NCBI RefSeq assembly: GCF_023167545.1
Contig: NZ_AP014647.1
Location: forward strand, 1,798,001 to 1,862,000
Direction of reading: 5' to 3'
Source: Streptococcus constellatus subsp. constellatus
GTDB taxonomy: Bacteria; Bacillota; Bacilli; Lactobacillales; Streptococcaceae
DNA: 64,000 nt
In this document: in pieces, positions 1 through 64,000 of the stretch
How positions within the stretch are numbered: position 1 is the first letter of the stretch
Layout of the letters: each line of letters opens with the position of its first letter
Program-made: the position numbers and the translations under genes
The notes under the pieces: generated by a model
The model's input: only the letters and a program-made list of their open reading frames with translations
Database searches by the model: none
What the model was told of the DNA's origin: nothing

Positions 1-293
1 TCATCTACTAAAATAGGACTTTTCAAAATACGTGGCGTTTCCATAATCAAATCAATCACTTCACTCACACTCAATTCTTCGATATCTACGCCTAAACCTT
101 TTGCATAACGATTTTTTGAAGACACAATACTTGCAACCCCATTTTCAGTTTTTGTTAGAATATCTAACAATTCTTCTTTTGTAATCCCTTCTTTACCAAG
201 ATTTTGTTCTTTATAAGTTAACTGGTGAGCATTGAGCCATGTTTTTGCTTTTTTACAACTAGTGCAACTTGAGACAGTATAAATTGTAATCAT
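1..293 (-). CDS. spxA2: Spx-family transcriptional regulator SpxA2 (partial, 3' end outside window)
   Basis: This is an ArsC/Spx-fold regulator that binds the RNA polymerase alpha subunit C-terminal domain and redirects transcription under envelope or thiol stress. The visible 97 or so residues start MITIYTVSSCTSCKKAKTWL and carry the N-terminal redox CxxC motif (Cys-Thr-Ser-Cys, residues 10-13). The reading frame runs off the left window edge; the family is about 130 residues, so roughly a quarter is missing. The start at 293 follows AAAGGAG at good spacing. It lies directly downstream of recA on the same strand, the position that spxA2 has in S. mutans (cinA-recA-spxA2), which is why I prefer A2 over A1. 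The paralogue choice rests on gene order only. Confidence 0.88.
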   Translation of the reverse strand, partial: MITIYTVSSCTSCKKAKTWLNAHQLTYKEQNLGKEGITKEELLDILTKTENGVASIVSSKNRYAKGLGVDIEELSVSEVIDLIMETPRILKSPILVD

Positions 294-379
294 GTAAGTA
301 CTCCTTTCGCCACACGGTACTATTATCATACTATATTATACCATAAAATCCCTCCGTCTTACGACCTATTTTTAAAAAA

Positions 380-1525
380 TTATTCCTCAATCTCAATCGC
401 ATCGTCTAAGTCTAGAGTCACTTCCTCTACTTTGTTTGCTGATTTAATTGCTTCTGCATTTTTTTCATCTTCAGTATCATTCTCAATCAAACCATAGTGA
501 ACTCGAACCTTGTGATCAATTTCATCAAAAATTTCTGGATGATCTGCTAAGTATTTCTTAGCATTTTCAGACCCTTGCCCAATCTTTTCATCATTGTAAG
601 AATACCACGCGCCCGCTTTTTTGATAATATCTAGATCTGTTGCAATCTTGATGAGCTCACCTGTTTTGGAAATTCCTTCACCATACATGATTTCCACAAA
701 GGCTTCTTTAAATGGCGGAGCCACCTTGTTTTTCACAACCTTAATTTTGGTTTCCTTACCGACATTAGTGTCCTTTTCATCACCAGTTCCCTTGATTTGA
801 GTATTGCCACGGACATCCAGACGGACAGAAGCATAAAATTTAAGAGCTCGACCGCCCGGTGTTGTTTCTGGATTTCCAAACATAATACCAACTTTTTCGC
901 GTAGTTGGTTGATGAAAATCGCAATTGTCTTCGTTTTATTAATAGAAGCAGATAGTTTACGCATAGCTTGACTCATCATACGCGCTTGCAAACCAACATG
1001 GCTATCTCCGATATCACCATCAATTTCAGCACGCGGTACAAGAGCTGCCACAGAGTCGATGACCACCAAATCTACTGCACCAGAATCAATCAATTTCCCA
1101 GCAATTTCTAGTCCTTGCTCACCAGAATCGGGTTGAGAAAGGAGTAATTCATCAATATTAACCCCAAGAGCTTGCGCATACGCCGGATCCAGAGCGTGCT
1201 CAGCATCAATAAAGGCCGCAATTCCACCTTCTTTCTGAGCCTGAGCAACAGCATGGAGGGCCACTGTCGTCTTACCAGATGATTCTGGTCCATAGATTTC
1301 AATAATTCGACCTTTTGGATACCCTCCTGCACCAAGTGCAATATCTAACGCCAAGCTACCTGAGCTCATAACTTGAACTTTTTGTTCAGCGCGCTCACCC
1401 AAACGCATAATCGCCCCTTTACCAAAATCTTTTTCGATATTTTTAAGTGCATTATCTAACGCTTTTTGACGTTCCTCACCAAATTTCTTTGAAATTTCTT
1501 CTAATTTTTTTTGTTTTTTCGCCAT
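380..1525 (-). CDS. recA: Recombinase RecA
   Basis: RecA forms the ATP-dependent nucleoprotein filament for homologous recombination and for strand exchange during natural transformation. The 381-residue product is full length. It has the Walker A motif GPESSGKTT near residue 79, the [11 protein letters not shown]alker B region, the L1/L2 DNA-binding loops around residues 165-230, and a long acidic C-terminal tail rich in Glu/Asp, typical of streptococcal RecA. The start at 1525 follows AGGAG. It lies 48 bp downstream of cinA and is probably co-transcribed with it from the cin-box promoter at 2860-2867, which would make it competence-inducible. Nothing unusual is seen in the protein. Confidence 0.98.
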
Positions 1526-1573
1526 TTATTTCTCCTGTATAGTGATAAATTAATTTTCTCGACTATCTAATTA

Positions 1574-2842
1574 TTATAGCATATTTTCGTTTTTTAATAA
1601 AGTTTTTCGTAACTGATTGAAAGCATGCAGAACGGCTATTTTTCGTACATCAGTCCGACTACGACCGGCAATATTAACCTTAAAAGATTGTACATTCTCT
1701 GTAGTTGCTAAGCCAATATAAACTGTCCCTGCCGGATATCCTTCTAAGCTGTCTGGACCTGCCACACCCGTCAAACTCACTGCATAGTCACTGGCAGTCA
1801 ATTTTCTGGCCTGCTCAGCCATTTTCTTTGCTGTAAAAGCAGAAACAACTCCATATTTTTCCAAGTCTGCCAAAGGAATGTCCAGCATGCGGCTCTTTTC
1901 CTCCATACTGTAAGTAACAAAGCCACCACTAAAGACTTTGGAAGCTCCAGAAAAGTTTGCCAAAGTTGCTTGAAAAAGGCCAGCAGTCAAACTTTCGGCT
2001 GCTGTAACAGTCTTGCCTGCTCTCCTCAACAATTCAAAAGTTGTCTGCGCTAGAGAATTATCATCTCCATAAGCATAGAAAAGGTCCACTAAACGTTGTT
2101 TCTCAAAAGTCTGTACAGCTAAAATTTTCTTTTCCAAATAAGCAAACTTAGTATCTGCTTCTTTTTGACTGCTAGCCTTTGTGGACAATCGCAATGTCAC
2201 CTCTCCCGTCTTAGCATAAGGAGCAATGGTCGGATCGATCTGAGCATCAATTAAATCTCCTAAAAGAGTTACTAATTGACTTTCACCAATGCCAAAGAAG
2301 CGCAAAACTCTTGAATACAATTTTTGATCCGTTGCTAAAATCGGAATCAGCTCATTGTTCACCATAGGTTTTAATTCACTAGGTGGACCAGGCAGAACAA
2401 CATAAGTTACACCACTTACTTCAATCACGCCCCCCACCGCAAGTCCGGTTTCGTTTTGTAGAGAAGTCGAATCTTCCACTATTTGAGCTTGCCGCTCATT
2501 ATTTGGTGTTCGAACATAGTCCAGTCGACTCGCGAAGAAACGATCTAATTTTTCCATAGCTACTTGGTCAAAGACCAACCTGCGATTTAAAAATTTTGCC
2601 AACACCTGTTTGGTCAAGTCATCTTCTGTTGGACCCAAGCCACCACAAAGAATGACAAGATCGCTCCGTTTCTTTGCAATTTCCAAAATAGATAAAAGAC
2701 GATTTTCATTGTCACCGACAGCAGTCTGGAAATAAACATCAATCCCTAAACTAGCTAATTTTTCCGATAAAAATTGAGCATTCGTATTGACAATTTGCCC
2801 GGTCAGAATCTCGGTGCCCACAGCAATAATTTCTGCTTTCAT
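1574..2842 (-). CDS. cinA: Competence/damage-inducible protein CinA
   Basis: CinA in streptococci is a late competence protein that associates with RecA; homologues elsewhere have nicotinamide-mononucleotide deamidase and ADP-ribose pyrophosphatase activities. The 422-residue product has the N-terminal MoaB/COG1058 domain (start [33 protein letters not shown] near residue 66) and a C-terminal CinA/PncC domain with [15 protein letters not shown] and SLTGVAGPD. The start at 2842 is preceded by AGGAGG. It is first gene of the cinA-recA unit, with a cin-box 18 bp upstream. A strong hairpin at 2952-2992 isolates it from the upstream bacteriocin operon on the same strand. Confidence 0.96.
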
Positions 2843-2859
2843 AGAACCTCCTATCTTAC

Positions 2860-2867
2860 TATTCGCA
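2860..2867 (-). promoter_or_regulatory. Candidate cin-box (ComX/SigX promoter) for cinA-recA
   Basis: On the minus strand the octamer TGCGAATA lies just upstream of the cinA ribosome binding site. It matches the streptococcal late-competence consensus TACGAATA at 7 of 8 positions. cinA is a classical ComX target in S. pneumoniae, so the location supports function. No canonical sigma-A pair was evident in the same short region. Confidence 0.7.
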
Positions 2868-2951
2868 ATTTGGTCTTATTTTATCATAAAAAAGATTAAA
2901 ATTTGTTAATAAAACAATTTTCAAGTTGCTCAGCATATCATCTATAGTATC

Positions 2952-2992
2952 TTGACAAACAAAAAGAGGCTATGCCTCTTTTTGTTTGTCAA
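2952..2992. terminator. Perfect 19-bp inverted repeat, terminator of the bacteriocin operon
   Basis: Two 19-bp arms (TTGACAAACAAAAAGAGGC and its complement) flank a 3-nt loop. The A-rich and T-rich arm ends make it work in both directions. It lies 6 bp beyond the stop of the ABC ATPase gene, so it ends that operon and insulates cinA-recA. Confidence 0.85.
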
Positions 2993-2997
2993 TCAAT

Positions 2998-3627
2998 CTA
3001 ATATGACTGTTCTAATGAGCCACTAATCTGTGTGATATCAACGACCTGATCAACTCGTTCAAAAACATTTGGATCATGCGTCGCAAAAATAACCACAGTG
3101 TCTGATGCAACCAAACTAAGCAACAAATCAATAATTGATTTTCCTGTTTGCTGGTCAAGAGCACCTGTCGGCTCATCTGCCAAAATGACTTTCGCTTTTT
3201 TTAATAATAATCGCGCAATTGAAACCCGTTGGGCTTGACCACCGGAAAGCTCATAAATTTTGGACTTCATGACAGACTCATTTAGTCCAACCTGTTTTAA
3301 AGCTATCAGAATTTCTGATTTACCCGCCAATAGTTTCAAGTTGTCGAAAACTGTTTCTTCTTCCACCAAAGCATAATTTTGAAAGACATAGCCCAGATAA
3401 TGTTTAAAATAATCTTTTTCCTTCATTTTCCAAATATCTTGCTTATTGAGCAAAATTCTGCCTTGATCTGGTTTTTCTAAACGAGCAATTGCATTTAACA
3501 ATGTTGTCTTTCCAGAACCCGAAAGCCCAACTAAAGCATAGGATTGATTCCTTTCAAAATGTAGATTGACATGGCTGTAGACGGTTTTTCGTCCATATTT
3601 TTTCGCTAAATTTTCTATCTCAATCAT
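2998..3627 (-). CDS. ABC transporter ATP-binding protein of the lactococcin-972-type locus
   Basis: This cytoplasmic ATPase probably powers the neighbouring DUF1430 membrane protein in bacteriocin export or self-immunity. The 209 residues hold a complete ABC domain: Walker A GLSGSGKTT near residue 34, Q-loop FQNYALV, signature LSGGQAQRV near residue 127, Walker B KVILADEPTGALD and the switch His in FATHD. Its ATG start overlaps the last 4 nt of the upstream gene, so the two are translationally coupled. The order bacteriocin - DUF1430 protein - ATPase matches known lactococcin 972 clusters. The MacB/LolD-like core alone does not fix the substrate; the context does. Confidence 0.9.
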   Translation of the reverse strand: MIEIENLAKKYGRKTVYSHVNLHFERNQSYALVGLSGSGKTTLLNAIARLEKPDQGRILLNKQDIWKMKEKDYFKHYLGYVFQNYALVEEETVFDNLKLLAGKSEILIALKQVGLNESVMKSKIYELSGGQAQRVSIARLLLKKAKVILADEPTGALDQQTGKSIIDLLLSLVASDTVVIFATHDPNVFERVDQVVDITQISGSLEQSY

Positions 3628-5633
3628 AGTATTTCAAAATCTCCTTTTATAATCTGAACACGATTTTTTCTGACGTTCATTAAAGCAAAGTAAGACATAG
3701 CAGTTATCTCAAACGCATAAAGAACTCCTACTAAACCAACTACTAGGAAACTACCTTTCATCACTAAAATTGTCAATGCACTGACGAATAAAATGCCTGC
3801 TATCAATGGCAGTAAAGACTGAAAAATTTCTAGATAGCTACTTGCTCCTAACAAACTTTGTAAAGAAATCTTTTTCGCTTTTTGTTTCATGCGAGTGGTA
3901 ATATATTCATAAATAATAAAGAACTGCGCCAAGACTAACATCAGTAGAGCAGTAATCGTCCCTGTCAGTTGGCTAACAATGTTTTCACGAGCTAATAATA
4001 GTTGCTCTGAAATATTTGTCATACTAGAAAAATGAGTCAAACCAGCTTGGCTAATCTTTTCTTTTATCCATTTCTGTTTAAAAGCTCCTTTTGTTGCAAG
4101 AACTGTATAATAGTTATCAAAAGCTGCATCTGCTGGTAGATTGTGAAAATTGATTTGCACTAAAATCTTGTTCACTACTTCTTGTTTAGCCAATAATTCA
4201 TCTGGACCGTCTTTATGGTTAAAAAGAAAAGTCTTCTGTCCATCAGGAATTTCTACGATTTGAAAATCCTCAGCTTTTAAAGCTGAATATCGGAAGTGCT
4301 CATAGTTAATTATCTTACGAATATTGTCTATGTGAGCCATCTGACTTTTTGGAATATAGATAACACCTAAGCTTTCTTTCGGTGCTTGCCCATACTTATT
4401 TTGAGGATACAATTTTTTATTTTTATTCATCAATCCTGTATTGACATAGAACAATGTTTCTGCAATTTTACTATCGACACCATTTCTTACCAGCTCCTGC
4501 TTAAATTCTTCCGGAGCGTGCTTAGTTCGATCTGGGCTAAGGCTAGATTGCTCTGAATAAAGCCAGCCATCTGTCCCAAAAGATTGAATCAATTGTCTAT
4601 GCTTCGCAGCATTTTCTTTTATAAATGTTGAATCAATTTGATGATTTTCATCAGTATGAGTAGCGGTATTTTCAAACCAAGTGATCGCAGCATAATCTTG
4701 AGCTATTTTCCAATTTCCCAAAACAGCTATTTCTTGGGCAGATTTGGAAATGGTTTTAACACTTTCCGATGCAGTCACGCCAAAGATAAAGCAAGATAGC
4801 AAAATTCCAAAAAGCCAGATATAAAGTACTAACGGATTTGATTTTTTATTCTTCAAGACAGTTACAGCTCCCATAAGGCGAACATTTAAAGCAAAAAGTA
4901 GATTGACAAGTAAGCTAATAACCATCAAAATAAAGAGATTGAGAAATAGTAATAAGCTAAACGTCTTAACATAAACATTTACCATACTACCTTGCCATAA
5001 AACAAAAAGTAGCCACACAAGGATTCCTGTGCTAATCAAAATAGTAGAATCCAACCAAAGTGAACGCCGAAATTCTCTATCAAAAAGCCCCAGACTGCGC
5101 TGAATCATAGCTTTTTTAACATAAAGCATTTTGACTGCAAAAAGAAGCACAGCAAAAACAAAAAATAAAGTCCAAACTGCCAGAGAGCGTAAATTCATAA
5201 ATAGAAAGTTGATTGGCACTAAGTACCACGGAAGGTCTGCTCCTGTGTAAGTCAAGCCAAATCGCTGCAATTCTGTTTTTAATTCTGTCGGTAGCGCCTT
5301 ACTAGAATAATACATACCAGTCGCGGTACTTGCTGCCAAGACTCCTCGATCCGTGATATAAGATTGATTTTTGCGCTGTATCTTTCCAAAAACAAATGTA
5401 GCTTGCTGACCACTTTTATCTAAAAAAGGACGATAAATAGTTAATTGCTTTTTATCTGCAATTTCCTGTATTTTATCAAAAATTTGGTTTTTATCAACCT
5501 CACTAGAGCCCGTCAATGAAAAAGCTGCCTGCGCAGGATAAGGAATGTCGTTCCCAAACTCTTTAACAGCACCTAAAGATAAAAATGATATTAGTAAGAC
5601 AAATAAAGAAAGAACGGTTAGCCGCCACTTCAT
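3624..5633 (-). CDS. DUF1430 bacteriocin-associated integral membrane protein
   Basis: A large membrane protein of about 669 residues, related to the bacteriocin-associated proteins of about seven TM segments (DUF1430 family) found with lactococcin-972-like peptides. It has an N-terminal hydrophobic anchor, a large extracytoplasmic region, TM clusters near residues 160-290, a second polar domain, and three or four C-terminal TM segments with a FtsX/MacB-like layout. I place the start at the internal Met (5633), which follows AAAGGAG, rather than a longer upstream extension without a ribosome binding site. It is coupled to the ATPase gene by a 4-nt overlap. Likely role: export or immunity together with that ATPase; which of the two is not resolvable from sequence. 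Confidence 0.85.
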   Translation of the reverse strand: MKWRLTVLSLFVLLISFLSLGAVKEFGNDIPYPAQAAFSLTGSSEVDKNQIFDKIQEIADKKQLTIYRPFLDKSGQQATFVFGKIQRKNQSYITDRGVLAASTATGMYYSSKALPTELKTELQRFGLTYTGADLPWYLVPINFLFMNLRSLAVWTLFFVFAVLLFAVKMLYVKKAMIQRSLGLFDREFRRSLWLDSTILISTGILVWLLFVLWQGSMVNVYVKTFSLLLFLNLFILMVISLLVNLLFALNVRLMGAVTVLKNKKSNPLVLYIWLFGILLSCFIFGVTASESVKTISKSAQEIAVLGNWKIAQDYAAITWFENTATHTDENHQIDSTFIKENAAKHRQLIQSFGTDGWLYSEQSSLSPDRTKHAPEEFKQELVRNGVDSKIAETLFYVNTGLMNKNKKLYPQNKYGQAPKESLGVIYIPKSQMAHIDNIRKIINYEHFRYSALKAEDFQIVEIPDGQKTFLFNHKDGPDELLAKQEVVNKILVQINFHNLPADAAFDNYYTVLATKGAFKQKWIKEKISQAGLTHFSSMTNISEQLLLARENIVSQLTGTITALLMLVLAQFFIIYEYITTRMKQKAKKISLQSLLGASSYLEIFQSLLPLIAGILFVSALTILVMKGSFLVVGLVGVLYAFEITAMSYFALMNVRKNRVQIIKGDFEIL

Positions 5634-5660
5634 ACAAGACTCCTTTACAACAAAAAACAA

Positions 5661-5702
5661 GGAGGGAAAAACTGAAATTCTACTATGCAGGCATTTCCCT
5701 CC
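5661..5702 (-). terminator. Attenuator hairpin between bacteriocin gene and transporter genes
   Basis: On the minus strand GGAGGGAAA and TTTCCCTCC form a 9-bp stem with a 24-nt loop, followed by TTGTTTTTTG. It sits between the bacteriocin stop and the DUF1430 start. It could act as a leaky terminator that makes bacteriocin mRNA more abundant than transporter mRNA, a common arrangement in bacteriocin operons. Confidence 0.55.
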
Positions 5703-5730
5703 ACGATAAGTTTATTAAATCGTATGACTA

Positions 5731-6069
5731 TTAGAATTCATACCAAGAATAAAATGACTTTGCTTGAATCCATGACCAATGTTTTGTAGCTCCTGAATTT
5801 GCCCAGCCATAATTTGATTTGGCATAGTCTTTTACATTTCCCCATATATCGGTCACAGATGAGCCGCTTCCAAGACGGATTGGTGCTTCTAAATAATAAT
5901 GCGAGTAGGCCCATCCATTTGATGTTACGCCATAATTCCAAGTATCCTTATAAGTAGGATGAGGATGCTGGGTATCTGCCGAGACCCCACCTCCAGCCAA
6001 AGGACTAAGAGTAAGGGCAAGAGCACCAATAAGTGCTAATTTCGTAAATTTATTTGAACTATTTGACAT
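5731..6069 (-). CDS. Lactococcin 972 family bacteriocin precursor
   Basis: A secreted 112-residue precursor. Residues 1-31 form a Sec signal peptide (hydrophobic core LALIGALALTLSPLAGG, cleavage likely after VSA). The mature part of about 80 residues is rich in Trp, Tyr, Ser and Gly with no Cys (WNYGVTSNGWAYSHYYLE; WANSGATKHWSWIQ; ending SFYSWYEF), which resembles lactococcin 972, a lipid-II-targeting septum inhibitor. The start follows AAAGGAGG. Its neighbours, the DUF1430 membrane protein and ABC ATPase, are the usual partners of this family. The short hydrophobic peptide gene at 6200-6265 lies upstream on the same strand and the Rgg regulator is divergent, so expression is probably pheromone controlled. 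Confidence 0.88.
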   Translation of the reverse strand: MSNSSNKFTKLALIGALALTLSPLAGGGVSADTQHPHPTYKDTWNYGVTSNGWAYSHYYLEAPIRLGSGSSVTDIWGNVKDYAKSNYGWANSGATKHWSWIQAKSFYSWYEF

Positions 6070-6143
6070 GGTTTCCTCCTTTATATATATGATATATCAA
6101 ATATTGTCTTAACTAGTATAGACTTCCATTTGATGAAAATATC

Positions 6144-6155
6144 ATAACGTGTTAT
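6144..6155. promoter_or_regulatory. 12-bp perfect palindrome upstream of the bacteriocin gene
   Basis: ATAACGTGTTAT is a perfect dyad about 75 bp before the bacteriocin start, between it and the short peptide gene. It is a candidate Rgg operator by position only; no matching second copy was found upstream of the peptide gene. Confidence 0.35.
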
Positions 6156-6199
6156 TTCCTAATTTGAATGAAATGTAAACATAATTCACACCTTACTTA

Positions 6200-6265
6200 T
6201 TAAAATGGCCAGATACTTGGATACAATAATAAAAGTATCATCAATTGTAAACAAGCTGTTCTCAT
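6200..6265 (-). CDS. Short hydrophobic peptide (SHP-like pheromone precursor), 21 residues
   Basis: A 21-codon gene starting MRTACLQLMI and ending LLLLYPSIWPF, stop TAA. The start has a near-perfect ribosome binding site (GGAGG, 6 nt spacing). It is divergent from an rgg gene, which is the defining layout of Rgg/SHP quorum-sensing pairs: a tiny hydrophobic precursor whose C-terminal residues are exported, trimmed, re-imported by the oligopeptide permease and bound by Rgg. Unlike most SHPs it has no acidic residue before the C-terminal segment; it ends in an aromatic and proline-rich YPSIWPF. The gene is below usual calling limits. I infer pheromone function from size, hydrophobicity, ribosome binding site and position. 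Confidence 0.7.
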   Translation of the reverse strand: MRTACLQLMILLLLYPSIWPF

Positions 6266-6382
6266 ATTCTCCCTCCGTTTCTTTATAAATTTTCACTTCT
6301 ATGTTATAATATTTAAAATCACTTTTTTGAAAACGCCAACTTTTTTCGCACTATATTATTCTGAGAGGTTTGTAGGTTTGTT

Positions 6383-7237
6383 ATGAGGTATGATTTCGGA
6401 GCTGTTTATAAAGAAATTCGCAAATCAAAAGGTTTATCGCAAGCAGATGTATGCGGAGAGGTTCTATCCCGAACAACTCTGGCTAAATTTGAAAGCGGGA
6501 AGGCTACTCCCAAATACGAAAATATGGAATTTTTGCTACGTCAAATCAATATGAGTTTTGAAGAGTTTGAGTATATCTGTCACGTCTATAACCCTAGCCC
6601 CAGAAGTATCATATTTAACAAAGCTTTAAATATAAGCTCTATTAGTGGCACACAAGATTTAGAAGAGCTACAAGAACTCTGTGAAAGATATCTTCGTAAG
6701 GAATACGATTTACCAATTAAGCATATTCATAATTTATTAAAACTTTTCATTTCTATTAGAAAAAACGGAGTTAAAACATTAACAGATGAAACAATCTCTA
6801 TCACCAAGCAGTTTTGGAATTATTTAGAAAAAGAAGATACTTGGTATAAAAATGATTTTAGGATTCTAGTATCTATTTTACATCATTTTTCGATGGATAC
6901 CCTACATTTGATTACTGATAAAATTTTGGAAAATTTAGAGAAATATAAAGACTATAAAAATTTTCAAAACGATCGCTTAACTCTTCTCTCAAATTTAGCA
7001 GGAATCTATTTGCACCATAATGAATTTCACCAATGTGAAAAAATTGTCACACTAGCTTTAGAGACTGCACAAAAGTTAAAGAGGTATGATGCTTTAGCTT
7101 TATGTAATATTCGATTAGGAATTTGTCAAAATAATAATAAATTAATCAAAAAAGGATTGGTCTTATTAGAAATCACAGATGAACTGGATTTATTACAAGA
7201 TACGAAACACGAAATCAACCATTTCCACAGGTCTTAG
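6383..7237 (+). CDS. Rgg-family transcriptional regulator (bacteriocin locus)
   Basis: A 284-residue Rgg/GadR/MutR-type regulator. Residues 5-65 form an XRE-type helix-turn-helix (IRKSKGLSQADVCGEVLSRT, then LAKFESGKATPKYENMEFLL). The rest is the all-helical peptide-binding repeat domain (TPR-like), ending near residue 280. It is transcribed divergently from the short hydrophobic peptide gene and the lactococcin-972-like operon, which it most likely controls by binding the imported peptide. A TATAAT at 6305-6310 may be its -10 element. The protein is a clear paralogue of the regulator at 61719-62621: the N-termini share the same framework, including the Cys-Gly in the turn helix. Confidence 0.92.
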   Translation: MRYDFGAVYKEIRKSKGLSQADVCGEVLSRTTLAKFESGKATPKYENMEFLLRQINMSFEEFEYICHVYNPSPRSIIFNKALNISSISGTQDLEELQELCERYLRKEYDLPIKHIHNLLKLFISIRKNGVKTLTDETISITKQFWNYLEKEDTWYKNDFRILVSILHHFSMDTLHLITDKILENLEKYKDYKNFQNDRLTLLSNLAGIYLHHNEFHQCEKIVTLALETAQKLKRYDALALCNIRLGICQNNNKLIKKGLVLLEITDELDLLQDTKHEINHFHRS

Positions 7238-7290
7238 CTTGTGGTTTTTTATCAACTATGTTCAAATTCTTTCCATATTTTAATTTATAC

Positions 7291-7331
7291 AAAGAAAAAC
7301 CAGACAGTTCTTGCTGCCTGAGTTTTCTTGG
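7291..7331 (+). terminator. Imperfect terminator after rgg
   Basis: A stem of AAGAAAAAC-CAG-CAG paired with CTG-CTG-GTTTTCTT, with a few mismatches, lies about 55 bp beyond the rgg stop. It is the only hairpin in the gap before the EamA gene. Confidence 0.5.
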
Positions 7332-7397
7332 TTTACTTGTGTTAGATAGAATCAAATGTGATAAAATAAAAGAATAAAACTTTAAGGGGCTTCCATT

Positions 7398-7811
7398 ATG
7401 TGGGCAATTTTTGCATTTTTTTCTGCTTTGTTTGCAGCACTGACATCTATCTTAGCTAAAATTGGGATTGCTGGGGTTAATTCTAATCTAGCAACAGCTA
7501 TTCGGACAGTAGTCGTCGTTTTGATGGCTTGGGGTATAGTTTTTTTAACTAAAGGACAAATTGGTTTAGCTAACATCAGTAAGAAAAACTGGATTTTTCT
7601 GATTTTATCAGGCCTAGCAACAGGCGCTTCTTGGCTTTGTTACTACCGAGCATTGCAAGAAGGAGAAGCCTCCAAGGTCGCTCCTATTGATAAGCTTAGT
7701 GTTGTTCTCACGCTCATCCTTGCTTTTATCTTTCTCCACGAAGATTTTACTATGAAATCCTTAATTGGCACCATCTTGATTACCATTGGAACCTTAATCA
7801 TGGTTTTGTAG
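7398..7811 (+). CDS. Small EamA/DMT-family membrane transporter (137 aa)
   Basis: A 137-residue protein with about five hydrophobic segments covering almost its whole length, matching one EamA repeat (half the usual ten-TM drug/metabolite transporter). Characteristic features are AALTSILAKIGIAGVNSNLATAIRT split over the first repeat and the end segment GTILITIGTLIMVL. Such half-size proteins are common in streptococci and may work as dimers, as SMR proteins do. The substrate is unknown. The gene is single, with a terminator at 7829-7856, and stands between the Rgg locus and the repair cluster. Confidence 0.85.
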   Translation: MWAIFAFFSALFAALTSILAKIGIAGVNSNLATAIRTVVVVLMAWGIVFLTKGQIGLANISKKNWIFLILSGLATGASWLCYYRALQEGEASKVAPIDKLSVVLTLILAFIFLHEDFTMKSLIGTILITIGTLIMVL

Positions 7812-7828
7812 CGTTCGGCATATTAAAG

Positions 7829-7856
7829 AGACAGTTTTTTCTCTAAACTGTCTTTT
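7829..7856 (+). terminator. Terminator of the EamA gene
   Basis: AGACAGTTT and AAACTGTCT form a perfect 9-bp stem with a 7-nt loop, followed by TTTTAC. Confidence 0.8.
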
Positions 7857-7950
7857 ACGTTATTCGACTGTCATCTTTTGATTCCATTTTATTGTATGTT
7901 TAGTGAGAATATAGTACAAATTTAGCAATATTGGTAAATGCTTTTATGCC

Positions 7951-8514
7951 TTATTTTTTAGGATTCCATTCACAACTTGTTTCATGATCATTGACCAATC
8001 CTGCTGCCTGCATGAAAGAATAGACACAAACAGGACCGACAAACTTGAAGCCTCGTTGCTTCATATCTTTAGCTATTTTTTCGGACAGGGAAGTTTTAGA
8101 CGGAGCAAGTCTGTAATCCTTGACAGAATTGTCAATCGGTGTAAATCCAACAAAAGACCAGAGATAATGATCAAAACTACCGTATTGTTCTTGAACAGCC
8201 AAAAAAGCTTGGGCATTGGCTCTGGTCGCATAGAGCTTCATCTTATTACGGATAATATCCGGATTGTCCAAAAGACCATCCAAGTCTGCATCTGTCATCT
8301 GAGCAATTTTCTGCGCGTCATAGAAATGAAAGGCCTCCCGAAAAGCCTGACGTTTATTCAAAATGGTCTCCCACGAAAGTCCCGCCTGATAGGTCTCCAT
8401 GCAAAACAGTTCAAATAACTTCCAATCATCATGAAGGGGTCGACCCCACTCTTCATCGTGGTAAGCTACATACAAGGGGTTGTTCATTTTTACCCAGCCA
8501 CAGCGTTTGGTCAT
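7951..8514 (-). CDS. tag: DNA-3-methyladenine glycosylase I
   Basis: Tag removes 3-methyladenine from alkylated DNA in base excision repair. The 187-residue product has the family start TKRCGWVKMNNPLYVAYHDE with EWG-P-DD following, and a C-terminal VNDHETSCEW. The early Cys and His together with the late His and Cys are the zinc ligands of the HhH-type Tag fold. The length is standard. The start at 8514 follows AGGAGG and lies 11 bp after ruvA, so tag and ruvA form an operon, an order also seen in other streptococci. Confidence 0.97.
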   Translation of the reverse strand: MTKRCGWVKMNNPLYVAYHDEEWGRPLHDDWKLFELFCMETYQAGLSWETILNKRQAFREAFHFYDAQKIAQMTDADLDGLLDNPDIIRNKMKLYATRANAQAFLAVQEQYGSFDHYLWSFVGFTPIDNSVKDYRLAPSKTSLSEKIAKDMKQRGFKFVGPVCVYSFMQAAGLVNDHETSCEWNPKK

Positions 8515-8525
8515 GCTTCTACCTC

Positions 8526-9116
8526 CTATTTCACCAACATCTTGAGAGCTGACTTGATATAATTTTCAGCCGTATCTGTTGTGCCTTCAAAGAATTTCTT
8601 GATTTTCTTGAGTTCAGCAGCCTTGTAGCCCAGAGCCAGCATGGCTTCCATGGCTTCTTCCAACTCTTGGTTGTCCGATGTCACTGCTTGGGTCTGAGGC
8701 GCAGCCACTTGCCCAGCCGCCACGACCTTGTCTTCCAAGTCCAACACCATCTGCTGGGCTGTCTTTTTGCCTATCTTGGGAAACTTGGTCAGATAGGTGA
8801 TGTTTTTCCGCTCAATGGCTTGCACTAATCCAGCATTATCATCAGCTGCGATTATCGCAAGAGCAGAAACGGGGCCAATACCAGAAACCGAAATCAAATT
8901 GAGAAAAAGCTGTTTTTCGTCTTCTGTGCGAAAACCGTAGAGGAGCTGCGCATCTTCTCTGACCACTTGATGAACAAAAACCTGAATTTCTTGATTGAGC
9001 TGACCTGAATAGGCATAAGGGTTAGCCACATGAAGGATATAGCCAATTTGTCCTACTTCCACCACAATATACTTGGCTGTAATTTTACTTAAAATTCCTT
9101 TGAAATATTCGTACAT
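8526..9116 (-). CDS. ruvA: Holliday junction branch migration protein RuvA
   Basis: RuvA binds the Holliday junction and loads the RuvB helicase. The 196-residue product has the N-terminal OB fold ([20 protein letters not shown]), two helix-hairpin-helix motifs ([12 protein letters not shown] near residue 76; [16 protein letters not shown] near residue 110), a flexible linker around residues 135-150 and the C-terminal RuvB-interacting domain. Two ATG codons are adjacent (9119 and 9116). The second has the better spacing from AAGGAG, so I use it. ruvB is not in the window. Confidence 0.97.
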
Positions 9117-9445
9117 CATGTCTCCTTTTCAACCCTTTTAGTATATCATATTTTGGAGTTAGAAAATAAAAGAAATCATTCTATCCTTTTGAAAATCACT
9201 TTACAAAATTCTTGGGTAGTTAGCTATTTATCCATGGATATCTATCTTGCTCTTCTCTTAACTATAAATTTGTATAGCCTAGTATTGAGGTATTCATAAT
9301 ATCTATCAAGAGAGACAGTCTGTCAATCCTTTTGTCAAGCTCGGCAGAAAGTCTCTTCTCTTGTCTTTTTAGCTATAGGACTTTTCATAAGGACAAAAGC
9401 AGCCATTCAGTAGATCTACTAGCTGAAAGTCTTGCAGATGATTTT
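9117..9445. other. Intergenic region between ruvA and mutL, no gene seen
   Basis: About 330 bp with no convincing coding frame. On the minus strand TTGACA (9321-9326) and GATATT (9298-9303) at 17-bp spacing form a plausible sigma-A promoter for ruvA-tag. A small dyad GACAG-T-CTGTC overlaps the -35 side. In some streptococci a transporter gene sits here; I see no recognisable remnant of one. Confidence 0.4.
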
Positions 9446-9482
9446 AAAAACAGCTTCAGTCATTGTTAGCTGAAGCTGTTTT
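9446..9482. terminator. Terminator of mutL
   Basis: AAAACAGCTTCAG and CTGAAGCTGTTTT form a 13-bp perfect stem around a 10-nt loop, just beyond the mutL stop. On the minus strand it is followed by TTTAAAAT. Confidence 0.85.
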
Positions 9483-9501
9483 AGAGTTTCTATAAATAGT
9501 T

Positions 9502-11448
9502 TCAATACTTGCCCAATTCTCGCAAGCTGGTGTGGTTTTCCTGAATGCGACGGAACATTTTTTCCATATCAGATTTGGTAAAGTTTACCAAAACTGGACG
9601 ACCGTGAGGGCAATTGTAGGGATTGTCACATTGCGATAACTGGAAGATCAAATCACGTGCCGAATCATTATCTAAGCTATGATTGGCCTTAATAGAGCGT
9701 TTGCAACTCATCATAATCGCTAGTTCAGCTCGGTATTTCTTGATAGAAACTTCCTTGGTAAGGAGCAGCATATCACACATCTCATAGATACCCGACTCGA
9801 TTTCCTCTTCCTTCATCCAGATAGGGTATTCCCTCAGAATAAACTGATTGCTGCCGTATTCGTCCAAGAAAACTCCCACTTCTTCCAGCAGATTCATCCG
9901 CTGCTTGAGCCGCAGCATATCGTCTGCTGGAAATTCAAAGATATAGGGAACCAAAAGTTGCTGCTGACTGTCATCCACATCACCGATTTTTTCCCGATAA
10001 TACTCATACTTGACTCGCTCCTGCGCTGCATGCTGGTCGATAATATAGAGACCACCATTTCCTTGTGCAAAGAGGTACGTGCCATGCATTTGCCCGAAAT
10101 ATTCCAGTTCTGGAAAAGTTGAAGTTTCTTCTCCATCTAACTTATCTAAAGCTCTTTCTAAGCTTGATTGATCCAGTTCTGGATGATCTAGCTGATCGTA
10201 AGAAGGAGTTTGCCTTGCTGCAAATTTGACAGAAACTGCTCTGGAAGCAAGCATATCTGTATCAGTATGCTGCTGATCAAATGTAGCATTTTCCTCAAAA
10301 GGAAGATTGCTTTCTGATACTTGAGGTCTAACAAAAAAGTCATTTCTCTCTTTGTCATAATAGAGTCGGTTTTCTTTGAGCGGAAGACTCGTCTGCTCCG
10401 ACTTATTTGCTCTGTTAATAGTTGATTTTGCTAAATTCTCCAAAGCATCCGGAATCAAATCCTGTTCTTTTAAACTCGCAGCAATAGCTTGCGAAATCAA
10501 GACCATCAGTTCTCGCTCCTTGGAAATCCGCACTTCTTGCTTGGTCGGATGAACATTAACATCTGCAAGGTAAGGATCAATCTGGATAGCAATCACAGCA
10601 ATCGGGAATCGCCCAACCATGAGCTTACTACCGTAACCATCAAGAATAGCTCGATTGAGCAGGAAATTCTTGATGTAACGACCATTGATGAGAATGGTGA
10701 TGTAGTTACGATTGGCACGCGTCAACTCTGGTAGACTAATATAGCCTGATACTTCAAAATCCAGATTAGAAGCTGAAATTTCAATCATTTTTTTTGCTGT
10801 TGTTAATCCATAGATACCAGCAATTGCTTGACGCAAATTTCCTGTTCCTGCTGTCCGAGTCAACTCTTTACCATCATTGAGCAAGATAAAAGCGACCTCT
10901 GGATGAGCTAAGCTCAAACGGTTAATCATATCTACAATGTGAGATAGTTCTGCTTGCTGACTTTTCATATATTTCAAGCGAGCAGGTGTGTTGAAAAAAA
11001 GGTCTTCCACTTTGATTTTGGTACCCTTAGGGCAACTACTTGGTTCCACAGTTTCAATTTCTCCCCCCTGAGCAATTAAACGCGTCCCATGTGTTCCACC
11101 ATTTGTCGCAGTTTCAATTGTCAAGCGTGAAACAGAAGCAATAGACGGAAGCGCTTCACCACGAAAGCCCAAAGTCCGAATCCGAAAAAGGTCGGCTTGC
11201 TTCTTAATTTTACTTGTTGCGTGCCGCCGCAAAGCCAAGGAAACCTCCTCATGCTCAATTCCTTCACCATTATCGATGACTTGAATACTCTTGAGCCCTG
11301 CTTCTTCAATCTCAACTATAATTTGAGTGGCACCAGCATCAATGGAATTCTCTATCAACTCCTTGACCACGCTGCTAGGTCGCTCGATGACCTCACCAGC
11401 CGCAATCTGATTAGCAAGATTTTCTGGTAATTCTATAATTTTTGACAT
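9502..11448 (-). CDS. mutL: DNA mismatch repair protein MutL (HexB)
   Basis: MutL couples MutS mismatch recognition to strand removal. The 648-residue product begins [20 protein letters not shown], the canonical GHKL ATPase start. Further motifs are [15 protein letters not shown] and [16 protein letters not shown]. The C-terminal dimerisation domain has [12 protein letters not shown], the conserved endonuclease-type motif, and CPHGRP near the end. The start at 11448 is supported by GGAG; an in-frame extension of 42 codons upstream lacks a ribosome binding site and family similarity, so I exclude it. mutS lies 1.3 kb away, separated by the LytTR pair. Confidence 0.97.
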
Positions 11449-11591
11449 AGTTTTCTCCGTAATTATTCTAGCTACTATTATAACATAAAGCCGTTTTTCA
11501 ATCAGAACTCTAGTACGAAAAGAATTGTAATTACTCCTTCGCAAAACAACCAAATAGACAGGCAAAGCAACCACTTAGGCAAAAGCTCTTG

Positions 11592-11630
11592 TTTTCCTAG
11601 CTAAAATAATGTTTAATAGACTTAGGAAAA
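11592..11630. promoter_or_regulatory. Inverted repeat in the mutL/LytTR divergent region
   Basis: TTTTCCTA and TAGGAAAA are 8-bp perfect arms whose starts are 31 bp apart (three helical turns), about 65 bp before the LytTR gene. LytTR proteins bind pairs of short repeats on one DNA face, so this is a candidate autoregulatory site. It could also be a weak hairpin. Confidence 0.4.
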
Positions 11631-11694
11631 ACGAATCCTCCTTGCAACGAAAGTCAGCAGCAGGCAAGATACAATCTAGAAAGAAGGGATGTTT

Positions 11695-12135
11695 ATGAAA
11701 GTTCAATTGCATATTGATGAAAAATTTTCAGAAGAAAAGGTTGTCATTGAAGCACCAGCTTTATCGGATACTATTCAACAGTTGCTGGTTTTCACTCAAC
11801 ATCTCGGTGGCACTAAAACCATTCGAGCCAAAAAAGAGGAGGAGATTTACCTATTAGATACTGCTGAAATTCAGAGAATTTACACTGAAAACCGCCAAGT
11901 TTGGGTTGAAACAGCGACAGACACTTATCTTTTAGGGCTTCCACTTTATCAAGTTTTGGAATTGCTTCCCACTGATTTTCTACAGATTTCCCAATCTGAA
12001 ATCATTAACATCGAACATATCGATCATCTGAAATTGACTGGTAGTGGTCTGATTCAGATTGCAATGAAAAACGGTCAGATAACTTATTCATCTCGTCGTT
12101 ATCTCAAAGTCATAAAGGAGAAATTACAGCTATGA
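11695..12135 (+). CDS. LytTR-domain DNA-binding regulator (HdrR/BrsR type)
   Basis: A stand-alone LytTR regulator of 146 residues. Residues 1-45 are a short N-terminal extension; residues 50-146 form the LytTR domain (EEIYLLDTAEIQRIY, then VWVETATDTYLLGLPLYQVL, FLQISQSEIINIEHIDHLKL, and ITYSSRRYLKVIKEKL). There is no receiver domain. The start is set at the Met (11695) that has proper spacing from GAAGGG; an ATG two codons earlier abuts that motif. The stop overlaps the start of the DUF3021 gene by 4 nt. This regulator plus membrane-inhibitor layout is that of the LytTR regulatory systems HdrRM and BrsRM of S. mutans, which influence competence and bacteriocin genes. Confidence 0.88.
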   Translation: MKVQLHIDEKFSEEKVVIEAPALSDTIQQLLVFTQHLGGTKTIRAKKEEEIYLLDTAEIQRIYTENRQVWVETATDTYLLGLPLYQVLELLPTDFLQISQSEIINIEHIDHLKLTGSGLIQIAMKNGQITYSSRRYLKVIKEKLQL

Positions 12136-12590
12136 AAAAAACATTATTCAGAGATGCTCTAGGAGGTACTGTAATCGGGCTACTCCTATCCACCATCTAT
12201 TCTTACTTTTTTGCTCCTGTCTATCATCCACTTAATCCTTATTCAGCAGTTGGTCTTTGGATGGAACAGCACCATATTCATGAAGCTTTAGTTGTGCTCT
12301 ATTGCGCAGTGATCTGGAGCTTTATTGGCTTGCTCTTTAGCCTAGGAAAAGAGCTTTTCAAAAAAGATTGGAGCATCCTCAAAGCAACTATCTGCCATTA
12401 TGGACTTATGATTTTAGGATTTATTCCTCTAGCTCTTCTAGCCGGCTGGTTTCCAAGCAAACCCATTTTTATCTTACAGTTGATTTTGGAATTTACTATT
12501 GTTTATCTCATCCTGTGGGCAATCTTGTTTTATCTAACCAAAAAGAAAATTGAACAAATCAACAATGGATTGAAGAAACAGAATCAATAG
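12132..12590 (+). CDS. DUF3021 four-TM membrane protein, partner of the LytTR regulator
   Basis: A 152-residue protein with four predicted TM segments (near residues 10-28, 50-70, 85-105 and 112-135) and a basic C-terminal tail (LTKKKIEQINNGLKKQNQ), matching DUF3021. In known LytTR regulatory systems the membrane protein holds its LytTR partner inactive; the signal is unknown. Translation is coupled to the regulator by a 4-nt overlap, which fits an inhibitor made in step with its target. A strong terminator follows. Confidence 0.85.
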   Translation: MKKTLFRDALGGTVIGLLLSTIYSYFFAPVYHPLNPYSAVGLWMEQHHIHEALVVLYCAVIWSFIGLLFSLGKELFKKDWSILKATICHYGLMILGFIPLALLAGWFPSKPIFILQLILEFTIVYLILWAILFYLTKKKIEQINNGLKKQNQ

Positions 12591-12598
12591 TAAAGAAA

Positions 12599-12630
12599 TA
12601 ACCACCAAGTGAATTCTTGGTGGTTATTTT
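12599..12630 (+). terminator. Terminator of the LytTR operon
   Basis: AACCACCAAG and CTTGGTGGTT form a 10-bp stem with a 6-nt loop, followed by ATTTT. Confidence 0.85.
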
Positions 12631-12730
12631 AGCTTATTCTGCTATATATCAATACAAAACCCTACCTACTTTAATAGTAACTGAACAGAAAAACAGGAAT
12701 TTATTTTAGGCATTTTCATAGTTGTATCTA

Positions 12731-15289
12731 TCAGAGATGTTTTTTCATATCTGATACAGCCAGCATCACTTCCATTGGAGTCATGTTATAGATGTCCAAC
12801 TGACGTAATTTTTCTAAAATAGGGGATTCAGTTGTTTCTGTGAATAAAGATATCTGCTCAGATACTTGATTTTCCTTACTATCATTAGCTCCTTTATTAG
12901 AAGGATTGAGAGACGGTTTCTCATTTGCTTGTTCTTCTAATCGTGTTAAGATCTGGTCTGCTCTCATCAGCAAATCATTCGGTAAACCTGCAATTTTTGC
13001 CACATGAATCCCATAAGATTTATCCGCAGGACCAGCTTCAATCTTATGAAGGAAGGTCACTTGCCCATCTTTTTCTAAAGTTGCTACATGAACATTTTCT
13101 AACTGTGTCAAGCTAGTTGACAAGTCTGTCAACTCATGATAGTGTGTGGCAAAAAGGGTCTTTGCCCCTGTTCGATTGTGGATATATTCAATAATCGCCT
13201 GAGCAAGAGCCATCCCATCATATGTCGCTGTCCCTCTTCCCAACTCATCAAAAAGAATAAGAGAGTGCTCTGTTGCTTGAGAAATAGCATGATTTGCTTC
13301 CATCATTTCTACCATAAAGGTTGATTGTCCAGATACCAAGTCATCTGCCGCACCAATTCGAGTGAAGATGGCATCAAAAATTGGTAATTGAGCACTCTCA
13401 GCTGAAACATAGGAACCCATTTGAGCCATAATAACAATAATCGCTAATTGACGCATATAGGTTGACTTCCCACTCATATTTGGACCTGTAATTAGCTGAA
13501 CGTTGACATTTTCATCCATTGAAATGCTGTTAGGAATATAGGTTTGTGCACCCATGACCTTTTCTACAACCGCATGCCGTCCCTTATCAATTTCAATGGA
13601 AGGACGTTCAATAAATTCTGGGCGTACAAAGCGTTGCTTTTCAGCAACTGCTGCAAAACTTTGTAATACATCAATCGTTGCCAGAGTTTGTGCCAAGGAT
13701 TGCAGACGCTTGATATATTTGCCAGCTTCTTCACGAATACGCATAAAAATCTCATATTCTAAATTAGCAGATTTTTCACGCGCTTCCAACATTTCGCCTT
13801 CAATACGAGCCAATTCCTCTGTACCAAATCGTTCTGAATTTTTCAACGTTGCTTTTCGGAAAAAGTGGCTAGGTACGTGCTCCAACTGTGAATTAGTAAC
13901 ATGGAAATAATAACCATCTTTTTTATTGTAATCAATTTTTAGATTATTAATCCCACTAGCCGCCCTTTCTTTCGCTTCGATATCAGCAATCCAGCTCGTA
14001 CCATCTCGCATAACCACTCGATATTTATCTAAGATTTCATCAAAACCAGTTTGAATGATATTCCCTTCAGTAATAACATTTGGAGCATCGGGAGAAATTG
14101 CCGACTGAATCAAGTTTGCCAATTCTGGAATGTCATCCAAGTTTTCAATCAACTGTCCCAAAACAGGATGATCAATTCCTTGTAAAATTCCCTTAATCTG
14201 AGGGACATTGCTCAATGTTGCCGCCAACTGCAATAAATCTTTCGGATTGGTCTTTCCAAACGAAACACGACTGGCTAAACGCTCAATGTCATACACACCT
14301 TTGAGACTATCTGCTAAATCACTGCGCTCAAAAAAATAATCTAGAAATACCTGCACGACATCCTGCCGCTTAAGGATTCGCTCTTTGTCAATCAAGGGCT
14401 GCTGAATCCATCTTCTTAAAAGTCGCGTCCCCATAGCTGTCTTGGTCTCATCCATCAGCCAATACAGACTACCGTGCTTCTTTCCTGTACGTGCATTCTC
14501 TGTTAAATCCAGACTTGCCATGGTTGCATAATCCATCTGTAAGAAATCCTTGATTTCATAATGATGAACTCGCTTTAAGTGACTAAGCTCACGCAGCTGC
14601 GTCTGATGAACATATTCTAACAGTTTTCCAGCTACTTGATGTTCTAAGCGAGACAATTCATCCCCTAATAGCTGAACATCTTCAAAAGCAGTTCCCACCT
14701 GTGATAATAACAAATTCATTTGATTTGCCAACACTTGGTGCTCTGATTCAGGTAATTCATATCCTAAGACCACTTCACGCGCTCGCAAGTTCCGAATTTC
14801 TCCACAGACCATGTTAAAGTCACTAAGACTTGTGACCTGAAATTCACCTGTAACCAAGTCCATGTAAGCCAGCCCATATAAATTTTCTAGTTTATCTAAA
14901 GCTACCAAGAAATTATTTTGACTATCTGGTTTTGAAGAATCAACGACTGTCCCCGGTGTGATGACTTGTACCACCTCACGTTTGACTACACCAACTGCTT
15001 TTTTAGGATCTTCCACCTGCTCTGCAATCGCTACTTTATAGCCCGATTCAATTAAAACATCAATATACTGTTGCACCGAATGGTAGGGAACTCCTGCCAT
15101 CGGGATTGGATTTTCCGAATTTTTATTACGGCTAGTCAGAGCAATTTCTAAAATCTGTGCTGCATTGATCGCATCTTCATAGAATAATTCATAAAAATCT
15201 CCCATGCGAAATAGCAAAAAAGCATCCGGATAATCTTTTTTTATATCTAAATACTGTTGCATTCCCGGAGATAGTTTTTCTTTTGTCAT
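12731..15289 (-). CDS. mutS: DNA mismatch repair protein MutS (HexA)
   Basis: MutS recognises mismatches. The 852-residue product has the mismatch-reading [10 protein letters not shown] motif near residue 30, the connector and lever domains, and the ABC ATPase with [13 protein letters not shown] near residue 602, the ABC signature region around residue 660 and Walker [16 protein letters not shown]. The C-terminal end ([16 protein letters not shown]) is complete. I place the start at the ATG at 15289, 7 nt after GGAAAGG; a TTG two codons upstream overlaps that site. It is in the same direction as mutL but separated from it by the divergent LytTR pair. Confidence 0.98.
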
Positions 15290-15410
15290 TCTCAACCTTT
15301 CCGTTTATTAAATAGCAATGAGAGTCGGACAGAAATTAAATATTTCGGAGACACTTAATTTCGTCATCCCACTCACACTACATCTTGTCATTAGAACTAT
15401 ATAAATAAAG

Positions 15411-15437
15411 GAAGCTGAGCGCTTCTATCTCAGCTTC
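15411..15437 (-). terminator. Terminator of argR
   Basis: GAAGCTGAG and CTCAGCTTC form a 9-bp stem with a 9-nt loop; on the minus strand it is followed by CTTTATTT. Confidence 0.8.
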
Positions 15438-15451
15438 ATCATCTTCTCCTC

Positions 15452-15892
15452 TTAATCCATTTTCTCAAGGAGCTGCTCTTCCATTTGTTTAGCAGCTGCT
15501 GTATCACGACAGATCACTAAGAGCGTGTTGGCTCCTGCTACCGTTCCTAAAATCAACTCTCCTTTATTAGCATCCACGAAGTTAGCTAAAATAGAAGCAT
15601 CTCCTAAGCGTGTATGAAGAACCAAGGAAAATTCAGCCCGAGAAACTCCCTGCAAATGATAAGATAAGAATTCAACCAGATCAATCTTGTTTGTTTCATC
15701 CGCTAAAACATAATAAACTTCATGGTTTTTCTTGGCTTTCGTCAAGCCAATTTCTCGTAAATCTCGAGAGAGGGTTGTTTGTGTGACAATAACTCCTTGT
15801 ACTTTCAAACGATCCTGAATATCTTTCTGTGTGCTTAGTTTCTCTTCCTTAATTATTTTCTTGATCAGTTTATGACGCTCAGTTTTTTTCAT
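15452..15892 (-). CDS. argR: Arginine repressor ArgR-family regulator
   Basis: A 146-residue ArgR/AhrC-type regulator. Residues 1-70 form the winged helix DNA-binding domain (HKLIKKIIKEEKLSTQKDIQ and VTQTTLSRDLREIGLTK, with the SR-DL recognition helix). Residues 80-146 form the hexamerisation and arginine-binding domain (GTVAGANTLLVICRD, with the GT-AG-DT pattern). The divergent neighbour argS and the 12-bp dyad at 15908-15919 suggest that it controls this intergenic region. Streptococci carry several ArgR paralogues; the one beside argS is usually called ArgR. Confidence 0.94.
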   Translation of the reverse strand: MKKTERHKLIKKIIKEEKLSTQKDIQDRLKVQGVIVTQTTLSRDLREIGLTKAKKNHEVYYVLADETNKIDLVEFLSYHLQGVSRAEFSLVLHTRLGDASILANFVDANKGELILGTVAGANTLLVICRDTAAAKQMEEQLLEKMD

Positions 15893-15907
15893 TTTATCCT
15901 CAACAAT

Positions 15908-15919
15908 GTATATTTATAC
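15908..15919. promoter_or_regulatory. Candidate ARG box between argR and argS
   Basis: GTATATTTATAC is a perfect 12-bp dyad directly upstream of argR. Its spacing and A/T-rich centre resemble half-site pairs bound by ArgR proteins. No direct proof. Confidence 0.45.
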
Positions 15920-15995
15920 TCTAAATTATATCAAAAAAATTGAAGATTCGTCAAAAAATATGTTAAAATACTAGTAAAAGACCAAAGGAGAAACC

Positions 15996-17684
15996 ATGAA
16001 TAATAAACAATTGATTGCAAGCGAATTGGCTAAGGTCATTGACAGCTTAGACCAAGATGCTATTTTTAATTTACTAGAACAACCAAAAAGCTCAGAGTTA
16101 GGCGATATTGCCTTTCCTGCCTTCTCTTTAGCAAAAGTAGAACGTAAAGCTCCTCAAATCATTGCTACAGATATTGCAGAAAAGATTGATACGACAAACT
16201 TTGAAAAAGTGGTAGCAACAGGTCCTTATGTAAACTTCTTTCTTGATAAATCAAAAATTTCAGCTCAAGTTATTAAAGAAATTGTAAAAGAAGGAAATAA
16301 CTACGGGCAACAAGATGAGGGGCATGGGGAAAACATCACAATTGACCTCTCCAGTCCTAACATTGCAAAACCCTTTTCAGTTGGTCATTTGCGCTCCACC
16401 GTTATCGGAGATGCTCTCTCTAATATTTTCCGTAAACTAGGCTACAACACCATTAAAATCAACCACTTGGGTGACTGGGGTAAACAATTTGGGCTTCTGA
16501 TGGTCGCTTATAAAAAATGGGGCAGCAAAGAAGCTGTTGAAGCCAGTCCAATTGACGAGTTATTAAAACTCTATGTCCGAATCAATGCGGAAATTGAAAC
16601 CGATCCTGAACTTGATGACGAAGGACGTCTTTGGTTCAAAAAATTAGAAGACGGTGACCCTGAAGCTACAGAATTATGGCAATGGTTCCGTGATGAAAGT
16701 CTGAAAGAATTTAACCGCATCTATAAATTGCTTGGTGTTGAATTTGACAGCCTAGCCGGCGAAGCCTTCTATAATGACAAGATGGACGAAGGAATTAAGC
16801 TCCTTGAAGAAAAAGGATTGCTAGAAGAATCTAAAGGAGCAAGCATCGTCAATCTTGATGATGTCAACCTTCCGCCAGCTATGATTAAAAAATCTGATGG
16901 TGCGACTCTCTACATTACTCGTGATATTGCTACAGCTATGTACCGCGCCCGTACTTATAACTTCGTCAAAAATGTTTATGCTGTGGGTCAAGAACAAGCG
17001 AACCACTTTAGACAATTGAAAGCTGTTTTAAAGAAAATGGGATTCGGCTGGAGCGACGATATGATTCATGTAGACTTTGGTTTGGTGACAAAGAACCGTC
17101 AAAAATTGTCTACACGTAAAGGTAATATCATTCTGCTTGAACCAACCCTTCAAGAAGCTATCAGTCGTGCGAAGAACCAAATTGAAGCTAAAAATCCTGA
17201 TCTTGAAAACAAAGATACTGTTGCTCGTGCTGTCGGTGTGGGAGCTGTCAAATTCTACGATTTAAAAACAGACCGCCGCAACGGTTACGACTTTGATTTG
17301 GAAGCAATGGTGTCCTTTGAAGGAGAAACAGGTCCATATATCCAATACGCTTATGCGCGTATCCAATCCATCCTTCGCAAAGCTGATTTTAAGCCAAGTG
17401 TTGAAGCAACATATAGCCTTAAAGATGCTGAAAGCTGGGAAATCATTAAACTGCTGCAAGATTTCGCCCGTGTTGTTAAACGTGCAGCTGACAATTATGA
17501 TCCATCACTCATTGCAAAATATGCTATCAGCCTTGCACAAGCATTCAACAAGTTCTACGCTCATACGCGTATTTTGGACGAAAGTCCTGAACGTGACAGC
17601 CGCTTAGCTCTCAGCTATGCAACAGCTGTTGTTCTAAAAGAAGCTCTTCGTCTTCTCGGTGTTGACGCTCCAGAAAAAATGTAA
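15996..17684 (+). CDS. argS: Arginyl-tRNA synthetase
   Basis: ArgRS charges tRNA-Arg. The class I enzyme of 562 residues has an N-terminal Add1 domain, the HIGH-like signature as [20 protein letters not shown] near residue 125, the KMSKS region as [10 protein letters not shown] near residue 370, and the C-terminal anticodon-binding helices (DALR domain) ending LGVDAPEKM. The start follows AAAGGAG. It is divergent from argR. An IS1182 copy begins 19 bp after the stop codon, so the native terminator has been replaced or disrupted. Confidence 0.98.
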
Positions 17685-17703
17685 TTATTTTAATGGTATC
17701 ATA

Positions 17704-19427
17704 AAAGAGTCTGGGACAATAGTCCCTTTGCTACAAAAAAAGCAACGGATTTGCCGTTGCTTTTTGCATGGTTGCGATAGTCTTGGTAAAATAGAATTGC
17801 CCAATAAACCATTTAGAAAGGCTATCCCATGCATATTCACTATAACACAAATCAAACAACTTTACCACTAGAAATCAGTTCTTTCTTGCCACAAGACCAT
17901 CTCGTCTTTACTATTGAAAAAGTGGTGAATGCCTTGGAGGATCGTCACTTCCACACGTTCTATCATAACTTTGGTCGCCCGTCTTATCACCCTAAAATGC
18001 TTTTAGCCGCTCTACTATTTGCCTACTCGCAAGGGATTTTCTCTGGACGAAAAATCGAAAAAATGATGATTGAAAATCTGGCTATGCAGTACCTAACAGG
18101 ACAGTTGGTTGTCAGCTACCGCACTATCAATCGATTTCGAGTCGCTAAAGGGATGGAAGACCTCATTCGTGATCTTTTCATTGACCTCAATCTTCGTTTA
18201 AAAATGGAAGAGTTAGTGACCTTAGATTGTCTGTTTATTGACGGGACTAAGATTGAAGCCAACGCTAACAAGTATAGTTTCGTGTGGAAAAAGGCCACAG
18301 ACAAGTTTTCCGTCAAACTTCAAGAACAGATACAGGTCTATTTTCAAGAAGAAATCACTCCCCTTATCCATCAGGCCATTAGGCTGGACGAAGAAGAACC
18401 GATTGCTTCAGAGCAGTTGATTGAATTCGCTCAAGTCCTCGAAGAAGAATTGGAAAAACTGAACCAAGACATTGAGGAGACACCCGTTAAAGGAAAGGAT
18501 GAACGTAAAACTCAACGTCGGAAACTCAAGAAAGTCCTGCGTAAAGTCAAGGATGATTTTTCAGTACGTGCTGAAAAATATGAAGGCTACCAAGAGACAT
18601 TTGAAGGGCGTAACAGCTTTTCCAAAACAGATACAGATGCCACTTTTATGCGGATGAAAGAAGACCACATGAAGAATGGTCAACTCAAGGCTGCTTACAA
18701 TCTTCAAATCGCTACTGAAAATCAATTTGTTCTTCATTATGATGTCTTCTCAAATCCGACAGATACCAAGACTCTCCTGCCATTCCTTGAAACTTATCCA
18801 CATGACTTGAAGACCGTTGTCGCAGATGCCGGCTATGGAAGTGAAGAGAACCTCCTTCGTTTAGATGAAAATGAGGTGAACCATCTGATTAAATATGCCA
18901 TGTTTGATCAGGAACAGAAGAAAGGGTATAAACAGTCGGCTAGAAACTTAGCGAATTGGTACTATGATGACAAGGAGGATAGCTACACTCATCCTGATGG
19001 CTGGTGCTATCGTTTTCATCATATCAAACATCAGAAAACACAGACGGACTTTCAACAGGAAATCAAGGTTTACTACGCTGATGAACCTAAATCAGCCCCT
19101 CAAAAGGGACTATATATCAACGAACGTTATCAACACTTAAAAGCTAAAGAATGCCAAGCGCTTTTATCTCCCGAAGGTAGACAGATTTTCAATCAACGTA
19201 AGATTGATGTGGAACCTGTCTTTGGGCAGATAAAGGCTTATTTGGGTTACAAGAGATGTAACCTAAGAGGCAAGCGTCAGGTGAAAATTGACATGGGTTT
19301 AGTGCTCATGGCCAATAATCTCCTTAAATACAATAAGAGAACGACTCAAACTTAAAAAGCTAGAGTTCCATAATTGGGAATCTCTAGCTTTTTTGTGACT
19401 GAGAACTATTTTGTCTCAGACTCTTTT
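17704..19427 (+). mobile_element. IS1182-family insertion sequence, copy 1
   Basis: An element of about 1.72 kb bounded by 14-bp terminal inverted repeats: AGAGTCTGGGACAA on the left and AGAGTCTGAGACAA inward from the right, preceded by A-runs. The left end has two hairpins (GGGAC-N4-GTCCC, and AGCAACGG/CCGTTGCT followed by T5). The right end has AAAAAGCTAGAG paired with CTCTAGCTTTTT just after the transposase stop. These act like terminators on both sides. The copy lies between the convergent genes argS and nrdI. It differs from copies 2 and 3 at two bases in the left non-coding part. No clear target-site duplication was found. Confidence 0.92.
17829..19355 (+). CDS. IS1182-family transposase, copy 1
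   Basis: A 508-residue DDE transposase. The N-terminal DUF772 domain (FTIEKVVNALEDRHFHTF; GRPSYHPKMLLAALLFAYSQ) is followed by the catalytic RNase-H-like core, with the first Asp in LFIDGTKIEANANKYSFVWK and the second in VVADAGYGSEEN. The C-terminal part has VEPVFGQIKAYLGYKR with the catalytic Glu. The frame is intact, and the protein is identical in all three copies of the window, which points to recent transposition. The start MHIHYNTNQ follows AGAAAGG. Confidence 0.95.
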   Translation: MHIHYNTNQTTLPLEISSFLPQDHLVFTIEKVVNALEDRHFHTFYHNFGRPSYHPKMLLAALLFAYSQGIFSGRKIEKMMIENLAMQYLTGQLVVSYRTINRFRVAKGMEDLIRDLFIDLNLRLKMEELVTLDCLFIDGTKIEANANKYSFVWKKATDKFSVKLQEQIQVYFQEEITPLIHQAIRLDEEEPIASEQLIEFAQVLEEELEKLNQDIEETPVKGKDERKTQRRKLKKVLRKVKDDFSVRAEKYEGYQETFEGRNSFSKTDTDATFMRMKEDHMKNGQLKAAYNLQIATENQFVLHYDVFSNPTDTKTLLPFLETYPHDLKTVVADAGYGSEENLLRLDENEVNHLIKYAMFDQEQKKGYKQSARNLANWYYDDKEDSYTHPDGWCYRFHHIKHQKTQTDFQQEIKVYYADEPKSAPQKGLYINERYQHLKAKECQALLSPEGRQIFNQRKIDVEPVFGQIKAYLGYKRCNLRGKRQVKIDMGLVLMANNLLKYNKRTTQT

Positions 19428-19430
19428 GTC

Positions 19431-19886
19431 TTATAGCCCGTATAATTCTTCGATTTTTAGACCAATTCGTTTAATATCTTCATTCAAGCCACGAAGCTCA
19501 AATGTATCTAAGACTGGAAAGCCAAATCGTTCTGAATATTGTTTAGCTGTTAAACAATATTGGTTGTTAAAATTACGATTACCACTACCAACAATTCCAA
19601 AACAGCGCTTGTAATTCTCTTCAAAAGCGATAAAGTCACCTAAATCATTGGTAAGAATCTCTACATCTCCATTATCCAAACCATTTCCACCTTCTAAGTA
19701 GGTTGGTAAAAAGGCTACAAAGGGCTGAGACATGGCGTAAAATGGTCGCTCCTCTTTCACCATATCTTTTATATCCACCTGCTCAATCTCAACATTTTCA
19801 TGTCGCTCTTGCAAAAAAGTGGACAAACGTTTGATAAAACTCGCTGTGTTCCCACTTAAGCTAATATAAACCAAGGAAATCTTCAT
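19431..19886 (-). CDS. nrdI: NrdI-like flavodoxin of class Ib ribonucleotide reductase
   Basis: A 151-residue flavodoxin-fold protein. NrdI supplies oxidant to assemble the dimanganese-tyrosyl radical cofactor of NrdF. It has the N-terminal phosphate-binding loop (LVYISLSGNTASFIKRL) and the NrdI signature GIVGSGNRNFNNQYCLTAKQ followed by FPVLDTFELRG. There are no nrdE/nrdF genes nearby, so it is an orphan by position; streptococci often carry such a separate nrdI. Its 3' end lies 3 bp from the IS copy, so its terminator is now supplied by IS sequence or lost. Confidence 0.88.
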   Translation of the reverse strand: MKISLVYISLSGNTASFIKRLSTFLQERHENVEIEQVDIKDMVKEERPFYAMSQPFVAFLPTYLEGGNGLDNGDVEILTNDLGDFIAFEENYKRCFGIVGSGNRNFNNQYCLTAKQYSERFGFPVLDTFELRGLNEDIKRIGLKIEELYGL

Positions 19887-19961
19887 ATTTTCTCACTTTC
19901 TAAAAATAAAACACATCTATCATTCTCTTAAAATTCTAAGCTGATAGATATGTTTTGTCAA

Positions 19962-20471
19962 CTATTGTAATTCTTCTTTTGCTAAGTCTTGTTGCTGCCG
20001 TTTCATCTTGAAAAAGACAATAACAAGGAAAAGAATATTAAATGCAAAATAAATAATGGTCAAAACTCTTGTCGATGAGATTGCTGTGGCACGCATCGTT
20101 TGATCTTTATAAAGATTGTTGAGTGGCATACCACCGATATAATTGTAAATTGTCCCAATAATTCCTAATAGCACATAAGCAATATAGGCAAAATTAGCGT
20201 ACAAAATGTTTTTCTTAACAATGAAAACAACAGCAGCTATCAACAACAGAATAGAAAGGATAGTTAATAATTTATGGGGACCATTATGAAGAAAGACAAG
20301 ACTCTTTTCAGTCACTTTCACTATTTGTTTTACAACTGTTTCAGATAAACCTTTGTAGGAACTTGTATTCGTTATTTTTTCACTGCCAAAAAAAGTTCCT
20401 ATAAATGTAAACGATGATAAAATGGCTGATAACGTCAGCAATACATATAAATAAATTGGTCGTTTTTTCAC
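19962..20471 (-). CDS. Four-TM membrane protein of unknown function
   Basis: A 169-residue protein with four hydrophobic helices (near residues 7-27, 65-85, 92-112 and 135-155) and a short Lys/Gln-rich C-terminal tail (FKMKRQQQDLAKEELQ). The first extracytoplasmic loop, residues 28-62, is polar. I recognise no motif. It has its own ribosome binding site (GGAGG) and lies downstream of the malQP unit beyond a terminator, so it is unlikely to belong to that operon. It could be a stress or envelope protein; no function is proposed. Confidence 0.75.
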   Translation of the reverse strand: MKKRPIYLYVLLTLSAILSSFTFIGTFFGSEKITNTSSYKGLSETVVKQIVKVTEKSLVFLHNGPHKLLTILSILLLIAAVVFIVKKNILYANFAYIAYVLLGIIGTIYNYIGGMPLNNLYKDQTMRATAISSTRVLTIIYFAFNILFLVIVFFKMKRQQQDLAKEELQ

Positions 20472-20578
20472 AATAAGCCTCCTGCTTAAAAGAGTTTTCA
20501 GTTTTATTTATTATAACGTAAGCAGTCAAAAATGGCAACAAAAGTTTCACTAGTGTCAATTATTTTTTTCAAACAAAA

Positions 20579-20603
20579 GCCCCTCAACTATCAATCAAGG
20601 GGC
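20579..20603 (-). terminator. Terminator of malQ-malP
   Basis: On the minus strand GCCCCTT and GAGGGGC close a stem followed by TTTTGTTT, shortly after the glycogen phosphorylase stop. Confidence 0.75.
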
Positions 20604-20618
20604 CCATTCGCTATTGAA

Positions 20619-22877
20619 CTAGTTCAAATGCCAAATTTCATCGTTATATTGAGCAATCGTACGGTCAGCAGAGAAGAAGCCTGCTTTTGCAATATTGACA
20701 AGAACTTTTTCAAGCCAGACGTCACGGTCTTCATAATCCGCAAACATGCGTTCTTTTGTTTCGATATAATCTTCCAAGTCAAGAAGCGTCATGAACCAGT
20801 CTTTATTGATCAATTCATTGTAAAGTCGTTCCAAGCGCTCTTTCTTACCAACTGCAAGAACAGCATCACTGACAATGAAATCAACCAGCGGTTTGATTGC
20901 TTTACGAGCATAGAATTCACTTGACTTATAAGCTTCTTTGGCATACAAATCAATAACTGTTTCAGAATCTTCACCGAAGATATAAACGTTGTCATCGCCG
21001 ACTAATTCATGAATTTCAACATTTGCTCCGTCTGAAGTACCAAGCGTTAAAGCACCATTTAGCATGAATTTCATGTTACCAGTACCTGAAGCTTCTTTAG
21101 AAGCAAGGGAGATTTGCTCAGAAATGTCACCGGCTGCAATTAAGAAGCTAGCTGCTGTTACATTATAGTTTTCAACCATAACGACTTGCAAGTATGGAGA
21201 AACTTCTGGGTCGTTAGCAATTACTTCTGACAAGCAAAGGATTAAATGAATAATATCTTGCGCAATCGTGTATGCTGGAGCAGCTTTCCCACCAAAGAAG
21301 ACTGTAATTGGACGCGCAGGAATGTTTCCAGCCTTGATGTCCAAGTATTTGTGAATGACATAAAGAGCATTCATTTGTTGGCGTTTGTACTCGTGAAGGC
21401 GTTTGATTTGGATATCAAAGATTGATTCAGGATTGATTTCAACACCTTGGTGTTCTTTCAAGTGACGAGCTAATTTCCGTTTGTTGTGAGCTTTGATTTT
21501 TTCAAGTTCGGCTTTCACATCAGCCTTACCAGAAAATTCAAGTAAGTCTTCTAATTTTGAAGCATCATGGTGCCAATCGCGGCCAATCAAGCTATCAATG
21601 TAATTTGACAAGCGTGGATTTGCGTGCATGAGCCAGCGACGGAAGGTGATTCCGTTTGTTTTATTGTTGAATTTTTCTGGATAAATGTCGTAAAAGGGCT
21701 TGAGTTCTGAGTTTTTCAAGATTTCTGTATGAAGAGCAGCAACCCCATTGACACTATATCCATAGTGAATGTCCATGTGAGCCATGTGTACACGATCATG
21801 TTCATCAATAATTTGAACAGCTGGATCTGCGTATTCAGCCTTCACGCGCTTATCCAATTCTTTGATAATTGGAACCAAGTGTGGAACAACTTCTTCCAAG
21901 AATTCAAGCGGCCATTTTTCAAGCGCTTCAGCAAGAATGGTATGGTTTGTATAAGCCGTCATATTCTTAACGATATTGATTGCTTCATCAAGAGAAATAC
22001 CACGTTCTGTCAAAAGACGAATCATCTCTGGAATGACCATAGATGGGTGTGTATCGTTGATTTGGATAACAGCATAGTCAGCCAAGTCATGAAGATTGCT
22101 ACCTTTTTCAATCGCTTCATCAATAATCAATTGTGCACCATTTGACACCATAAAGTATTGTTGGAAGATACGGAGCAATTCACCTTGCTTATTACTATCA
22201 TCTGGATAAAGGAATAGAGTCAAATTACGAGCAATATCTGTCTTATCAAAGTCAATCCCATCTTCAATGATACTTGCATCTACTGAGTCAAGGTCGAACA
22301 GACGAAGGCGGTTTTTAGTAGCCGTCTTGTAACCAGGCACATCAATATCATAAAGAGTTGATGTTAATGTAAAATTAGCAAATGGTACTTGATAGCTACG
22401 GCTTGATTTTACCAACCAATTTTGTTCAGTTAGCCAGAAGTTTGGAACTGTTGTTTGCTCATTATTTTTCAAGACTTGTTGGAACAAACCAAAGTGATAA
22501 TTTAGTCCAACACCATCTCCATTCAAACCAAGAGTCGCAATTGAATCAAGGAAACAAGCAGCCAGACGTCCCAAACCGCCATTTCCAAGTGAAGGTTCTA
22601 ATTCTACTTCTTCAACTTCAATTAGATCTTTACCAGCGTCTGCTAACTCTTTTTTAACATTGTCATAAAGGCCAAGGTTAATTAGGTTGTTTGACAAAAG
22701 TTTCCCAATCAAAAACTCGGCAGAAATATAGTAAAGCTTCTTTTTACCAGTATTAACTGACTTTTGTGCACTAGCTAATTTTGTATAGTTTAAAAGGGCA
22801 ATATACAATTCTTCATTGCTACATTCAGCAATTCCTTTTTGATAATTTTTCTTAATATATTCTTGTAAGTTTGACAT
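20619..22877 (-). CDS. malP: Maltodextrin (glycogen) phosphorylase MalP/GlgP
   Basis: This cytoplasmic enzyme releases glucose-1-phosphate from maltodextrins using inorganic phosphate and PLP. The 752-residue product starts [13 protein letters not shown] after GGAG; an eight-codon upstream extension is not supported. Visible features are [19 protein letters not shown] near residue 100, and the PLP-lysine region [20 protein letters not shown] followed by SDGANVEI near residue 620. It lacks the long regulatory N-terminus of eukaryotic enzymes. It is 27 bp downstream of malQ and forms the malQP operon divergent from malX, under MalR-type operators. Confidence 0.96.
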
Positions 22878-22904
22878 TTTTTCTCCTAGACTAGAAAACA
22901 AACA

Positions 22905-24428
22905 CTAGAGTTCATTTTCATGATTTAATAATTTTTTATTTACACGACGATATGTTTTCGTCAAGCTATATAACTCTGCTTCAACCACAGGATTCAATTC
23001 ATCTGCTGTCATACGCCAGGACCAATTTCCACCAATAGTTGATGGATAGTTCATGCGAGCTGAACCGTCTAATTCAAGTAAATCTTGCATGGTTGCAATT
23101 GCCATAAAGCTGACAGAAGCAAAGATAGTCCGTAACATTGCATGAGGTACTGTTTCATATTCCTTACGATTGGTGTATTGAGCCATATATTCACGTGTAG
23201 CATCATCAATTTCATCGCGATACCAACCAAGAACAGTATTATTATCGTGCGTACCTGTATACATGACAGAATTGTTAGGTGCTAAGTGTGGACTATCAAT
23301 GCTTTCGCTGTCTGGATTAAAAGCAAATTGAGTCACTTTCATACCAGGGAAGCCTGTCTTTTCACGTAAAGCAATCACTTCATCGGTCATAAAGCCCAAG
23401 TCTTCAGCAATAATATTCAGATCACCTAACTCTTCTTTCACTGCTTTAAACAAAGCATAGTCAGGTCCCTTAACCCATTTACCAGGAGCTGCTGTATCGG
23501 AACTAGCAGGGATTTCCCAGTAAGATTCAAATCCACGGAAATGATCAATACGCACTACATCATAAATCTTGAAGCTTTCACGTAGGCGTTTAATCCACCA
23601 ACTATAACCATCTTTATCCATTGCTTTCCAGTCATAAATTGGGTTCCCCCAGAGTTGGCCAGTTGCAGAGAATTCATCTGGTGGGCATCCCGCTACGCAT
23701 GTAGGCTGCCCTAGCTCATCTGTTTTAAAGAAGTGTGGTTGTGCCCAAACATCACAGCTATCAGCTGCTACATAGATTGGCATATCGCCGACAATTTCAA
23801 TGTAATGTTCATTGGCATACGCTTTTAATTCTAACCATTGTTTAAAGAAAAGATACTGCGTTACACGATGATAAGTCAATCTGTCAGCTAATTTTTCACG
23901 ATAATGAGCTAAACTAGCTGCTTCACGACGCCGAAGAGCCGCATCTGGCCATTCAGTCCAAGCTTTCAAGTCAAAATATTCTTTAATCGCCATGTATTCA
24001 ACAAATACTTCAAGCCATGATGAATTGTCAGCCACAAATTTTTCATAGGCTGCCAAATCTCCACATTCTAAGAAACGTTTCACAGCTTTTTCCAAAACAG
24101 GTCTGCGATTGTTAAACACTTTCGCATAATCTACTTTTCTTGGATCCTGACCAAAGTCTAACCCTTCAAGATCACTTTGCACAAGCAATCCTTCTTCAAT
24201 CAATCGATCAAAATCAATAAAATGTGTATTTCCCGCAAATGCAGAGAAAGATTGATATGGAGAATCTCCATAACTAGTTGTTCCTAGTGGCAATATTTGC
24301 CAGTAACGTTGCTTAGTTCTCACCAGAAAATCGACAAAATCGTAAGCACTTTTCCCAAATGAACCAATTCCATATTTTCCTGGCAGAGAAGAAATATGCA
24401 TGAGAACACCACTTTGACGCTCTTTCAT
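22905..24428 (-). CDS. malQ: 4-alpha-glucanotransferase (amylomaltase) MalQ
   Basis: MalQ (MalM in pneumococcus) transfers glucan segments between maltodextrins, releasing glucose and lengthening chains for MalP. The 507-residue GH77 enzyme starts MKERQSGVLMHISSLPGKYG. Catalytic features are the nucleophile Asp in VVRIDHFRGFESYWEIP, the acid/base Glu in IIAEDLG and the third Asp in YTGTHDNNTVLGW. The start follows GAGGTG. The operator at 24476-24489 is 48 bp upstream, placing it under maltose and catabolite control. Confidence 0.96.
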   Translation of the reverse strand: MKERQSGVLMHISSLPGKYGIGSFGKSAYDFVDFLVRTKQRYWQILPLGTTSYGDSPYQSFSAFAGNTHFIDFDRLIEEGLLVQSDLEGLDFGQDPRKVDYAKVFNNRRPVLEKAVKRFLECGDLAAYEKFVADNSSWLEVFVEYMAIKEYFDLKAWTEWPDAALRRREAASLAHYREKLADRLTYHRVTQYLFFKQWLELKAYANEHYIEIVGDMPIYVAADSCDVWAQPHFFKTDELGQPTCVAGCPPDEFSATGQLWGNPIYDWKAMDKDGYSWWIKRLRESFKIYDVVRIDHFRGFESYWEIPASSDTAAPGKWVKGPDYALFKAVKEELGDLNIIAEDLGFMTDEVIALREKTGFPGMKVTQFAFNPDSESIDSPHLAPNNSVMYTGTHDNNTVLGWYRDEIDDATREYMAQYTNRKEYETVPHAMLRTIFASVSFMAIATMQDLLELDGSARMNYPSTIGGNWSWRMTADELNPVVEAELYSLTKTYRRVNKKLLNHENEL

Positions 24429-24475
24429 CTTTTTCACCTCAATAAATTTTTCTGTTAAATTTTGCATTCATTTAA

Positions 24476-24489
24476 CGAAAACGTTTGCG
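24476..24489. promoter_or_regulatory. MalR/cre-type operator for malQP
   Basis: CGAAAACGTTTGCG is a near-palindrome around a central CG, as bound by LacI-family regulators (MalR, CcpA). It lies 48 bp before malQ. Confidence 0.75.
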
Positions 24490-24648
24490 TTGATTTGATT
24501 ATAACTTAATTCCAAAATGGACGCAACCATTTTTCTGCTTTTTTTATTATTTTTTAAAATATTTTGGACAATCCTCTCCTTTTCTTCTATATTTTGTCAA
24601 CATTTTTGAGTGAGAAATAAAAAATTTTTAAGATTTTTAAAAAAAGTG

Positions 24649-24677
24649 TTGCAACCGTTTTCTATTTATGGTATACT
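24649..24677 (+). promoter_or_regulatory. malX promoter
   Basis: TTGCAA and TATACT stand 17 bp apart, about 80 bp before the malX start. The -35 element overlaps an operator-like GCAACCGTTTTC. Confidence 0.75.
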
Positions 24678-24689
24678 AATCTCAGTTTA

Positions 24690-24703
24690 AGAAAACGTTT
24701 GCG
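24690..24703. promoter_or_regulatory. MalR/cre-type operator for malX
   Basis: AGAAAACGTTTGCG repeats 13 of the 14 bases of the malQ-side site and lies just after the malX -10 element, a position suited to repression by blocking transcript initiation or elongation. Confidence 0.75.
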
Positions 24704-24755
24704 TAAACTAATTAAATTATTATCTTATTATTTTATTCTTTAGGAGGAATAAATC

Positions 24756-26018
24756 ATGAAACATAAAGTGTTGAAAAGTGTTGCAGTTCTTGGAACTGTA
24801 GGATTAGCTAGTTTGTTACTAGTAGCTTGCGGTAGCAAAAATAATAAATCAGCTTCTTCTGGTGATGGTAAAAACCTCACTATTTACGTAGAAAAACAAT
24901 ACGAAAAATATGTAAAGAAAGCAGCTGAAGCTTTTGAAAAAGAAAGTGGAACAAAAGTTACTATTAAAACTGGCGACCAACTTAAAGGTCTTGAAAATCT
25001 TTCACTTGACAACCAATCTGGCAAGGCTCCAGACGTTATGATGTCTCCATATGACCGCGTAGGTAGTCTCGGTTCGGACGGCCAACTTTCAGAAGTGAAA
25101 CTTGACAAAGGTTCAATGACTGATGACACAACAAAAGCACTCGTAACTACAAAAGGTAAGACTTATGGCGCACCTGCTGTTATCGAAACATTAGTAATGT
25201 ACTACAATAAAGACCTTGTTTCTAAAGCTCCAACTACATTTGCTGAATTAGAAGAACTTGCAAAAGACAGCAAATATGCTTTTGCCAGCGAAAATGGCAA
25301 AACAACTGGGTTCCTTGCTGACTGGACAAACTTCTACTACACTTATGGTCTGTTAGCTGGTAATGGTGGATATGTCTTTGGTAAGAACGGTACCGATCCT
25401 AAAGACATTGGACTTGCAAATGACGGTTCTATCAAAGGTGTTGAATACGCTAAAACTTGGTATGCAAAATGGCCAAAAGGAATGCAAGATACTAAAGGTG
25501 CCGCAAACTTAATTCAAACTCAATTCCAATCAGGTAAAACAGCTGCTATCATTGAAGGCCCTTGGAAAGCCGCATCATTCAAAGAAGCTAAAGTGAACTA
25601 TGGTGTTGCCACTATTCCTACACTTCCAAATGGTAAAAACTATCAAACCTTTGGTGGTGGTAAAGCTTGGGTCATCCCTGCAGGATCTAAAAATGCCAAA
25701 ACAGCTCAAAAGTTTGTTAACTTTTTGACTTCGACTGAACAACAAAAAGCTTTCTATGATGCTACAAACGAAGTACCTGCAAACACAGAGGCTCGTAAAT
25801 ACGCTGAAGGAAAGAATGATGAATTGACTTCAGCTGTTATTAAACAATTCCAATCTGCTCAACCTATGCCAAATATCTCTGAAATGAGTACTGTATGGGA
25901 TCCAGCAGCAAGTATGCTCTTTGATGCTGTAAGTGGTAAAAAAGATACTAAAACCGCTGTAAATGATGCCGTTAAATTGATTAAAGATACTATCAATCAA
26001 AAATTTGGTAAAAAATAA
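24756..26018 (+). CDS. malX: Maltodextrin-binding lipoprotein MalX
   Basis: The extracellular substrate-binding protein of the maltodextrin ABC importer. Its 420 residues start with a lipoprotein signal peptide whose lipobox is LVAC (Cys about residue 25), followed by a Ser/Asn/Lys linker and a family 1 solute-binding fold (ENLSLDNQSGKAPDVMMSPY; EGPWKAASFKEAKVNYGVA; near-C-terminal MSTVWDPAASML). The start follows AGGAGG. It heads the malXCD operon. A hairpin directly downstream probably lowers expression of malC and malD relative to malX. The importer needs an ATPase such as MsmK, which is not in the window. Confidence 0.96.
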   Translation: MKHKVLKSVAVLGTVGLASLLLVACGSKNNKSASSGDGKNLTIYVEKQYEKYVKKAAEAFEKESGTKVTIKTGDQLKGLENLSLDNQSGKAPDVMMSPYDRVGSLGSDGQLSEVKLDKGSMTDDTTKALVTTKGKTYGAPAVIETLVMYYNKDLVSKAPTTFAELEELAKDSKYAFASENGKTTGFLADWTNFYYTYGLLAGNGGYVFGKNGTDPKDIGLANDGSIKGVEYAKTWYAKWPKGMQDTKGAANLIQTQFQSGKTAAIIEGPWKAASFKEAKVNYGVATIPTLPNGKNYQTFGGGKAWVIPAGSKNAKTAQKFVNFLTSTEQQKAFYDATNEVPANTEARKYAEGKNDELTSAVIKQFQSAQPMPNISEMSTVWDPAASMLFDAVSGKKDTKTAVNDAVKLIKDTINQKFGKK

Positions 26019-26034
26019 AACAGATTGAGGTAGG

Positions 26035-26069
26035 ATAGAACTCGATTGGCAGCACCAGTCGAGTTCTAT
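26035..26069 (+). terminator. Intra-operon hairpin between malX and malC
   Basis: ATAGAACTCGA and TCGAGTTCTAT form an 11-bp perfect stem with a 13-nt loop, followed by ATTTTAG. Without a full T-tract it is likely leaky, giving more malX than malC message. Confidence 0.75.
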
Positions 26070-26091
26070 ATTTTAGACAAAGGAGGCTCTG

Positions 26092-27387
26092 ATGACTACA
26101 CAACAACAGCCACGTAAAGCATTGCTGCTCTCCCTCATCCCAGGACTTGGGCAAATTTATAATAAACAAAAAGCAAAAGGGGCTATCTTTTTAGGAGTTA
26201 CCATTTTATTTTTGATTTACTTTTTCGCCATTGCTGCTCCTGAGTTAGGAAACTTAATTACTCTCGGTGAGGTGCCTGGACGCGATAACTCTCTTTTCAT
26301 GCTGATTCGTGGTGCATTCCACTTTATTCTTGTCATTGTTTATTTCATCTTTTATGCTCTCAATCTAAAAGATGCTTATACTATTGCGAAACGTTGGAAT
26401 AATGATTATCCAGTTCCTACGACTTTCAAAGATATGTTAAAAGGAATTTACGCTAATGGTTTTCCTTACCTATTGATTATTCCTTCATATATTGCAATGA
26501 CTTTTGCTATCATTTTCCCTGTATTGGTTACTCTTTTAATCGCCTTTACAAACTATGATTTCCAACATTTGCCTCCAACCAAGCTCTTGGATTGGGTTGG
26601 CGTGACAAACTTCACTAATATTTGGCGACTTAGCACTTTCCGTTCTGCTTTTGGAGCCGTTCTTGGTTGGACTATTATCTGGGCACTGGCTGCCTCAACT
26701 GTCCAAATCGTTATTGGTATTTTTACCGCTATTATTGCAAACCAACCATTTATTAAAGGAAAACGCATTTTCGGCGTTATCTTCCTACTGCCTTGGGCTG
26801 TCCCAGCATTCATCACTATCTTAACTTTCAGTAACATGTTCAACGATAGTATCGGTGCAATCAATACCCAAGTCATTCCGCTTCTTGGTAAAGTATTGCC
26901 ATTCTTAAATGGACATCTGATTCCTTGGAAAACAGATCCGACCTGGACTAAAATTGCTCTAATTATGATGCAAGGTTGGCTTGGTTTCCCTTACATTTAT
27001 GTATTGACACTTGGTATCTTGCAATCCATTCCAAACGATCTTTACGAAGCAGCTTACATTGATGGTGCAAATGCATGGCAAAAATTCCGCAATATCACTT
27101 TCCCAATGATTTTAGCAGTTGCTGCTCCTACACTCATCAGTCAGTATACTTTCAACTTCAACAACTTCTCTATCATGTACCTCTTTAATGATGGCGGTCC
27201 TGGTACAGTTGGTGGTGGTGCAGGTTCGACTGACATCCTCATTTCATGGATTTATCGTTTAACGACAGGTGCAGCTCCTCAATACTCAATGGCTGCTGCG
27301 GTAACACTTATCATTTCTCTTATTGTGATTTCAATCTCCATGATTGCGTTCAAGAAACTACATGCATTTGATATGGAGGATGTGTAA
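26092..27387 (+). CDS. malC: Maltodextrin ABC transporter permease MalC (MalF-like)
   Basis: A 431-residue inner permease of the maltodextrin importer. It has an N-terminal hydrophobic region ([20 protein letters not shown]) typical of the streptococcal MalC/MalF proteins, about eight TM segments, and the cytoplasmic EAA coupling motif [20 protein letters not shown] near residue 325, which contacts the ATPase. The start follows AAAGGAGG. The gene ends one base before malD starts, so the two permease subunits are made together. Confidence 0.95.
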
Positions 27388-27388
27388 G

Positions 27389-28231
27389 ATGAATAATTCT
27401 ATTAAATTTAAACGCCGTTTAAACCACTTTTTAACTTATTTCTATCTAGTGGCTTTATCTATTATCATTATCTATCCTCTCTTGATTACGATTATGTCTG
27501 CTTTCAAGACAGGGAATGTCCTTGCGTTTAAGCTAGATACAGATATTAATTTTAGCCTAGAAAACTTTAGCAAGCTTTTTACTGAAACTCTTTATGGGAC
27601 TTGGTACTTTAACACTTTAATCATTGCTATCTTGACAATGATTATCCAAACAAGTATAGTTGTACTAGCTGGTTACGCTTATAGTCGTTATAATTTCCTA
27701 GCTAGAAAACAAAGTCTGGTCTTCTTCTTAATCATTCAAATGGTGCCAACAATGGCTGCCCTGACCGCCTTCTTCGTTATGGCTTTGATGTTAAATGCGC
27801 TCAACCACAGTTGGTTCCTCATCTTCCTTTATGTCGGCGGTGGTATCCCAATGAACGCTTGGCTCATGAAAGGATATTTTGATACTGTGCCTATCTCGCT
27901 TGATGAGTCCGCTAAATTGGACGGTGCTGGTCACTTCAGACGCTTCTGGCAAATTGTACTGCCACTCGTTCGTCCAATGATTGCTGTACAAGCTCTCTGG
28001 GCTTTCATGGGACCATTCGGAGACTACATCTTATCTAGTTTCTTACTTCGTGAAAAAGAATTCTATACAGTTGCTGTTGGTTTACAAACCTTTGTTAGTG
28101 ATGTGAAGAATTTGAAGATTGCTTACTTCTCAGCAGGCGCTATCCTGATTGCTTTGCCAATCTGTATCTTATTCTTCTTCCTACAAAAGAACTTTGTATC
28201 TGGTTTAACAAGTGGTGGCGACAAGGGATAA
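27389..28231 (+). CDS. malD: Maltodextrin ABC transporter permease MalD (MalG-like)
   Basis: The 280-residue second permease subunit. It has six TM segments and an EAA-type loop ([20 protein letters not shown]) followed by [21 protein letters not shown] start it at the ATG (27389) preceded by GGAGGATGTGTAAG rather than at an in-frame upstream codon inside malC. It is the last gene tightly linked to malX and malC; 97 bp separate it from malA. Confidence 0.95.
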
Positions 28232-28328
28232 TCTTGTCCCACCCTCTTTTATTTATAGTTGTATGATAGCTAATAAACTTTGCTTTATTAGCCATTACCT
28301 GATTATAAATTTTTAGAAAGAGTATCTT

Positions 28329-29141
28329 ATGCTACCTTATCCATTTAATTATTTTTCTAGTATTTACGGTTTTAAAAAGCCTTTTGCCAACCGAAAATTA
28401 CTGACCTGGTTTCAATTGATTTTTACAAGCATCTTTTTAATTTCCTTATCCATGATACCAGTTGCTGTGCAAAACGCGTCTCTCAAGACTTATCCACTCA
28501 CTACTTTTGTAGATGGTGTTTTTGACCCTGTTACAAAGGAAGTAATGGACGATATCACAGAGAATGCTAAAATAGAAAATCATCAATTCAGCTATACTGG
28601 TCAGCAATCAACTCACAATAGCAAAGCAGGAACTGTCCTTCTAGGGAAAGAACAGTCTACCTTAGGAGAAAAACTAACACTTGCTTTTGGATCCAAACAA
28701 CTGATTATCAGCAAAAAAGGAAAAAAACTGGCAAACATTCAATATCAGCATATCAATCAAGCTGCTCTAAAAAATAAAAAGTCGCTCAGTGCCGCCATTT
28801 CACAAGATTGGTTTCAACAAAATCGTGTGACAGTCGGTCTATTTCTCGTTCTCCTTTCTGGCGGTCTTTTGACACTGAATTTCTTCATCATCATCTTAGG
28901 AGCTACCTTTTTCCTTTATTTAACGAAAAAATCACGTCTTTTTTCTTTTAAAACCGTCAAAGAATGCTATCATTTTGCTTTGAATTGTTTAGGTTTGCCA
29001 ACTTTGATTGCTGTTGCAGCAGGGTTATTGTTCGGTCAAGCCATGACCACTATGATTACCATTCAAAACATTCTTTTTGTTCTTTATCTCGTCATTATTT
29101 TCTATCGGACACATTTCCGTGATGAAAAAATGAAAAAGTAG
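28329..29141 (+). CDS. malA: MalA, DUF1189 membrane protein of the maltose regulon
   Basis: A 270-residue membrane protein with one N-terminal TM segment (WFQLIFTSIFLISLSMIPVA), an extracytoplasmic domain of about 115 residues and three C-terminal TM segments, matching DUF1189. Pneumococcal MalA has the same place before malR. Its biochemical role is unknown. It is followed 10 bp later by malR, so the two form malAR. Confidence 0.88.
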   Translation: MLPYPFNYFSSIYGFKKPFANRKLLTWFQLIFTSIFLISLSMIPVAVQNASLKTYPLTTFVDGVFDPVTKEVMDDITENAKIENHQFSYTGQQSTHNSKAGTVLLGKEQSTLGEKLTLAFGSKQLIISKKGKKLANIQYQHINQAALKNKKSLSAAISQDWFQQNRVTVGLFLVLLSGGLLTLNFFIIILGATFFLYLTKKSRLFSFKTVKECYHFALNCLGLPTLIAVAAGLLFGQAMTTMITIQNILFVLYLVIIFYRTHFRDEKMKK

Positions 29142-29151
29142 GAGGTTTTTT

Positions 29152-30138
29152 ATGCGAGTTACTATTAAAGAAGTTGCTAAATTGGCAGGAGTTTCGCCTT
29201 CTACCGTTACCCGTGTTGTCCAAAATAAATCCAGCATCAGCGATGAGACCAAAAAAAGAGTCCGTAAAGCTATGAAGGAATTGAATTATCATCCTAATCT
29301 CAATGCACGTAGTCTTGTTAGCAGTTACACACAAGTCATTGGTGTTGTTTTACCTGATGATTCCGATGCTTTTTATCAAAATCCATTTTTCCCTTCAGTA
29401 TTTCGTGGGATTGCTCAGGTAGCTTCTGAATTTCACTACGCTATTCAAATTGCGACCGGGAAAAATGAAAAAGAGCGCATGGAAGCTATTTCCCAAATGG
29501 TTCTAGGGAAACGTGTGGACGGGCTCATTTTTCTCTATTCTCAGGAAAATGATCCATTAGTGAAAATGGTTAGTGAGGAACAATTTCCTTTCTTAATTTT
29601 AGGAAAATCTCTTTCTCCGTTTATTCCTTTGGTGGATAATGACAATATCCAAGCTGGATATGATGCAACAGAATATTTTATCAAAAAAGGCTGCCGCAAT
29701 ATTGCTTTTATCGGTGGTAGTAAAAGACTATTTGTAACGCAAGATCGTTATAAAGGGTATCAAAAAGCGCTGGAAGATTACCACTTAGAGCTTGATCCTC
29801 AAAACACAGCATTTGCAAATGAATTTTTGGAAGAAAAAGGATATCAATTCACAAAACATCTTCTAAATCATGATTCAAAAATTGATGCGATTATCACAAC
29901 AGATAGCATGCTAGCAGAAGGGGTCTGCAACTATTTAAATCAAAATCAATTATCTATTCCTACTCTAGCTTTTGACTCTATTAAACCCAAACTTGACTTG
30001 GCAGCTTATGTTGATATTAATACGCTAGAACTGGGGCGGATTTCTTTTAAAACTATCCTGCAAATTATCAATGATACCAAAGAAAATCGACAAATTTGTT
30101 ATCGCCAAGTAATTCCACATCGCATTATCGAACAATAA
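29152..30138 (+). CDS. malR: Maltose operon repressor MalR (LacI family)
   Basis: A 328-residue LacI/GalR regulator. The N-terminal HTH is TIKEVAKLAGVSPSTVTRVV, followed by a hinge helix (LNARSLVSSYTQVIGVVLP) and a periplasmic-binding-protein-like sensor domain. It most likely binds the two CGNAAACG-type operators in the malQ-malX intergenic region and is released by maltodextrin. The start follows AGGAGG. The next gene, a pullulanase, starts 13 bp after the stop, so debranching enzyme and repressor appear co-transcribed. Confidence 0.94.
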   Translation: MRVTIKEVAKLAGVSPSTVTRVVQNKSSISDETKKRVRKAMKELNYHPNLNARSLVSSYTQVIGVVLPDDSDAFYQNPFFPSVFRGIAQVASEFHYAIQIATGKNEKERMEAISQMVLGKRVDGLIFLYSQENDPLVKMVSEEQFPFLILGKSLSPFIPLVDNDNIQAGYDATEYFIKKGCRNIAFIGGSKRLFVTQDRYKGYQKALEDYHLELDPQNTAFANEFLEEKGYQFTKHLLNHDSKIDAIITTDSMLAEGVCNYLNQNQLSIPTLAFDSIKPKLDLAAYVDINTLELGRISFKTILQIINDTKENRQICYRQVIPHRIIEQ

Positions 30139-30151
30139 AGAAAGGAAGTTT

Positions 30152-32227
30152 ATGGCTTTCCGATCATTCCAAGCCTACTTAGATGACCAAAGTCTCATCA
30201 CTATCGAGTTAGAAAAACAATTTTATACTGAACAATTACAATTTACAATCGAAACGGTCGATAGCACACAAATTTTACAGATAAGATCTCTGGAAGAACA
30301 AGACGACTTTGTGCAATACAGTCTTGCTCCTCTAAAACCGCTAGATTTAACTGAACATTATTGGATTTACGACCAAGATCGTAATAAAACGTTCTTACAA
30401 TTTCGCCATATTGTGAGAAAGCCAATTTTTGACCAGACTTTTGCTTACAACGAAAACGATTTAGGAGCTCATTATACCCCGGAAGCAACAACTTTTAAGC
30501 TCTGGGCACCAATTTCTGAACAAGTATTACTTCATTTACAAAATACTGTTTACCCAATGACTCTCGGAGAAAAGGGAGTGTGGCAAACAGAAGTATTCGG
30601 AAATTTTGATGGAGCTGCTTATTACTATCTACACAAAGTAAATGGTCACTGGGTAGAAGTTCACGACCCTTATGCTCTATCGTCCGAAAGTAATTCTGGA
30701 GCTAGTTACATAATTAACTTAGAGAAAATTTCTCATCCTATCCATCGAGCACAGACACAAATGTCAATGACAGAGGCCATTATTTACGAGATGAGTGTGC
30801 GAGATTTTTCCATGCAAAAAGAAGCTAAGTTTACTTATCCTGGTAAATTCAAATCTCTGACAGAGTCTCCGCAGTTGCAAAAACATACTTTAGGGATGGA
30901 GTACATCAAACAATTAGGTGTAACTCACATTCAGCTCATGCCTTTGTATGATTTTGGCAGCGTTGATGAAAATCATCCAGGGCTCGTATACAACTGGGGA
31001 TACGACCCTATGCAATACAACCTTCCCGACGGCAGTTTTACAACTAATCCACATGATCCATATGCAAGAATCGTTGAATTGCAAGAAGCCATCACTACTT
31101 ACCACAAAGCTGATATTAGCGTTATCATGGACGTTGTTTATAATCATGTCTACGATCCTAAAGCCTATGCTTTTGAAAAAATCGTTCCAGGTTATTTTTT
31201 CCGCTACGATCACAACGGTAATTTAACAAATGGTACATTTTGTGGAAATGATGTAGCAAGTGAACGAGCAATGGTTCGTAGCTATATTAAGCATTCCCTC
31301 AAACAATGGTTAACGATTTACGGATTCGATGGATTCCGCTTTGACCTCATGGGGATTTTAGATATAGAAACCATGAAACAGATTGCAGAGGAGTTGCAAT
31401 CTCTCTATCCGAACGTCTATCTTTACGGAGAAGGCTGGCGTATGAATACGGGGCTAGATAACAATAGACTGGCTCACCAGTTCAATGCTGACAAATTACC
31501 AAGTTATGGTTTTTTCAATGATCATTTTCGCAATACAATAAAAGCAACCATCGCAAAAGGCGAACAAATACAAAAAACAAATTCCATAAATTCTATAGAG
31601 AATGTTTTAACTGCCAATATTGGTTTTATAGGTACTGAACACTTTATCGCACCGCAACAAGCAATCAACTATGTAGAATGCCATGACGATGCAACTGCTT
31701 TTGACTATTTTGCGATACAAAATCCCAAGATTGATTTAAAAGAGCGACTTGACAATGCTCGACTTGCTCTGCATCTCTCTTTGTTGACACAAGGAGTACC
31801 ATTCATTCATAGTGGTCAAGAATTTTTCCGTAGCAAAAATCTCATTGAGAATACTTATAATACTCCAGATACTATTAACCGTCTAGATTGGCTACGCTCA
31901 ATTGAATATGAGAAAGATGTGGCATTTATCTGTCAGCTCATTCAATTCAGAAAAAAACATCCACTCTTACGTTTGAAAACACGTACAGAAATCAAAAATT
32001 GTTGCTCTGCTCAATGGCTGAATGAATCTATAGTCGAATACAAAATCAAAGAAAAAGAAAATCAAATCACTATCCTCATTAACTTTGGGAACAATTCATT
32101 TATCTATCCAAATCAGGATAAACAAGCTGTGTTTATCAACTATCCTAAAATCAGCCTTGATACTCCTCTCGACGCTAACAAAGATTACTATATTGTCCCT
32201 GGAAAACAAGTTCTCGCACTTAAATAA
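30152..32227 (+). CDS. pulA: Type I pullulanase (cytoplasmic)
   Basis: A 691-residue GH13_14 enzyme hydrolysing alpha-1,6 branches of maltodextrins. It has an N-terminal CBM48 domain around residues 105-200 (APISEQVLLHLQ), the type I signature YNWGYDPMQYNLPDGS near residue 282, nucleophile Asp in GFRFDLMGILD, acid/base Glu in LYGEGWRMNTG, and the third Asp in ECHDDATAFDY. There is no signal peptide or LPXTG, so it acts inside the cell on imported branched dextrins, unlike the large surface pullulanases of streptococci. It follows malR by 13 bp. An IS1182 copy lies about 180 bp downstream. Confidence 0.94.
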   Translation: MAFRSFQAYLDDQSLITIELEKQFYTEQLQFTIETVDSTQILQIRSLEEQDDFVQYSLAPLKPLDLTEHYWIYDQDRNKTFLQFRHIVRKPIFDQTFAYNENDLGAHYTPEATTFKLWAPISEQVLLHLQNTVYPMTLGEKGVWQTEVFGNFDGAAYYYLHKVNGHWVEVHDPYALSSESNSGASYIINLEKISHPIHRAQTQMSMTEAIIYEMSVRDFSMQKEAKFTYPGKFKSLTESPQLQKHTLGMEYIKQLGVTHIQLMPLYDFGSVDENHPGLVYNWGYDPMQYNLPDGSFTTNPHDPYARIVELQEAITTYHKADISVIMDVVYNHVYDPKAYAFEKIVPGYFFRYDHNGNLTNGTFCGNDVASERAMVRSYIKHSLKQWLTIYGFDGFRFDLMGILDIETMKQIAEELQSLYPNVYLYGEGWRMNTGLDNNRLAHQFNADKLPSYGFFNDHFRNTIKATIAKGEQIQKTNSINSIENVLTANIGFIGTEHFIAPQQAINYVECHDDATAFDYFAIQNPKIDLKERLDNARLALHLSLLTQGVPFIHSGQEFFRSKNLIENTYNTPDTINRLDWLRSIEYEKDVAFICQLIQFRKKHPLLRLKTRTEIKNCCSAQWLNESIVEYKIKEKENQITILINFGNNSFIYPNQDKQAVFINYPKISLDTPLDANKDYYIVPGKQVLALK

Positions 32228-32404
32228 TTATGGAAAGAAGACTTGCTTTATCAGTCCTGCCCACTTTTCAAAGCTGTGCTTTTTGAACCCAGCTATTGTA
32301 TCTTTGATTTATTTCATTCTATACTTTAACACAAAAACTTTTTAGCTCACTTCCTATTGATTTTGATCTTAAAAAAAGGAAGACAGTCTTAAAGGTGTCT
32401 AACA

Positions 32405-34128
32405 AAAAGAGTCTGAGACAAAATAGTTCTCAGTCACAAAAAAGCTAGAGATTCCCAATTATGGAACTCTAGCTTTTTAAGTTTGAGTCGTTCTCTTATT
32501 GTATTTAAGGAGATTATTGGCCATGAGCACTAAACCCATGTCAATTTTCACCTGACGCTTGCCTCTTAGGTTACATCTCTTGTAACCCAAATAAGCCTTT
32601 ATCTGCCCAAAGACAGGTTCCACATCAATCTTACGTTGATTGAAAATCTGTCTACCTTCGGGAGATAAAAGCGCTTGGCATTCTTTAGCTTTTAAGTGTT
32701 GATAACGTTCGTTGATATATAGTCCCTTTTGAGGGGCTGATTTAGGTTCATCAGCGTAGTAAACCTTGATTTCCTGTTGAAAGTCCGTCTGTGTTTTCTG
32801 ATGTTTGATATGATGAAAACGATAGCACCAGCCATCAGGATGAGTGTAGCTATCCTCCTTGTCATCATAGTACCAATTCGCTAAGTTTCTAGCCGACTGT
32901 TTATACCCTTTCTTCTGTTCCTGATCAAACATGGCATATTTAATCAGATGGTTCACCTCATTTTCATCTAAACGAAGGAGGTTCTCTTCACTTCCATAGC
33001 CGGCATCTGCGACAACGGTCTTCAAGTCATGTGGATAAGTTTCAAGGAATGGCAGGAGAGTCTTGGTATCTGTCGGATTTGAGAAGACATCATAATGAAG
33101 AACAAATTGATTTTCAGTAGCGATTTGAAGATTGTAAGCAGCCTTGAGTTGACCATTCTTCATGTGGTCTTCTTTCATCCGCATAAAAGTGGCATCTGTA
33201 TCTGTTTTGGAAAAGCTGTTACGCCCTTCAAATGTCTCTTGGTAGCCTTCATATTTTTCAGCACGTACTGAAAAATCATCCTTGACTTTACGCAGGACTT
33301 TCTTGAGTTTCCGACGTTGAGTTTTACGTTCATCCTTTCCTTTAACGGGTGTCTCCTCAATGTCTTGGTTCAGTTTTTCCAATTCTTCTTCGAGGACTTG
33401 AGCGAATTCAATCAACTGCTCTGAAGCAATCGGTTCTTCTTCGTCCAGCCTAATGGCCTGATGGATAAGGGGAGTGATTTCTTCTTGAAAATAGACCTGT
33501 ATCTGTTCTTGAAGTTTGACGGAAAACTTGTCTGTGGCCTTTTTCCACACGAAACTATACTTGTTAGCGTTGGCTTCAATCTTAGTCCCGTCAATAAACA
33601 GACAATCTAAGGTCACTAACTCTTCCATTTTTAAACGAAGATTGAGGTCAATGAAAAGATCACGAATGAGGTCTTCCATCCCTTTAGCGACTCGAAATCG
33701 ATTGATAGTGCGGTAGCTGACAACCAACTGTCCTGTTAGGTACTGCATAGCCAGATTTTCAATCATCATTTTTTCGATTTTTCGTCCAGAGAAAATCCCT
33801 TGCGAGTAGGCAAATAGTAGAGCGGCTAAAAGCATTTTAGGGTGATAAGACGGGCGACCAAAGTTATGATAGAACGTGTGGAAGTGACGATCCTCCAAGG
33901 CATTCACCACTTTTTCAATAGTAAAGACGAGATGGTCTTGTGGCAAGAAAGAACTGATTTCTAGTGGTAAAGTTGTTTGATTTGTGTTATAGTGAATATG
34001 CATGGGATAGCCTTTCTAAATGGTTTATTGGGCAATTCTATTTTAGCAAGACTATCGTAACCATGCAAAAAGCAACGGCAAATCCGTTGCTTTTTTTGTA
34101 GCAAAGGGACTATTGTCCCAGACTCTTT
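32405..34128 (-). mobile_element. IS1182-family insertion sequence, copy 2
   Basis: The same 1.72-kb element as copy 1, here with the transposase on the minus strand. It stands between the convergent genes pulA and the yitT-like gene. The transposase-upstream end reaches into the stop codon of the yitT-like gene (34127-34129), so the stop is made partly of element sequence. Terminal repeats and both sets of hairpins are intact. Confidence 0.92.
32477..34003 (-). CDS. IS1182-family transposase, copy 2
   Basis: 508 residues, identical in predicted sequence to copies 1 and 3, with intact DUF772 and DDE domains (LFIDGTKIEANANKYS; VVADAGYGSEEN; VEPVFGQIKAYL). Start MHIHYNTNQ follows AGAAAGG. The intact frame suggests an active element. 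Confidence 0.95.
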   Translation of the reverse strand: MHIHYNTNQTTLPLEISSFLPQDHLVFTIEKVVNALEDRHFHTFYHNFGRPSYHPKMLLAALLFAYSQGIFSGRKIEKMMIENLAMQYLTGQLVVSYRTINRFRVAKGMEDLIRDLFIDLNLRLKMEELVTLDCLFIDGTKIEANANKYSFVWKKATDKFSVKLQEQIQVYFQEEITPLIHQAIRLDEEEPIASEQLIEFAQVLEEELEKLNQDIEETPVKGKDERKTQRRKLKKVLRKVKDDFSVRAEKYEGYQETFEGRNSFSKTDTDATFMRMKEDHMKNGQLKAAYNLQIATENQFVLHYDVFSNPTDTKTLLPFLETYPHDLKTVVADAGYGSEENLLRLDENEVNHLIKYAMFDQEQKKGYKQSARNLANWYYDDKEDSYTHPDGWCYRFHHIKHQKTQTDFQQEIKVYYADEPKSAPQKGLYINERYQHLKAKECQALLSPEGRQIFNQRKIDVEPVFGQIKAYLGYKRCNLRGKRQVKIDMGLVLMANNLLKYNKRTTQT

Positions 34129-35062
34129 ATTCTTCCACGAAACGTCCAAGAATGTGAACATTATCCGCTACCGATACAAAAGCATGCGGGTCTACTTTTC
34201 GCATGATATGCTTGAATTCATTAAATTCAGCACGCGTAATAACTGTAATCAAAACTGCTTTTTTCTCATGATTGTAGGTACCTTCTGCACCATTAATAAT
34301 CGTTGCACCACGATGCAACTTATTGTGGATTTTTTCAATAACGGCTTCAGGATAACTGGTAATAATCATAGCTTGCATCCTCTTTTGCTTGGTAAAGACG
34401 GCATCTGTCACCCGACTCGAAACAAAAATCGTAATCATCGAATAAAGCGCATATTTCCACCCAAAGGTCACACCCGCAATAATCATAATCATACCATTGA
34501 CAATAAAAGAAATATTTCCGACATTTCTGCCCGTTTTCTTCCGAACTGTCAAACTGACAATGTCTGTCCCACCACTAGAAATATTGGAACGCAAAGCAAA
34601 ACCAATCCCCATTCCCATAATGACCCCACCAAACAATGCATTGATAATTGGGTCATTTGTTAAACTCACTTCAGGAACAAACTGGATAAACAGTGAGCTC
34701 ATGGAAACCGTAATAAAAGTAAACACCGTAAACTTGTGCCCAATTTGATACCAAGCCAAGATCATTAGTGGGATATTGATGAGATAAAAAGTTACAGAAA
34801 CAGGAATGGCAAATCCCAAAAAACGTGTACTTAAAGCGGCTAAAATCTGTGCCAATCCCGTCGCCCCACTTGAGTACACATGCCCTGGTTGAAAGAAGAG
34901 ATTAACTGCAACAGCAGATAAAAAACCATAGATTAGTGAAGCAGATATTTTTTCATCATACTTCTTACGGGAGATACTTTTAAGCACTTGTATCAATTTA
35001 AAATTATAAGCCAAACGGCGCAAATAATAACGAAATCGTTTATAAATCTTAGTTTTCTTCAT
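34127..35062 (-). CDS. YitT-family membrane protein with DUF2179 domain
   Basis: A 311-residue protein. About five TM segments (residues 40-190; for example [20 protein letters not shown] and [14 protein letters not shown]) are followed by a C-terminal cytoplasmic DUF2179 domain ([40 protein letters not shown]). Members of this family are of unknown transport function. The gene overlaps aspS by 14 nt and is co-transcribed with it. Its last two Glu codons are followed by a TAA whose bases belong partly to the IS terminus, so the IS landed exactly at the end of the reading frame. Whether the native C-terminus was longer is uncertain. Confidence 0.88.
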
Positions 35063-36803
35063 GAGTTTCTACTTGTAAACTTAATTCCTCAAGCTGCTTA
35101 GTGTCAACTAGACTTGGCGCCTGTGTCATAGGATCACTTGCTTTATTATTTTTAGGAAAAGCAATCACTTCGCGGATATTTTCCTCACCAGCTAGCAACA
35201 TGACAAAGCGATCTAGTCCGATAGCTAACCCACCATGTGGTGGAAAGCCGTAATCCATAGCTTCTAGCAAGAAACCAAACTGATTAGTAGCTGCTTCTTT
35301 AGAAAAACCAAGGGCTTTAAACATTCGTTCTTGCAAATCTTTATGGTTAATACGAAGACTTCCACCACCCAATTCATAACCATTCAAGACAATATCATAA
35401 GCAATAGCACGAACTTTACTCAAATCACCTTCTAACTCATGAGCTGTGTCTGCTTGTGGAAGGGTGAATGGGTGATGTGCACTCATATAACGTCCTTCCT
35501 CTTCTGACCATTCAAACATTGGCCAATCCACTACCCAAAGATAATTAAATTTCGACTCATCAATCAAGCCTAGTTCTTTTGCCAAACGGACACGAAGTGC
35601 ACCCAAAGTTGCATTAGCAACTTGTACAGTATCAGCTACAAAGAGAACCAAATCATTTTCTTCAAGCTGTAAAGCATCCGTCAACTCACTTGTCAAATCT
35701 TTCAAAAATTTAGCAATTGGACCATTTAATTCATCTGAGGCCACTTTGACCCAAGCAAGTCCTTTTGCACCATATTGTTTTGCCTGCTCTGTCAACTTAT
35801 CAATATCTTTACGAGAATATTTATCAGCAGCATTTTTCACAACAATAGCTTTAACTACTGGTGCTTCTGAAAAAACTTTAAAGTCAATCTCCTTGACAAT
35901 ATCTGTCAAGTCTTGCAAAAGCATTTCAAAACGAGTATCTGGTTTATCACTTCCATATAAAGTCATTGCATCATCATATGTCATTCGTGGGAATGGTAGT
36001 GTAACCTCAATCCCCTTTGTTTCTTTCATCACTCGAGCAATCAAGCCTTCTGTAATATCTTGGATTTCTTGATCAGAAAGAAATGAAGTTTCCAAGTCAA
36101 CCTGTGTAAACTCTGGTTGACGATCTCCACGCAAATCCTCATCACGGAAACACTTCACAACTTGATAATAACGATCAAAACCAGCATTCATCAACAATTG
36201 TTTTGTAATCTGAGGACTTTGTGGCAATGCATAGAAATGCCCTTGGTTCACTCGACTTGGCACCAAATAATCACGCGCACCTTCTGGAGTTGATTTCGTA
36301 AGAAACGGAGTTTCTACATCAATAAACTCAAGCTCATCTAAGTAATTACGAATTGAATGTGTTACTTTAGCTCGTAATTTCAAATTTGCTAACATTTCAG
36401 GACGTCGAAGATCTAAATACCGATAACGAAGGCGCGTATCATCATTCGCTTCAATACCATCTTTAATTTCAAATGGAGTTGTTTTGGCTGTATTGAGAAT
36501 TGTCAAAGTCTCCACATACAGTTCAACAGTTCCTGTTGCAAGTTTATCATTTGCCTGTGTACGTGCTTCTACTTTTCCAGTCACTTCAATAACATATTCG
36601 CTTCGCAACTTTTCGGCAGTTCCCATGACTTCTTTAGTCACATTCTCGGGATTGATAACCAGCTGCATAATGCCTTCGCGGTCACGTAAATCAATGAAAA
36701 TCAAGCCTCCTAAGTCACGACGACGAGATACCCAGCCTTTTAAAGTGATTTCTTGACCGACATGTTCACTACGAACACGTCCAGCATACATTGAACGTCT
36801 CAT
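35049..36803 (-). CDS. aspS: Aspartyl-tRNA synthetase
   Basis: A class II synthetase of 584 residues. The OB-fold anticodon domain is N-terminal ([20 protein letters not shown]). The catalytic core holds motif 2 ([20 protein letters not shown]), the bacterial insertion (GAD) domain around residues 290-410, and motif 3 ([13 protein letters not shown]). The start is placed at [11 protein letters not shown], preceded by GGAG; a 24-codon upstream extension has no support. It follows hisS and a small membrane gene in the same direction, the usual hisS-aspS neighbourhood of streptococci. Confidence 0.97.
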
Positions 36804-36910
36804 TTTTATTCTCCAAACTTTTAATTCTTTTACTATTTTACCACAAAAGAGATGAAAAAGAAGTCCGCTTTTCAAAAACTTCTTATCTTAACCTAATCTC
36901 TCATAAAAAG

Positions 36911-36936
36911 GAGATTAAGTTTCATTTCTTAATCTC
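36911..36936 (-). terminator. Terminator overlapping the end of the small membrane gene
   Basis: On the minus strand GAGATTAAG and CTTAATCTC form a 9-bp stem followed by CTTTTTA. The first arm encodes the last residues of the small membrane protein, so coding and terminator functions overlap. Confidence 0.75.
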
Positions 36937-37128
36937 TCTTTCATATAATTCAGGATGCAAAATCTTAACAACATAACTTGAGGCTAAGCGCAACAGTCCT
37001 GCCGCTAAGCCAAAAATCGGTGCTAAAAATCGAAAGAAAAAGTCTCCTCTCACAAAATAAGCAATACCACCTATTACTAAAAAAACTATTATAAATTGAA
37101 GTATAGATGGAATGACAATTTTTTTCAT
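36922..37128 (-). CDS. Small two-TM membrane protein (68 aa)
   Basis: A 68-residue protein with an N-terminal TM segment (ILQFIIVFLVIGGIAYFVRG), a second hydrophobic segment (FLAPIFGLAAGLLRLASSYV) and a basic tail ending in ELYEREIKK. No function is known to me. It lies between hisS and aspS on the same strand, and its 3' codons form part of a terminator stem. Its own ribosome binding site is weak, so it may rely on hisS-operon translation. Confidence 0.65.
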   Translation of the reverse strand: MKKIVIPSILQFIIVFLVIGGIAYFVRGDFFFRFLAPIFGLAAGLLRLASSYVVKILHPELYEREIKK

Positions 37129-37200
37129 CAGTTATTCAACCTCTGTTCACCTTACACAAATAATAGCAGAAAGCTAGTACCTAGTTTTTGCACTTCTCAA

Positions 37201-38481
37201 CTAAAATCCTACTTGCTTAAAAATTGCTTGAAAATCTTCTTGGATCTGATTTAAATCGACAATTAATTCTTCACGCGTTTGGTTGTTTTTGACAGTGACT
37301 TGCTTGCTTTCAATTTCACTTTCGCCAAGAGTTATTAACACTTTAGCACCAAAGGTATCTGCTGACTTGAATTGCGCTTTTAACTTACGATTTAAATAAT
37401 CACGCTCAACTGTAAACCCTTGCCTGCGAAGTGCTTGCACAATTTCCAATGCTGTATTATTAGCACCTTCTCCCAAAACTGCAATATAAACATCTAAGCT
37501 ATTCTCTAGCGGCAATTCCACACCTTGCTTTTTAAGAACGAGGAGGAGGCGCTCCACACCCATTCCAAAGCCAAACCCAGCTGTCTCTGGCCCACCAAAA
37601 TAAGCAACAAGGCTATCATAACGACCCCCTGCACAAATTGTCAGTTCATTATCTGCTACATCTGCGGTAAATTCAAAAATCGTATGATTATAATAATCTA
37701 ATCCACGAACCATATTGGTATTGATGGTATAAGGAATTTCCAGCGCCTCCAACAGCGACCGCACAGCTTGAAAATGAGTTTGGCTTTCTTCATCTAGATA
37801 ATCCAAAATAGATGGTGCATTTCCAACAGCAAGTTTATCTTCTTTTTCCTTACTGTCTAATACACGAAGAGGATTCTCTTCCAAACGCCGTTGGCTATCT
37901 TTAGACAGATTGTCTTTTAATGGCATCAAATAATCAATCAAGGCCTGACGGTAAGTGGCACGACTTTCCGCATTCCCCAGACTGTTCAATTGCAATGTCA
38001 CATTGCGAATACCAATTTCATTAAAAAATTGGGCTGCCATAGCAATCGTCTCTACATCGGTCGCAGGATTGTTTGAGCCAAAACACTCTACACCAATCTG
38101 ATGAAATTCCCGCAAACGACCAGCTTGTGGACGCTCATATCGAAACATTGAACCCATATAGTAAAGTTTTACCGGTTTTTGGATTTCTGGTGCAAATAGC
38201 TTATTTTCCACATAAGAACGTACGACAGGTGCTGTCCCTTCAGGACGCAAGGTAATATGGCGATCGCCTTTATCGTAAAAATCATACATTTCTTTCGTCA
38301 CAATATCGGTCGTATCCCCAACAGAGCGACTGATCACTTCATAGTGCTCAAACAGTGGTGTGCGAATTTCAGCATAGTTGTATTTTTTAAAAGTATTACG
38401 AGCAAATTCTTCCACATACTGCCATTTCCCAGAATCCTTTGGAAGAATATCTTGTGTGCCCTTTGGTTTTTGTAATTTCAT
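37201..38481 (-). CDS. hisS: Histidyl-tRNA synthetase
   Basis: A class II synthetase of 426 residues starting [14 protein letters not shown]. It has motif 2 ([20 protein letters not shown] near residue 113), the histidine signatures [11 protein letters not shown] and AGGRYDSLV, motif 3 ([15 protein letters not shown]), and the C-terminal anticodon domain ([19 protein letters not shown]). The start follows GAGGAAAG. It is divergent from rpmF, an arrangement kept in many streptococci. Confidence 0.97.
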
Positions 38482-38620
38482 AGTCTTTCCTCGAATTTAT
38501 ATAATATAATTATTGTACCACAAGTCCGTTATTTTGCGAGACATTTGAAAATATTTCCCATAGAAAACTTCCCTTTGCTGAAAAAAACTGGCTAGTTTGT
38601 CAAAAAAATTGTCAAGTAAC

Positions 38621-38649
38621 TTTACTTTACAAAAAAAATTTGATATACT
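38621..38649 (+). promoter_or_regulatory. rpmF-rpmG promoter
   Basis: TTTACT and TATACT at 17-bp spacing, 60 bp before the rpmF start, in a very A-rich context. Confidence 0.65.
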
Positions 38650-38708
38650 ACTAAAGTTGATGAAATTCATCATTGAATAGATTTTAAAAACTAAAAGGAG
38701 AATTTAAA

Positions 38709-38891
38709 ATGGCAGTACCTGCACGTCGCACTTCAAAAGCGAAAAAAAACAAACGTCGCACTCACTACAAAATTACAGCTCCATCTGTAACTTTTGATGA
38801 AACTACTGGAGATTACTCACGTTCTCACCGTGTATCCCTCAAAGGATACTACAAAGGACGTAAAATCGCTAAAGCTGCTGCAGCTGAATAA
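38709..38891 (+). CDS. rpmF: 50S ribosomal protein L32
   Basis: A 60-residue protein starting [20 protein letters not shown], the standard bacterial L32 N-terminus. It lacks the CxxC pairs found in zinc-ribbon L32, so it is the zinc-independent form. It is followed 15 bp later by rpmG. The start follows AAAGGAG. Confidence 0.97.
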
Positions 38892-38906
38892 TAGAAGGGA
38901 GCTATC

Positions 38907-39056
38907 ATGCGCGTAAATATTACACTTGAACACAAAGCATCTGGTGAACGCTTGTACCTTACTTCTAAAAACAAACGTAACACTCCAGACCGTCTTCAAT
39001 TGAAAAAATACTCACCAAAACTTCGCAAGCACGTTGTGTTTACAGAAGTGAAATAA
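38907..39056 (+). CDS. rpmG: 50S ribosomal protein L33 (zinc-free form)
   Basis: A 49-residue protein starting [19 protein letters not shown] and ending [12 protein letters not shown]. This is a complete L33, but with none of the four Cys of zinc-binding paralogues, so a C-minus form. AGAAGGGAG precedes the start. The gene is co-transcribed with rpmF; both products being zinc-free means that these subunits do not store zinc. Confidence 0.96.
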
Positions 39057-39225
39057 GAGTTAAATACAAATCAATACAAAAGAAAAATGCTGATTTCAAG
39101 CGTTTTTTCTTTTTGTCAATTGCGATATATTGCACTGTATTTCAATTTAATCTCTACCTTTTTTAACACCTAGTTTGACTATGTTTTTAATCAATAGTAT
39201 ATAATATAAAAAAGGAGAATCAATC

Positions 39226-39693
39226 GTGGAAAAGAAAGCTATTATATCTAAAGATAAGATTTATCGTTACAAACTATCTCGTACGTGGGACTCCACAAAA
39301 CCTACAATTCTATTTATTGGATTAAACCCATCAATCACTGATGAAAATATTGATGATCCTACAATCACTAGATGCATAAATTTCGCAAAAGATTGGGGAT
39401 ATGGAACTTTACTTATGGCTAATTTATTTGCTTTTAGAAGTACTTATCCGAAAGATATATATTTAATTGATGATCCTATCGGAAAAGATAATGATTATTA
39501 TCTTTTAGAATGTGTAACACAGTCTGATTTAATAGTTGCTTGTTGGGGAAACAATGGTACTTACATGAACAGGGAAAAAGTCATTACGGAACTAGTACCA
39601 AATCTATATTGTCTTCAGAAAAACAAAAATGGAACTCCACATCATCCCCTCAGGCCGCCTAGAAATATTCATCCAGTACCATTCAACTTCTAA
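39226..39693 (+). CDS. DUF1643 family protein
   Basis: A 155-residue cytoplasmic protein with the DUF1643 pattern: LSRTWDSTKPTILFIGLNPS, a conserved DDPTITRC near residue 45, GYGTLLMANLFAFRSTYPKD, and a C-terminal PHHPLRPP. The family is uncharacterised and scattered in genomes, often in accessory or phage-linked places. Here it stands alone behind rpmG, upstream of two decayed genes, which fits an accessory island. It has its own AAAGGAG ribosome binding site. Confidence 0.85.
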   Translation: MEKKAIISKDKIYRYKLSRTWDSTKPTILFIGLNPSITDENIDDPTITRCINFAKDWGYGTLLMANLFAFRSTYPKDIYLIDDPIGKDNDYYLLECVTQSDLIVACWGNNGTYMNREKVITELVPNLYCLQKNKNGTPHHPLRPPRNIHPVPFNF

Positions 39694-39832
39694 TATCATT
39701 TTTCAAAAAATAGATATTTTCTCGAAAGAACTTGATTCTTCATTATAATAGACATTCATTTTTGTCTGTTTCAATAGACTTTTGCATTATTTCCCTAATG
39801 CTAAGTTGATAAACTAAGGAAGTGCTACTATT

Positions 39833-40049
39833 ATGAAGAAACTACTCCCCCATTTCTATTGATGGTATCAGCTATCCTTCTTGTCGCTTTGTTCAACCAA
39901 GGGAAATCAATTATTATATGGTGAGTATTACTGGTATTGACCATGAATATTATAAAAAAGTAGAGAATCATACGACAATAAATAATAATGACTATACTTT
40001 TGGAGGGCAGTACAATAATGCTAGTGTGATTTTTATATTGTTTAAATAG
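39833..40049 (+). pseudogene. Decayed secreted-protein gene (YxeA/DUF1093-like)
   Basis: A good ribosome binding site (AAGGA) precedes ATG and MKKLL. The frame then breaks after a run of five C. Read in the next frame it continues as PPFLLMVSAILLVALFNQG, a signal-peptide-like segment. A further shift gives INYYMVSITGIDHEYYKKVE, NHTTINNNDYTFGGQYNNAS and a stop. Two shifts are therefore needed to join one small secreted protein. The layout and the YY-V motif resemble YxeA-family proteins, but the family call is tentative. Confidence 0.55.
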
Positions 40050-40122
40050 TCTGCAGATTATTACTCCTAAAATACTATAAATTATTTATCTAATTCATAT
40101 ATAGAAGAGGATAGGGATTCCC

Positions 40123-40239
40123 TTATTCATCACGTACTATTCCTTTATACATTTCAAATCCCATATGTTCGTAGAAACCTTTGGCAAGAGATTTCTGTTC
40201 GTTAACAGCTAAATCACGAATCAAATATCTGCTTATTCA
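40123..40239 (-). pseudogene. C-terminal remnant of a GNAT acetyltransferase
   Basis: On the minus strand a frame reads RYLIRDLAVNEQKSLAKGFY followed by EHMGFEMYKGIVRDE and a stop. The pattern Leu-x-Val then Gln, a Lys-Gly segment, Phe-Tyr-Glu-His-Met-Gly-Phe-Glu-Met-Tyr is the end of a GNAT domain (motifs A and B). The N-terminal two-thirds is absent, and stops lie upstream, so this is a truncated relic. Confidence 0.6.
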
Positions 40240-40243
40240 CATT

Positions 40244-40384
40244 TTAGCAGTTTCCTATCTCTATGACAAGCTGAGCTACTTTTGCAACATCTAGGAAACA
40301 AATACCCCAACTGTCTTCTTTTGAAAATTTGTTGATAACAGATTTAACACTTTTCAACAACTCCTTAACAGCGGAATGCTCCAT
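40244..40384 (-). CDS. Small hypothetical protein (46 aa)
   Basis: A 46-residue frame starting MEHSAVKELLKSVKSVINKF after AGGAGAAAAAA, just beyond the stop of the zinc exporter gene. The ribosome binding site and spacing are good, so translation is plausible. The product looks cytoplasmic and amphipathic. I recognise no family. A longer in-frame start inside the exporter gene exists but has no ribosome binding site. It could be a remnant in this decayed region. Confidence 0.4.
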   Translation of the reverse strand: MEHSAVKELLKSVKSVINKFSKEDSWGICFLDVAKVAQLVIEIGNC

Positions 40385-40394
40385 TTTTTTCTCC

Positions 40395-41264
40395 TCATTC
40401 CTCATTCTCTCCACCAATACAGCATTCTTCATGCTCATCTAAACTTTCATCTGCTTGAATGGTGACTTTTTTAATTCCATATATTTTAAGATGTTGGCGA
40501 ATAAGCTGTTGAGTTTCTGCTTGTTGTTCGGGATGTTTCATGCAAATATGAATCATCGCAAATTTTTCTAGTCCATCGGTTGTCCAAACATTTAACTGAG
40601 TTATTGCTTGGATATTCTCAATTGTTTGAATTTCTGCATAAAGATCGTTCAAATTCACATCACTCGGTACGTGATCAAGAAAGATTTGAACATTTTCCCA
40701 AAACTTTGGTAGTGCTTTACTTAAGATAAAGGTCGAAATGATGAGCGAAAGCAACGGATCAAGAAAATACCAGTTTGTAAAACGAAGAATAAAGGATACG
40801 AAAATAACAGCCAACCAACCTAAAATATCTTCTAGGAAATGCAGACTAAGAATAGATTCATTGTGTGTACGTCCATGACTAACCACCCTGCTAGCTGCAA
40901 AGTTGATCACAATTGCAAAAATGCCTAAGACAAGCATACCGTCGTAGTTCACCCGTTCAGGTGCAAATAATTTAGGAACATTTTCAACCAGAATAAGAAT
41001 AGAACCCACTATTAAAATGGTAGAGGTCAACATGGCTCCCAGTAAACTATACCGTTTATAGCCTAATGTATAGTTTCTATCACCTCGTCTATTGGAAATT
41101 CTTTCAAAAAATGCTGATAAGCCAATTGCTAAAGCATCACCCGTATCATGCACCGCATCTGCTAGCACAGCACTAGAATTAAAAAGAACACCAAAGGTAA
41201 ATTCAATAATTGCAAAAGAAAAATTTAACAAAAATGCAATCCAGACATTTTTACTTGATTTCAT
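40395..41264 (-). CDS. czcD: Cation diffusion facilitator, zinc exporter CzcD-like
   Basis: A 289-residue CDF transporter with six TM segments. The metal site in TM2 is visible as LADAVHDTGDALAIG (Asp, His, Asp), and a second acidic/His pattern occurs in TM5. The C-terminal cytoplasmic domain (residues 200-275) ends in DEHEECCIGGENEE, a His/Cys-rich tail. The divergent TetR gene at 41435 matches the pneumococcal sczA-czcD pair, in which SczA activates czcD under zinc stress. The start follows AAGGAG. Confidence 0.88.
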   Translation of the reverse strand: MKSSKNVWIAFLLNFSFAIIEFTFGVLFNSSAVLADAVHDTGDALAIGLSAFFERISNRRGDRNYTLGYKRYSLLGAMLTSTILIVGSILILVENVPKLFAPERVNYDGMLVLGIFAIVINFAASRVVSHGRTHNESILSLHFLEDILGWLAVIFVSFILRFTNWYFLDPLLSLIISTFILSKALPKFWENVQIFLDHVPSDVNLNDLYAEIQTIENIQAITQLNVWTTDGLEKFAMIHICMKHPEQQAETQQLIRQHLKIYGIKKVTIQADESLDEHEECCIGGENEE

Positions 41265-41434
41265 GATCTTCTCCTTCTAATTGCACATTGAGATTTCATT
41301 TTATTTGTTGTATAATGTATTCAAAACAAAACACTTTGTTCACTTATATTATCTACTATTTTAATGGAGGAAACAAGAAACAAATCTAATGCTTCGTTTG
41401 ATAGCGTACATTTAGGGAGATTTGTTCGGAAACG

Positions 41435-41956
41435 ATGGATAGACGAGTTAAAAAATCACGCACAGCCATTTATCAGGCTTTTCTCACTCTTTTGAATGAA
41501 AAAAGTTATGAGTCCCTCACAGTTCAAGAAATCATTGACCTTGCAGATGTCGGTCGGTCGACTTTCTATGCTCATTTTGAGACAAAAGAGGCACTACTTG
41601 AAGAAATGTGCCAAGATTTGTTCCAGCATACGTTTATTGAGCGCTACCAAGCAAGTGAGCTTTTTGATGCAACAGCTCATATTTTTTACCATTTCAGGAA
41701 AAATCAAGATAAAATAGCCACTTTATTATTATCTAAAAATATCTATTTTATTAATCGTTTAAAATTAGAGCTAGAACACTATCTCTTTCCTCTCATTCGC
41801 GAAAAGCTATTGACACAAAAATCTAATTTACCAGAACCATTTTTAAAAAACTATGTCACAACAACTTTTATCGAAACAGTTACTTGGTGGCTAGGACAAC
41901 GAAATAAAATTGAAGAAGCCACTATTACATCCTACTATCTGGAGCTCATGCACTAA
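41435..41956 (+). CDS. TetR/AcrR-family regulator, SczA-like
   Basis: A 173-residue TetR protein with an N-terminal HTH (TVQEIIDLADVGRSTFYAHF, then ETKEALLEEM) and a helical sensor domain of low conservation. It is divergent from the czcD-like gene, the same arrangement as SczA in S. pneumoniae. The gap between them carries TTTGTTCAC (41333-41341) and TTTGTTCGG (41421-41429), which may be half-sites. The assignment as SczA rests on context. The family also has members controlling multidrug pumps, and an MFS gene follows 63 bp downstream. Confidence 0.8.
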   Translation: MDRRVKKSRTAIYQAFLTLLNEKSYESLTVQEIIDLADVGRSTFYAHFETKEALLEEMCQDLFQHTFIERYQASELFDATAHIFYHFRKNQDKIATLLLSKNIYFINRLKLELEHYLFPLIREKLLTQKSNLPEPFLKNYVTTTFIETVTWWLGQRNKIEEATITSYYLELMH

Positions 41957-42019
41957 TATAGAGCTATAATTTCAGCTATTTCTATGGTATAATTTTCTAA
42001 GAACCCCTTAGGAGTATTT

Positions 42020-43189
42020 ATGAAAAAACAACATTCTATCTTTTTATTACCAGGAATTATCATGGTGGGTGTCGCTTTGCGGACGCCTTTTACAACGCTT
42101 CCAACTGTTTTAACGAACATTGCTAGTGGGCTTCATGTTTCGGTGAGCTCACTTGGTCTTTTGACCAGTCTGCCTTTGATCATGTTCGCTCTCTGTTCTT
42201 CATTTTCAGCGCGTTTAGCGAGTAAAATTGGGCTAGAAAAACTGTTTGCTCTTGTCCTCGCTCTTCTTACAATCGGCTCTTTAATTCGGATTTTTAATCT
42301 ACCACTCCTTTATATGGGAACCATTCTTATTGGAGCTTCCATTGCAGTGCTTAACGTATTACTTCCAAGCGTCATCCAAGCCAACCAACCGCATCGGATC
42401 GGGCTATTGACAACGATGTATATCACTTCTATGGGATTATCAACAGCTATCGCTTCCTCTATTGCTGTGCCCATAACAGAAGCCAGTTCATGGAAAGGGT
42501 TGGTGCTTTGTCTGACAGCCATCTGTCTTTTAGCATTTTTAGTTTGGTTGCCAAATACTTCCTACAATCACTACTTAGTCAGCAAAGACAAATCAAGTCA
42601 AGGCAACACTATTTGGAAAAATAAAAAAGTCTGGGCTATTATTATTTTTGGTGGTCTGCAATCATTGCTTTTTTATACTTGTCTAACCTGGCTACCAACT
42701 ATGGCAACGCAAGCTGGCATTTCAAATGCTTCTGCTGGATTTTTAGCTTCTGTTTTTAATCTGATTAGTCTGCCATTTTCAATGACCATTCCCAGCTTGA
42801 CAACTCGACTCTCTCCTCGTTATCGCCTCATCATGCTCGGTCTAATATCATCATCCGCTCTTATCGGCATTAGCATGTTACTGATACAGACAAATAATTT
42901 TATGTATTGGCTCATTATCAACATTCTAATTGGTACAGCCGTAAGTGCACTCTTCCCTTATCTTATGGTTACTTTTTCAATGAAAACAAGCAGCCCTGAT
43001 CAGACTGCACAGCTATCTGGATTAGCACAAACAGGCGGGTATGTCCTTGCTGCTTTTGGTCCAGCTCTCTTTGGTTACAGTGCAGATTTTTTCCGCTCTT
43101 GGATACCAGCTATCGTCATTTTGCTTGTTCTTACAATCATCATGATTATTGCGCTCTTTTATGTAGAAAAATCTGATAAAATTTTATAA
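42020..43189 (+). CDS. MFS transporter of the CynX/NimT family
   Basis: A 389-residue, 12-TM major facilitator. The start (GIIMVGVALRTPFTTLPTVL) and the loop SARLASKIGLEKLFALVLAL are those of CynX/NimT-type carriers (cyanate or 2-nitroimidazole transport in E. coli). The substrate here is unknown. It follows the TetR gene on the same strand and may be co-transcribed. A bidirectional terminator lies between it and the convergent peptidase gene. Confidence 0.88.
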   Translation: MKKQHSIFLLPGIIMVGVALRTPFTTLPTVLTNIASGLHVSVSSLGLLTSLPLIMFALCSSFSARLASKIGLEKLFALVLALLTIGSLIRIFNLPLLYMGTILIGASIAVLNVLLPSVIQANQPHRIGLLTTMYITSMGLSTAIASSIAVPITEASSWKGLVLCLTAICLLAFLVWLPNTSYNHYLVSKDKSSQGNTIWKNKKVWAIIIFGGLQSLLFYTCLTWLPTMATQAGISNASAGFLASVFNLISLPFSMTIPSLTTRLSPRYRLIMLGLISSSALIGISMLLIQTNNFMYWLIINILIGTAVSALFPYLMVTFSMKTSSPDQTAQLSGLAQTGGYVLAAFGPALFGYSADFFRSWIPAIVILLVLTIIMIIALFYVEKSDKIL

Positions 43190-43196
43190 AAAAAAC

Positions 43197-43251
43197 GAGA
43201 ATGAAATTCGAAACTAGATTTCTATGAAATCACACGTTCGGCTTCATTCTC
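43197..43251. terminator. Bidirectional terminator between MFS and S41 genes
   Basis: GAGAATGAA and TTCATTCTC, flanked by A5 on one side and CTTTTTTC on the other, close a long loop between the convergent genes. Confidence 0.65.
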
Positions 43252-43259
43252 TTTTTTCT

Positions 43260-44504
43260 TTAACAAAGTTTGAGACATTCTTCTAAATCAATATCTCGCT
43301 CTAAATGCTCTGGTGTCCAAGGGATGAAAATATCTGGTATCACTCCTTTATCATTCATTCCTTGTCCTTTATCAACGGCAAGGCTCCGTGAAGTCGGAAA
43401 TACAAATTCATAATCCCCAAAATCCACTGTGCAGCAATTAGAATAATCTAAAATTCCTAGAGTTGGTCTACCTATCACGGTAACTTTGTCAAATGCTTTC
43501 ATCATCGAAACGAAATTATCCCCTGATGAACCACAGTAGACATCCGACAAAATAAACAATTTTTCTGGTTTTGCTTGTCCAGTCACATCTGGTAAAATCG
43601 CTTCATCTGATTGATCATAAAGTACATACCCCTTGTCTTTATTGACAGCCAATTCAGTTATAAACTGCTCCAGCATATTTCGAGTTTCAGGCGAAATATC
43701 TTCTTGCCTTAGCATTGCTTGAAAATCTTGTAAACGCAGTTCTACATTACGCTTAGTATATAAAATTTCCATACTATCATCAGAAAAAGTCACGTCCTTA
43801 AAACTTTTGCCATCAGAAAGTGCATATTGCAATAAAGGAAAATACAACGAATCCGATCCACCATGATTAACACGCACATCAACAATAACATTCTTTGCTG
43901 TGCTAATAGCCGAGCTACTTTCTTGGTATAAGTTTGCAATGGCTTCTTCATCAAAGAAATTTTCCATTTTCAAATATAGAGTTTCTTCTGATAATTGTTT
44001 ATATTCAAAAGCAGGAGTGTGTGTAGTCAATTTTGTTTCCTGTACTGAAATTGTCTGCTCTTGCCCATTTCGCAGCAAGGTCACCGTATCAGATTTAGCC
44101 ACAAAGTAGGCCCACTCCATATATTGGCGCTCTTCTGTCTCACTGACAAAATAATCACGATACACTTGATAAAATGCTGGAATTGTTTGATTATCTATCA
44201 AAATTATCTGGTCTGCAACGCGTAAGTCCGTATCAGGATTTGCATTCAGTATATATAGTCGATTCTCAAATTTTCTCAGCCGAAACCCTAGTGCCTGCCG
44301 ATGTTTGGGATGAAAACTAACGTGACTAATGATTCCAAAACTTGCCAGATAACACCGCATTTGATAAAGAAAATCCTCATCCTTCATCTCGTTTGTGATT
44401 TGCCTGCGATACATGTCTGGATCTGCTCCTTTTAGATCCTTTTTGGTTGACGAATCCTGTTTCATCATCGCCACAACCTGTTCAAAAATTTCAATTTTCG
44501 TCAT
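43260..44504 (-). CDS. S41-family peptidase (cytoplasmic, C-terminal processing type fold)
   Basis: A 414-residue S41 protease-like protein. The middle region (residues 60-150) resembles a PDZ-like module, and the C-terminal domain holds LFILSDVYCGSSGDNFVSMM with the expected catalytic Ser, plus NVIVDVRVNHGGSDSLYFPL and GQGMNDKGVIPDI. There is no signal peptide, unusual for tail-specific proteases, so the substrate is probably intracellular. The start (MTKIEIFEQ) is placed after GGAGGAG; it overlaps the upstream glycosylase gene by 14 nt, so they are co-translated. Confidence 0.82.
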   Translation of the reverse strand: MTKIEIFEQVVAMMKQDSSTKKDLKGADPDMYRRQITNEMKDEDFLYQMRCYLASFGIISHVSFHPKHRQALGFRLRKFENRLYILNANPDTDLRVADQIILIDNQTIPAFYQVYRDYFVSETEERQYMEWAYFVAKSDTVTLLRNGQEQTISVQETKLTTHTPAFEYKQLSEETLYLKMENFFDEEAIANLYQESSSAISTAKNVIVDVRVNHGGSDSLYFPLLQYALSDGKSFKDVTFSDDSMEILYTKRNVELRLQDFQAMLRQEDISPETRNMLEQFITELAVNKDKGYVLYDQSDEAILPDVTGQAKPEKLFILSDVYCGSSGDNFVSMMKAFDKVTVIGRPTLGILDYSNCCTVDFGDYEFVFPTSRSLAVDKGQGMNDKGVIPDIFIPWTPEHLERDIDLEECLKLC

Positions 44505-45087
44505 CAAGTGTTCTCCTCCATGTTTCTTCATCTGGTAATAACCCTATTTTTGCAATTTTTGACACATGACGATTGCCAGCTACATAAAAGCAAAGTGGCT
44601 CTTCTCGCCAATGATCTGTACAGGTGACGCCGATTCGTGGACGTGAACTAATTTGCAAAGGAAGTGCATCGGCTGCCAGTTGCAAACGTGATTCTTGTAC
44701 ATTCTGACCATCAAAAGCTTTACTAATCCCTACAAATTTAGTTAATTTCCCCGGACCATTAGCAAGTAATGTACCATCTGGTAATTCCAAGGCCCGAATC
44801 AAGACGGCTTCTGCTATATTTTCAGCCCTCGTCACTAAATTCAGCATCTGATGACCGTAAATCTGATAGACATACCAATGCCCTGCTGATAAATACATAG
44901 ATTCATTTTTCGGACTGCGTTTACCATGCGCACTATGGCAAGCACTATCTTTTGCACCCAGATAAGCTTCCGTTTCAACAATTCTTCCTACGGGTTTTCC
45001 ATCCAAACAAAGTTGCATGCCAAGCAAGGCTTTTGCTGTGGCAATTGTATCTACTCGCATCAGCTCTTGAAATTCTTTTGAAATCAT
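44491..45087 (-). CDS. 3-methyladenine DNA glycosylase (AAG/MPG family)
   Basis: A 198-residue alkyladenine glycosylase of the mammalian MPG type, unrelated to Tag. It has the catalytic Glu in GRIVETEAYLGAKDSACH, the YVYQIYG-H segment, and the base-pocket motif ANGPGKLTKFVGI. It removes alkylated purines. The organism therefore has two unrelated 3-methyladenine glycosylases in this window (the other at 7951-8514). The 3' end overlaps the S41 peptidase gene by 14 nt. Confidence 0.93.
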   Translation of the reverse strand: MISKEFQELMRVDTIATAKALLGMQLCLDGKPVGRIVETEAYLGAKDSACHSAHGKRSPKNESMYLSAGHWYVYQIYGHQMLNLVTRAENIAEAVLIRALELPDGTLLANGPGKLTKFVGISKAFDGQNVQESRLQLAADALPLQISSRPRIGVTCTDHWREEPLCFYVAGNRHVSKIAKIGLLPDEETWRRTLDDEN

Positions 45088-45114
45088 GGTCTTATTATAA
45101 CATGAATTTCACAC

Positions 45115-45171
45115 AAAAAAGCAATCGTATTTGTCCAACTTTTGAAGGCAGTACAATTCGATTGCTTTTTT
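45115..45171. terminator. Long-loop inverted repeat AAAAAAGCAATCG / CGATTGCTTTTTT
   Basis: Two 13-bp perfect arms are separated by 31 nt in the divergent region between the glycosylase gene and the DeoR gene. It is terminator-like (T-rich 3' arm) but no gene ends here on the plus strand. A five-codon frame MRKVF with TTTAGGAG follows at 45187. Confidence 0.45.
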
Positions 45172-45298
45172 CTTTAGGAGATTAGTATGAGAAAAGTTTT
45201 TTAGGATTATCTATAGTATAAGAAAGTTAACTTAAATTTGCCTTAAGGCTTTACAGTTGAACCACACTACAAAAAACTTATAAATCATTAGAAAAACT

Positions 45299-45312
45299 TG
45301 AAAACGCTTATA
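45299..45312 (+). promoter_or_regulatory. cre-like site overlapping the DeoR-gene promoter
   Basis: TGAAAACGCTTATA matches the catabolite-response consensus (TGWAANCGNTNWCA) except at one end position. It overlaps TTGAAA (45298-45303), which with TAAAAT (45322-45327) makes a sigma-A promoter of 18-bp spacing. This suggests CcpA repression of the DeoR-HAD pair. Confidence 0.5.
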
Positions 45313-45346
45313 TTCTATGCTAAAATGAAATCATAGGAGGAATAGT

Positions 45347-46093
45347 ATGTATCAAGAACAACGATTAAATAAAATATTAGAATTACTTGCAGAGAAAAGA
45401 CAGCTTTCTGCAAAGGAAATGGTTGACTATTTTCACGTTTCTAAAGATACCATTCGCAGGGATTTTGCTATTTTAAATGAGCGTAAGCTCGTACAACGGA
45501 CTCATGGCGGAATCCTTCCTTTAGAAAACAAACAACAAATCCTATCCTTCAATGATCGTAGCAAAAAATTTACCAAGGAAAAAAGAAAAATTGCTCAAAA
45601 AGCGTACGAATTGATTGAGGAAGAACAACTGCTTTATTTTGACGTCTCAACAATTATCTTGCAATTAGCTCAAGTGATGAATCAAAAAAACACTATTTAT
45701 TCGCATTCTTTAGACAATGCTATCATGCTTAGTGGCCAGAAACAGATTGATTTTCATCTACTTGGAGGTAAATTCTATCCCAAAAACCGCTTCTATTATT
45801 CCTTAAATGAAGCTGAATTATTAGAACATCTTCAATTCGACATTGCTTTCTTTGGAGCAGCAAGTTTGAAAAATGGACAAGTTAGCTATGAGGATGCTGA
45901 AGATGCCTATATTAAAAAACTAGTCATGCAACATAGCCAAACGAAAGTATTGCTAGCCGAGCAGGAGAAATGGCAAAAAAATTTCAATTATATTTTAAGC
46001 GATATCAGTTCATTCGACTATTGGATTACAGACCAAAAGCCAACTACAGAAATCAAGACACTCCTACCTGACACTTTAAAAATCATCTACTAA
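45347..46093 (+). CDS. DeoR-family transcriptional regulator
   Basis: A 248-residue DeoR/GlpR-type repressor. The N-terminal HTH is LSAKEMVDYFHVSKDTIRRD, followed by LNERKLVQRTHGGILPLE, and a sugar-phosphate-sensing DeoRC domain fills residues 75-230 (LLYFDVSTIILQLAQ; DIAFFGAASLKNGQVS). Such regulators respond to phosphorylated sugars. The next gene, 19 bp downstream, is a Cof-type sugar phosphatase, probably its target. The start follows AGGAGG. Confidence 0.9.
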   Translation: MYQEQRLNKILELLAEKRQLSAKEMVDYFHVSKDTIRRDFAILNERKLVQRTHGGILPLENKQQILSFNDRSKKFTKEKRKIAQKAYELIEEEQLLYFDVSTIILQLAQVMNQKNTIYSHSLDNAIMLSGQKQIDFHLLGGKFYPKNRFYYSLNEAELLEHLQFDIAFFGAASLKNGQVSYEDAEDAYIKKLVMQHSQTKVLLAEQEKWQKNFNYILSDISSFDYWITDQKPTTEIKTLLPDTLKIIY

Positions 46094-46112
46094 ATTTACG
46101 GAGGATACAATT

Positions 46113-46949
46113 ATGAATAACCAAAGTATTCGTTTGATTGTCAGTGATATTGATGGAACCATCTTAAATGACCAACATCAGGTTGACAAAAATCTGAAAG
46201 AGCAAATTCCGCTTTTAAAGAAGAAAAACATTCCCTTTGTCTTGGCATCTGCTCGCTCTCCACTTGGTATGAAGCCAATCGCGCACGAACTAGGGCTTGG
46301 TGATAATCCCTTAGCTTGCTACAATGGTGCTCTCGTTATTAAAGGTAATCCGCAACATTATGAAACTATCATTGAACACCCTTTGAATAAAAAAGAAATT
46401 CGGACTTTCATTGAATTAATCAAGCAAGAATTTCCAACAGTTTCTATCAATCTCTACTCTGGAAAGAACTGGCTAGCCGACCGTTTTGATAAGTGGATCC
46501 AGATTGAAGCTGACATCACTGGAGAAGTCCCCACAATTCAAAATCTACTCATTCCTGTCTTAGATGTACTTGTCCCAATCCACAAACTTCTCTTGATTGA
46601 TGAACCTACAATAATTCAGCGTCTCTACAATTATCTCCAAACTCTTGATTTTCCCAATACAGCTTTCTATCTTTCAAAAGATAATTACTTAGAGGTCACT
46701 GCTAAGAATGTCTCCAAAGAAAATGCCCTCCAAGAAATCGCTCAACACTATCAAATTCCGCTTCCTCAAGTCATGGCAATCGGAGATAATTTTAATGACC
46801 TTCCGATGATAAAGTTAGCGGGTTTTGGAGTCGCCATGGGAAACGCCCCTGAACCTGTAAAAGTTCAAGCCACAGCTATTACTCAGACCAATAACCGACA
46901 TGGTGTTGCCAAGGCCATTGAAGATTATATCTTGATTGGATGTAAATAA
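46113..46949 (+). CDS. Cof-type HAD phosphatase
   Basis: A 278-residue HAD-superfamily IIB phosphatase. Motif I is LIVSDIDGTILNDQHQ (nucleophile Asp and general acid Asp), motif II the Ser in VLASARSP, motif III Lys and motif IV in VMAIGDNFNDLPMIKLAGFG. The C2-type cap lies at residues 85-195. Members dephosphorylate sugar phosphates, FMN or PLP; the exact substrate is unknown. It is translated right after the DeoR gene. IS1182 copy 3 starts about 95 bp downstream. Confidence 0.92.
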   Translation: MNNQSIRLIVSDIDGTILNDQHQVDKNLKEQIPLLKKKNIPFVLASARSPLGMKPIAHELGLGDNPLACYNGALVIKGNPQHYETIIEHPLNKKEIRTFIELIKQEFPTVSINLYSGKNWLADRFDKWIQIEADITGEVPTIQNLLIPVLDVLVPIHKLLLIDEPTIIQRLYNYLQTLDFPNTAFYLSKDNYLEVTAKNVSKENALQEIAQHYQIPLPQVMAIGDNFNDLPMIKLAGFGVAMGNAPEPVKVQATAITQTNNRHGVAKAIEDYILIGCK

Positions 46950-47042
46950 AATTGTCAAAGTGCTGAAACATAAACGTTCTGACATAATAATACTGGTAAA
47001 TCGTATCTTTTTACAAGTCGTATCATCCCTTTCTCCCATTCT

Positions 47043-48767
47043 AAAAGAGTCTGAGACAAAATAGTTCTCAGTCACAAAAAAGCTAGAGATTCCCAATTAT
47101 GGAACTCTAGCTTTTTAAGTTTGAGTCGTTCTCTTATTGTATTTAAGGAGATTATTGGCCATGAGCACTAAACCCATGTCAATTTTCACCTGACGCTTGC
47201 CTCTTAGGTTACATCTCTTGTAACCCAAATAAGCCTTTATCTGCCCAAAGACAGGTTCCACATCAATCTTACGTTGATTGAAAATCTGTCTACCTTCGGG
47301 AGATAAAAGCGCTTGGCATTCTTTAGCTTTTAAGTGTTGATAACGTTCGTTGATATATAGTCCCTTTTGAGGGGCTGATTTAGGTTCATCAGCGTAGTAA
47401 ACCTTGATTTCCTGTTGAAAGTCCGTCTGTGTTTTCTGATGTTTGATATGATGAAAACGATAGCACCAGCCATCAGGATGAGTGTAGCTATCCTCCTTGT
47501 CATCATAGTACCAATTCGCTAAGTTTCTAGCCGACTGTTTATACCCTTTCTTCTGTTCCTGATCAAACATGGCATATTTAATCAGATGGTTCACCTCATT
47601 TTCATCTAAACGAAGGAGGTTCTCTTCACTTCCATAGCCGGCATCTGCGACAACGGTCTTCAAGTCATGTGGATAAGTTTCAAGGAATGGCAGGAGAGTC
47701 TTGGTATCTGTCGGATTTGAGAAGACATCATAATGAAGAACAAATTGATTTTCAGTAGCGATTTGAAGATTGTAAGCAGCCTTGAGTTGACCATTCTTCA
47801 TGTGGTCTTCTTTCATCCGCATAAAAGTGGCATCTGTATCTGTTTTGGAAAAGCTGTTACGCCCTTCAAATGTCTCTTGGTAGCCTTCATATTTTTCAGC
47901 ACGTACTGAAAAATCATCCTTGACTTTACGCAGGACTTTCTTGAGTTTCCGACGTTGAGTTTTACGTTCATCCTTTCCTTTAACGGGTGTCTCCTCAATG
48001 TCTTGGTTCAGTTTTTCCAATTCTTCTTCGAGGACTTGAGCGAATTCAATCAACTGCTCTGAAGCAATCGGTTCTTCTTCGTCCAGCCTAATGGCCTGAT
48101 GGATAAGGGGAGTGATTTCTTCTTGAAAATAGACCTGTATCTGTTCTTGAAGTTTGACGGAAAACTTGTCTGTGGCCTTTTTCCACACGAAACTATACTT
48201 GTTAGCGTTGGCTTCAATCTTAGTCCCGTCAATAAACAGACAATCTAAGGTCACTAACTCTTCCATTTTTAAACGAAGATTGAGGTCAATGAAAAGATCA
48301 CGAATGAGGTCTTCCATCCCTTTAGCGACTCGAAATCGATTGATAGTGCGGTAGCTGACAACCAACTGTCCTGTTAGGTACTGCATAGCCAGATTTTCAA
48401 TCATCATTTTTTCGATTTTTCGTCCAGAGAAAATCCCTTGCGAGTAGGCAAATAGTAGAGCGGCTAAAAGCATTTTAGGGTGATAAGACGGGCGACCAAA
48501 GTTATGATAGAACGTGTGGAAGTGACGATCCTCCAAGGCATTCACCACTTTTTCAATAGTAAAGACGAGATGGTCTTGTGGCAAGAAAGAACTGATTTCT
48601 AGTGGTAAAGTTGTTTGATTTGTGTTATAGTGAATATGCATGGGATAGCCTTTCTAAATGGTTTATTGGGCAATTCTATTTTAGCAAGACTATCGTAACC
48701 ATGCAAAAAGCAACGGCAAATCCGTTGCTTTTTTTGTAGCAAAGGGACTATTGTCCCAGACTCTTTT
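47043..48767 (-). mobile_element. IS1182-family insertion sequence, copy 3
   Basis: The same element again, transposase on the minus strand, between the convergent HAD and dltD genes. Its transposase-upstream end lies 4 bp from the dltD stop codon. The terminal repeats and terminal hairpins match the other copies. It has the same two left-end bases as copy 2. Confidence 0.92.
47115..48641 (-). CDS. IS1182-family transposase, copy 3
   Basis: 508 residues with the same predicted protein as copies 1 and 2, complete DUF772 and DDE regions. Start MHIHYNTNQ after AGAAAGG. Nothing suggests inactivation. Confidence 0.95.
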   Translation of the reverse strand: MHIHYNTNQTTLPLEISSFLPQDHLVFTIEKVVNALEDRHFHTFYHNFGRPSYHPKMLLAALLFAYSQGIFSGRKIEKMMIENLAMQYLTGQLVVSYRTINRFRVAKGMEDLIRDLFIDLNLRLKMEELVTLDCLFIDGTKIEANANKYSFVWKKATDKFSVKLQEQIQVYFQEEITPLIHQAIRLDEEEPIASEQLIEFAQVLEEELEKLNQDIEETPVKGKDERKTQRRKLKKVLRKVKDDFSVRAEKYEGYQETFEGRNSFSKTDTDATFMRMKEDHMKNGQLKAAYNLQIATENQFVLHYDVFSNPTDTKTLLPFLETYPHDLKTVVADAGYGSEENLLRLDENEVNHLIKYAMFDQEQKKGYKQSARNLANWYYDDKEDSYTHPDGWCYRFHHIKHQKTQTDFQQEIKVYYADEPKSAPQKGLYINERYQHLKAKECQALLSPEGRQIFNQRKIDVEPVFGQIKAYLGYKRCNLRGKRQVKIDMGLVLMANNLLKYNKRTTQT

Positions 48768-48771
48768 ATGA

Positions 48772-50040
48772 TTATTTAAAATCCTTGGCATCGCCGTCAT
48801 AATTTGCCCATTCTTTGCTAAAGAATCGATTATTTATCTGATAGTTAGGAGCTGGTTTTGGATTTGAAATAAAAGGATTCACAGCCTTATCAAACGCTAG
48901 CCAACCAAGCCATCCCATATGAATCGTATCCTGCATAAAGTAAGGTTTTCCGCCATCGTTTGAAAAGTCAGCAATATTCTTGAATCCTTGACTTTCTAGT
49001 TGATAACGAATTTTTTTCACAGCCTGTTGGTATTTTTCCTGACTCAATCCTGTGTAAGCCGTCCATTTCGCATTAACGGGCGGAATCACAAAAATTGGAT
49101 TGATTTTTGACTTTGCGAACTGATTCAAGACAAGCTGCAAATCATTATACTCAGGAGATTTGGTATAAGAAAACCTTTTTTGCGTTCCTTTAAGTTTCTT
49201 TATGCGCTTTCGCAAGCGATGTTTATAAAACTTATTGTCAATTCCTAAGTCATTGTTTGTTGTATTCCTCTGAGCATCTCTTGTCGCAAATTTCTCTAGA
49301 TCTGAGTAAGAAAATTTATCTGGCAATCGATTGACCTGAGGTTGTACTAATTTTTCATAATTCTCATTATGTTCGGAAAAAAGGGAGCTAAAAAGAGCGT
49401 CTTCGCGGTTATTCAAGCGGCTTATAAGGCGAATGTACTGTTTATCGAAATTTGACAGTTTCTGATTGTCAGAGACTTTTTTTACATTATCTTTCATAGC
49501 TACTGTCGGATACAGTTGTAAGAGACGCTTCGCCGCATATTGAGCAGCAATGTCTCCTTCTTGTTGGTGCAAGAAACTAGTTAATTGATCACTATTAAAA
49601 TATTGTTGAAAAGCTGCAGGGCTGTAACCTTTTTTTGTAAACCATTGAGGAGAAATCACATAAACAGCTGTTTTATTTTCTATTTGGGGGAGCATTTGTT
49701 GCATCCCAAAATATTGTGTGAGAGATGCCGCTCCACGTTGTCCCAAAAAATATGGACGATAATTCCGCTTGTATTTTTCAGACAAAACAGCAGGGTGCAT
49801 ACTATCAAATCGCAACCATTCACTTGACCCAAAGTAAGGAACAAAACGATGCTTTTTATCTGTTAAAGCACGTACTTTTTGTGTTCTTCCTTTGAAACTT
49901 CCTGCTGTCAAGGTAACGGCTGAACGTTTTTCTGATTGATAATCATGTCGCTGCTTGGTTGGATAGAAAAATAGTAAGGTTACAACCATCAAAAAGGCAC
50001 AGATAACCGGACCTAAAATAAGCCATAAACGTTTAAGCAT
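48772..50040 (-). CDS. dltD: D-alanyl-lipoteichoic acid biosynthesis protein DltD
   Basis: A membrane-anchored protein that transfers D-alanine to teichoic acid outside the cell. The 422-residue product has an N-terminal TM anchor ([20 protein letters not shown]) and an extracytoplasmic SGNH-like domain with the [14 protein letters not shown] block (nucleophile Ser) near residue 71 and [18 protein letters not shown] (catalytic Asp/His) near residue 368. It overlaps dltC by 8 nt. It is the last gene of the dlt operon, and an IS1182 copy abuts its 3' end. Confidence 0.95.
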
Positions 50041-50272
50041 TACGAAGCTCCGTTACACCTTCAATAATTTTATTAGCTGTATTCCAATCGTCGCGACCAA
50101 ATTCTGATACTGGAACATGAATATCAAAGCGATTTTCTAACTCAACAATCAATTCAACTGTTCCCATACTATCCAGAACGCCTGCATCAAACAAATCTTC
50201 ATCCATCATGTCTGATATATCTTCCATAAACAATTCATCAATAATTTCCAATACTTCTGCTTTTATATCCAT
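50033..50272 (-). CDS. dltC: D-alanyl carrier protein DltC
   Basis: A 79-residue acyl-carrier-type protein. The 4'-phosphopantetheine Ser lies in [20 protein letters not shown] near residue 35. DltA loads D-alanine on it and DltB uses it at the membrane. Length and position (between dltB and dltD) are standard. The start follows AAGGAG. Confidence 0.96.
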
Positions 50273-50286
50273 TAGAGAACTCCTTT

Positions 50287-51531
50287 TTATTTTTTAAACC
50301 ATAAATCATTCAAAAATCCTGAAAAGATTAAGAATGAAAACATTACAACATTAAAGGTGATAAACATTCCCGCTACTTGCGTCCATTTGTTATCTGACAA
50401 GGGAGGTAAATTCTTCTTTTTCCGCTCTTTATTGATGATCTTCTTCTTTCGCACCCAAGCATCATTGATAACGAGTCCTAGACCGTGAAAGAGTCCATAA
50501 GCAATATAATACCAAGTGACTCCGTGCCAAAAGCCCATGACTAGCATATTGATGATATAAGCTACACTTGAAGTGGTATTCCGATTTTTAAAAACTTTGT
50601 TTCGGATAAATACTGTAACCAGACGCATAAAGACAAAGTCACGGAACCAAAATGATAAACTCATATGCCAACGATTCCAAAATTCTTTCAAATCATGCGA
50701 AATAAAAGGCTTATTAAAGTTAATCGGACTTTTAATTCCCATTAGATTGGAAATAGCAAGGGCAAACATCGAATAGCCTGCAAAGTCAAAGAACAAATCC
50801 AGTCCAAAGATATACATTACTCCTAGCGTCGGTAGATTAAACCAACCACCCATTTGTAATGCGTACTGCTTCAAAGGCGGTAATATCATAGAGCCGAAGA
50901 TATGTGCTAAAATAAACTTATATAGGAAACCTAGCATGATATAATGCACTGATTTCTCAAGCATATCCAACAATTCATCACGCTCAGGAATCTTTTCATA
51001 GTCTTGATTAAAACGTTTGAAGCGATCAATCGGTCCACTTGAAAAAGTTGGCATAAAGAGCATGAAACGTAAAAATTCCCATAAACTAAAGTCTTTGAGC
51101 ACACCATCTCGAAGTTCAATCATCATTCCTACTGAACGGAAAGTTAAGTAGGAAATTCCTAAAAAGCCCAATAGTGATTGATGACCATAAATAGCCGGCG
51201 TTACCTTTACAAAGAAAAGCGGCAGAACAGAGAGCGCAACATGTAAATAGAATATCCACTTACTATCTCTTGTTTTTCGATAAATTTTATAAGTCCAAAC
51301 CCAAAGCATTTGCCAAAGAACATAAAACAGTAGAGCATAGATTTGCGTTAATTTAGGTCCAATTAACATAAAAATGATGAAAGCTAAACTAACTAAGGCC
51401 TCATAAATGGGAAATCTCTTTTTGAAGAACAAACCAACAAAGATAGGCAAAACAGCTAAAATGATATACACAAAATATTGTGGATCCCCGTACGGTTCCA
51501 AATGAGGAATCTGTCTTATGAAATCCATCAT
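50287..51531 (-). CDS. dltB: D-alanyl transfer protein DltB (MBOAT family)
   Basis: A 414-residue MBOAT acyltransferase with about 11 TM segments. The conserved region [20 protein letters not shown] and the catalytic His in [19 protein letters not shown] are present. It moves the D-alanyl group from DltC across the membrane. The start overlaps the dltA stop by 4 nt. Confidence 0.96.
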
Positions 51532-53078
51532 CGATTGTTAACCTCACTAATCAAACCTTTAATATCAATCTTCCCATTCGGTGTTAGTGGTAAAGATTCA
51601 CGATAAAGGAATTTTGAAGGCATCATATAAGACATCATAATATCTTGTAAGTCATCCTTGATAGCTTTTGTGATGTCGATCTCACGCTCAAATTGTTCTT
51701 TCACTCCGTCTTTCAAGATAACATAGGCTAAAAGATTTTGTACTTTATGATCTTTGTTATATCGCGGTACAGCCACAGCCGAGTCGACATATTTGGATTT
51801 GTTCAGATTTTGTGAGACATCTTCCAGCTCAATGCGGAAACCATTAAACTTAATTTGGAAGTCCATGCGACCACCGTAAAGAAGTAAACCTTCGTCAGTC
51901 ATGGTGCCAACATCTCCTGTATGATAGGCTGGTAGCCCTTCAAATTCAAAGAATGCTTCAGCTGTTTTTTCTAGATTGTTCATATAGCCTTTTGACACAG
52001 CGGGTCCAGAAACGATAATTTCGCCTTGCTCACCGTTTGGTAACTTGTTTCCATCTTCGTCAATAACAAAGGTTGGTGAATCTAGTTTGGTATAACCAAT
52101 CGGCAAGCGTTTCATGTTTGCTAGCATATCATCTGTTATGGCAACGGCAGATAAAGCCACCGTTGCTTCTGTCGGACCGTAAGCATTGATAATACGCGCA
52201 TTTGGGAAACGGTCACGCAATTTTTGTGCTGTTTTAACCGTCAATTCTTCCCCGTCAAAGTAGAAATGCGTAATGCTTGGCATTTTTCCAGCGTTGAAAT
52301 CTTCCGATAGCATCGCCATATCTGCAAAAGACGGTGTTGATGTCCAAATGGCAATCGGCAAATTCAAGATAGTTTCAAATAACTGCTTGAAATCTTGCGT
52401 AATGGCAGACGGAACCGCAAAAAGTGTGCCTCCAAGTGCTAAGGTTGGCGCCCAATACATAACCGATAAATCAAAAGAATACGGTGGCTGTGCCAGCATT
52501 TGTGGCTGCTCTGGAGTCGCAAATTCCTTATCTGTAATCATCCAGTTAGTGAAACTGAGCAAATTATCGTGCGAGATTTGCACACCCTTTGGCTTTCCAG
52601 TCGTTCCTGAAGTGAAGATGATATAGTAATTATCATCCCCTTTAACAGAATGTGTAAGCTGGTAAGGCTTTTTTTCTGCAAAAGCTGCTTGAACTGTTGC
52701 TAAATCAAGAATTGGTATCGATTTATCTTTCAGTGGAAATTCATTGATTGCAATGATGAGACTAGGTTGTGCCACTTCCACAATTGCTGTCACACGTTCA
52801 AGGGCGGAATGACTATCAATCGGGATATAGGCATGACCTGACTTCGTTAAGGCTACAAAAGTCGCCAACATGTCGTATTCTTGCCCACCAAAAACTACTA
52901 CTGGTGATTTCTCAGGAAGCGCAAGGCTATCAATCTTTGCAGCAAGGGAATCTGAGTCCACTTTCAAATCATGATAAGTATGAACTTCTCCGAGGACATT
53001 GTAAACTGGAAAATCTGGTTGAGACTGAGCAAAATACTCAATCGTTTCAATCATATCATTAATTACTGAATTGGTCAC
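51528..53078 (-). CDS. dltA: D-alanine--D-alanyl carrier protein ligase DltA
   Basis: A 516-residue adenylating enzyme that activates D-alanine with ATP and loads it on DltC. Motifs are [20 protein letters not shown] (A3) near residue 150, [13 protein letters not shown] (A5) near residue 298, [15 protein letters not shown] (A7) and the catalytic Lys in [12 protein letters not shown] near the C-terminus. The start codon is GTG, 6 nt after GGAG, which lies at the dltX stop. Confidence 0.96.
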
Positions 53079-53087
53079 AATCTGCTC

Positions 53088-53219
53088 CTAAAATTCATTG
53101 TAGATAAAACCACCTTGACCTTGGCCAAGATAATTAAAGAAATAAAGCAAGGCTAAAAATATCACAAAATAAAGTAGCGTCTGCCCAAAAAATTTAAAAA
53201 TTATTTTATGTTTTTTCAT
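53088..53219 (-). CDS. dltX: DltX, small membrane protein of the dlt operon (43 aa)
   Basis: A 43-residue protein starting MKKHKIIFKFFGQTLL, with one TM segment (LLYFVIFLALLYFFNY) and the conserved C-terminal FIYNEF motif, whose extreme end is needed for D-alanyl transfer in DltX proteins of other species. It is first in the dltXABCD operon. The dltA ribosome binding site lies at its stop codon. It is too short for many annotation pipelines. Confidence 0.93.
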   Translation of the reverse strand: MKKHKIIFKFFGQTLLYFVIFLALLYFFNYLGQGQGGFIYNEF

Positions 53220-53262
53220 TATATTCATCACTTTTGTCTTACTTCTAAGATAGACTTAGTAT

Positions 53263-53292
53263 ATTTTACCATTTTCTAGCGCAATTTTTCAA
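53263..53292 (-). promoter_or_regulatory. Candidate dlt operon promoter
   Basis: On the minus strand TTGAAA and TAAAAT stand 18 bp apart, about 45 bp before dltX. No CovR or CiaR site could be asserted by eye. Confidence 0.5.
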
Positions 53293-53445
53293 TACAAAAC
53301 ATTCTTTAATTAATGAATTAAGCTAGAATTAAGGTTTATTTACAACAAACCTAGGGAAATCACAGATGTGCTGTCTCAAAAAACTAGAAAAGAAAATGGT
53401 TTTAGACTTACATTTTAAAAATATATAAAAATTTTATATATTTTC

Positions 53446-53510
53446 TTGACTTTGAAAGTGAAAAGCACTATACTATGTATAGAAAAATTATATATAAAAA
53501 TATTATACAT
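53446..53510 (+). promoter_or_regulatory. padR promoter with overlapping dyad operator
   Basis: TTGACT (53446-53451) and TATACT (53469-53474) at 17-bp spacing form a strong promoter. Right after it, ATGTATA (53475-53481) and TATACAT (53504-53510) form an inverted repeat with a 22-bp centre. PadR proteins bind such ATGT/ACAT dyads and repress their own operons, so this is the likely operator. Confidence 0.7.
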
Positions 53511-53522
53511 AGGAGGTGACTC

Positions 53523-53849
53523 ATGTATTTTCCAACATCTTCTACCCTGATTGAATTTCTCATTCTAGCGATTTTGGAAAGTGAAGATTCCTATGGCTAT
53601 GAGATTAGCCAAACGATTAAATTGATTGCCAATATCAAGGAATCAACCTTATATCCTATTTTAAAAAAGTTAGAAAAGAAGCGTTACTTAACAACTTATT
53701 CTCAAGAATATCAAGGTCGAAAACGAAAGTATTACTCTCTTACTTCAAATGGACGGGAGCAATTAAGTACCCTTAAGGAGGAGTGGAAAGTGTATACAGC
53801 GACAGTCAACGGTATTATAGAAGGGAGCGTTCGTCATGACAAGAACTGA
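53523..53849 (+). CDS. PadR-family transcriptional regulator
   Basis: A 108-residue PadR repressor. The winged helix is clear (LIEFLILAILESEDSYGYEI, ESTLYPILKKLEKKRYLTTY, and the wing GRKRKYYSLTSNGREQLS), with a short C-terminal dimerisation helix. It is coupled by a 14-nt overlap to the HAAS/DUF4097 gene. Such PadR-HAAS pairs often respond to envelope stress or antimicrobials. The dyad operator upstream suggests autorepression. Confidence 0.93.
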   Translation: MYFPTSSTLIEFLILAILESEDSYGYEISQTIKLIANIKESTLYPILKKLEKKRYLTTYSQEYQGRKRKYYSLTSNGREQLSTLKEEWKVYTATVNGIIEGSVRHDKN

Positions 53850-54837
53850 TTATTTAGCCGCATTAGAGAAATACTTAAAAACATTACCTGAGGCAGACTA
53901 TAAAGAAGCGATGGATTATTTTACGGAATACTTTGAAGACGCTGGATCTGAAAATGAAGCACTAGTTATTAAAGAGTTAGGAGATCCTAGAGATGCAGCA
54001 GAAGAGATTATTCGCTCGCTTTCAGTACATTCGACAGAAGAGATAAATTCTGATAGTCCAGCAAAACAACCATCTCCGAATATTCATCCTTCACAATATG
54101 CTAGCGACACTTATATTTTTGAAGATTACTCAACCGTCTCTGAATTGCATATTGATGTGAGTACTAAAGATATTCAAATTGAGCCTTCACCTGATGCTTT
54201 CTTTCATATCAAATACTACAACGGAAAGAGCAGCAACCAGTTAAGTTCGATTGTTCGTGACAAGAAATGGTATATTACAGAAAAAGGAGCAGCAAACTCT
54301 AGTGGTTTGAACTGGATTATTCATGTCATGAAAAATGGTCTGGATCGTTATCCAGTTTGCATTCAAATCCCAAGAGAAAACCCTCTTCAAGTCTTCTCTT
54401 TGCAATCTTCTTCAGGTGATGTTGCTATCTCTCGTCTTCAAACACAAAAGGGAGATATCGAACTTGCAAGTGGCGATCTGTCCATGCGGCATTGTCAATT
54501 ACAACAGACCGATGTTACCCTTACTAGTGGCGATATCCATCTGGCACATGCCAAATTAACAGATTGTAAAATTACTCTTGTATCAGGTGATCTCGACACG
54601 CATTCTTTAGAAATTGCTGGTAAAACCTCTATTCAAACAACAAGCGGAGATGTTACGCTTCATTTGTTGCACCATGATTTTAGCTATGATATTGAAACGG
54701 TACATGGAGATATTTCTATTTCTGATCAGCTCCAGCCAAGCCACCAAATTGTTGGCAACACAATCCATCATAAAGTATCAACTTCTACAGATTCTCTTGC
54801 TATCCAAGCTGTCAGCGGAGACATCAATCTTTATTAG
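53836..54837 (+). CDS. HAAS (DUF1700) and DUF4097 domain protein
   Basis: A 333-residue protein. The N-terminal HAAS/DUF1700 domain (YLAALEKYLKTLPEADYKEA, then MDYFTEYFEDAG and ELGDPRDAAEEII) occupies residues 1-65. From residue 100 on there is a repetitive beta-helix of the DUF4097 type with repeated SGD/GDI turns (SSSGDVAISRLQ; ELASGDLSMRH; LTSGDIHLAHA; LVSGDLDTHSL; TTSGDVTLHLL). No TM segment joins them, unlike many homologues. Its role is unknown; HAAS proteins are usually controlled by the adjacent PadR. Confidence 0.85.
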   Translation: MTRTDYLAALEKYLKTLPEADYKEAMDYFTEYFEDAGSENEALVIKELGDPRDAAEEIIRSLSVHSTEEINSDSPAKQPSPNIHPSQYASDTYIFEDYSTVSELHIDVSTKDIQIEPSPDAFFHIKYYNGKSSNQLSSIVRDKKWYITEKGAANSSGLNWIIHVMKNGLDRYPVCIQIPRENPLQVFSLQSSSGDVAISRLQTQKGDIELASGDLSMRHCQLQQTDVTLTSGDIHLAHAKLTDCKITLVSGDLDTHSLEIAGKTSIQTTSGDVTLHLLHHDFSYDIETVHGDISISDQLQPSHQIVGNTIHHKVSTSTDSLAIQAVSGDINLY

Positions 54838-54846
54838 AGGTTTAGC

Positions 54847-55467
54847 ATGAAACAGATTGATTGGTTATTCTTTGATGTTGGCTCACCTTTGGTAAATGAA
54901 GAAAAAGTCTATCAAGATCGGATTAAACAGGCTCTTGCTGATACTAATATTTCTTATGCAGCATTTTATCAAACTATGATCCACTATTTTATGGAAAATA
55001 AAAAAGGCGATGTAGAAGCTCTGAAATATTATGGCTTGAAATGTCCGTCTTGGAAGTCTGATTTAGAAACGCTATATCCTGGCTGCAAACATGTGCTAAA
55101 AACTCTTCACTCACACTACAAGATTGGTGTCCTTGCTAATCAATTGCCGAATTTACTGGCAAGATTGAGAAACTTTGGTATTGATTCTTACATAGATCTC
55201 ATTATTTCTTCTGCCGATGTTGGCCTGGCAAAAGCTAATCTAGCCATTTTTAAGCTGGCTCTCCAACAAGCAAACTGCTTGGCTGAACACGCTGTGATGA
55301 TTGGCGACCGTTTAGACAATGATATTCTTCCAGCTAAACAACTTGGTATGCGAACTATTTGGATCCGGCAGGGTTTTAGTCGCTTGACTCACATAACTAA
55401 TCCAGCAGAAACTCCTGATTGGACTATTGATAATTTGACAGAAATAGGAGATATTTTGAAGAATTAG
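54847..55467 (+). CDS. HAD-superfamily hydrolase
   Basis: A 206-residue HAD subfamily IA protein. Motif I is FFDVGSPLVNEE: the nucleophile Asp is present, but the second Asp of DxD is Gly, as in several active members of the DxG type. The helical cap covers residues 20-75; motif IV is MIGDRLDNDILPAKQLGMRT. The substrate is unknown. It starts 9 bp after the HAAS gene and is part of the PadR operon. Confidence 0.85.
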   Translation: MKQIDWLFFDVGSPLVNEEKVYQDRIKQALADTNISYAAFYQTMIHYFMENKKGDVEALKYYGLKCPSWKSDLETLYPGCKHVLKTLHSHYKIGVLANQLPNLLARLRNFGIDSYIDLIISSADVGLAKANLAIFKLALQQANCLAEHAVMIGDRLDNDILPAKQLGMRTIWIRQGFSRLTHITNPAETPDWTIDNLTEIGDILKN

Positions 55468-55473
55468 TAACAT

Positions 55474-55504
55474 AAAAAGCTAGAGCAAGAAACTCTAGTT
55501 TTTT
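55474..55504 (+). terminator. Terminator of the padR operon
   Basis: AAAAA-CTAGAG and CTCTAG-TTTTT pair around a 7-nt loop just beyond the HAD stop, ending in T6. Confidence 0.75.
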
Positions 55505-55661
55505 ACTGTCATTAATTTTATTACAGCATATATTTTCCTTCAAAAATAGACTTGTTTTTTACTATTGTGCTATATTGAAGCGCAAGGAAGGGGAATTGTT
55601 TAAGCAGTTCCTTAATGTTATTCTTAAATTGTATGATTGGTTTTATTGTGAAGGTCAAACG

Positions 55662-55689
55662 AAAGAGGTTGGGGCTCCCCAACCTCTTT
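55662..55689. terminator. Strong terminator of the VTC operon
   Basis: AAAGAGGTTGGGG and CCCCAACCTCTTT form a 13-bp perfect stem with a 2-nt centre, 5 bp beyond the lipoprotein gene stop. It can act in both directions. Confidence 0.9.
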
Positions 55690-55694
55690 TTATG

Positions 55695-57152
55695 CTATTT
55701 CCGACCTCCGCTCATCCCATTTGCATTTTGAGTAGTTAGGCTAGCTGTTGCAGTCGTGGATTGTCCATTGACTGTAATGGTGTAGCTTTTACCGTCTTTA
55801 ATAGCAGCTGAGCTCGCCAGAACAGATTGGAAATTCTTAGCAGCGGTGTAGCTGAGGATTTCTTTTCCTGACGAATCAGAAATCGTCACCTTAGCACCAG
55901 CATTCCCAGATACATTCGTAAGGATAGAGGCCTGTTTAGAGTTTGAGCCAAAGCCCATTGCCATGCCATTGCTACCGACCATTACAACGGTGCCACCAGT
56001 AATGGTGCCATTGCCATCATAGTCAAGAGCGCCATTGCCACCATTTGTGGGACCATCCACATAAACTTCCCCACCTGAAAGGGTTAAATCCCCGTTAGAA
56101 TCCAAACCGTCACCTTGTGCGTTAATCTTTATCTTACCACCAGTAATTGTCAGGCTGACACCAGCAGTAGCTTGTCCCGGATTCTTTTTACTACTACTGC
56201 TACCGTCTGCGGCATTGATTCCATCGTCATTCGCTGTCAAGTCTAAATCCCCACCGTTAATGGTTACGGTTTTGCCTTCCAGCGCTTCTTCGCTCTTTTC
56301 TACCTTAATCGTACCACCATCAATAAGAGCAGTATTAGAAGCATGAATACCATCATCTCCAGCGTGAATGGTTATCTTGCCAGAATGGATATAGAAATTC
56401 CCTAGAGACGTATCTTTATCATTGTCTGCATGAATTGCATCATAAGTAGCAGTCAAATTCATTGTTGCGGCTTTGATATTGATTGCGTCATTAGCTGAAA
56501 GGGCGTTTTTATAACCTTTAATCGTATAAGTTCCGCCTGAAATACGCAAATCATCATTAGACTCAATAGCATTCCCATAATTGCCTTCTACCGTCAAACT
56601 GCCAGAACCATTGAAAATGAGATCATCTTTACTGTAAATTGCAGCATCATACTTTGTATTCTTGTGATGGGCAGAATCCGAAATCGTATTCTTACTACCT
56701 TTTGCAAGGGTGATAAAAGTCTTATCTGCATTTTCTACGACAATTGCAGCATCTGTTCCAGTCATCCTGACACCATTCAGAACTAGCTGAACCTTATCTT
56801 TTTTCTTAACTTTCACAATGATTTGAACGTTTTCACTTGAACCAGACAAGATATATGTCCCAGCTTTAGTAATTGTCACCGTAGATCCCGACACTTCTGC
56901 ACCAGAACCAGAAGCCTTAGCAGATGAACCGCTCAGACTAATCTTAGTTGCTTTTGATTCATCATAAGAAGCATCTTGGTCACGCTTGGTAAAATAATTG
57001 GACAGTGTAACGGTCGTTACCTTACTGGTGCTAGAGGAATTGGTACTGGTTGAACTACCGTTTTTCGCACCACATGCTCCCAAAGCAACTGTCAATAGGA
57101 TAAGCAGAATCAAACGTTTGAACTGTTTTCGTTTTGAGGTTGATTTTCTCAT
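55695..57152 (-). CDS. Beta-helix lipoprotein (DUF4353, carbohydrate-binding-domain type)
   Basis: A 485-residue surface lipoprotein. The start MRKSTSKRKQFKRLILLILL is set after AAGGAGG, and the lipobox is LGAC near residue 27, followed by a Ser/Thr linker. The rest is a right-handed parallel beta-helix made of repeats such as ITKAGTYILSG, DLIFNGSGSLTVEG, DAINIKAATMNLTA, GKITIHAGDDGIHA, TVTINGGDLDLTANDDGINA and GGKIKINAQGDGLDSNGDLT, matching DUF4353. It is third in the VTC-DUF4956-lipoprotein operon. A role in surface structure or polymer binding is likely but unproven. Confidence 0.83.
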   Translation of the reverse strand: MRKSTSKRKQFKRLILLILLTVALGACGAKNGSSTSTNSSSTSKVTTVTLSNYFTKRDQDASYDESKATKISLSGSSAKASGSGAEVSGSTVTITKAGTYILSGSSENVQIIVKVKKKDKVQLVLNGVRMTGTDAAIVVENADKTFITLAKGSKNTISDSAHHKNTKYDAAIYSKDDLIFNGSGSLTVEGNYGNAIESNDDLRISGGTYTIKGYKNALSANDAINIKAATMNLTATYDAIHADNDKDTSLGNFYIHSGKITIHAGDDGIHASNTALIDGGTIKVEKSEEALEGKTVTINGGDLDLTANDDGINAADGSSSSKKNPGQATAGVSLTITGGKIKINAQGDGLDSNGDLTLSGGEVYVDGPTNGGNGALDYDGNGTITGGTVVMVGSNGMAMGFGSNSKQASILTNVSGNAGAKVTISDSSGKEILSYTAAKNFQSVLASSAAIKDGKSYTITVNGQSTTATASLTTQNANGMSGGRK

Positions 57153-57165
57153 GGCTGTCCTCCTT

Positions 57166-57846
57166 TTACAGTTCATTTTCTTTTGTGACATAGCGGCTAA
57201 TGGCAATCTCTAAATTCCCATTTCGCGTCCGCAGAGCGTCTACCAATTCTTTCTCTGTCATCGTACCATTTAATTGGACAATATACTTAATCTTGAACAA
57301 ACTTCCCATATCAGACGTTTTGACATTTGCCAGTTCAACATAGTTGGTCGCCTTTTGAAAGATGTCATCAAAGACCATCTCATAATCCAAACTTTCTGGA
57401 ATGACAACAGTCACTTGGCGCATAGAATGCTTCATTTGCCCAAAATTCACCGTTTCCAGCAACAACATAACCACCGACATAATGATTGTAAAGACGCTAG
57501 CAAAAATAAGATAGCCCATGCCGACAGCAATCCCAATCGTCATAACAAGGAAAATTGCGAGCAATTCCTTAGCACCACCCGGTGCTGAACGAAAGCGAAT
57601 CAAGCTGAAAGCTCCCATTACCGCAACCCCTGCTCCCAGACTACCATTTACTAAAAAAATGACAATAGCAATCAAAGTCGGTAGCATAACCAAAGTCATC
57701 ATAAAGGACTTGCTGTAAATGGTTTTGTACTGATAAACCTTGGCTAATATCAGTCCCAGCACAAGGGCAACACCAATCGTACCAAACATACTGGCTGGAT
57801 TGATTGTTGTTCCTGTAAAAACGTTATTAAATAACTGATCGAACAT
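57166..57846 (-). CDS. DUF4956 membrane protein
   Basis: A 226-residue protein with four TM segments in residues 15-135 (TIGVALVLGLILAKVYQYKT; MLPTLIAIVIFLVNG; GVAVMGAFSLIRFRSAPGGA; FASVFTIIMSVVMLLLETVN) and a cytoplasmic C-terminal domain of about 90 residues. The conserved SLIRFRSAPGGAKEL loop is the DUF4956 hallmark. It overlaps the VTC gene by 20 nt. The family is commonly found beside VTC-domain polymerases, but its task is unknown. Confidence 0.87.
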   Translation of the reverse strand: MFDQLFNNVFTGTTINPASMFGTIGVALVLGLILAKVYQYKTIYSKSFMMTLVMLPTLIAIVIFLVNGSLGAGVAVMGAFSLIRFRSAPGGAKELLAIFLVMTIGIAVGMGYLIFASVFTIIMSVVMLLLETVNFGQMKHSMRQVTVVIPESLDYEMVFDDIFQKATNYVELANVKTSDMGSLFKIKYIVQLNGTMTEKELVDALRTRNGNLEIAISRYVTKENEL

Positions 57847-58561
57847 GTCTGATTACTCCTTTATAGTCTGTTGTTTTCTTATAGGCGACTCCATATTTTG
57901 AGAAAGATTTTGGAAAAACGTGGTAGCAGTCCAAAATTTCTGCCAGCCAGAGTGGATACGCCCCAGGTACCTTAATTTCCATGATAACATGGTTGTCAGG
58001 TAGCAGGTTCTTGCCATCTTTTCCTGCTAACAAACTTAATTTTTTCGTTCGATAAGCGACATCATAATCGATGGTAATCCGCACATTTGAATCTTCCAAA
58101 CCTTTTAAAGAGTAGCGGTTGTAGTAAATATACATCATGGGCTGCACACCTCCATACCGCTTGCAGAGCCATTCGATTTCTTTCTTAATTTGCGAATCCT
58201 CAAGCTGGCATTCCCCCGCGAGGTATCGCTCTGCTGTCAACAACTCAGTCGCAATCCGACGTTTATACACAACCTTACGCACTTTTTTCTTGATTTCCAA
58301 AAAAACTTGGCTATCAGCCTGAGGGCTAGCGTCATAAGTCCGCACGCGCAATTTTTCCTTGAAATAAGGCTTCTCCAAAGACTCCCGAATCATCTGATAG
58401 GTCGGCGTGTCATAGTAGAGGTTGCCAATCGTTGAATAGGCATGCTCGTCTTCTGCCATATACGCTTCAAACTCCTTTAGCAAATCTGCCAACGTTTCCT
58501 TTGAGATGACATACTTGGTTTCTATCCGTTGAAATTTATCTTTAAATGTTTTTTTAGCCAT
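57827..58561 (-). CDS. VTC-domain protein, polyphosphate-polymerase-like
   Basis: A 244-residue protein of the CYTH-like VTC fold, which in yeast Vtc4 makes polyphosphate inside a tunnel of basic residues. Visible are FKDKFQRIETKYVISKETLA, IGNLYYDTPTYQMIRESLEK, KLRVRTYDA, EIKKKVRKVVYKRRI, RYSLKGLEDSNVRITIDYDV and VIMEIKVPGAYPLWLAEIL. The Lys/Arg/Glu residues are where the tunnel residues are expected. It is the first gene of the operon with the DUF4956 and lipoprotein genes. Bacterial members are also found with CotH-like proteins, so the product is not certain. Confidence 0.85.
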   Translation of the reverse strand: MAKKTFKDKFQRIETKYVISKETLADLLKEFEAYMAEDEHAYSTIGNLYYDTPTYQMIRESLEKPYFKEKLRVRTYDASPQADSQVFLEIKKKVRKVVYKRRIATELLTAERYLAGECQLEDSQIKKEIEWLCKRYGGVQPMMYIYYNRYSLKGLEDSNVRITIDYDVAYRTKKLSLLAGKDGKNLLPDNHVIMEIKVPGAYPLWLAEILDCYHVFPKSFSKYGVAYKKTTDYKGVIRHVRSVI

Positions 58562-58646
58562 GAGATTGCTCTCCTTTGTCGTTCTTTATCTACGTAGTTT
58601 ACGGGCAAATCCTTAAAAGAAAGCTAAAGAAAACTTAAAGAAAACA

Positions 58647-58673
58647 AAACACCCCCATTTTCTGGAGGTGTTT
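58647..58673 (-). terminator. Terminator downstream of the membrane gene at 58722
   Basis: AAACACC-CCA and TGG-GGTGTTT pair with one mismatch around a 5-nt loop, with flanking A/T runs. Confidence 0.7.
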
Positions 58674-58721
58674 AATAGATGTCTGTAGAATGAAATAGAA
58701 AATAGAAGTTGTCACATCTTA

Positions 58722-59108
58722 TTATTCACTCTTCTCTGCTTTTTCTCTTTTGATAAGAAAAGTACAAATAACGAGAATATCTGCTATCAGCAAAATCCAG
58801 TACCACACGGTATCACCGCTTATTGGACCAGAAGAGAAAGTACGTAAAAAATAAAACATCATATACAAGGAAATATCATTATAAAATTCCCAGTTAAAAT
58901 GATAGCTGCCTACTGGATAAGATCGCTTATGAGAGCACTCTGGCACAAAGATCTGTAAGAGCAAAAATATTCCCAGTACAGTAAAATAAATCACATTGAA
59001 TACGTCCCATTTCGCATAAGGATCGACCGAGGAAAAGAATATCATCATGCTCAACAGATAAAACCGCCACCGAAACCAAAATTCGTTATTAAAATGAAAT
59101 CTTATCAT
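58722..59108 (-). CDS. Four-TM membrane protein of unknown function
   Basis: A 128-residue protein that starts MIRFHFNNEFWFRWRFYLLS. Hydrophobic segments lie near residues 15-27, 38-54, 78-90 and 103-118. The sequence is rich in Phe, Tyr and Trp, and ends in a charged tail (IKREKAEKSE). I recognise no family. A longer reading from a TTG codon has no ribosome binding site. It is downstream of the DUF6261-like gene on the same strand and may be transcribed with it. Confidence 0.55.
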   Translation of the reverse strand: MIRFHFNNEFWFRWRFYLLSMMIFFSSVDPYAKWDVFNVIYFTVLGIFLLLQIFVPECSHKRSYPVGSYHFNWEFYNDISLYMMFYFLRTFSSGPISGDTVWYWILLIADILVICTFLIKREKAEKSE

Positions 59109-59199
59109 CCCATCACACTTTCTAATTTTCTGCTCGTTCCTCTTCGTCTTTATCCTACCACTCTGACAGACAAACTTCAAGTAAGATGAAGGAGAAATG

Positions 59200-59958
59200 T
59201 TAACTGATTTCTGCTACTTTTCCTGCTTCTGCTTTAGGCTCTTTGCCCTTGCGACGGGCAAGGACATCCGCATAGTGCTTGCGGCTGTTATTGAGCACGG
59301 AAAGGAAGGTCGCATAAAAGCCATCGTCTTTGACTTGGTGCAAAATCACCACATAGTCCGCCAACTGTTGGTAAGGCGTCGCCACTTCTTTGCGCAATCG
59401 CTTGACATCATAGCTCACTTTTTGCAACTTCTCTTGGGAGCGAGAAGCAAAAAGTTGTTCAAAAGCCGAATGGCTTTCGGTCAGATTTTCAACGAATTTC
59501 CCAAGCGCTAAAGTCCCCACCTGCTCCTTATATGGGGCTGTTTTTAGCTTGTCCAGTAAGCTGACAACGAGGGCTGTTTCTTCCTCGTAATGCTTCTGAT
59601 GAGCGTCTTTGTATTGGTCAAACAAGCGTTTCAAGCTGGCATAAGCTGCCTTTTCCTCTTCCCGCTTGGCTGCCCGATAAGGTTTCAGCGCATCGCGAAG
59701 AGCTTGCAAATCAGCGTCGCGCAATTCGTCAGCCGCACTAATCGAAGCTGATTTTTCACTCGCCCGAATCTGACCGAGAGAGGCTTGATAAGCAGGCAAG
59801 GCTGATTTTATCTTCTTGACGAGAGCGGTAATGACATCCTCATTTTTAAAGTCGAGCGCTTCTTTCTCCACATCATCTAAAAAACGAGTGATAAACTGCG
59901 TGAATTCCGCATGACGGAGATTACTAATTTTAAGTCCAATGAGCTTTTCTTGCTTCAT
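59200..59958 (-). CDS. DUF6261-like coiled protein
   Basis: A 252-residue cytoplasmic, mostly helical protein (MKQEKLIGLKISNLRHAEFT, KKIKSALPAYQASLGQIRAS, ADELRDADLQALRDALKPYR). It is rich in Ala, Lys and Glu and looks like a bundle of long amphipathic helices. It resembles DUF6261, which I know mainly from Bacteroidota; this assignment is from memory and moderate. The gene is visibly richer in G+C than its neighbours. Its 5' leader contains the 41-bp palindrome array. The start follows AAGAAGGA. Horizontal acquisition is plausible. Confidence 0.65.
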   Translation of the reverse strand: MKQEKLIGLKISNLRHAEFTQFITRFLDDVEKEALDFKNEDVITALVKKIKSALPAYQASLGQIRASEKSASISAADELRDADLQALRDALKPYRAAKREEEKAAYASLKRLFDQYKDAHQKHYEEETALVVSLLDKLKTAPYKEQVGTLALGKFVENLTESHSAFEQLFASRSQEKLQKVSYDVKRLRKEVATPYQQLADYVVILHQVKDDGFYATFLSVLNNSRKHYADVLARRKGKEPKAEAGKVAEIS

Positions 59959-59983
59959 AAATTCCTTCTTTCCTTTTTTACTT

Positions 59984-60202
59984 GTCACTTAAAGCGACCG
60001 TTTCAATGACTTCTCCTTTTTCCGTCAGCGCGGCGGATAACCTCAACTACTTTTCGTTTGCTTCGTCCGCCCAGCGGAAAGTTTCCCTTACTTTTGGTTT
60101 ACTCCGTCCGCCCGGCGGACAGCATGAATCAAAAGAAGTTTATCTCGTCCGCCGGGCGGACGGAGTGAACAACAATCAGTTTGCCTTGTCAGCTCCGCGG
60201 AC
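59984..60202. repeat. Array of six 15-bp GTC...GAC palindromes at 41-bp period
   Basis: Units start at 59984, 60024, 60065, 60106, 60147 and 60188 (steps 40, 41, 41, 41, 41). The two central units are perfect palindromes, GTCCGCCCGGCGGAC and GTCCGCCGGGCGGAC, which are each other's reverse complement. Flanking units are degenerate: GTCACTTAAAGCGAC, GTCAGCGCGGCGGAT, GTCCGCCCAGCGGAA and GTCAGCTCCGCGGAC. The 26-bp intervals are AT-rich; the first three resemble one another (ACTTTT core), the others do not. It fills the leader of the DUF6261-like gene. Units of very high G+C in an AT-rich genome can form strong hairpins or serve as operators. Too short and palindromic for CRISPR. Confidence 0.85.
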
Positions 60203-60263
60203 GAAATAAAATTGTCTCGCCTCACCTCATTAGCCAACGAAATCCAGAAAAATCATCTCATTT

Positions 60264-60293
60264 AGTATAACATGAATGGGAAATTTTCTGAAA
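60264..60293 (-). promoter_or_regulatory. Candidate promoter of the DUF6261-like gene
   Basis: On the minus strand TATACT (60264-60269) is a good -10 box; TTTCAG lies 18 bp upstream as a poor -35. If used, it yields a leader of about 300 nt that includes the whole palindrome array. Confidence 0.45.
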
Positions 60294-60317
60294 AAGAGGA
60301 GTGTTTTTTGAAAAAGT

Positions 60318-60836
60318 TCAATATTTCATTATTATATTAAACCATTCTGGTAAAGTCGTCTGCTCTTCATTCAAGACTTCAAAACCATTGTCTTTTTTTA
60401 AATAAATCAGCGTAGGTACACCAGTCACATTATATTTTTCCATAGCTTTCTTTATTTGAGAATTCTTATGAGAATCTTCTGTATTTAAGTAATAAATTTT
60501 AAAAGGCGTATGATACAAGTCTGATGTTTCTTTCAAGACCGGAAGAAATTCTCTACAAAACGGGCACGTCTCACGACCAAAATAGAGCAAATTTCCCTTT
60601 GTTAATTTATTGTTTAAAACATTTTCTGCATTCGTCTCTTGAAAGCTCTTTACAATTTCTTTGTATAATTTTGTCAATTTTAAATCGTGTTCTACCTCAT
60701 TTTCACTTGTTGAAACCTGAGAAACACTTGAAACTGTAGAGCTTTCAGAAGCTTGTGATGAAGAGGTGCATGCAGAGAGGAAAAAGAGAGTTGTGCAAAT
60801 AATAATGAAGTATAGACTCATGCGAATACATTTCAT
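60318..60836 (-). CDS. Thioredoxin-fold lipoprotein, bacteriocin-associated disulfide oxidoreductase
   Basis: A 172-residue exported lipoprotein. The lipobox is LSAC (Cys about residue 23), followed by a Ser-rich linker. From residue 78 there is a thioredoxin fold with the active site CPFC in LLYFGRETCPFCREFLPVLK and the cis-Pro loop GVPTLIYL. Similar proteins accompany disulfide-containing bacteriocins (PedC/BrcD type). Here the neighbouring secreted peptide has four Cys, so this protein probably forms its disulfide bonds or protects the producer. The start follows AAGGAG. Confidence 0.85.
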   Translation of the reverse strand: MKCIRMSLYFIIICTTLFFLSACTSSSQASESSTVSSVSQVSTSENEVEHDLKLTKLYKEIVKSFQETNAENVLNNKLTKGNLLYFGRETCPFCREFLPVLKETSDLYHTPFKIYYLNTEDSHKNSQIKKAMEKYNVTGVPTLIYLKKDNGFEVLNEEQTTLPEWFNIIMKY

Positions 60837-61032
60837 AAAAATTCTCCTTAATCTTTTGGGATTTTTTTATTATTGTCGTTAAAAGCAGAATTATATATGC
60901 TCCCAAAAATAGAATATCACCTATCACATCATCATGTGAGAAATATAAAAAGTACAGTATCAATACAATTGTATAAAAATAGAAATGATATTTCTTATAA
61001 AAGTATTTGTCAAAAGAATATTTTTTCTTCAT
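60745..61032 (-). CDS. Two-TM protein, candidate bacteriocin immunity protein
   Basis: A 95-residue frame starting MKKKYSFDKYFYKKYHFYFY after AAAGGAG. TM1 (FYFYTIVLILYFLYF) and TM2 (ILFLGAYIILLLTTII) are joined by a short acidic loop (SHDDVIGD) and followed by KKSQKIKENFYE, a layout usual for small immunity proteins. The frame then runs on and overlaps the thioredoxin gene by 92 nt, which is odd. In another frame a TAA (60848-60850) stands directly before the thioredoxin ribosome binding site, so a single-base deletion upstream could have removed the native stop. Position in a bacteriocin operon supports immunity; no family was recognised. Confidence 0.6.
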   Translation of the reverse strand: MKKKYSFDKYFYKKYHFYFYTIVLILYFLYFSHDDVIGDILFLGAYIILLLTTIIKKSQKIKENFYEMYSHESILHYYLHNSLFPLCMHLFITSF

Positions 61033-61076
61033 TATTTTCACTCCTTTTTTAACACAGAAATAATAAGTCTATTTCG

Positions 61077-61412
61077 CTATGCTTTTAAGCATTGATATAC
61101 TACTGGTCCATACGCCATAAGCAGAGAATACCATGTGGTTGAAAAGCTAAATACACCAAGCCCTAAAGCCCATAAACAATCTCTTTGCGCTGGTGTAAGA
61201 GTAGCCGAAGCACTCCCATCTTTCAAACAATATCTTTTGTAAGTATAGCTATTCTTGTTCATATCTCCACATACACCTCGATCCCGGAAAGGAACTACTT
61301 CTTCATATTTCATACTATTCGCATAAATAACAGAAGTTGAGGACGGTATAACTGTTGCACCGATCATAAAAGCTGCTGCAATCGTAAGGAAAATTTTATA
61401 TAATTTTTTCAT
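61077..61412 (-). CDS. Secreted four-cysteine peptide, candidate bacteriocin precursor
   Basis: A 111-residue precursor. Residues 1-32 form a Sec signal peptide (FLTIAAAFMIGATVIP, cleavage likely at YANS). The mature part of about 78 residues has exactly four Cys: GVCGDMNKNSYTYKRYCLKD in the N-terminal half, RDCLWALGLGVFSF in the middle, and VVYQCLKA at the end. The C-terminal 35 residues are hydrophobic. Two disulfides are possible. With a two-TM protein and a thioredoxin-fold lipoprotein downstream and an Rgg/short-peptide pair upstream, a bacteriocin is the best reading. I know no exact family match. Confidence 0.7.
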   Translation of the reverse strand: MKKLYKIFLTIAAAFMIGATVIPSSTSVIYANSMKYEEVVPFRDRGVCGDMNKNSYTYKRYCLKDGSASATLTPAQRDCLWALGLGVFSFSTTWYSLLMAYGPVVYQCLKA

Positions 61413-61470
61413 AGTATATACCTTTTTCTTTATAAAGACAAATACTTTTAAAAAAACAATACTAATTACA

Positions 61471-61488
61471 TCAACACTTATAGTACAT
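61471..61488 (-). other. Five-codon leader frame with strong ribosome binding site
   Basis: On the minus strand GGGAGGAG is followed 8 nt later by ATG TAC TAT AAG TGT TGA (MYYKC). It lies between the short hydrophobic peptide gene and the bacteriocin gene. It may be a translated leader or a relic. Confidence 0.3.
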
Positions 61489-61522
61489 TGGTTTCACTCC
61501 TCCCTTTCTTTAAATTGTAGCA

Positions 61523-61609
61523 CTATATACCAAATGGTGGCCACCATGGAAATGTACCAATTATTGCAGTAATAAAAGATAGTATTGAGAAAAATCTAAA
61601 TTTTTTCAT
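61523..61609 (-). CDS. Short hydrophobic peptide (SHP-like pheromone precursor), 28 residues
   Basis: A 28-codon gene starting MKKFRFFSILSFITAIIG and ending GTFPWWPPFGI, stop TAG, with AAGGAG upstream (spacing about 10). It has a basic N-terminus, a hydrophobic core and a Trp/Pro/Phe-rich C-terminus, as expected of precursors cut to a short pheromone. The double Trp recalls the XIP peptides of ComR systems and the Trp-rich peptides of some other Rgg systems. It is divergent from the rgg gene at 61719 and upstream of the four-Cys bacteriocin gene. Pheromone function is inferred from position and composition. Confidence 0.75.
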   Translation of the reverse strand: MKKFRFFSILSFITAIIGTFPWWPPFGI

Positions 61610-61623
61610 ATATTTTCATCTCC

Positions 61624-61651
61624 TTGTCTTTATTTATCCTTATGATATAAT
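61624..61651 (+). promoter_or_regulatory. Candidate promoter of the second rgg gene
   Basis: TTGTCT and TATAAT (61646-61651) stand 16 bp apart on the plus strand, overlapping the short peptide's ribosome binding site on the other strand. Confidence 0.5.
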
Positions 61652-61661
61652 ATTATGAAAA

Positions 61662-61678
61662 GGCATTCACAAAATGCC
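61662..61678. promoter_or_regulatory. Inverted repeat GGCATT-N5-AATGCC, candidate Rgg operator
   Basis: A perfect 6-bp dyad between the divergent rgg and short-peptide genes, 53 bp before the peptide start. Its position suits an Rgg binding site upstream of the peptide promoter. Confidence 0.5.
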
Positions 61679-61718
61679 CACTATTTTCACATTTCATATT
61701 TAACACAAGGAGTCGCCT

Positions 61719-62621
61719 ATGCATTGGGATATTGGCACAGTTTACAAGACGATTCGAAAATCAAAGGGAATCACCCAGCAAGAGATTTGCGGAGATTGGA
61801 TTTCGCGCTCCAATCTTTCCAAGTTTGAAAGCAACCAATCCGTTCCCAGCTATGAAACCATGGAATTTCTGCTCCACCAGATTGACATGAGCTTTGGGGA
61901 ATTTGAATATATTTGTGATTACTATAAACCGCGGACAAGACAAGTGATTATCAATCAGATGTCCAATCATTTATCTACTTCAGATAGTACAGAATTGATT
62001 AAAATTGCTCAGCTTTGTAAAGAACACTTAAAAAAAGTTGAACATGATCTTCCTATCCAGCACATACTAGAGACCTTAAATATTATCATAGAAATCCGAA
62101 AAAATAGTTTTAGTGACCACTCTAGAGAATTAGCTGAAGCCATGTGGTCTGATCTTAAAAGGCGTGATATTTGGTACAAAAACGACTTTAATATGCTAGG
62201 TGTGATTCTCTTTATTTTTCCTATTGAGACGCTTCAGGATATTACAGAAAAAATCTTAATTAACCTTGAAAAATACAAGGATTACAAAAGCATCAAAAAT
62301 GCCCAAGTTTCCTTGCTGCTCAACCTTTCTACTATCTATCTCTGTAATCAATTATTAGATGACTGCGAACACATCTCCGCTATCGCCTTAGACTTAGCCA
62401 AACAACTCAAGCGCTATGATTTTCTCGGCTTTGCTCAAGTCCGTCTTGGAATCTGTCAAGCAAATGATGAACTAACACGGAAAGGGCTTAGTCTGTTGGA
62501 ATTAACCGAAGAAACAAAATTGTTAGAAGATTTACAAGAAGAAGTCAAACAATATCGTGCTTCCTATTTCTCTCATATTTCACATGGAATTTCAACCACT
62601 TCAATAGAAACGGAGAAGTAA
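61719..62621 (+). CDS. Rgg-family transcriptional regulator (four-Cys bacteriocin locus)
   Basis: A 300-residue Rgg-type regulator and paralogue of the one at 6383-7237. The N-terminal HTH is IRKSKGITQQEICGDWISRS, followed by LSKFESNQSVPSYETMEFLL. The C-terminal helical repeat domain has the same landmarks (RRDIWYKNDFNMLGVILF; LINLEKYKDYKSIKNAQVSL; ALDLAKQLKRYDFLGFAQVR; LGICQANDELTRKGLSLLEL). It is divergent from the short peptide gene. The stop TAA immediately precedes the ATG of the HAD gene, so the two are translationally coupled. The start follows AAGGAG. Confidence 0.92.
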   Translation: MHWDIGTVYKTIRKSKGITQQEICGDWISRSNLSKFESNQSVPSYETMEFLLHQIDMSFGEFEYICDYYKPRTRQVIINQMSNHLSTSDSTELIKIAQLCKEHLKKVEHDLPIQHILETLNIIIEIRKNSFSDHSRELAEAMWSDLKRRDIWYKNDFNMLGVILFIFPIETLQDITEKILINLEKYKDYKSIKNAQVSLLLNLSTIYLCNQLLDDCEHISAIALDLAKQLKRYDFLGFAQVRLGICQANDELTRKGLSLLELTEETKLLEDLQEEVKQYRASYFSHISHGISTTSIETEK

Positions 62622-63395
62622 ATGACTTACAACGGATTTGTATTTTTTGATATTGATGGTACTTTAGTAAATAGTCAGGGACAAGTTCCGATAGAAAATA
62701 AAAGAGCCATTGCTCAACTACGAGCCAATGGCTTTCTTCCCATTGTCTGTACCGGACGTGGCCGCGGAGAAATGGGAACGGTTCTGGAAGACGCTGGGAT
62801 TCATTCTGCCATTTTGCTAAACGGAATGGAAATTCTCTATGAGAAGCAATTCCTGTTTGAAGGACGGATTGCACAAAACAGCATTCTCAAGCTCCTGCAA
62901 CTGGCAAAGGAAAATAAGCACGGCCTCGGTTTTTATTCACAAGGAGAAATGCGTGTGACAGCACTCAGTTCAACTGTTCAGCAGAATTTCCGTTATTTCC
63001 ATCAAGACCTGCCCCAAGTTGGACCGACCATTTACCAAAACCAGCCTTGTCAGATGTTGCTCATTTTTAGTGAAGATCCCGAAAAAGACACTCAGTACCA
63101 AACAGAAGTCCCTGAACTGCACTTTTTCCGTAACAGCCCTTACTCGATAGACATCACGCCGCACGGTTGTAATAAAGGCTCTGGAATTCAGCACCTACTG
63201 ACCTTATTAGCAGATGAAGCACCAACTTACGCATTCGGAGACGGACTCAATGACCTATCAATGTTTGAAAGAGCGGATTATTCAATTGCAATGGGCAATA
63301 GCCAAGCAATCGTCAAAGAAGCAGCCACTTTCATCACGCGCTCTAATGATGAAAATGGCATTCCACACGCCCTTGCTCACTTTGGTTTAATTTAA
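62622..63395 (+). CDS. Cof-type HAD phosphatase
   Basis: A 257-residue HAD IIB phosphatase with motif I FVFFDIDGTLVNSQGQVP, motif II in PIVCTGRGRGE, and motif IV YAFGDGLNDLSMFERADYSI. The cap domain is C2B type. The substrate is unknown. It starts directly at the stop of the rgg gene with GGAG inside the rgg coding end, so it is part of that transcript. It may have become linked to the regulator by chance, since such phosphatases are common housekeeping genes. Confidence 0.92.
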   Translation: MTYNGFVFFDIDGTLVNSQGQVPIENKRAIAQLRANGFLPIVCTGRGRGEMGTVLEDAGIHSAILLNGMEILYEKQFLFEGRIAQNSILKLLQLAKENKHGLGFYSQGEMRVTALSSTVQQNFRYFHQDLPQVGPTIYQNQPCQMLLIFSEDPEKDTQYQTEVPELHFFRNSPYSIDITPHGCNKGSGIQHLLTLLADEAPTYAFGDGLNDLSMFERADYSIAMGNSQAIVKEAATFITRSNDENGIPHALAHFGLI

Positions 63396-63431
63396 AAAGA
63401 AGCTCCTGTATTCGAGATACAAGAGCTTTTA
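63394..63431. terminator. Bidirectional terminator between HAD and YhgE-type genes
   Basis: AAGCTC-TGTAT and ATACA-GAGCTT pair around a 5-nt loop, with A5 before and T4 after, between two convergent genes. Confidence 0.75.
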
Positions 63432-63433
63432 GA

Positions 63434-64000
63434 TTAGACTAATTCTTTTTTATTCGGATTGTAGACCAAGAAACCAAGACCGACAAAGAGCAGCAGAACA
63501 ACTGTCATGAAGGCAACTTGTCCACCGACTTGCCCTGTTATCGAAATTGTTTGACGCAAAGCCGAAACAGAGTAACTCATTGGCAACCAAGGATTGATAT
63601 TTTGGAAAATCTTATCCGTCAACGGAAGTGGGTAAGTCCCTGCACTAGAGGCTAGTTGCAACAATAACAAAATCAAGGAGGTGAAAGCACCAAGCTTAGT
63701 GTCCCACGTTACCAGAGCCGTCACCACCGCCATGAAGCACATGCTCGTTAAAAGAATGATTCCAAGCGTTGCCCATTCATGATTGGCAGTCAAGCCAATC
63801 ATGTGCACTGCACCATACACCAATAAACCTGCCAAGAGAGAAATAACGCCATTGACCTGAATACGTGCTTTCAGCCATTCCATACGTGTCTCAGGTTTCT
63901 TACCAGAAGGCAACGTGTTAAAAATGATATTGGTTGAAATCGCTGCTACAAAAAGTGCCACAGAAATCATGTATGGAGCCATACCGATACCATTTTTACC
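63434..64000 (-). CDS. YhgE/Pip-type membrane protein (partial, 5' part outside window)
   Basis: About 188 C-terminal residues of a larger membrane protein; the frame is open to the right window edge. Five or six TM segments are visible (MISVALFVAAISTNIIF; VISLLAGLLVYGAVHMIGLT; ATLGIILLTSMCFMAVVTAL; GAFTSLILLLLQLASSAGTY; VAFMTVVLLLFVGLGFLVYN) and the YhgE/Pip motif SSAGTYPLPLTDKIFQNINP followed by WLPMSYSVSALRQTI. Such proteins are ABC-2-like and often export or anchor surface or phage-receptor components. The true start is not in the window. Confidence 0.85.
   Translation of the reverse strand, partial: GKNGIGMAPYMISVALFVAAISTNIIFNTLPSGKKPETRMEWLKARIQVNGVISLLAGLLVYGAVHMIGLTANHEWATLGIILLTSMCFMAVVTALVTWDTKLGAFTSLILLLLQLASSAGTYPLPLTDKIFQNINPWLPMSYSVSALRQTISITGQVGGQVAFMTVVLLLFVGLGFLVYNPNKKELV

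Follow-up and report, generated by a model that had tools for sequence, protein, structure and literature searches.

The window, by which we mean the whole 64,000-nucleotide stretch of the Streptococcus constellatus subsp. constellatus genome analysed here, carries a small gene divergent to rgg and, on the same strand as that gene, a bacteriocin-like operon:

61719..62621, + strand: rgg, encoding a predicted RtgR-like cytoplasmic pheromone receptor and regulator (300 aa)
61638..61695, - strand: putative operator and promoter of the pheromone operon, TGTGAAAATAGTGGGCA, 27 nt, TATCAT (61642-61647)
61662..61678, no strand assigned: perfect inverted repeat GGCATT-TTGTG-AATGCC, seen directly, between the operator and the -10
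61523..61609, - strand: putative pheromone precursor gene MKKFRFFSILSFITAIIGTFPWWPPFGI (28 codons, ATG start)
61471..61488, - strand: mini-ORF MYYKC, with Shine-Dalgarno (SD) sequence AAGAAAGGGAGGAGTGAAACC at about 61490-61510 (duplex with the 16S tail, -15.9 kcal/mol)
61077..61412, - strand: Sec-type precursor of a four-Cys bacteriocin-like peptide (111 aa)
60745..61041, - strand: small hydrophobic or membrane protein (98-aa frame), candidate immunity protein
60318..60836, - strand: lipoprotein with a thioredoxin-like domain (CPFC; 172 aa), candidate disulfide-forming partner of the bacteriocin

The original prediction had placed a 28-codon frame divergent to rgg and upstream of a four-Cys secreted peptide, and we recover it at exactly 61523..61609(-) and in that arrangement. 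The gene has a ribosome-binding site (AAGGAGAT), is separated from the divergent rgg by 109 nt (start to start), and is present as a single copy in its own genome (1.90 Mb, one contig). Its divergently encoded product has the basic N-terminus and hydrophobic core expected of the Rgg/WxW group.

Conservation of the divergent gene

We surveyed related Rggs at E <= 1e-20, finding them in 92 of the 197 sampled genomes of the genus, in 114 matching stretches. About 97 of these stretches were examined (J4206 standing for its genome) and SK54 was added, giving 98 rgg loci, each with 300 nt or more of upstream sequence; six upstream regions were identical copies and were dropped, leaving 92 distinct regions, among which related yet non-identical loci were kept, such that locus counts are not counts of independent events. 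A divergent ORF qualified if it encoded 18-42 aa, had an SD and Lys or Arg near the start, and was hydrophobic, with Trp counted in the last 14 residues. Divergent ORFs with at least two Trp in this tail occur in 32 of the 92 regions, whereas 1840 dinucleotide shuffles gave 4 and the rgg strand of the same 92 regions gave none. The rest hold a one-Trp ORF (7), a Trp-less ORF (11) or no qualifying ORF (42), the last two classes indicating that pairing of an Rgg with a Trp peptide is not universal; the filter was also too strict, missing at least one Trp peptide (at L138).

Coding is supported for the family by pS exceeding pN in six of seven hand-chosen pairs of peptide genes, including the anginosus-group homologues of genomes G113 and G172 (pS 0.71, pN 0.29); the S. 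intermedius SK54 copy is DNA-identical over 192 nt and so gives no coding test. From these comparisons of sequence, we regard it as confirmed that the divergent small ORF is a real gene. The S. intermedius SK54 and S. anginosus J4206 loci have flanks matching those of the window locus. A search of 59 genomes, unsorted by nearness, gave a match in the window's own genome alone, and peptide matches at three further loci (L073-L075) were discarded as unrelated, lying inside a membrane protein of 190 to 214 aa.

Placement of the regulator

In profile searches the window Rgg scores 27.2 bits for HTH_3 (above cut-off) and 20.3 bits for Rgg_C (below the cut-off of 27). We inferred a tree of 105 Rggs, leaving out L105 and L166 (more than one stop) and L093 and L167 (identical proteins). 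The window Rgg falls on the 94-row side of a branch (95/87) whose other side holds nine Rgg_C-profile Rggs, two of them adjoining SHP-like peptides (tails IIIIVVG and MDIIIVGG), and two ComR-like proteins (from G101 and G056). As the rows were selected for their resemblance to the window Rgg, this split from the outgroup is expected, and the informative part is the recovery, on the window's side, of three published systems: L123 (peptide ending AIIFPWGWPI, as RtgS does), L141 (with almost the Rgg1518 peptide) and L113 (with almost the SSA_2251 peptide) (published peptides in PMC7018657 and PMC13361665; here and below, publications are cited from partial texts). On this phylogeny the window Rgg belongs with the Rggs of RtgR, Rgg1518 and SSA_2251 type and not with the SHP-Rggs, and with three published systems in the same part of the tree the pheromone class is a known one. 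The original prediction's view of the context as Rgg rather than ComR agrees with this placement, which separates the regulator's group from the compared SHP-Rggs and ComR-like proteins.

An AlphaFold2 model of the window Rgg from a three-sequence input (mean pLDDT 82, pTM 0.64) has HTH helices at about residues 5-69 and TPR-like helices at about 73-288, the predicted combination of an HTH with a TPR-like helical domain being that of RRNPP receptors. The solved relatives of the model by fold are Rgg2, Rgg3, Rgg144 and NrpR, with ComR lower. Compared with solved ComR, the window Rgg matches short HTH chains alone (E 0.0045), whereas the ComR-like protein of G101 matches solved ComR chains at E 1.6e-53.

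A shared operator upstream of the pheromone gene

Alignment of upstream regions (87 distinct, 79 kept) revealed a pattern at fixed spacing, with consensus GTGAAaAaAgttaACA ... TATCATA. An operator model derived from 76 sites (15 effective) in other groups, with no anginosus-group loci, scores the window site at 31.5, second among approximately 127,900 window positions and a value reached by 0 of 1000 shuffles of the window region. The top score (35.0) belongs to the promoter of the window's other Rgg peptide, which was in the training set, and the third is 16.0. These scores indicate that the pheromone promoter carries the shared RtgR-type operator at its fixed spacing. The inverted repeat between operator and -10 is partly kept in G113, where one pair is altered on both arms. 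No terminator-like sites were found on the minus strand between 60000 and 62700, in keeping with the circuit proposed below. A second promoter-like match (61441/61413, 9 of 12) precedes the bacteriocin gene, so the single transcript is only a proposed one.

The Trp-rich tail

Across the last 16 residues of the 36 distinct Trp-containing peptides, the commonest of the four motifs counted is PW (26 peptides), followed by WxW (23), PW-x-[WP] (22) and WW (14); four peptides have none of PW, WxW and WW. A Pro-Trp core therefore describes the set slightly better than WxW does, and far better than WW. The window tail, FPWWPPFGI, contains no WxW, and we accordingly call the peptide a variant instead of filing it as a WxW member. 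There is no D or E anywhere in it, and thus not the Asp/Glu that is conserved in classical SHPs (PMC7018657).

The distinct class of Trp-rich pheromones that had been suggested for this peptide does exist but is not new, having been proposed in 2020 as the ‘Rgg/WxW’ group (PMC7018657), of which the Rgg1518 case was tested experimentally (PMC9426450). The accompanying suggestion that the WW pair recalls XIP fares less well. We rejected WW as a hallmark of the class, given its presence in just 14 of the 36 peptides and its absence from the anginosus-group homologues (tails MPWIPIGLGQY in G113 and APWLPTELM in G172); the second Trp takes a variable position behind the Pro-Trp core, so the XIP likeness is probably incidental. 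Beyond the window peptide, WWPPF turns up in one other (G131, L076), on a different branch of the Rgg tree. Within the literature searched, a scope outside which bioRxiv and most subscription papers fell, we did not find the window peptide described.

Beside RtgR-like Rggs at six other loci (L125, L127, L133, L136, L137 and L140) lies a conserved divergent Trp-less peptide, MFKNKELFRVVMIFVIGIILILMTPVLFKVVMELFSK and near-copies, possibly another signal or a membrane peptide.

Cargo of the operon

The four-Cys precursor, whose predicted mature part has about 78 residues, has no family in Pfam or NCBIfam. Matches to it occur in six of 335 genomes of the family (the window's own among them), although in G172 over the signal peptide alone, which there leads another mature part that is EntV-family-like (36.8 bits, below the cut-off of 130). 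The four Cys align in SK54, G113, G101 and G056 (the SK54 row standing for the window's precursor, to which the copy in G245, the genome that holds the SK54 locus, is 99% identical). The small hydrophobic frame downstream is just 64 aa long in S. intermedius SK54, which makes its true extent unsure. The lipoprotein matches Thioredoxin_2 (E 2.4e-8, above cut-off) and scores 47.6 bits for PedC_BrcD (TIGR01295, cut-off 120), so we call it no more than a thioredoxin-like lipoprotein.

The precursor and the thioredoxin lipoprotein also occur together in G101 and G056, each time behind a ComR-like regulator, and short frames (MLGVIVTVLSLVFLVD and MVVTSIITILSLIFLVE, read by eye) lie between regulator and cassette. 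Streptococcin B, a lactococcin 972-like bacteriocin, likewise lies behind a ComR-type regulator in pneumococcus (PMC11796350, available text). Together these loci suggest that bacteriocin modules pass from one cytoplasmic pheromone circuit to another. Several further loci of the group hold small secreted proteins with ABC transporter genes, among the matches listed. The gap after the thioredoxin gene (60030..60210) contains repeated GC-rich palindromic units (GTCCGCCGGGCGGAC-like), and similar units with a different core (GTCGACCGGGTCGA) are found in S. anginosus J4206 (L062).

Proposed circuit and its closest relatives

We consider it likely that the 28-mer is the pheromone of the divergent RtgR-like Rgg and activates the bacteriocin-like operon. 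The precursor would be exported and processed to a short peptide from its C-terminus, around FPWWPPFGI, and an Eep/RseP-type protease, present in the same genome, counts towards this reading. By analogy with the synthetic peptides of RtgS and Rio84 (PMC7018657, PMC9426450), the active part would lie within the C-terminal 8-12 residues. Once re-imported, by Ami if the PptAB export and Ami uptake that mark the Rgg/WxW group apply here, the trimmed peptide would be bound in the TPR-like domain of Rgg, and the complex would bind the GTGA-N9-GCA operator upstream of the pheromone -10 and activate transcription. One transcript may carry the pheromone, the mini-ORF, the four-Cys precursor, the small membrane protein (for immunity) and the thioredoxin-like lipoprotein (for disulfide formation). 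Of the earlier claim that the pheromone controls bacteriocins, what stands is that the peptide very probably serves the divergent Rgg as its pheromone and adjoins a bacteriocin-like operon; the control itself we infer.

Bench support exists for two relatives, RtgR/RtgS (PMC7018657) and Rgg1518/Rio84 (PMC9426450). RtgR/RtgS of Streptococcus pneumoniae resembles the window system in its divergent short hydrophobic peptide without the SHP Asp/Glu, its related regulator, its FPW core (RtgS ends AIIFPWGWPI) and its regulation of exported antimicrobial-type peptides, as we would expect for the window (PMC7018657). Unlike RtgS, the window tail FPWWPPFGI has no WxW, and where RtgR/RtgS has GG peptides and a peptidase transporter in the available text, the window's cargo comprises a four-Cys peptide of Sec type and a thioredoxin lipoprotein. 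Rgg1518/Rio84, also of S. pneumoniae, shares the regulator group, a Trp-rich pheromone and a tiny ORF (rio83) between pheromone and cargo, but its cargo is a predicted ABC transporter and its pheromone tail is different (PMC9426450). The predicted SSA_2251 system of S. sanguinis has a tail that also starts FPWW, but this tail, WWWLWW, has WxW, unlike that of the window (PMC7018657). Small secreted cargo is a further likeness to SSA_2251, accompanied by transporter genes in the related loci L089, L091 and L113 (among the matches listed). We take the secreted cargo of these three loci to be Lcn972-like. ComRS (XIP), whose target is sigX/comX, is similar in that a short peptide, in some cases with Trp, is paired with a cytoplasmic receptor of the RRNPP type, and it can drive bacteriocins; it differs in that the peptide gene follows comR and that ComR-like proteins are far off in the tree.

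Recombination and alternative explanations

Between the window and SK54, differences number 2/320 in the upstream nucleotides, 6/222 in rgg codons 1-74, 207/606 in codons 75-276 and 1/72 in codons 277-300, with pheromone gene and spacer identical over 192 nt. Against G113 the pattern is reversed, with 88/300 upstream followed by 20/222, 9/606 and 12/71 in the same rgg blocks. Given that the HTH of the model extends to residue 69 and the TPR-like array spans 73-288, the exchanged block is the ligand-binding domain, and we conclude from these alignments that this domain has been swapped by recombination within the anginosus group. Only five loci were compared, so it is the exchange that they show and not which pheromone fits which receptor. 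Both SK54 and G113 have an early stop in their rgg copies, and S. anginosus J4206 has lost the pheromone frame and operon. With SK54 combining the same peptide with a different Rgg ligand domain, in an rgg with an early stop, the peptide does not simply follow the receptor, and strict covariation of pheromone and receptor was set aside.

This mosaic rgg, the stops in the SK54 and G113 copies and the loss of the operon in J4206 would all suit a decayed or orphaned circuit, with pheromone and rgg mismatched by recombination and the operon silent in the window strain; that strain, however, has intact frames and a well-kept operator and RBS, and we regard decay as unlikely. Less probable again is that the 28-mer is no signal but a small membrane peptide, either toxic or leaderless (like a toxin or a bacteriocin), that only happens to lie in the operon: it is hydrophobic with a basic N-terminus and has bacteriocin-like neighbours, but its position, operator and Trp-rich tail are common to loci with a tested pheromone (PMC7018657, PMC9426450), and the Trp peptide is kept in other loci despite different cargo (among the matches listed). 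A ComRS-type circuit, in which the WW peptide would serve as ComS and the regulator as a ComR for bacteriocins or competence, might be suggested by a double Trp like that of some XIPs and by the same cassette behind ComR-like regulators. It is scarcely credible when the peptide gene is divergent from and not downstream of its regulator, the G101 and G056 ComR-like proteins are distant in the tree, solved ComR is matched closely by the G101 protein but by just the HTH of the window Rgg, and the window promoter has an RtgR-type operator.

A mini-ORF behind the pheromone gene

Within the proposed pheromone operon, the mini-ORF is the most novel observation and the part most worth following. At many loci a purine-rich block runs into an ATG after the pheromone stop. 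We called a mini-ORF where an SD-preceded ATG lies at most 60 nt after this stop and opens a frame of at most 20 codons, and found one in 23 of 38 distinct loci, window included (compared with 553 of 3800 shuffles), with lengths of 2-14 codons and nine of the 23 comprising two codons (e.g. Met-Asp-stop). By these criteria it is absent from 15 loci, including L123 (RtgS) and L141 (Rgg1518).

In duplex energy with the 16S tail, the 23 mini-ORFs average -17.9, against -12.2 for 38 pheromones and -9.2 for 34 cargo starts; an SD was required for the mini-ORF call, which biases its mean, and the excess over cargo starts, which were subject to the same SD rule, is the fairer comparison. The SD is exceptionally strong in 21 of the 23 and weak in L083 (-6.5) and L096 (-8.4). 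For 41 window genes the mean is -9.4 (best in-frame start; strongest -14.4), and among 2240 window ATGs the MYYKC start is one of six with a duplex at or below -15.0. The 16S tail sequence itself has four occurrences in the window's own genome.

Two 16-mer patterns were picked after the loci had been seen, many of them close relatives, so that the following counts describe specificity and not independent origin: the loose form, GTGA[AG][AT]CC[AG]ATG[GT]A[CT]T, is present in 12 of 38 loci, window included, and in 0 of 3800 shuffles, and the exact form, GTGAGTCCRATGGAYT, which the window copy does not match, was found 20 times across 19 of the 279 genus genomes, against none for the reversed-pattern control. 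Fifteen of these 20 lie immediately behind a Trp pheromone gene; among the remaining five, four are within about 3 kb of an RtgR-like gene or part of one, and for the fifth there is none in the 14 kb examined. Copies of the element at L226, L227, L228 and L229 have no preceding Trp pheromone gene, and some precede genes for small secreted proteins. A hairpin reading (AGTCC-AAT-GGACT), made by eye, was dropped because the window copy cannot form it.

In the same place beside Rgg1518, rio83 is translated, and its authors suggest a negative regulator of unclear extent; further sORFs lie near Rgg0112 and Rgg0144 (PMC9426450, available text). A likely rio83 relative, the frame MKYHLLE at L138, has a less extreme duplex (-11.8). 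In the literature searched (same scope as above), we did not find the mini-ORF as a shared or general element, and rio83 was the only such frame found with a described effect. With somewhat less than even confidence, we suggest that a conserved regulatory mini-ORF, its SD matching nearly the whole 16S tail, acts in many Rgg/Trp-pheromone operons as a ribosome trap or translational brake that would part pheromone from cargo output in a self-limiting way, rio83 and the window's MYYKC being instances of a genus-wide device.

Further loci and significance

The window contains another RtgR-like locus:

6383..7237, + strand: rgg
6200..6265, - strand: divergent peptide MRTACLQLMILLLLYPSIWPF
5731..6069, - strand: 112-aa precursor
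3624..5660, - strand: TIGR01654-like membrane protein (45.4 bits, below the cut-off of 189.35)
2998..3627, - strand: ABC ATPase

The original prediction termed the 28-codon gene the second of its kind, and the implied first SHP-like gene is probably that at 6200..6265(-). The 112-aa cargo has no family in Pfam or NCBIfam; we take it to be Lcn972-like, the sole support being the neighbouring TIGR01654-like protein. Elsewhere in the same genome (C1:466807-467652, L160) is a third RtgR-like rgg with divergent MKRLAASLVFFTVLIFSFLSSDGWIHWWKL, a small secreted protein and ABC genes. In G155 (L166), an Rgg accompanies an NFPWWPWGP peptide, and the first cargo protein is, by its motif, presumably a secreted phospholipase A2.

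These results extend the little-studied Trp-pheromone group of Rggs to the anginosus group, suggest that a Pro-Trp core unites its peptides better than WxW does, and tie several loci of the group to small secreted bacteriocin-like cargo. They also indicate that recombination swaps the ligand domain of the receptor while the pheromone stays, and point to a shared mini-ORF with an extreme ribosome-binding site.
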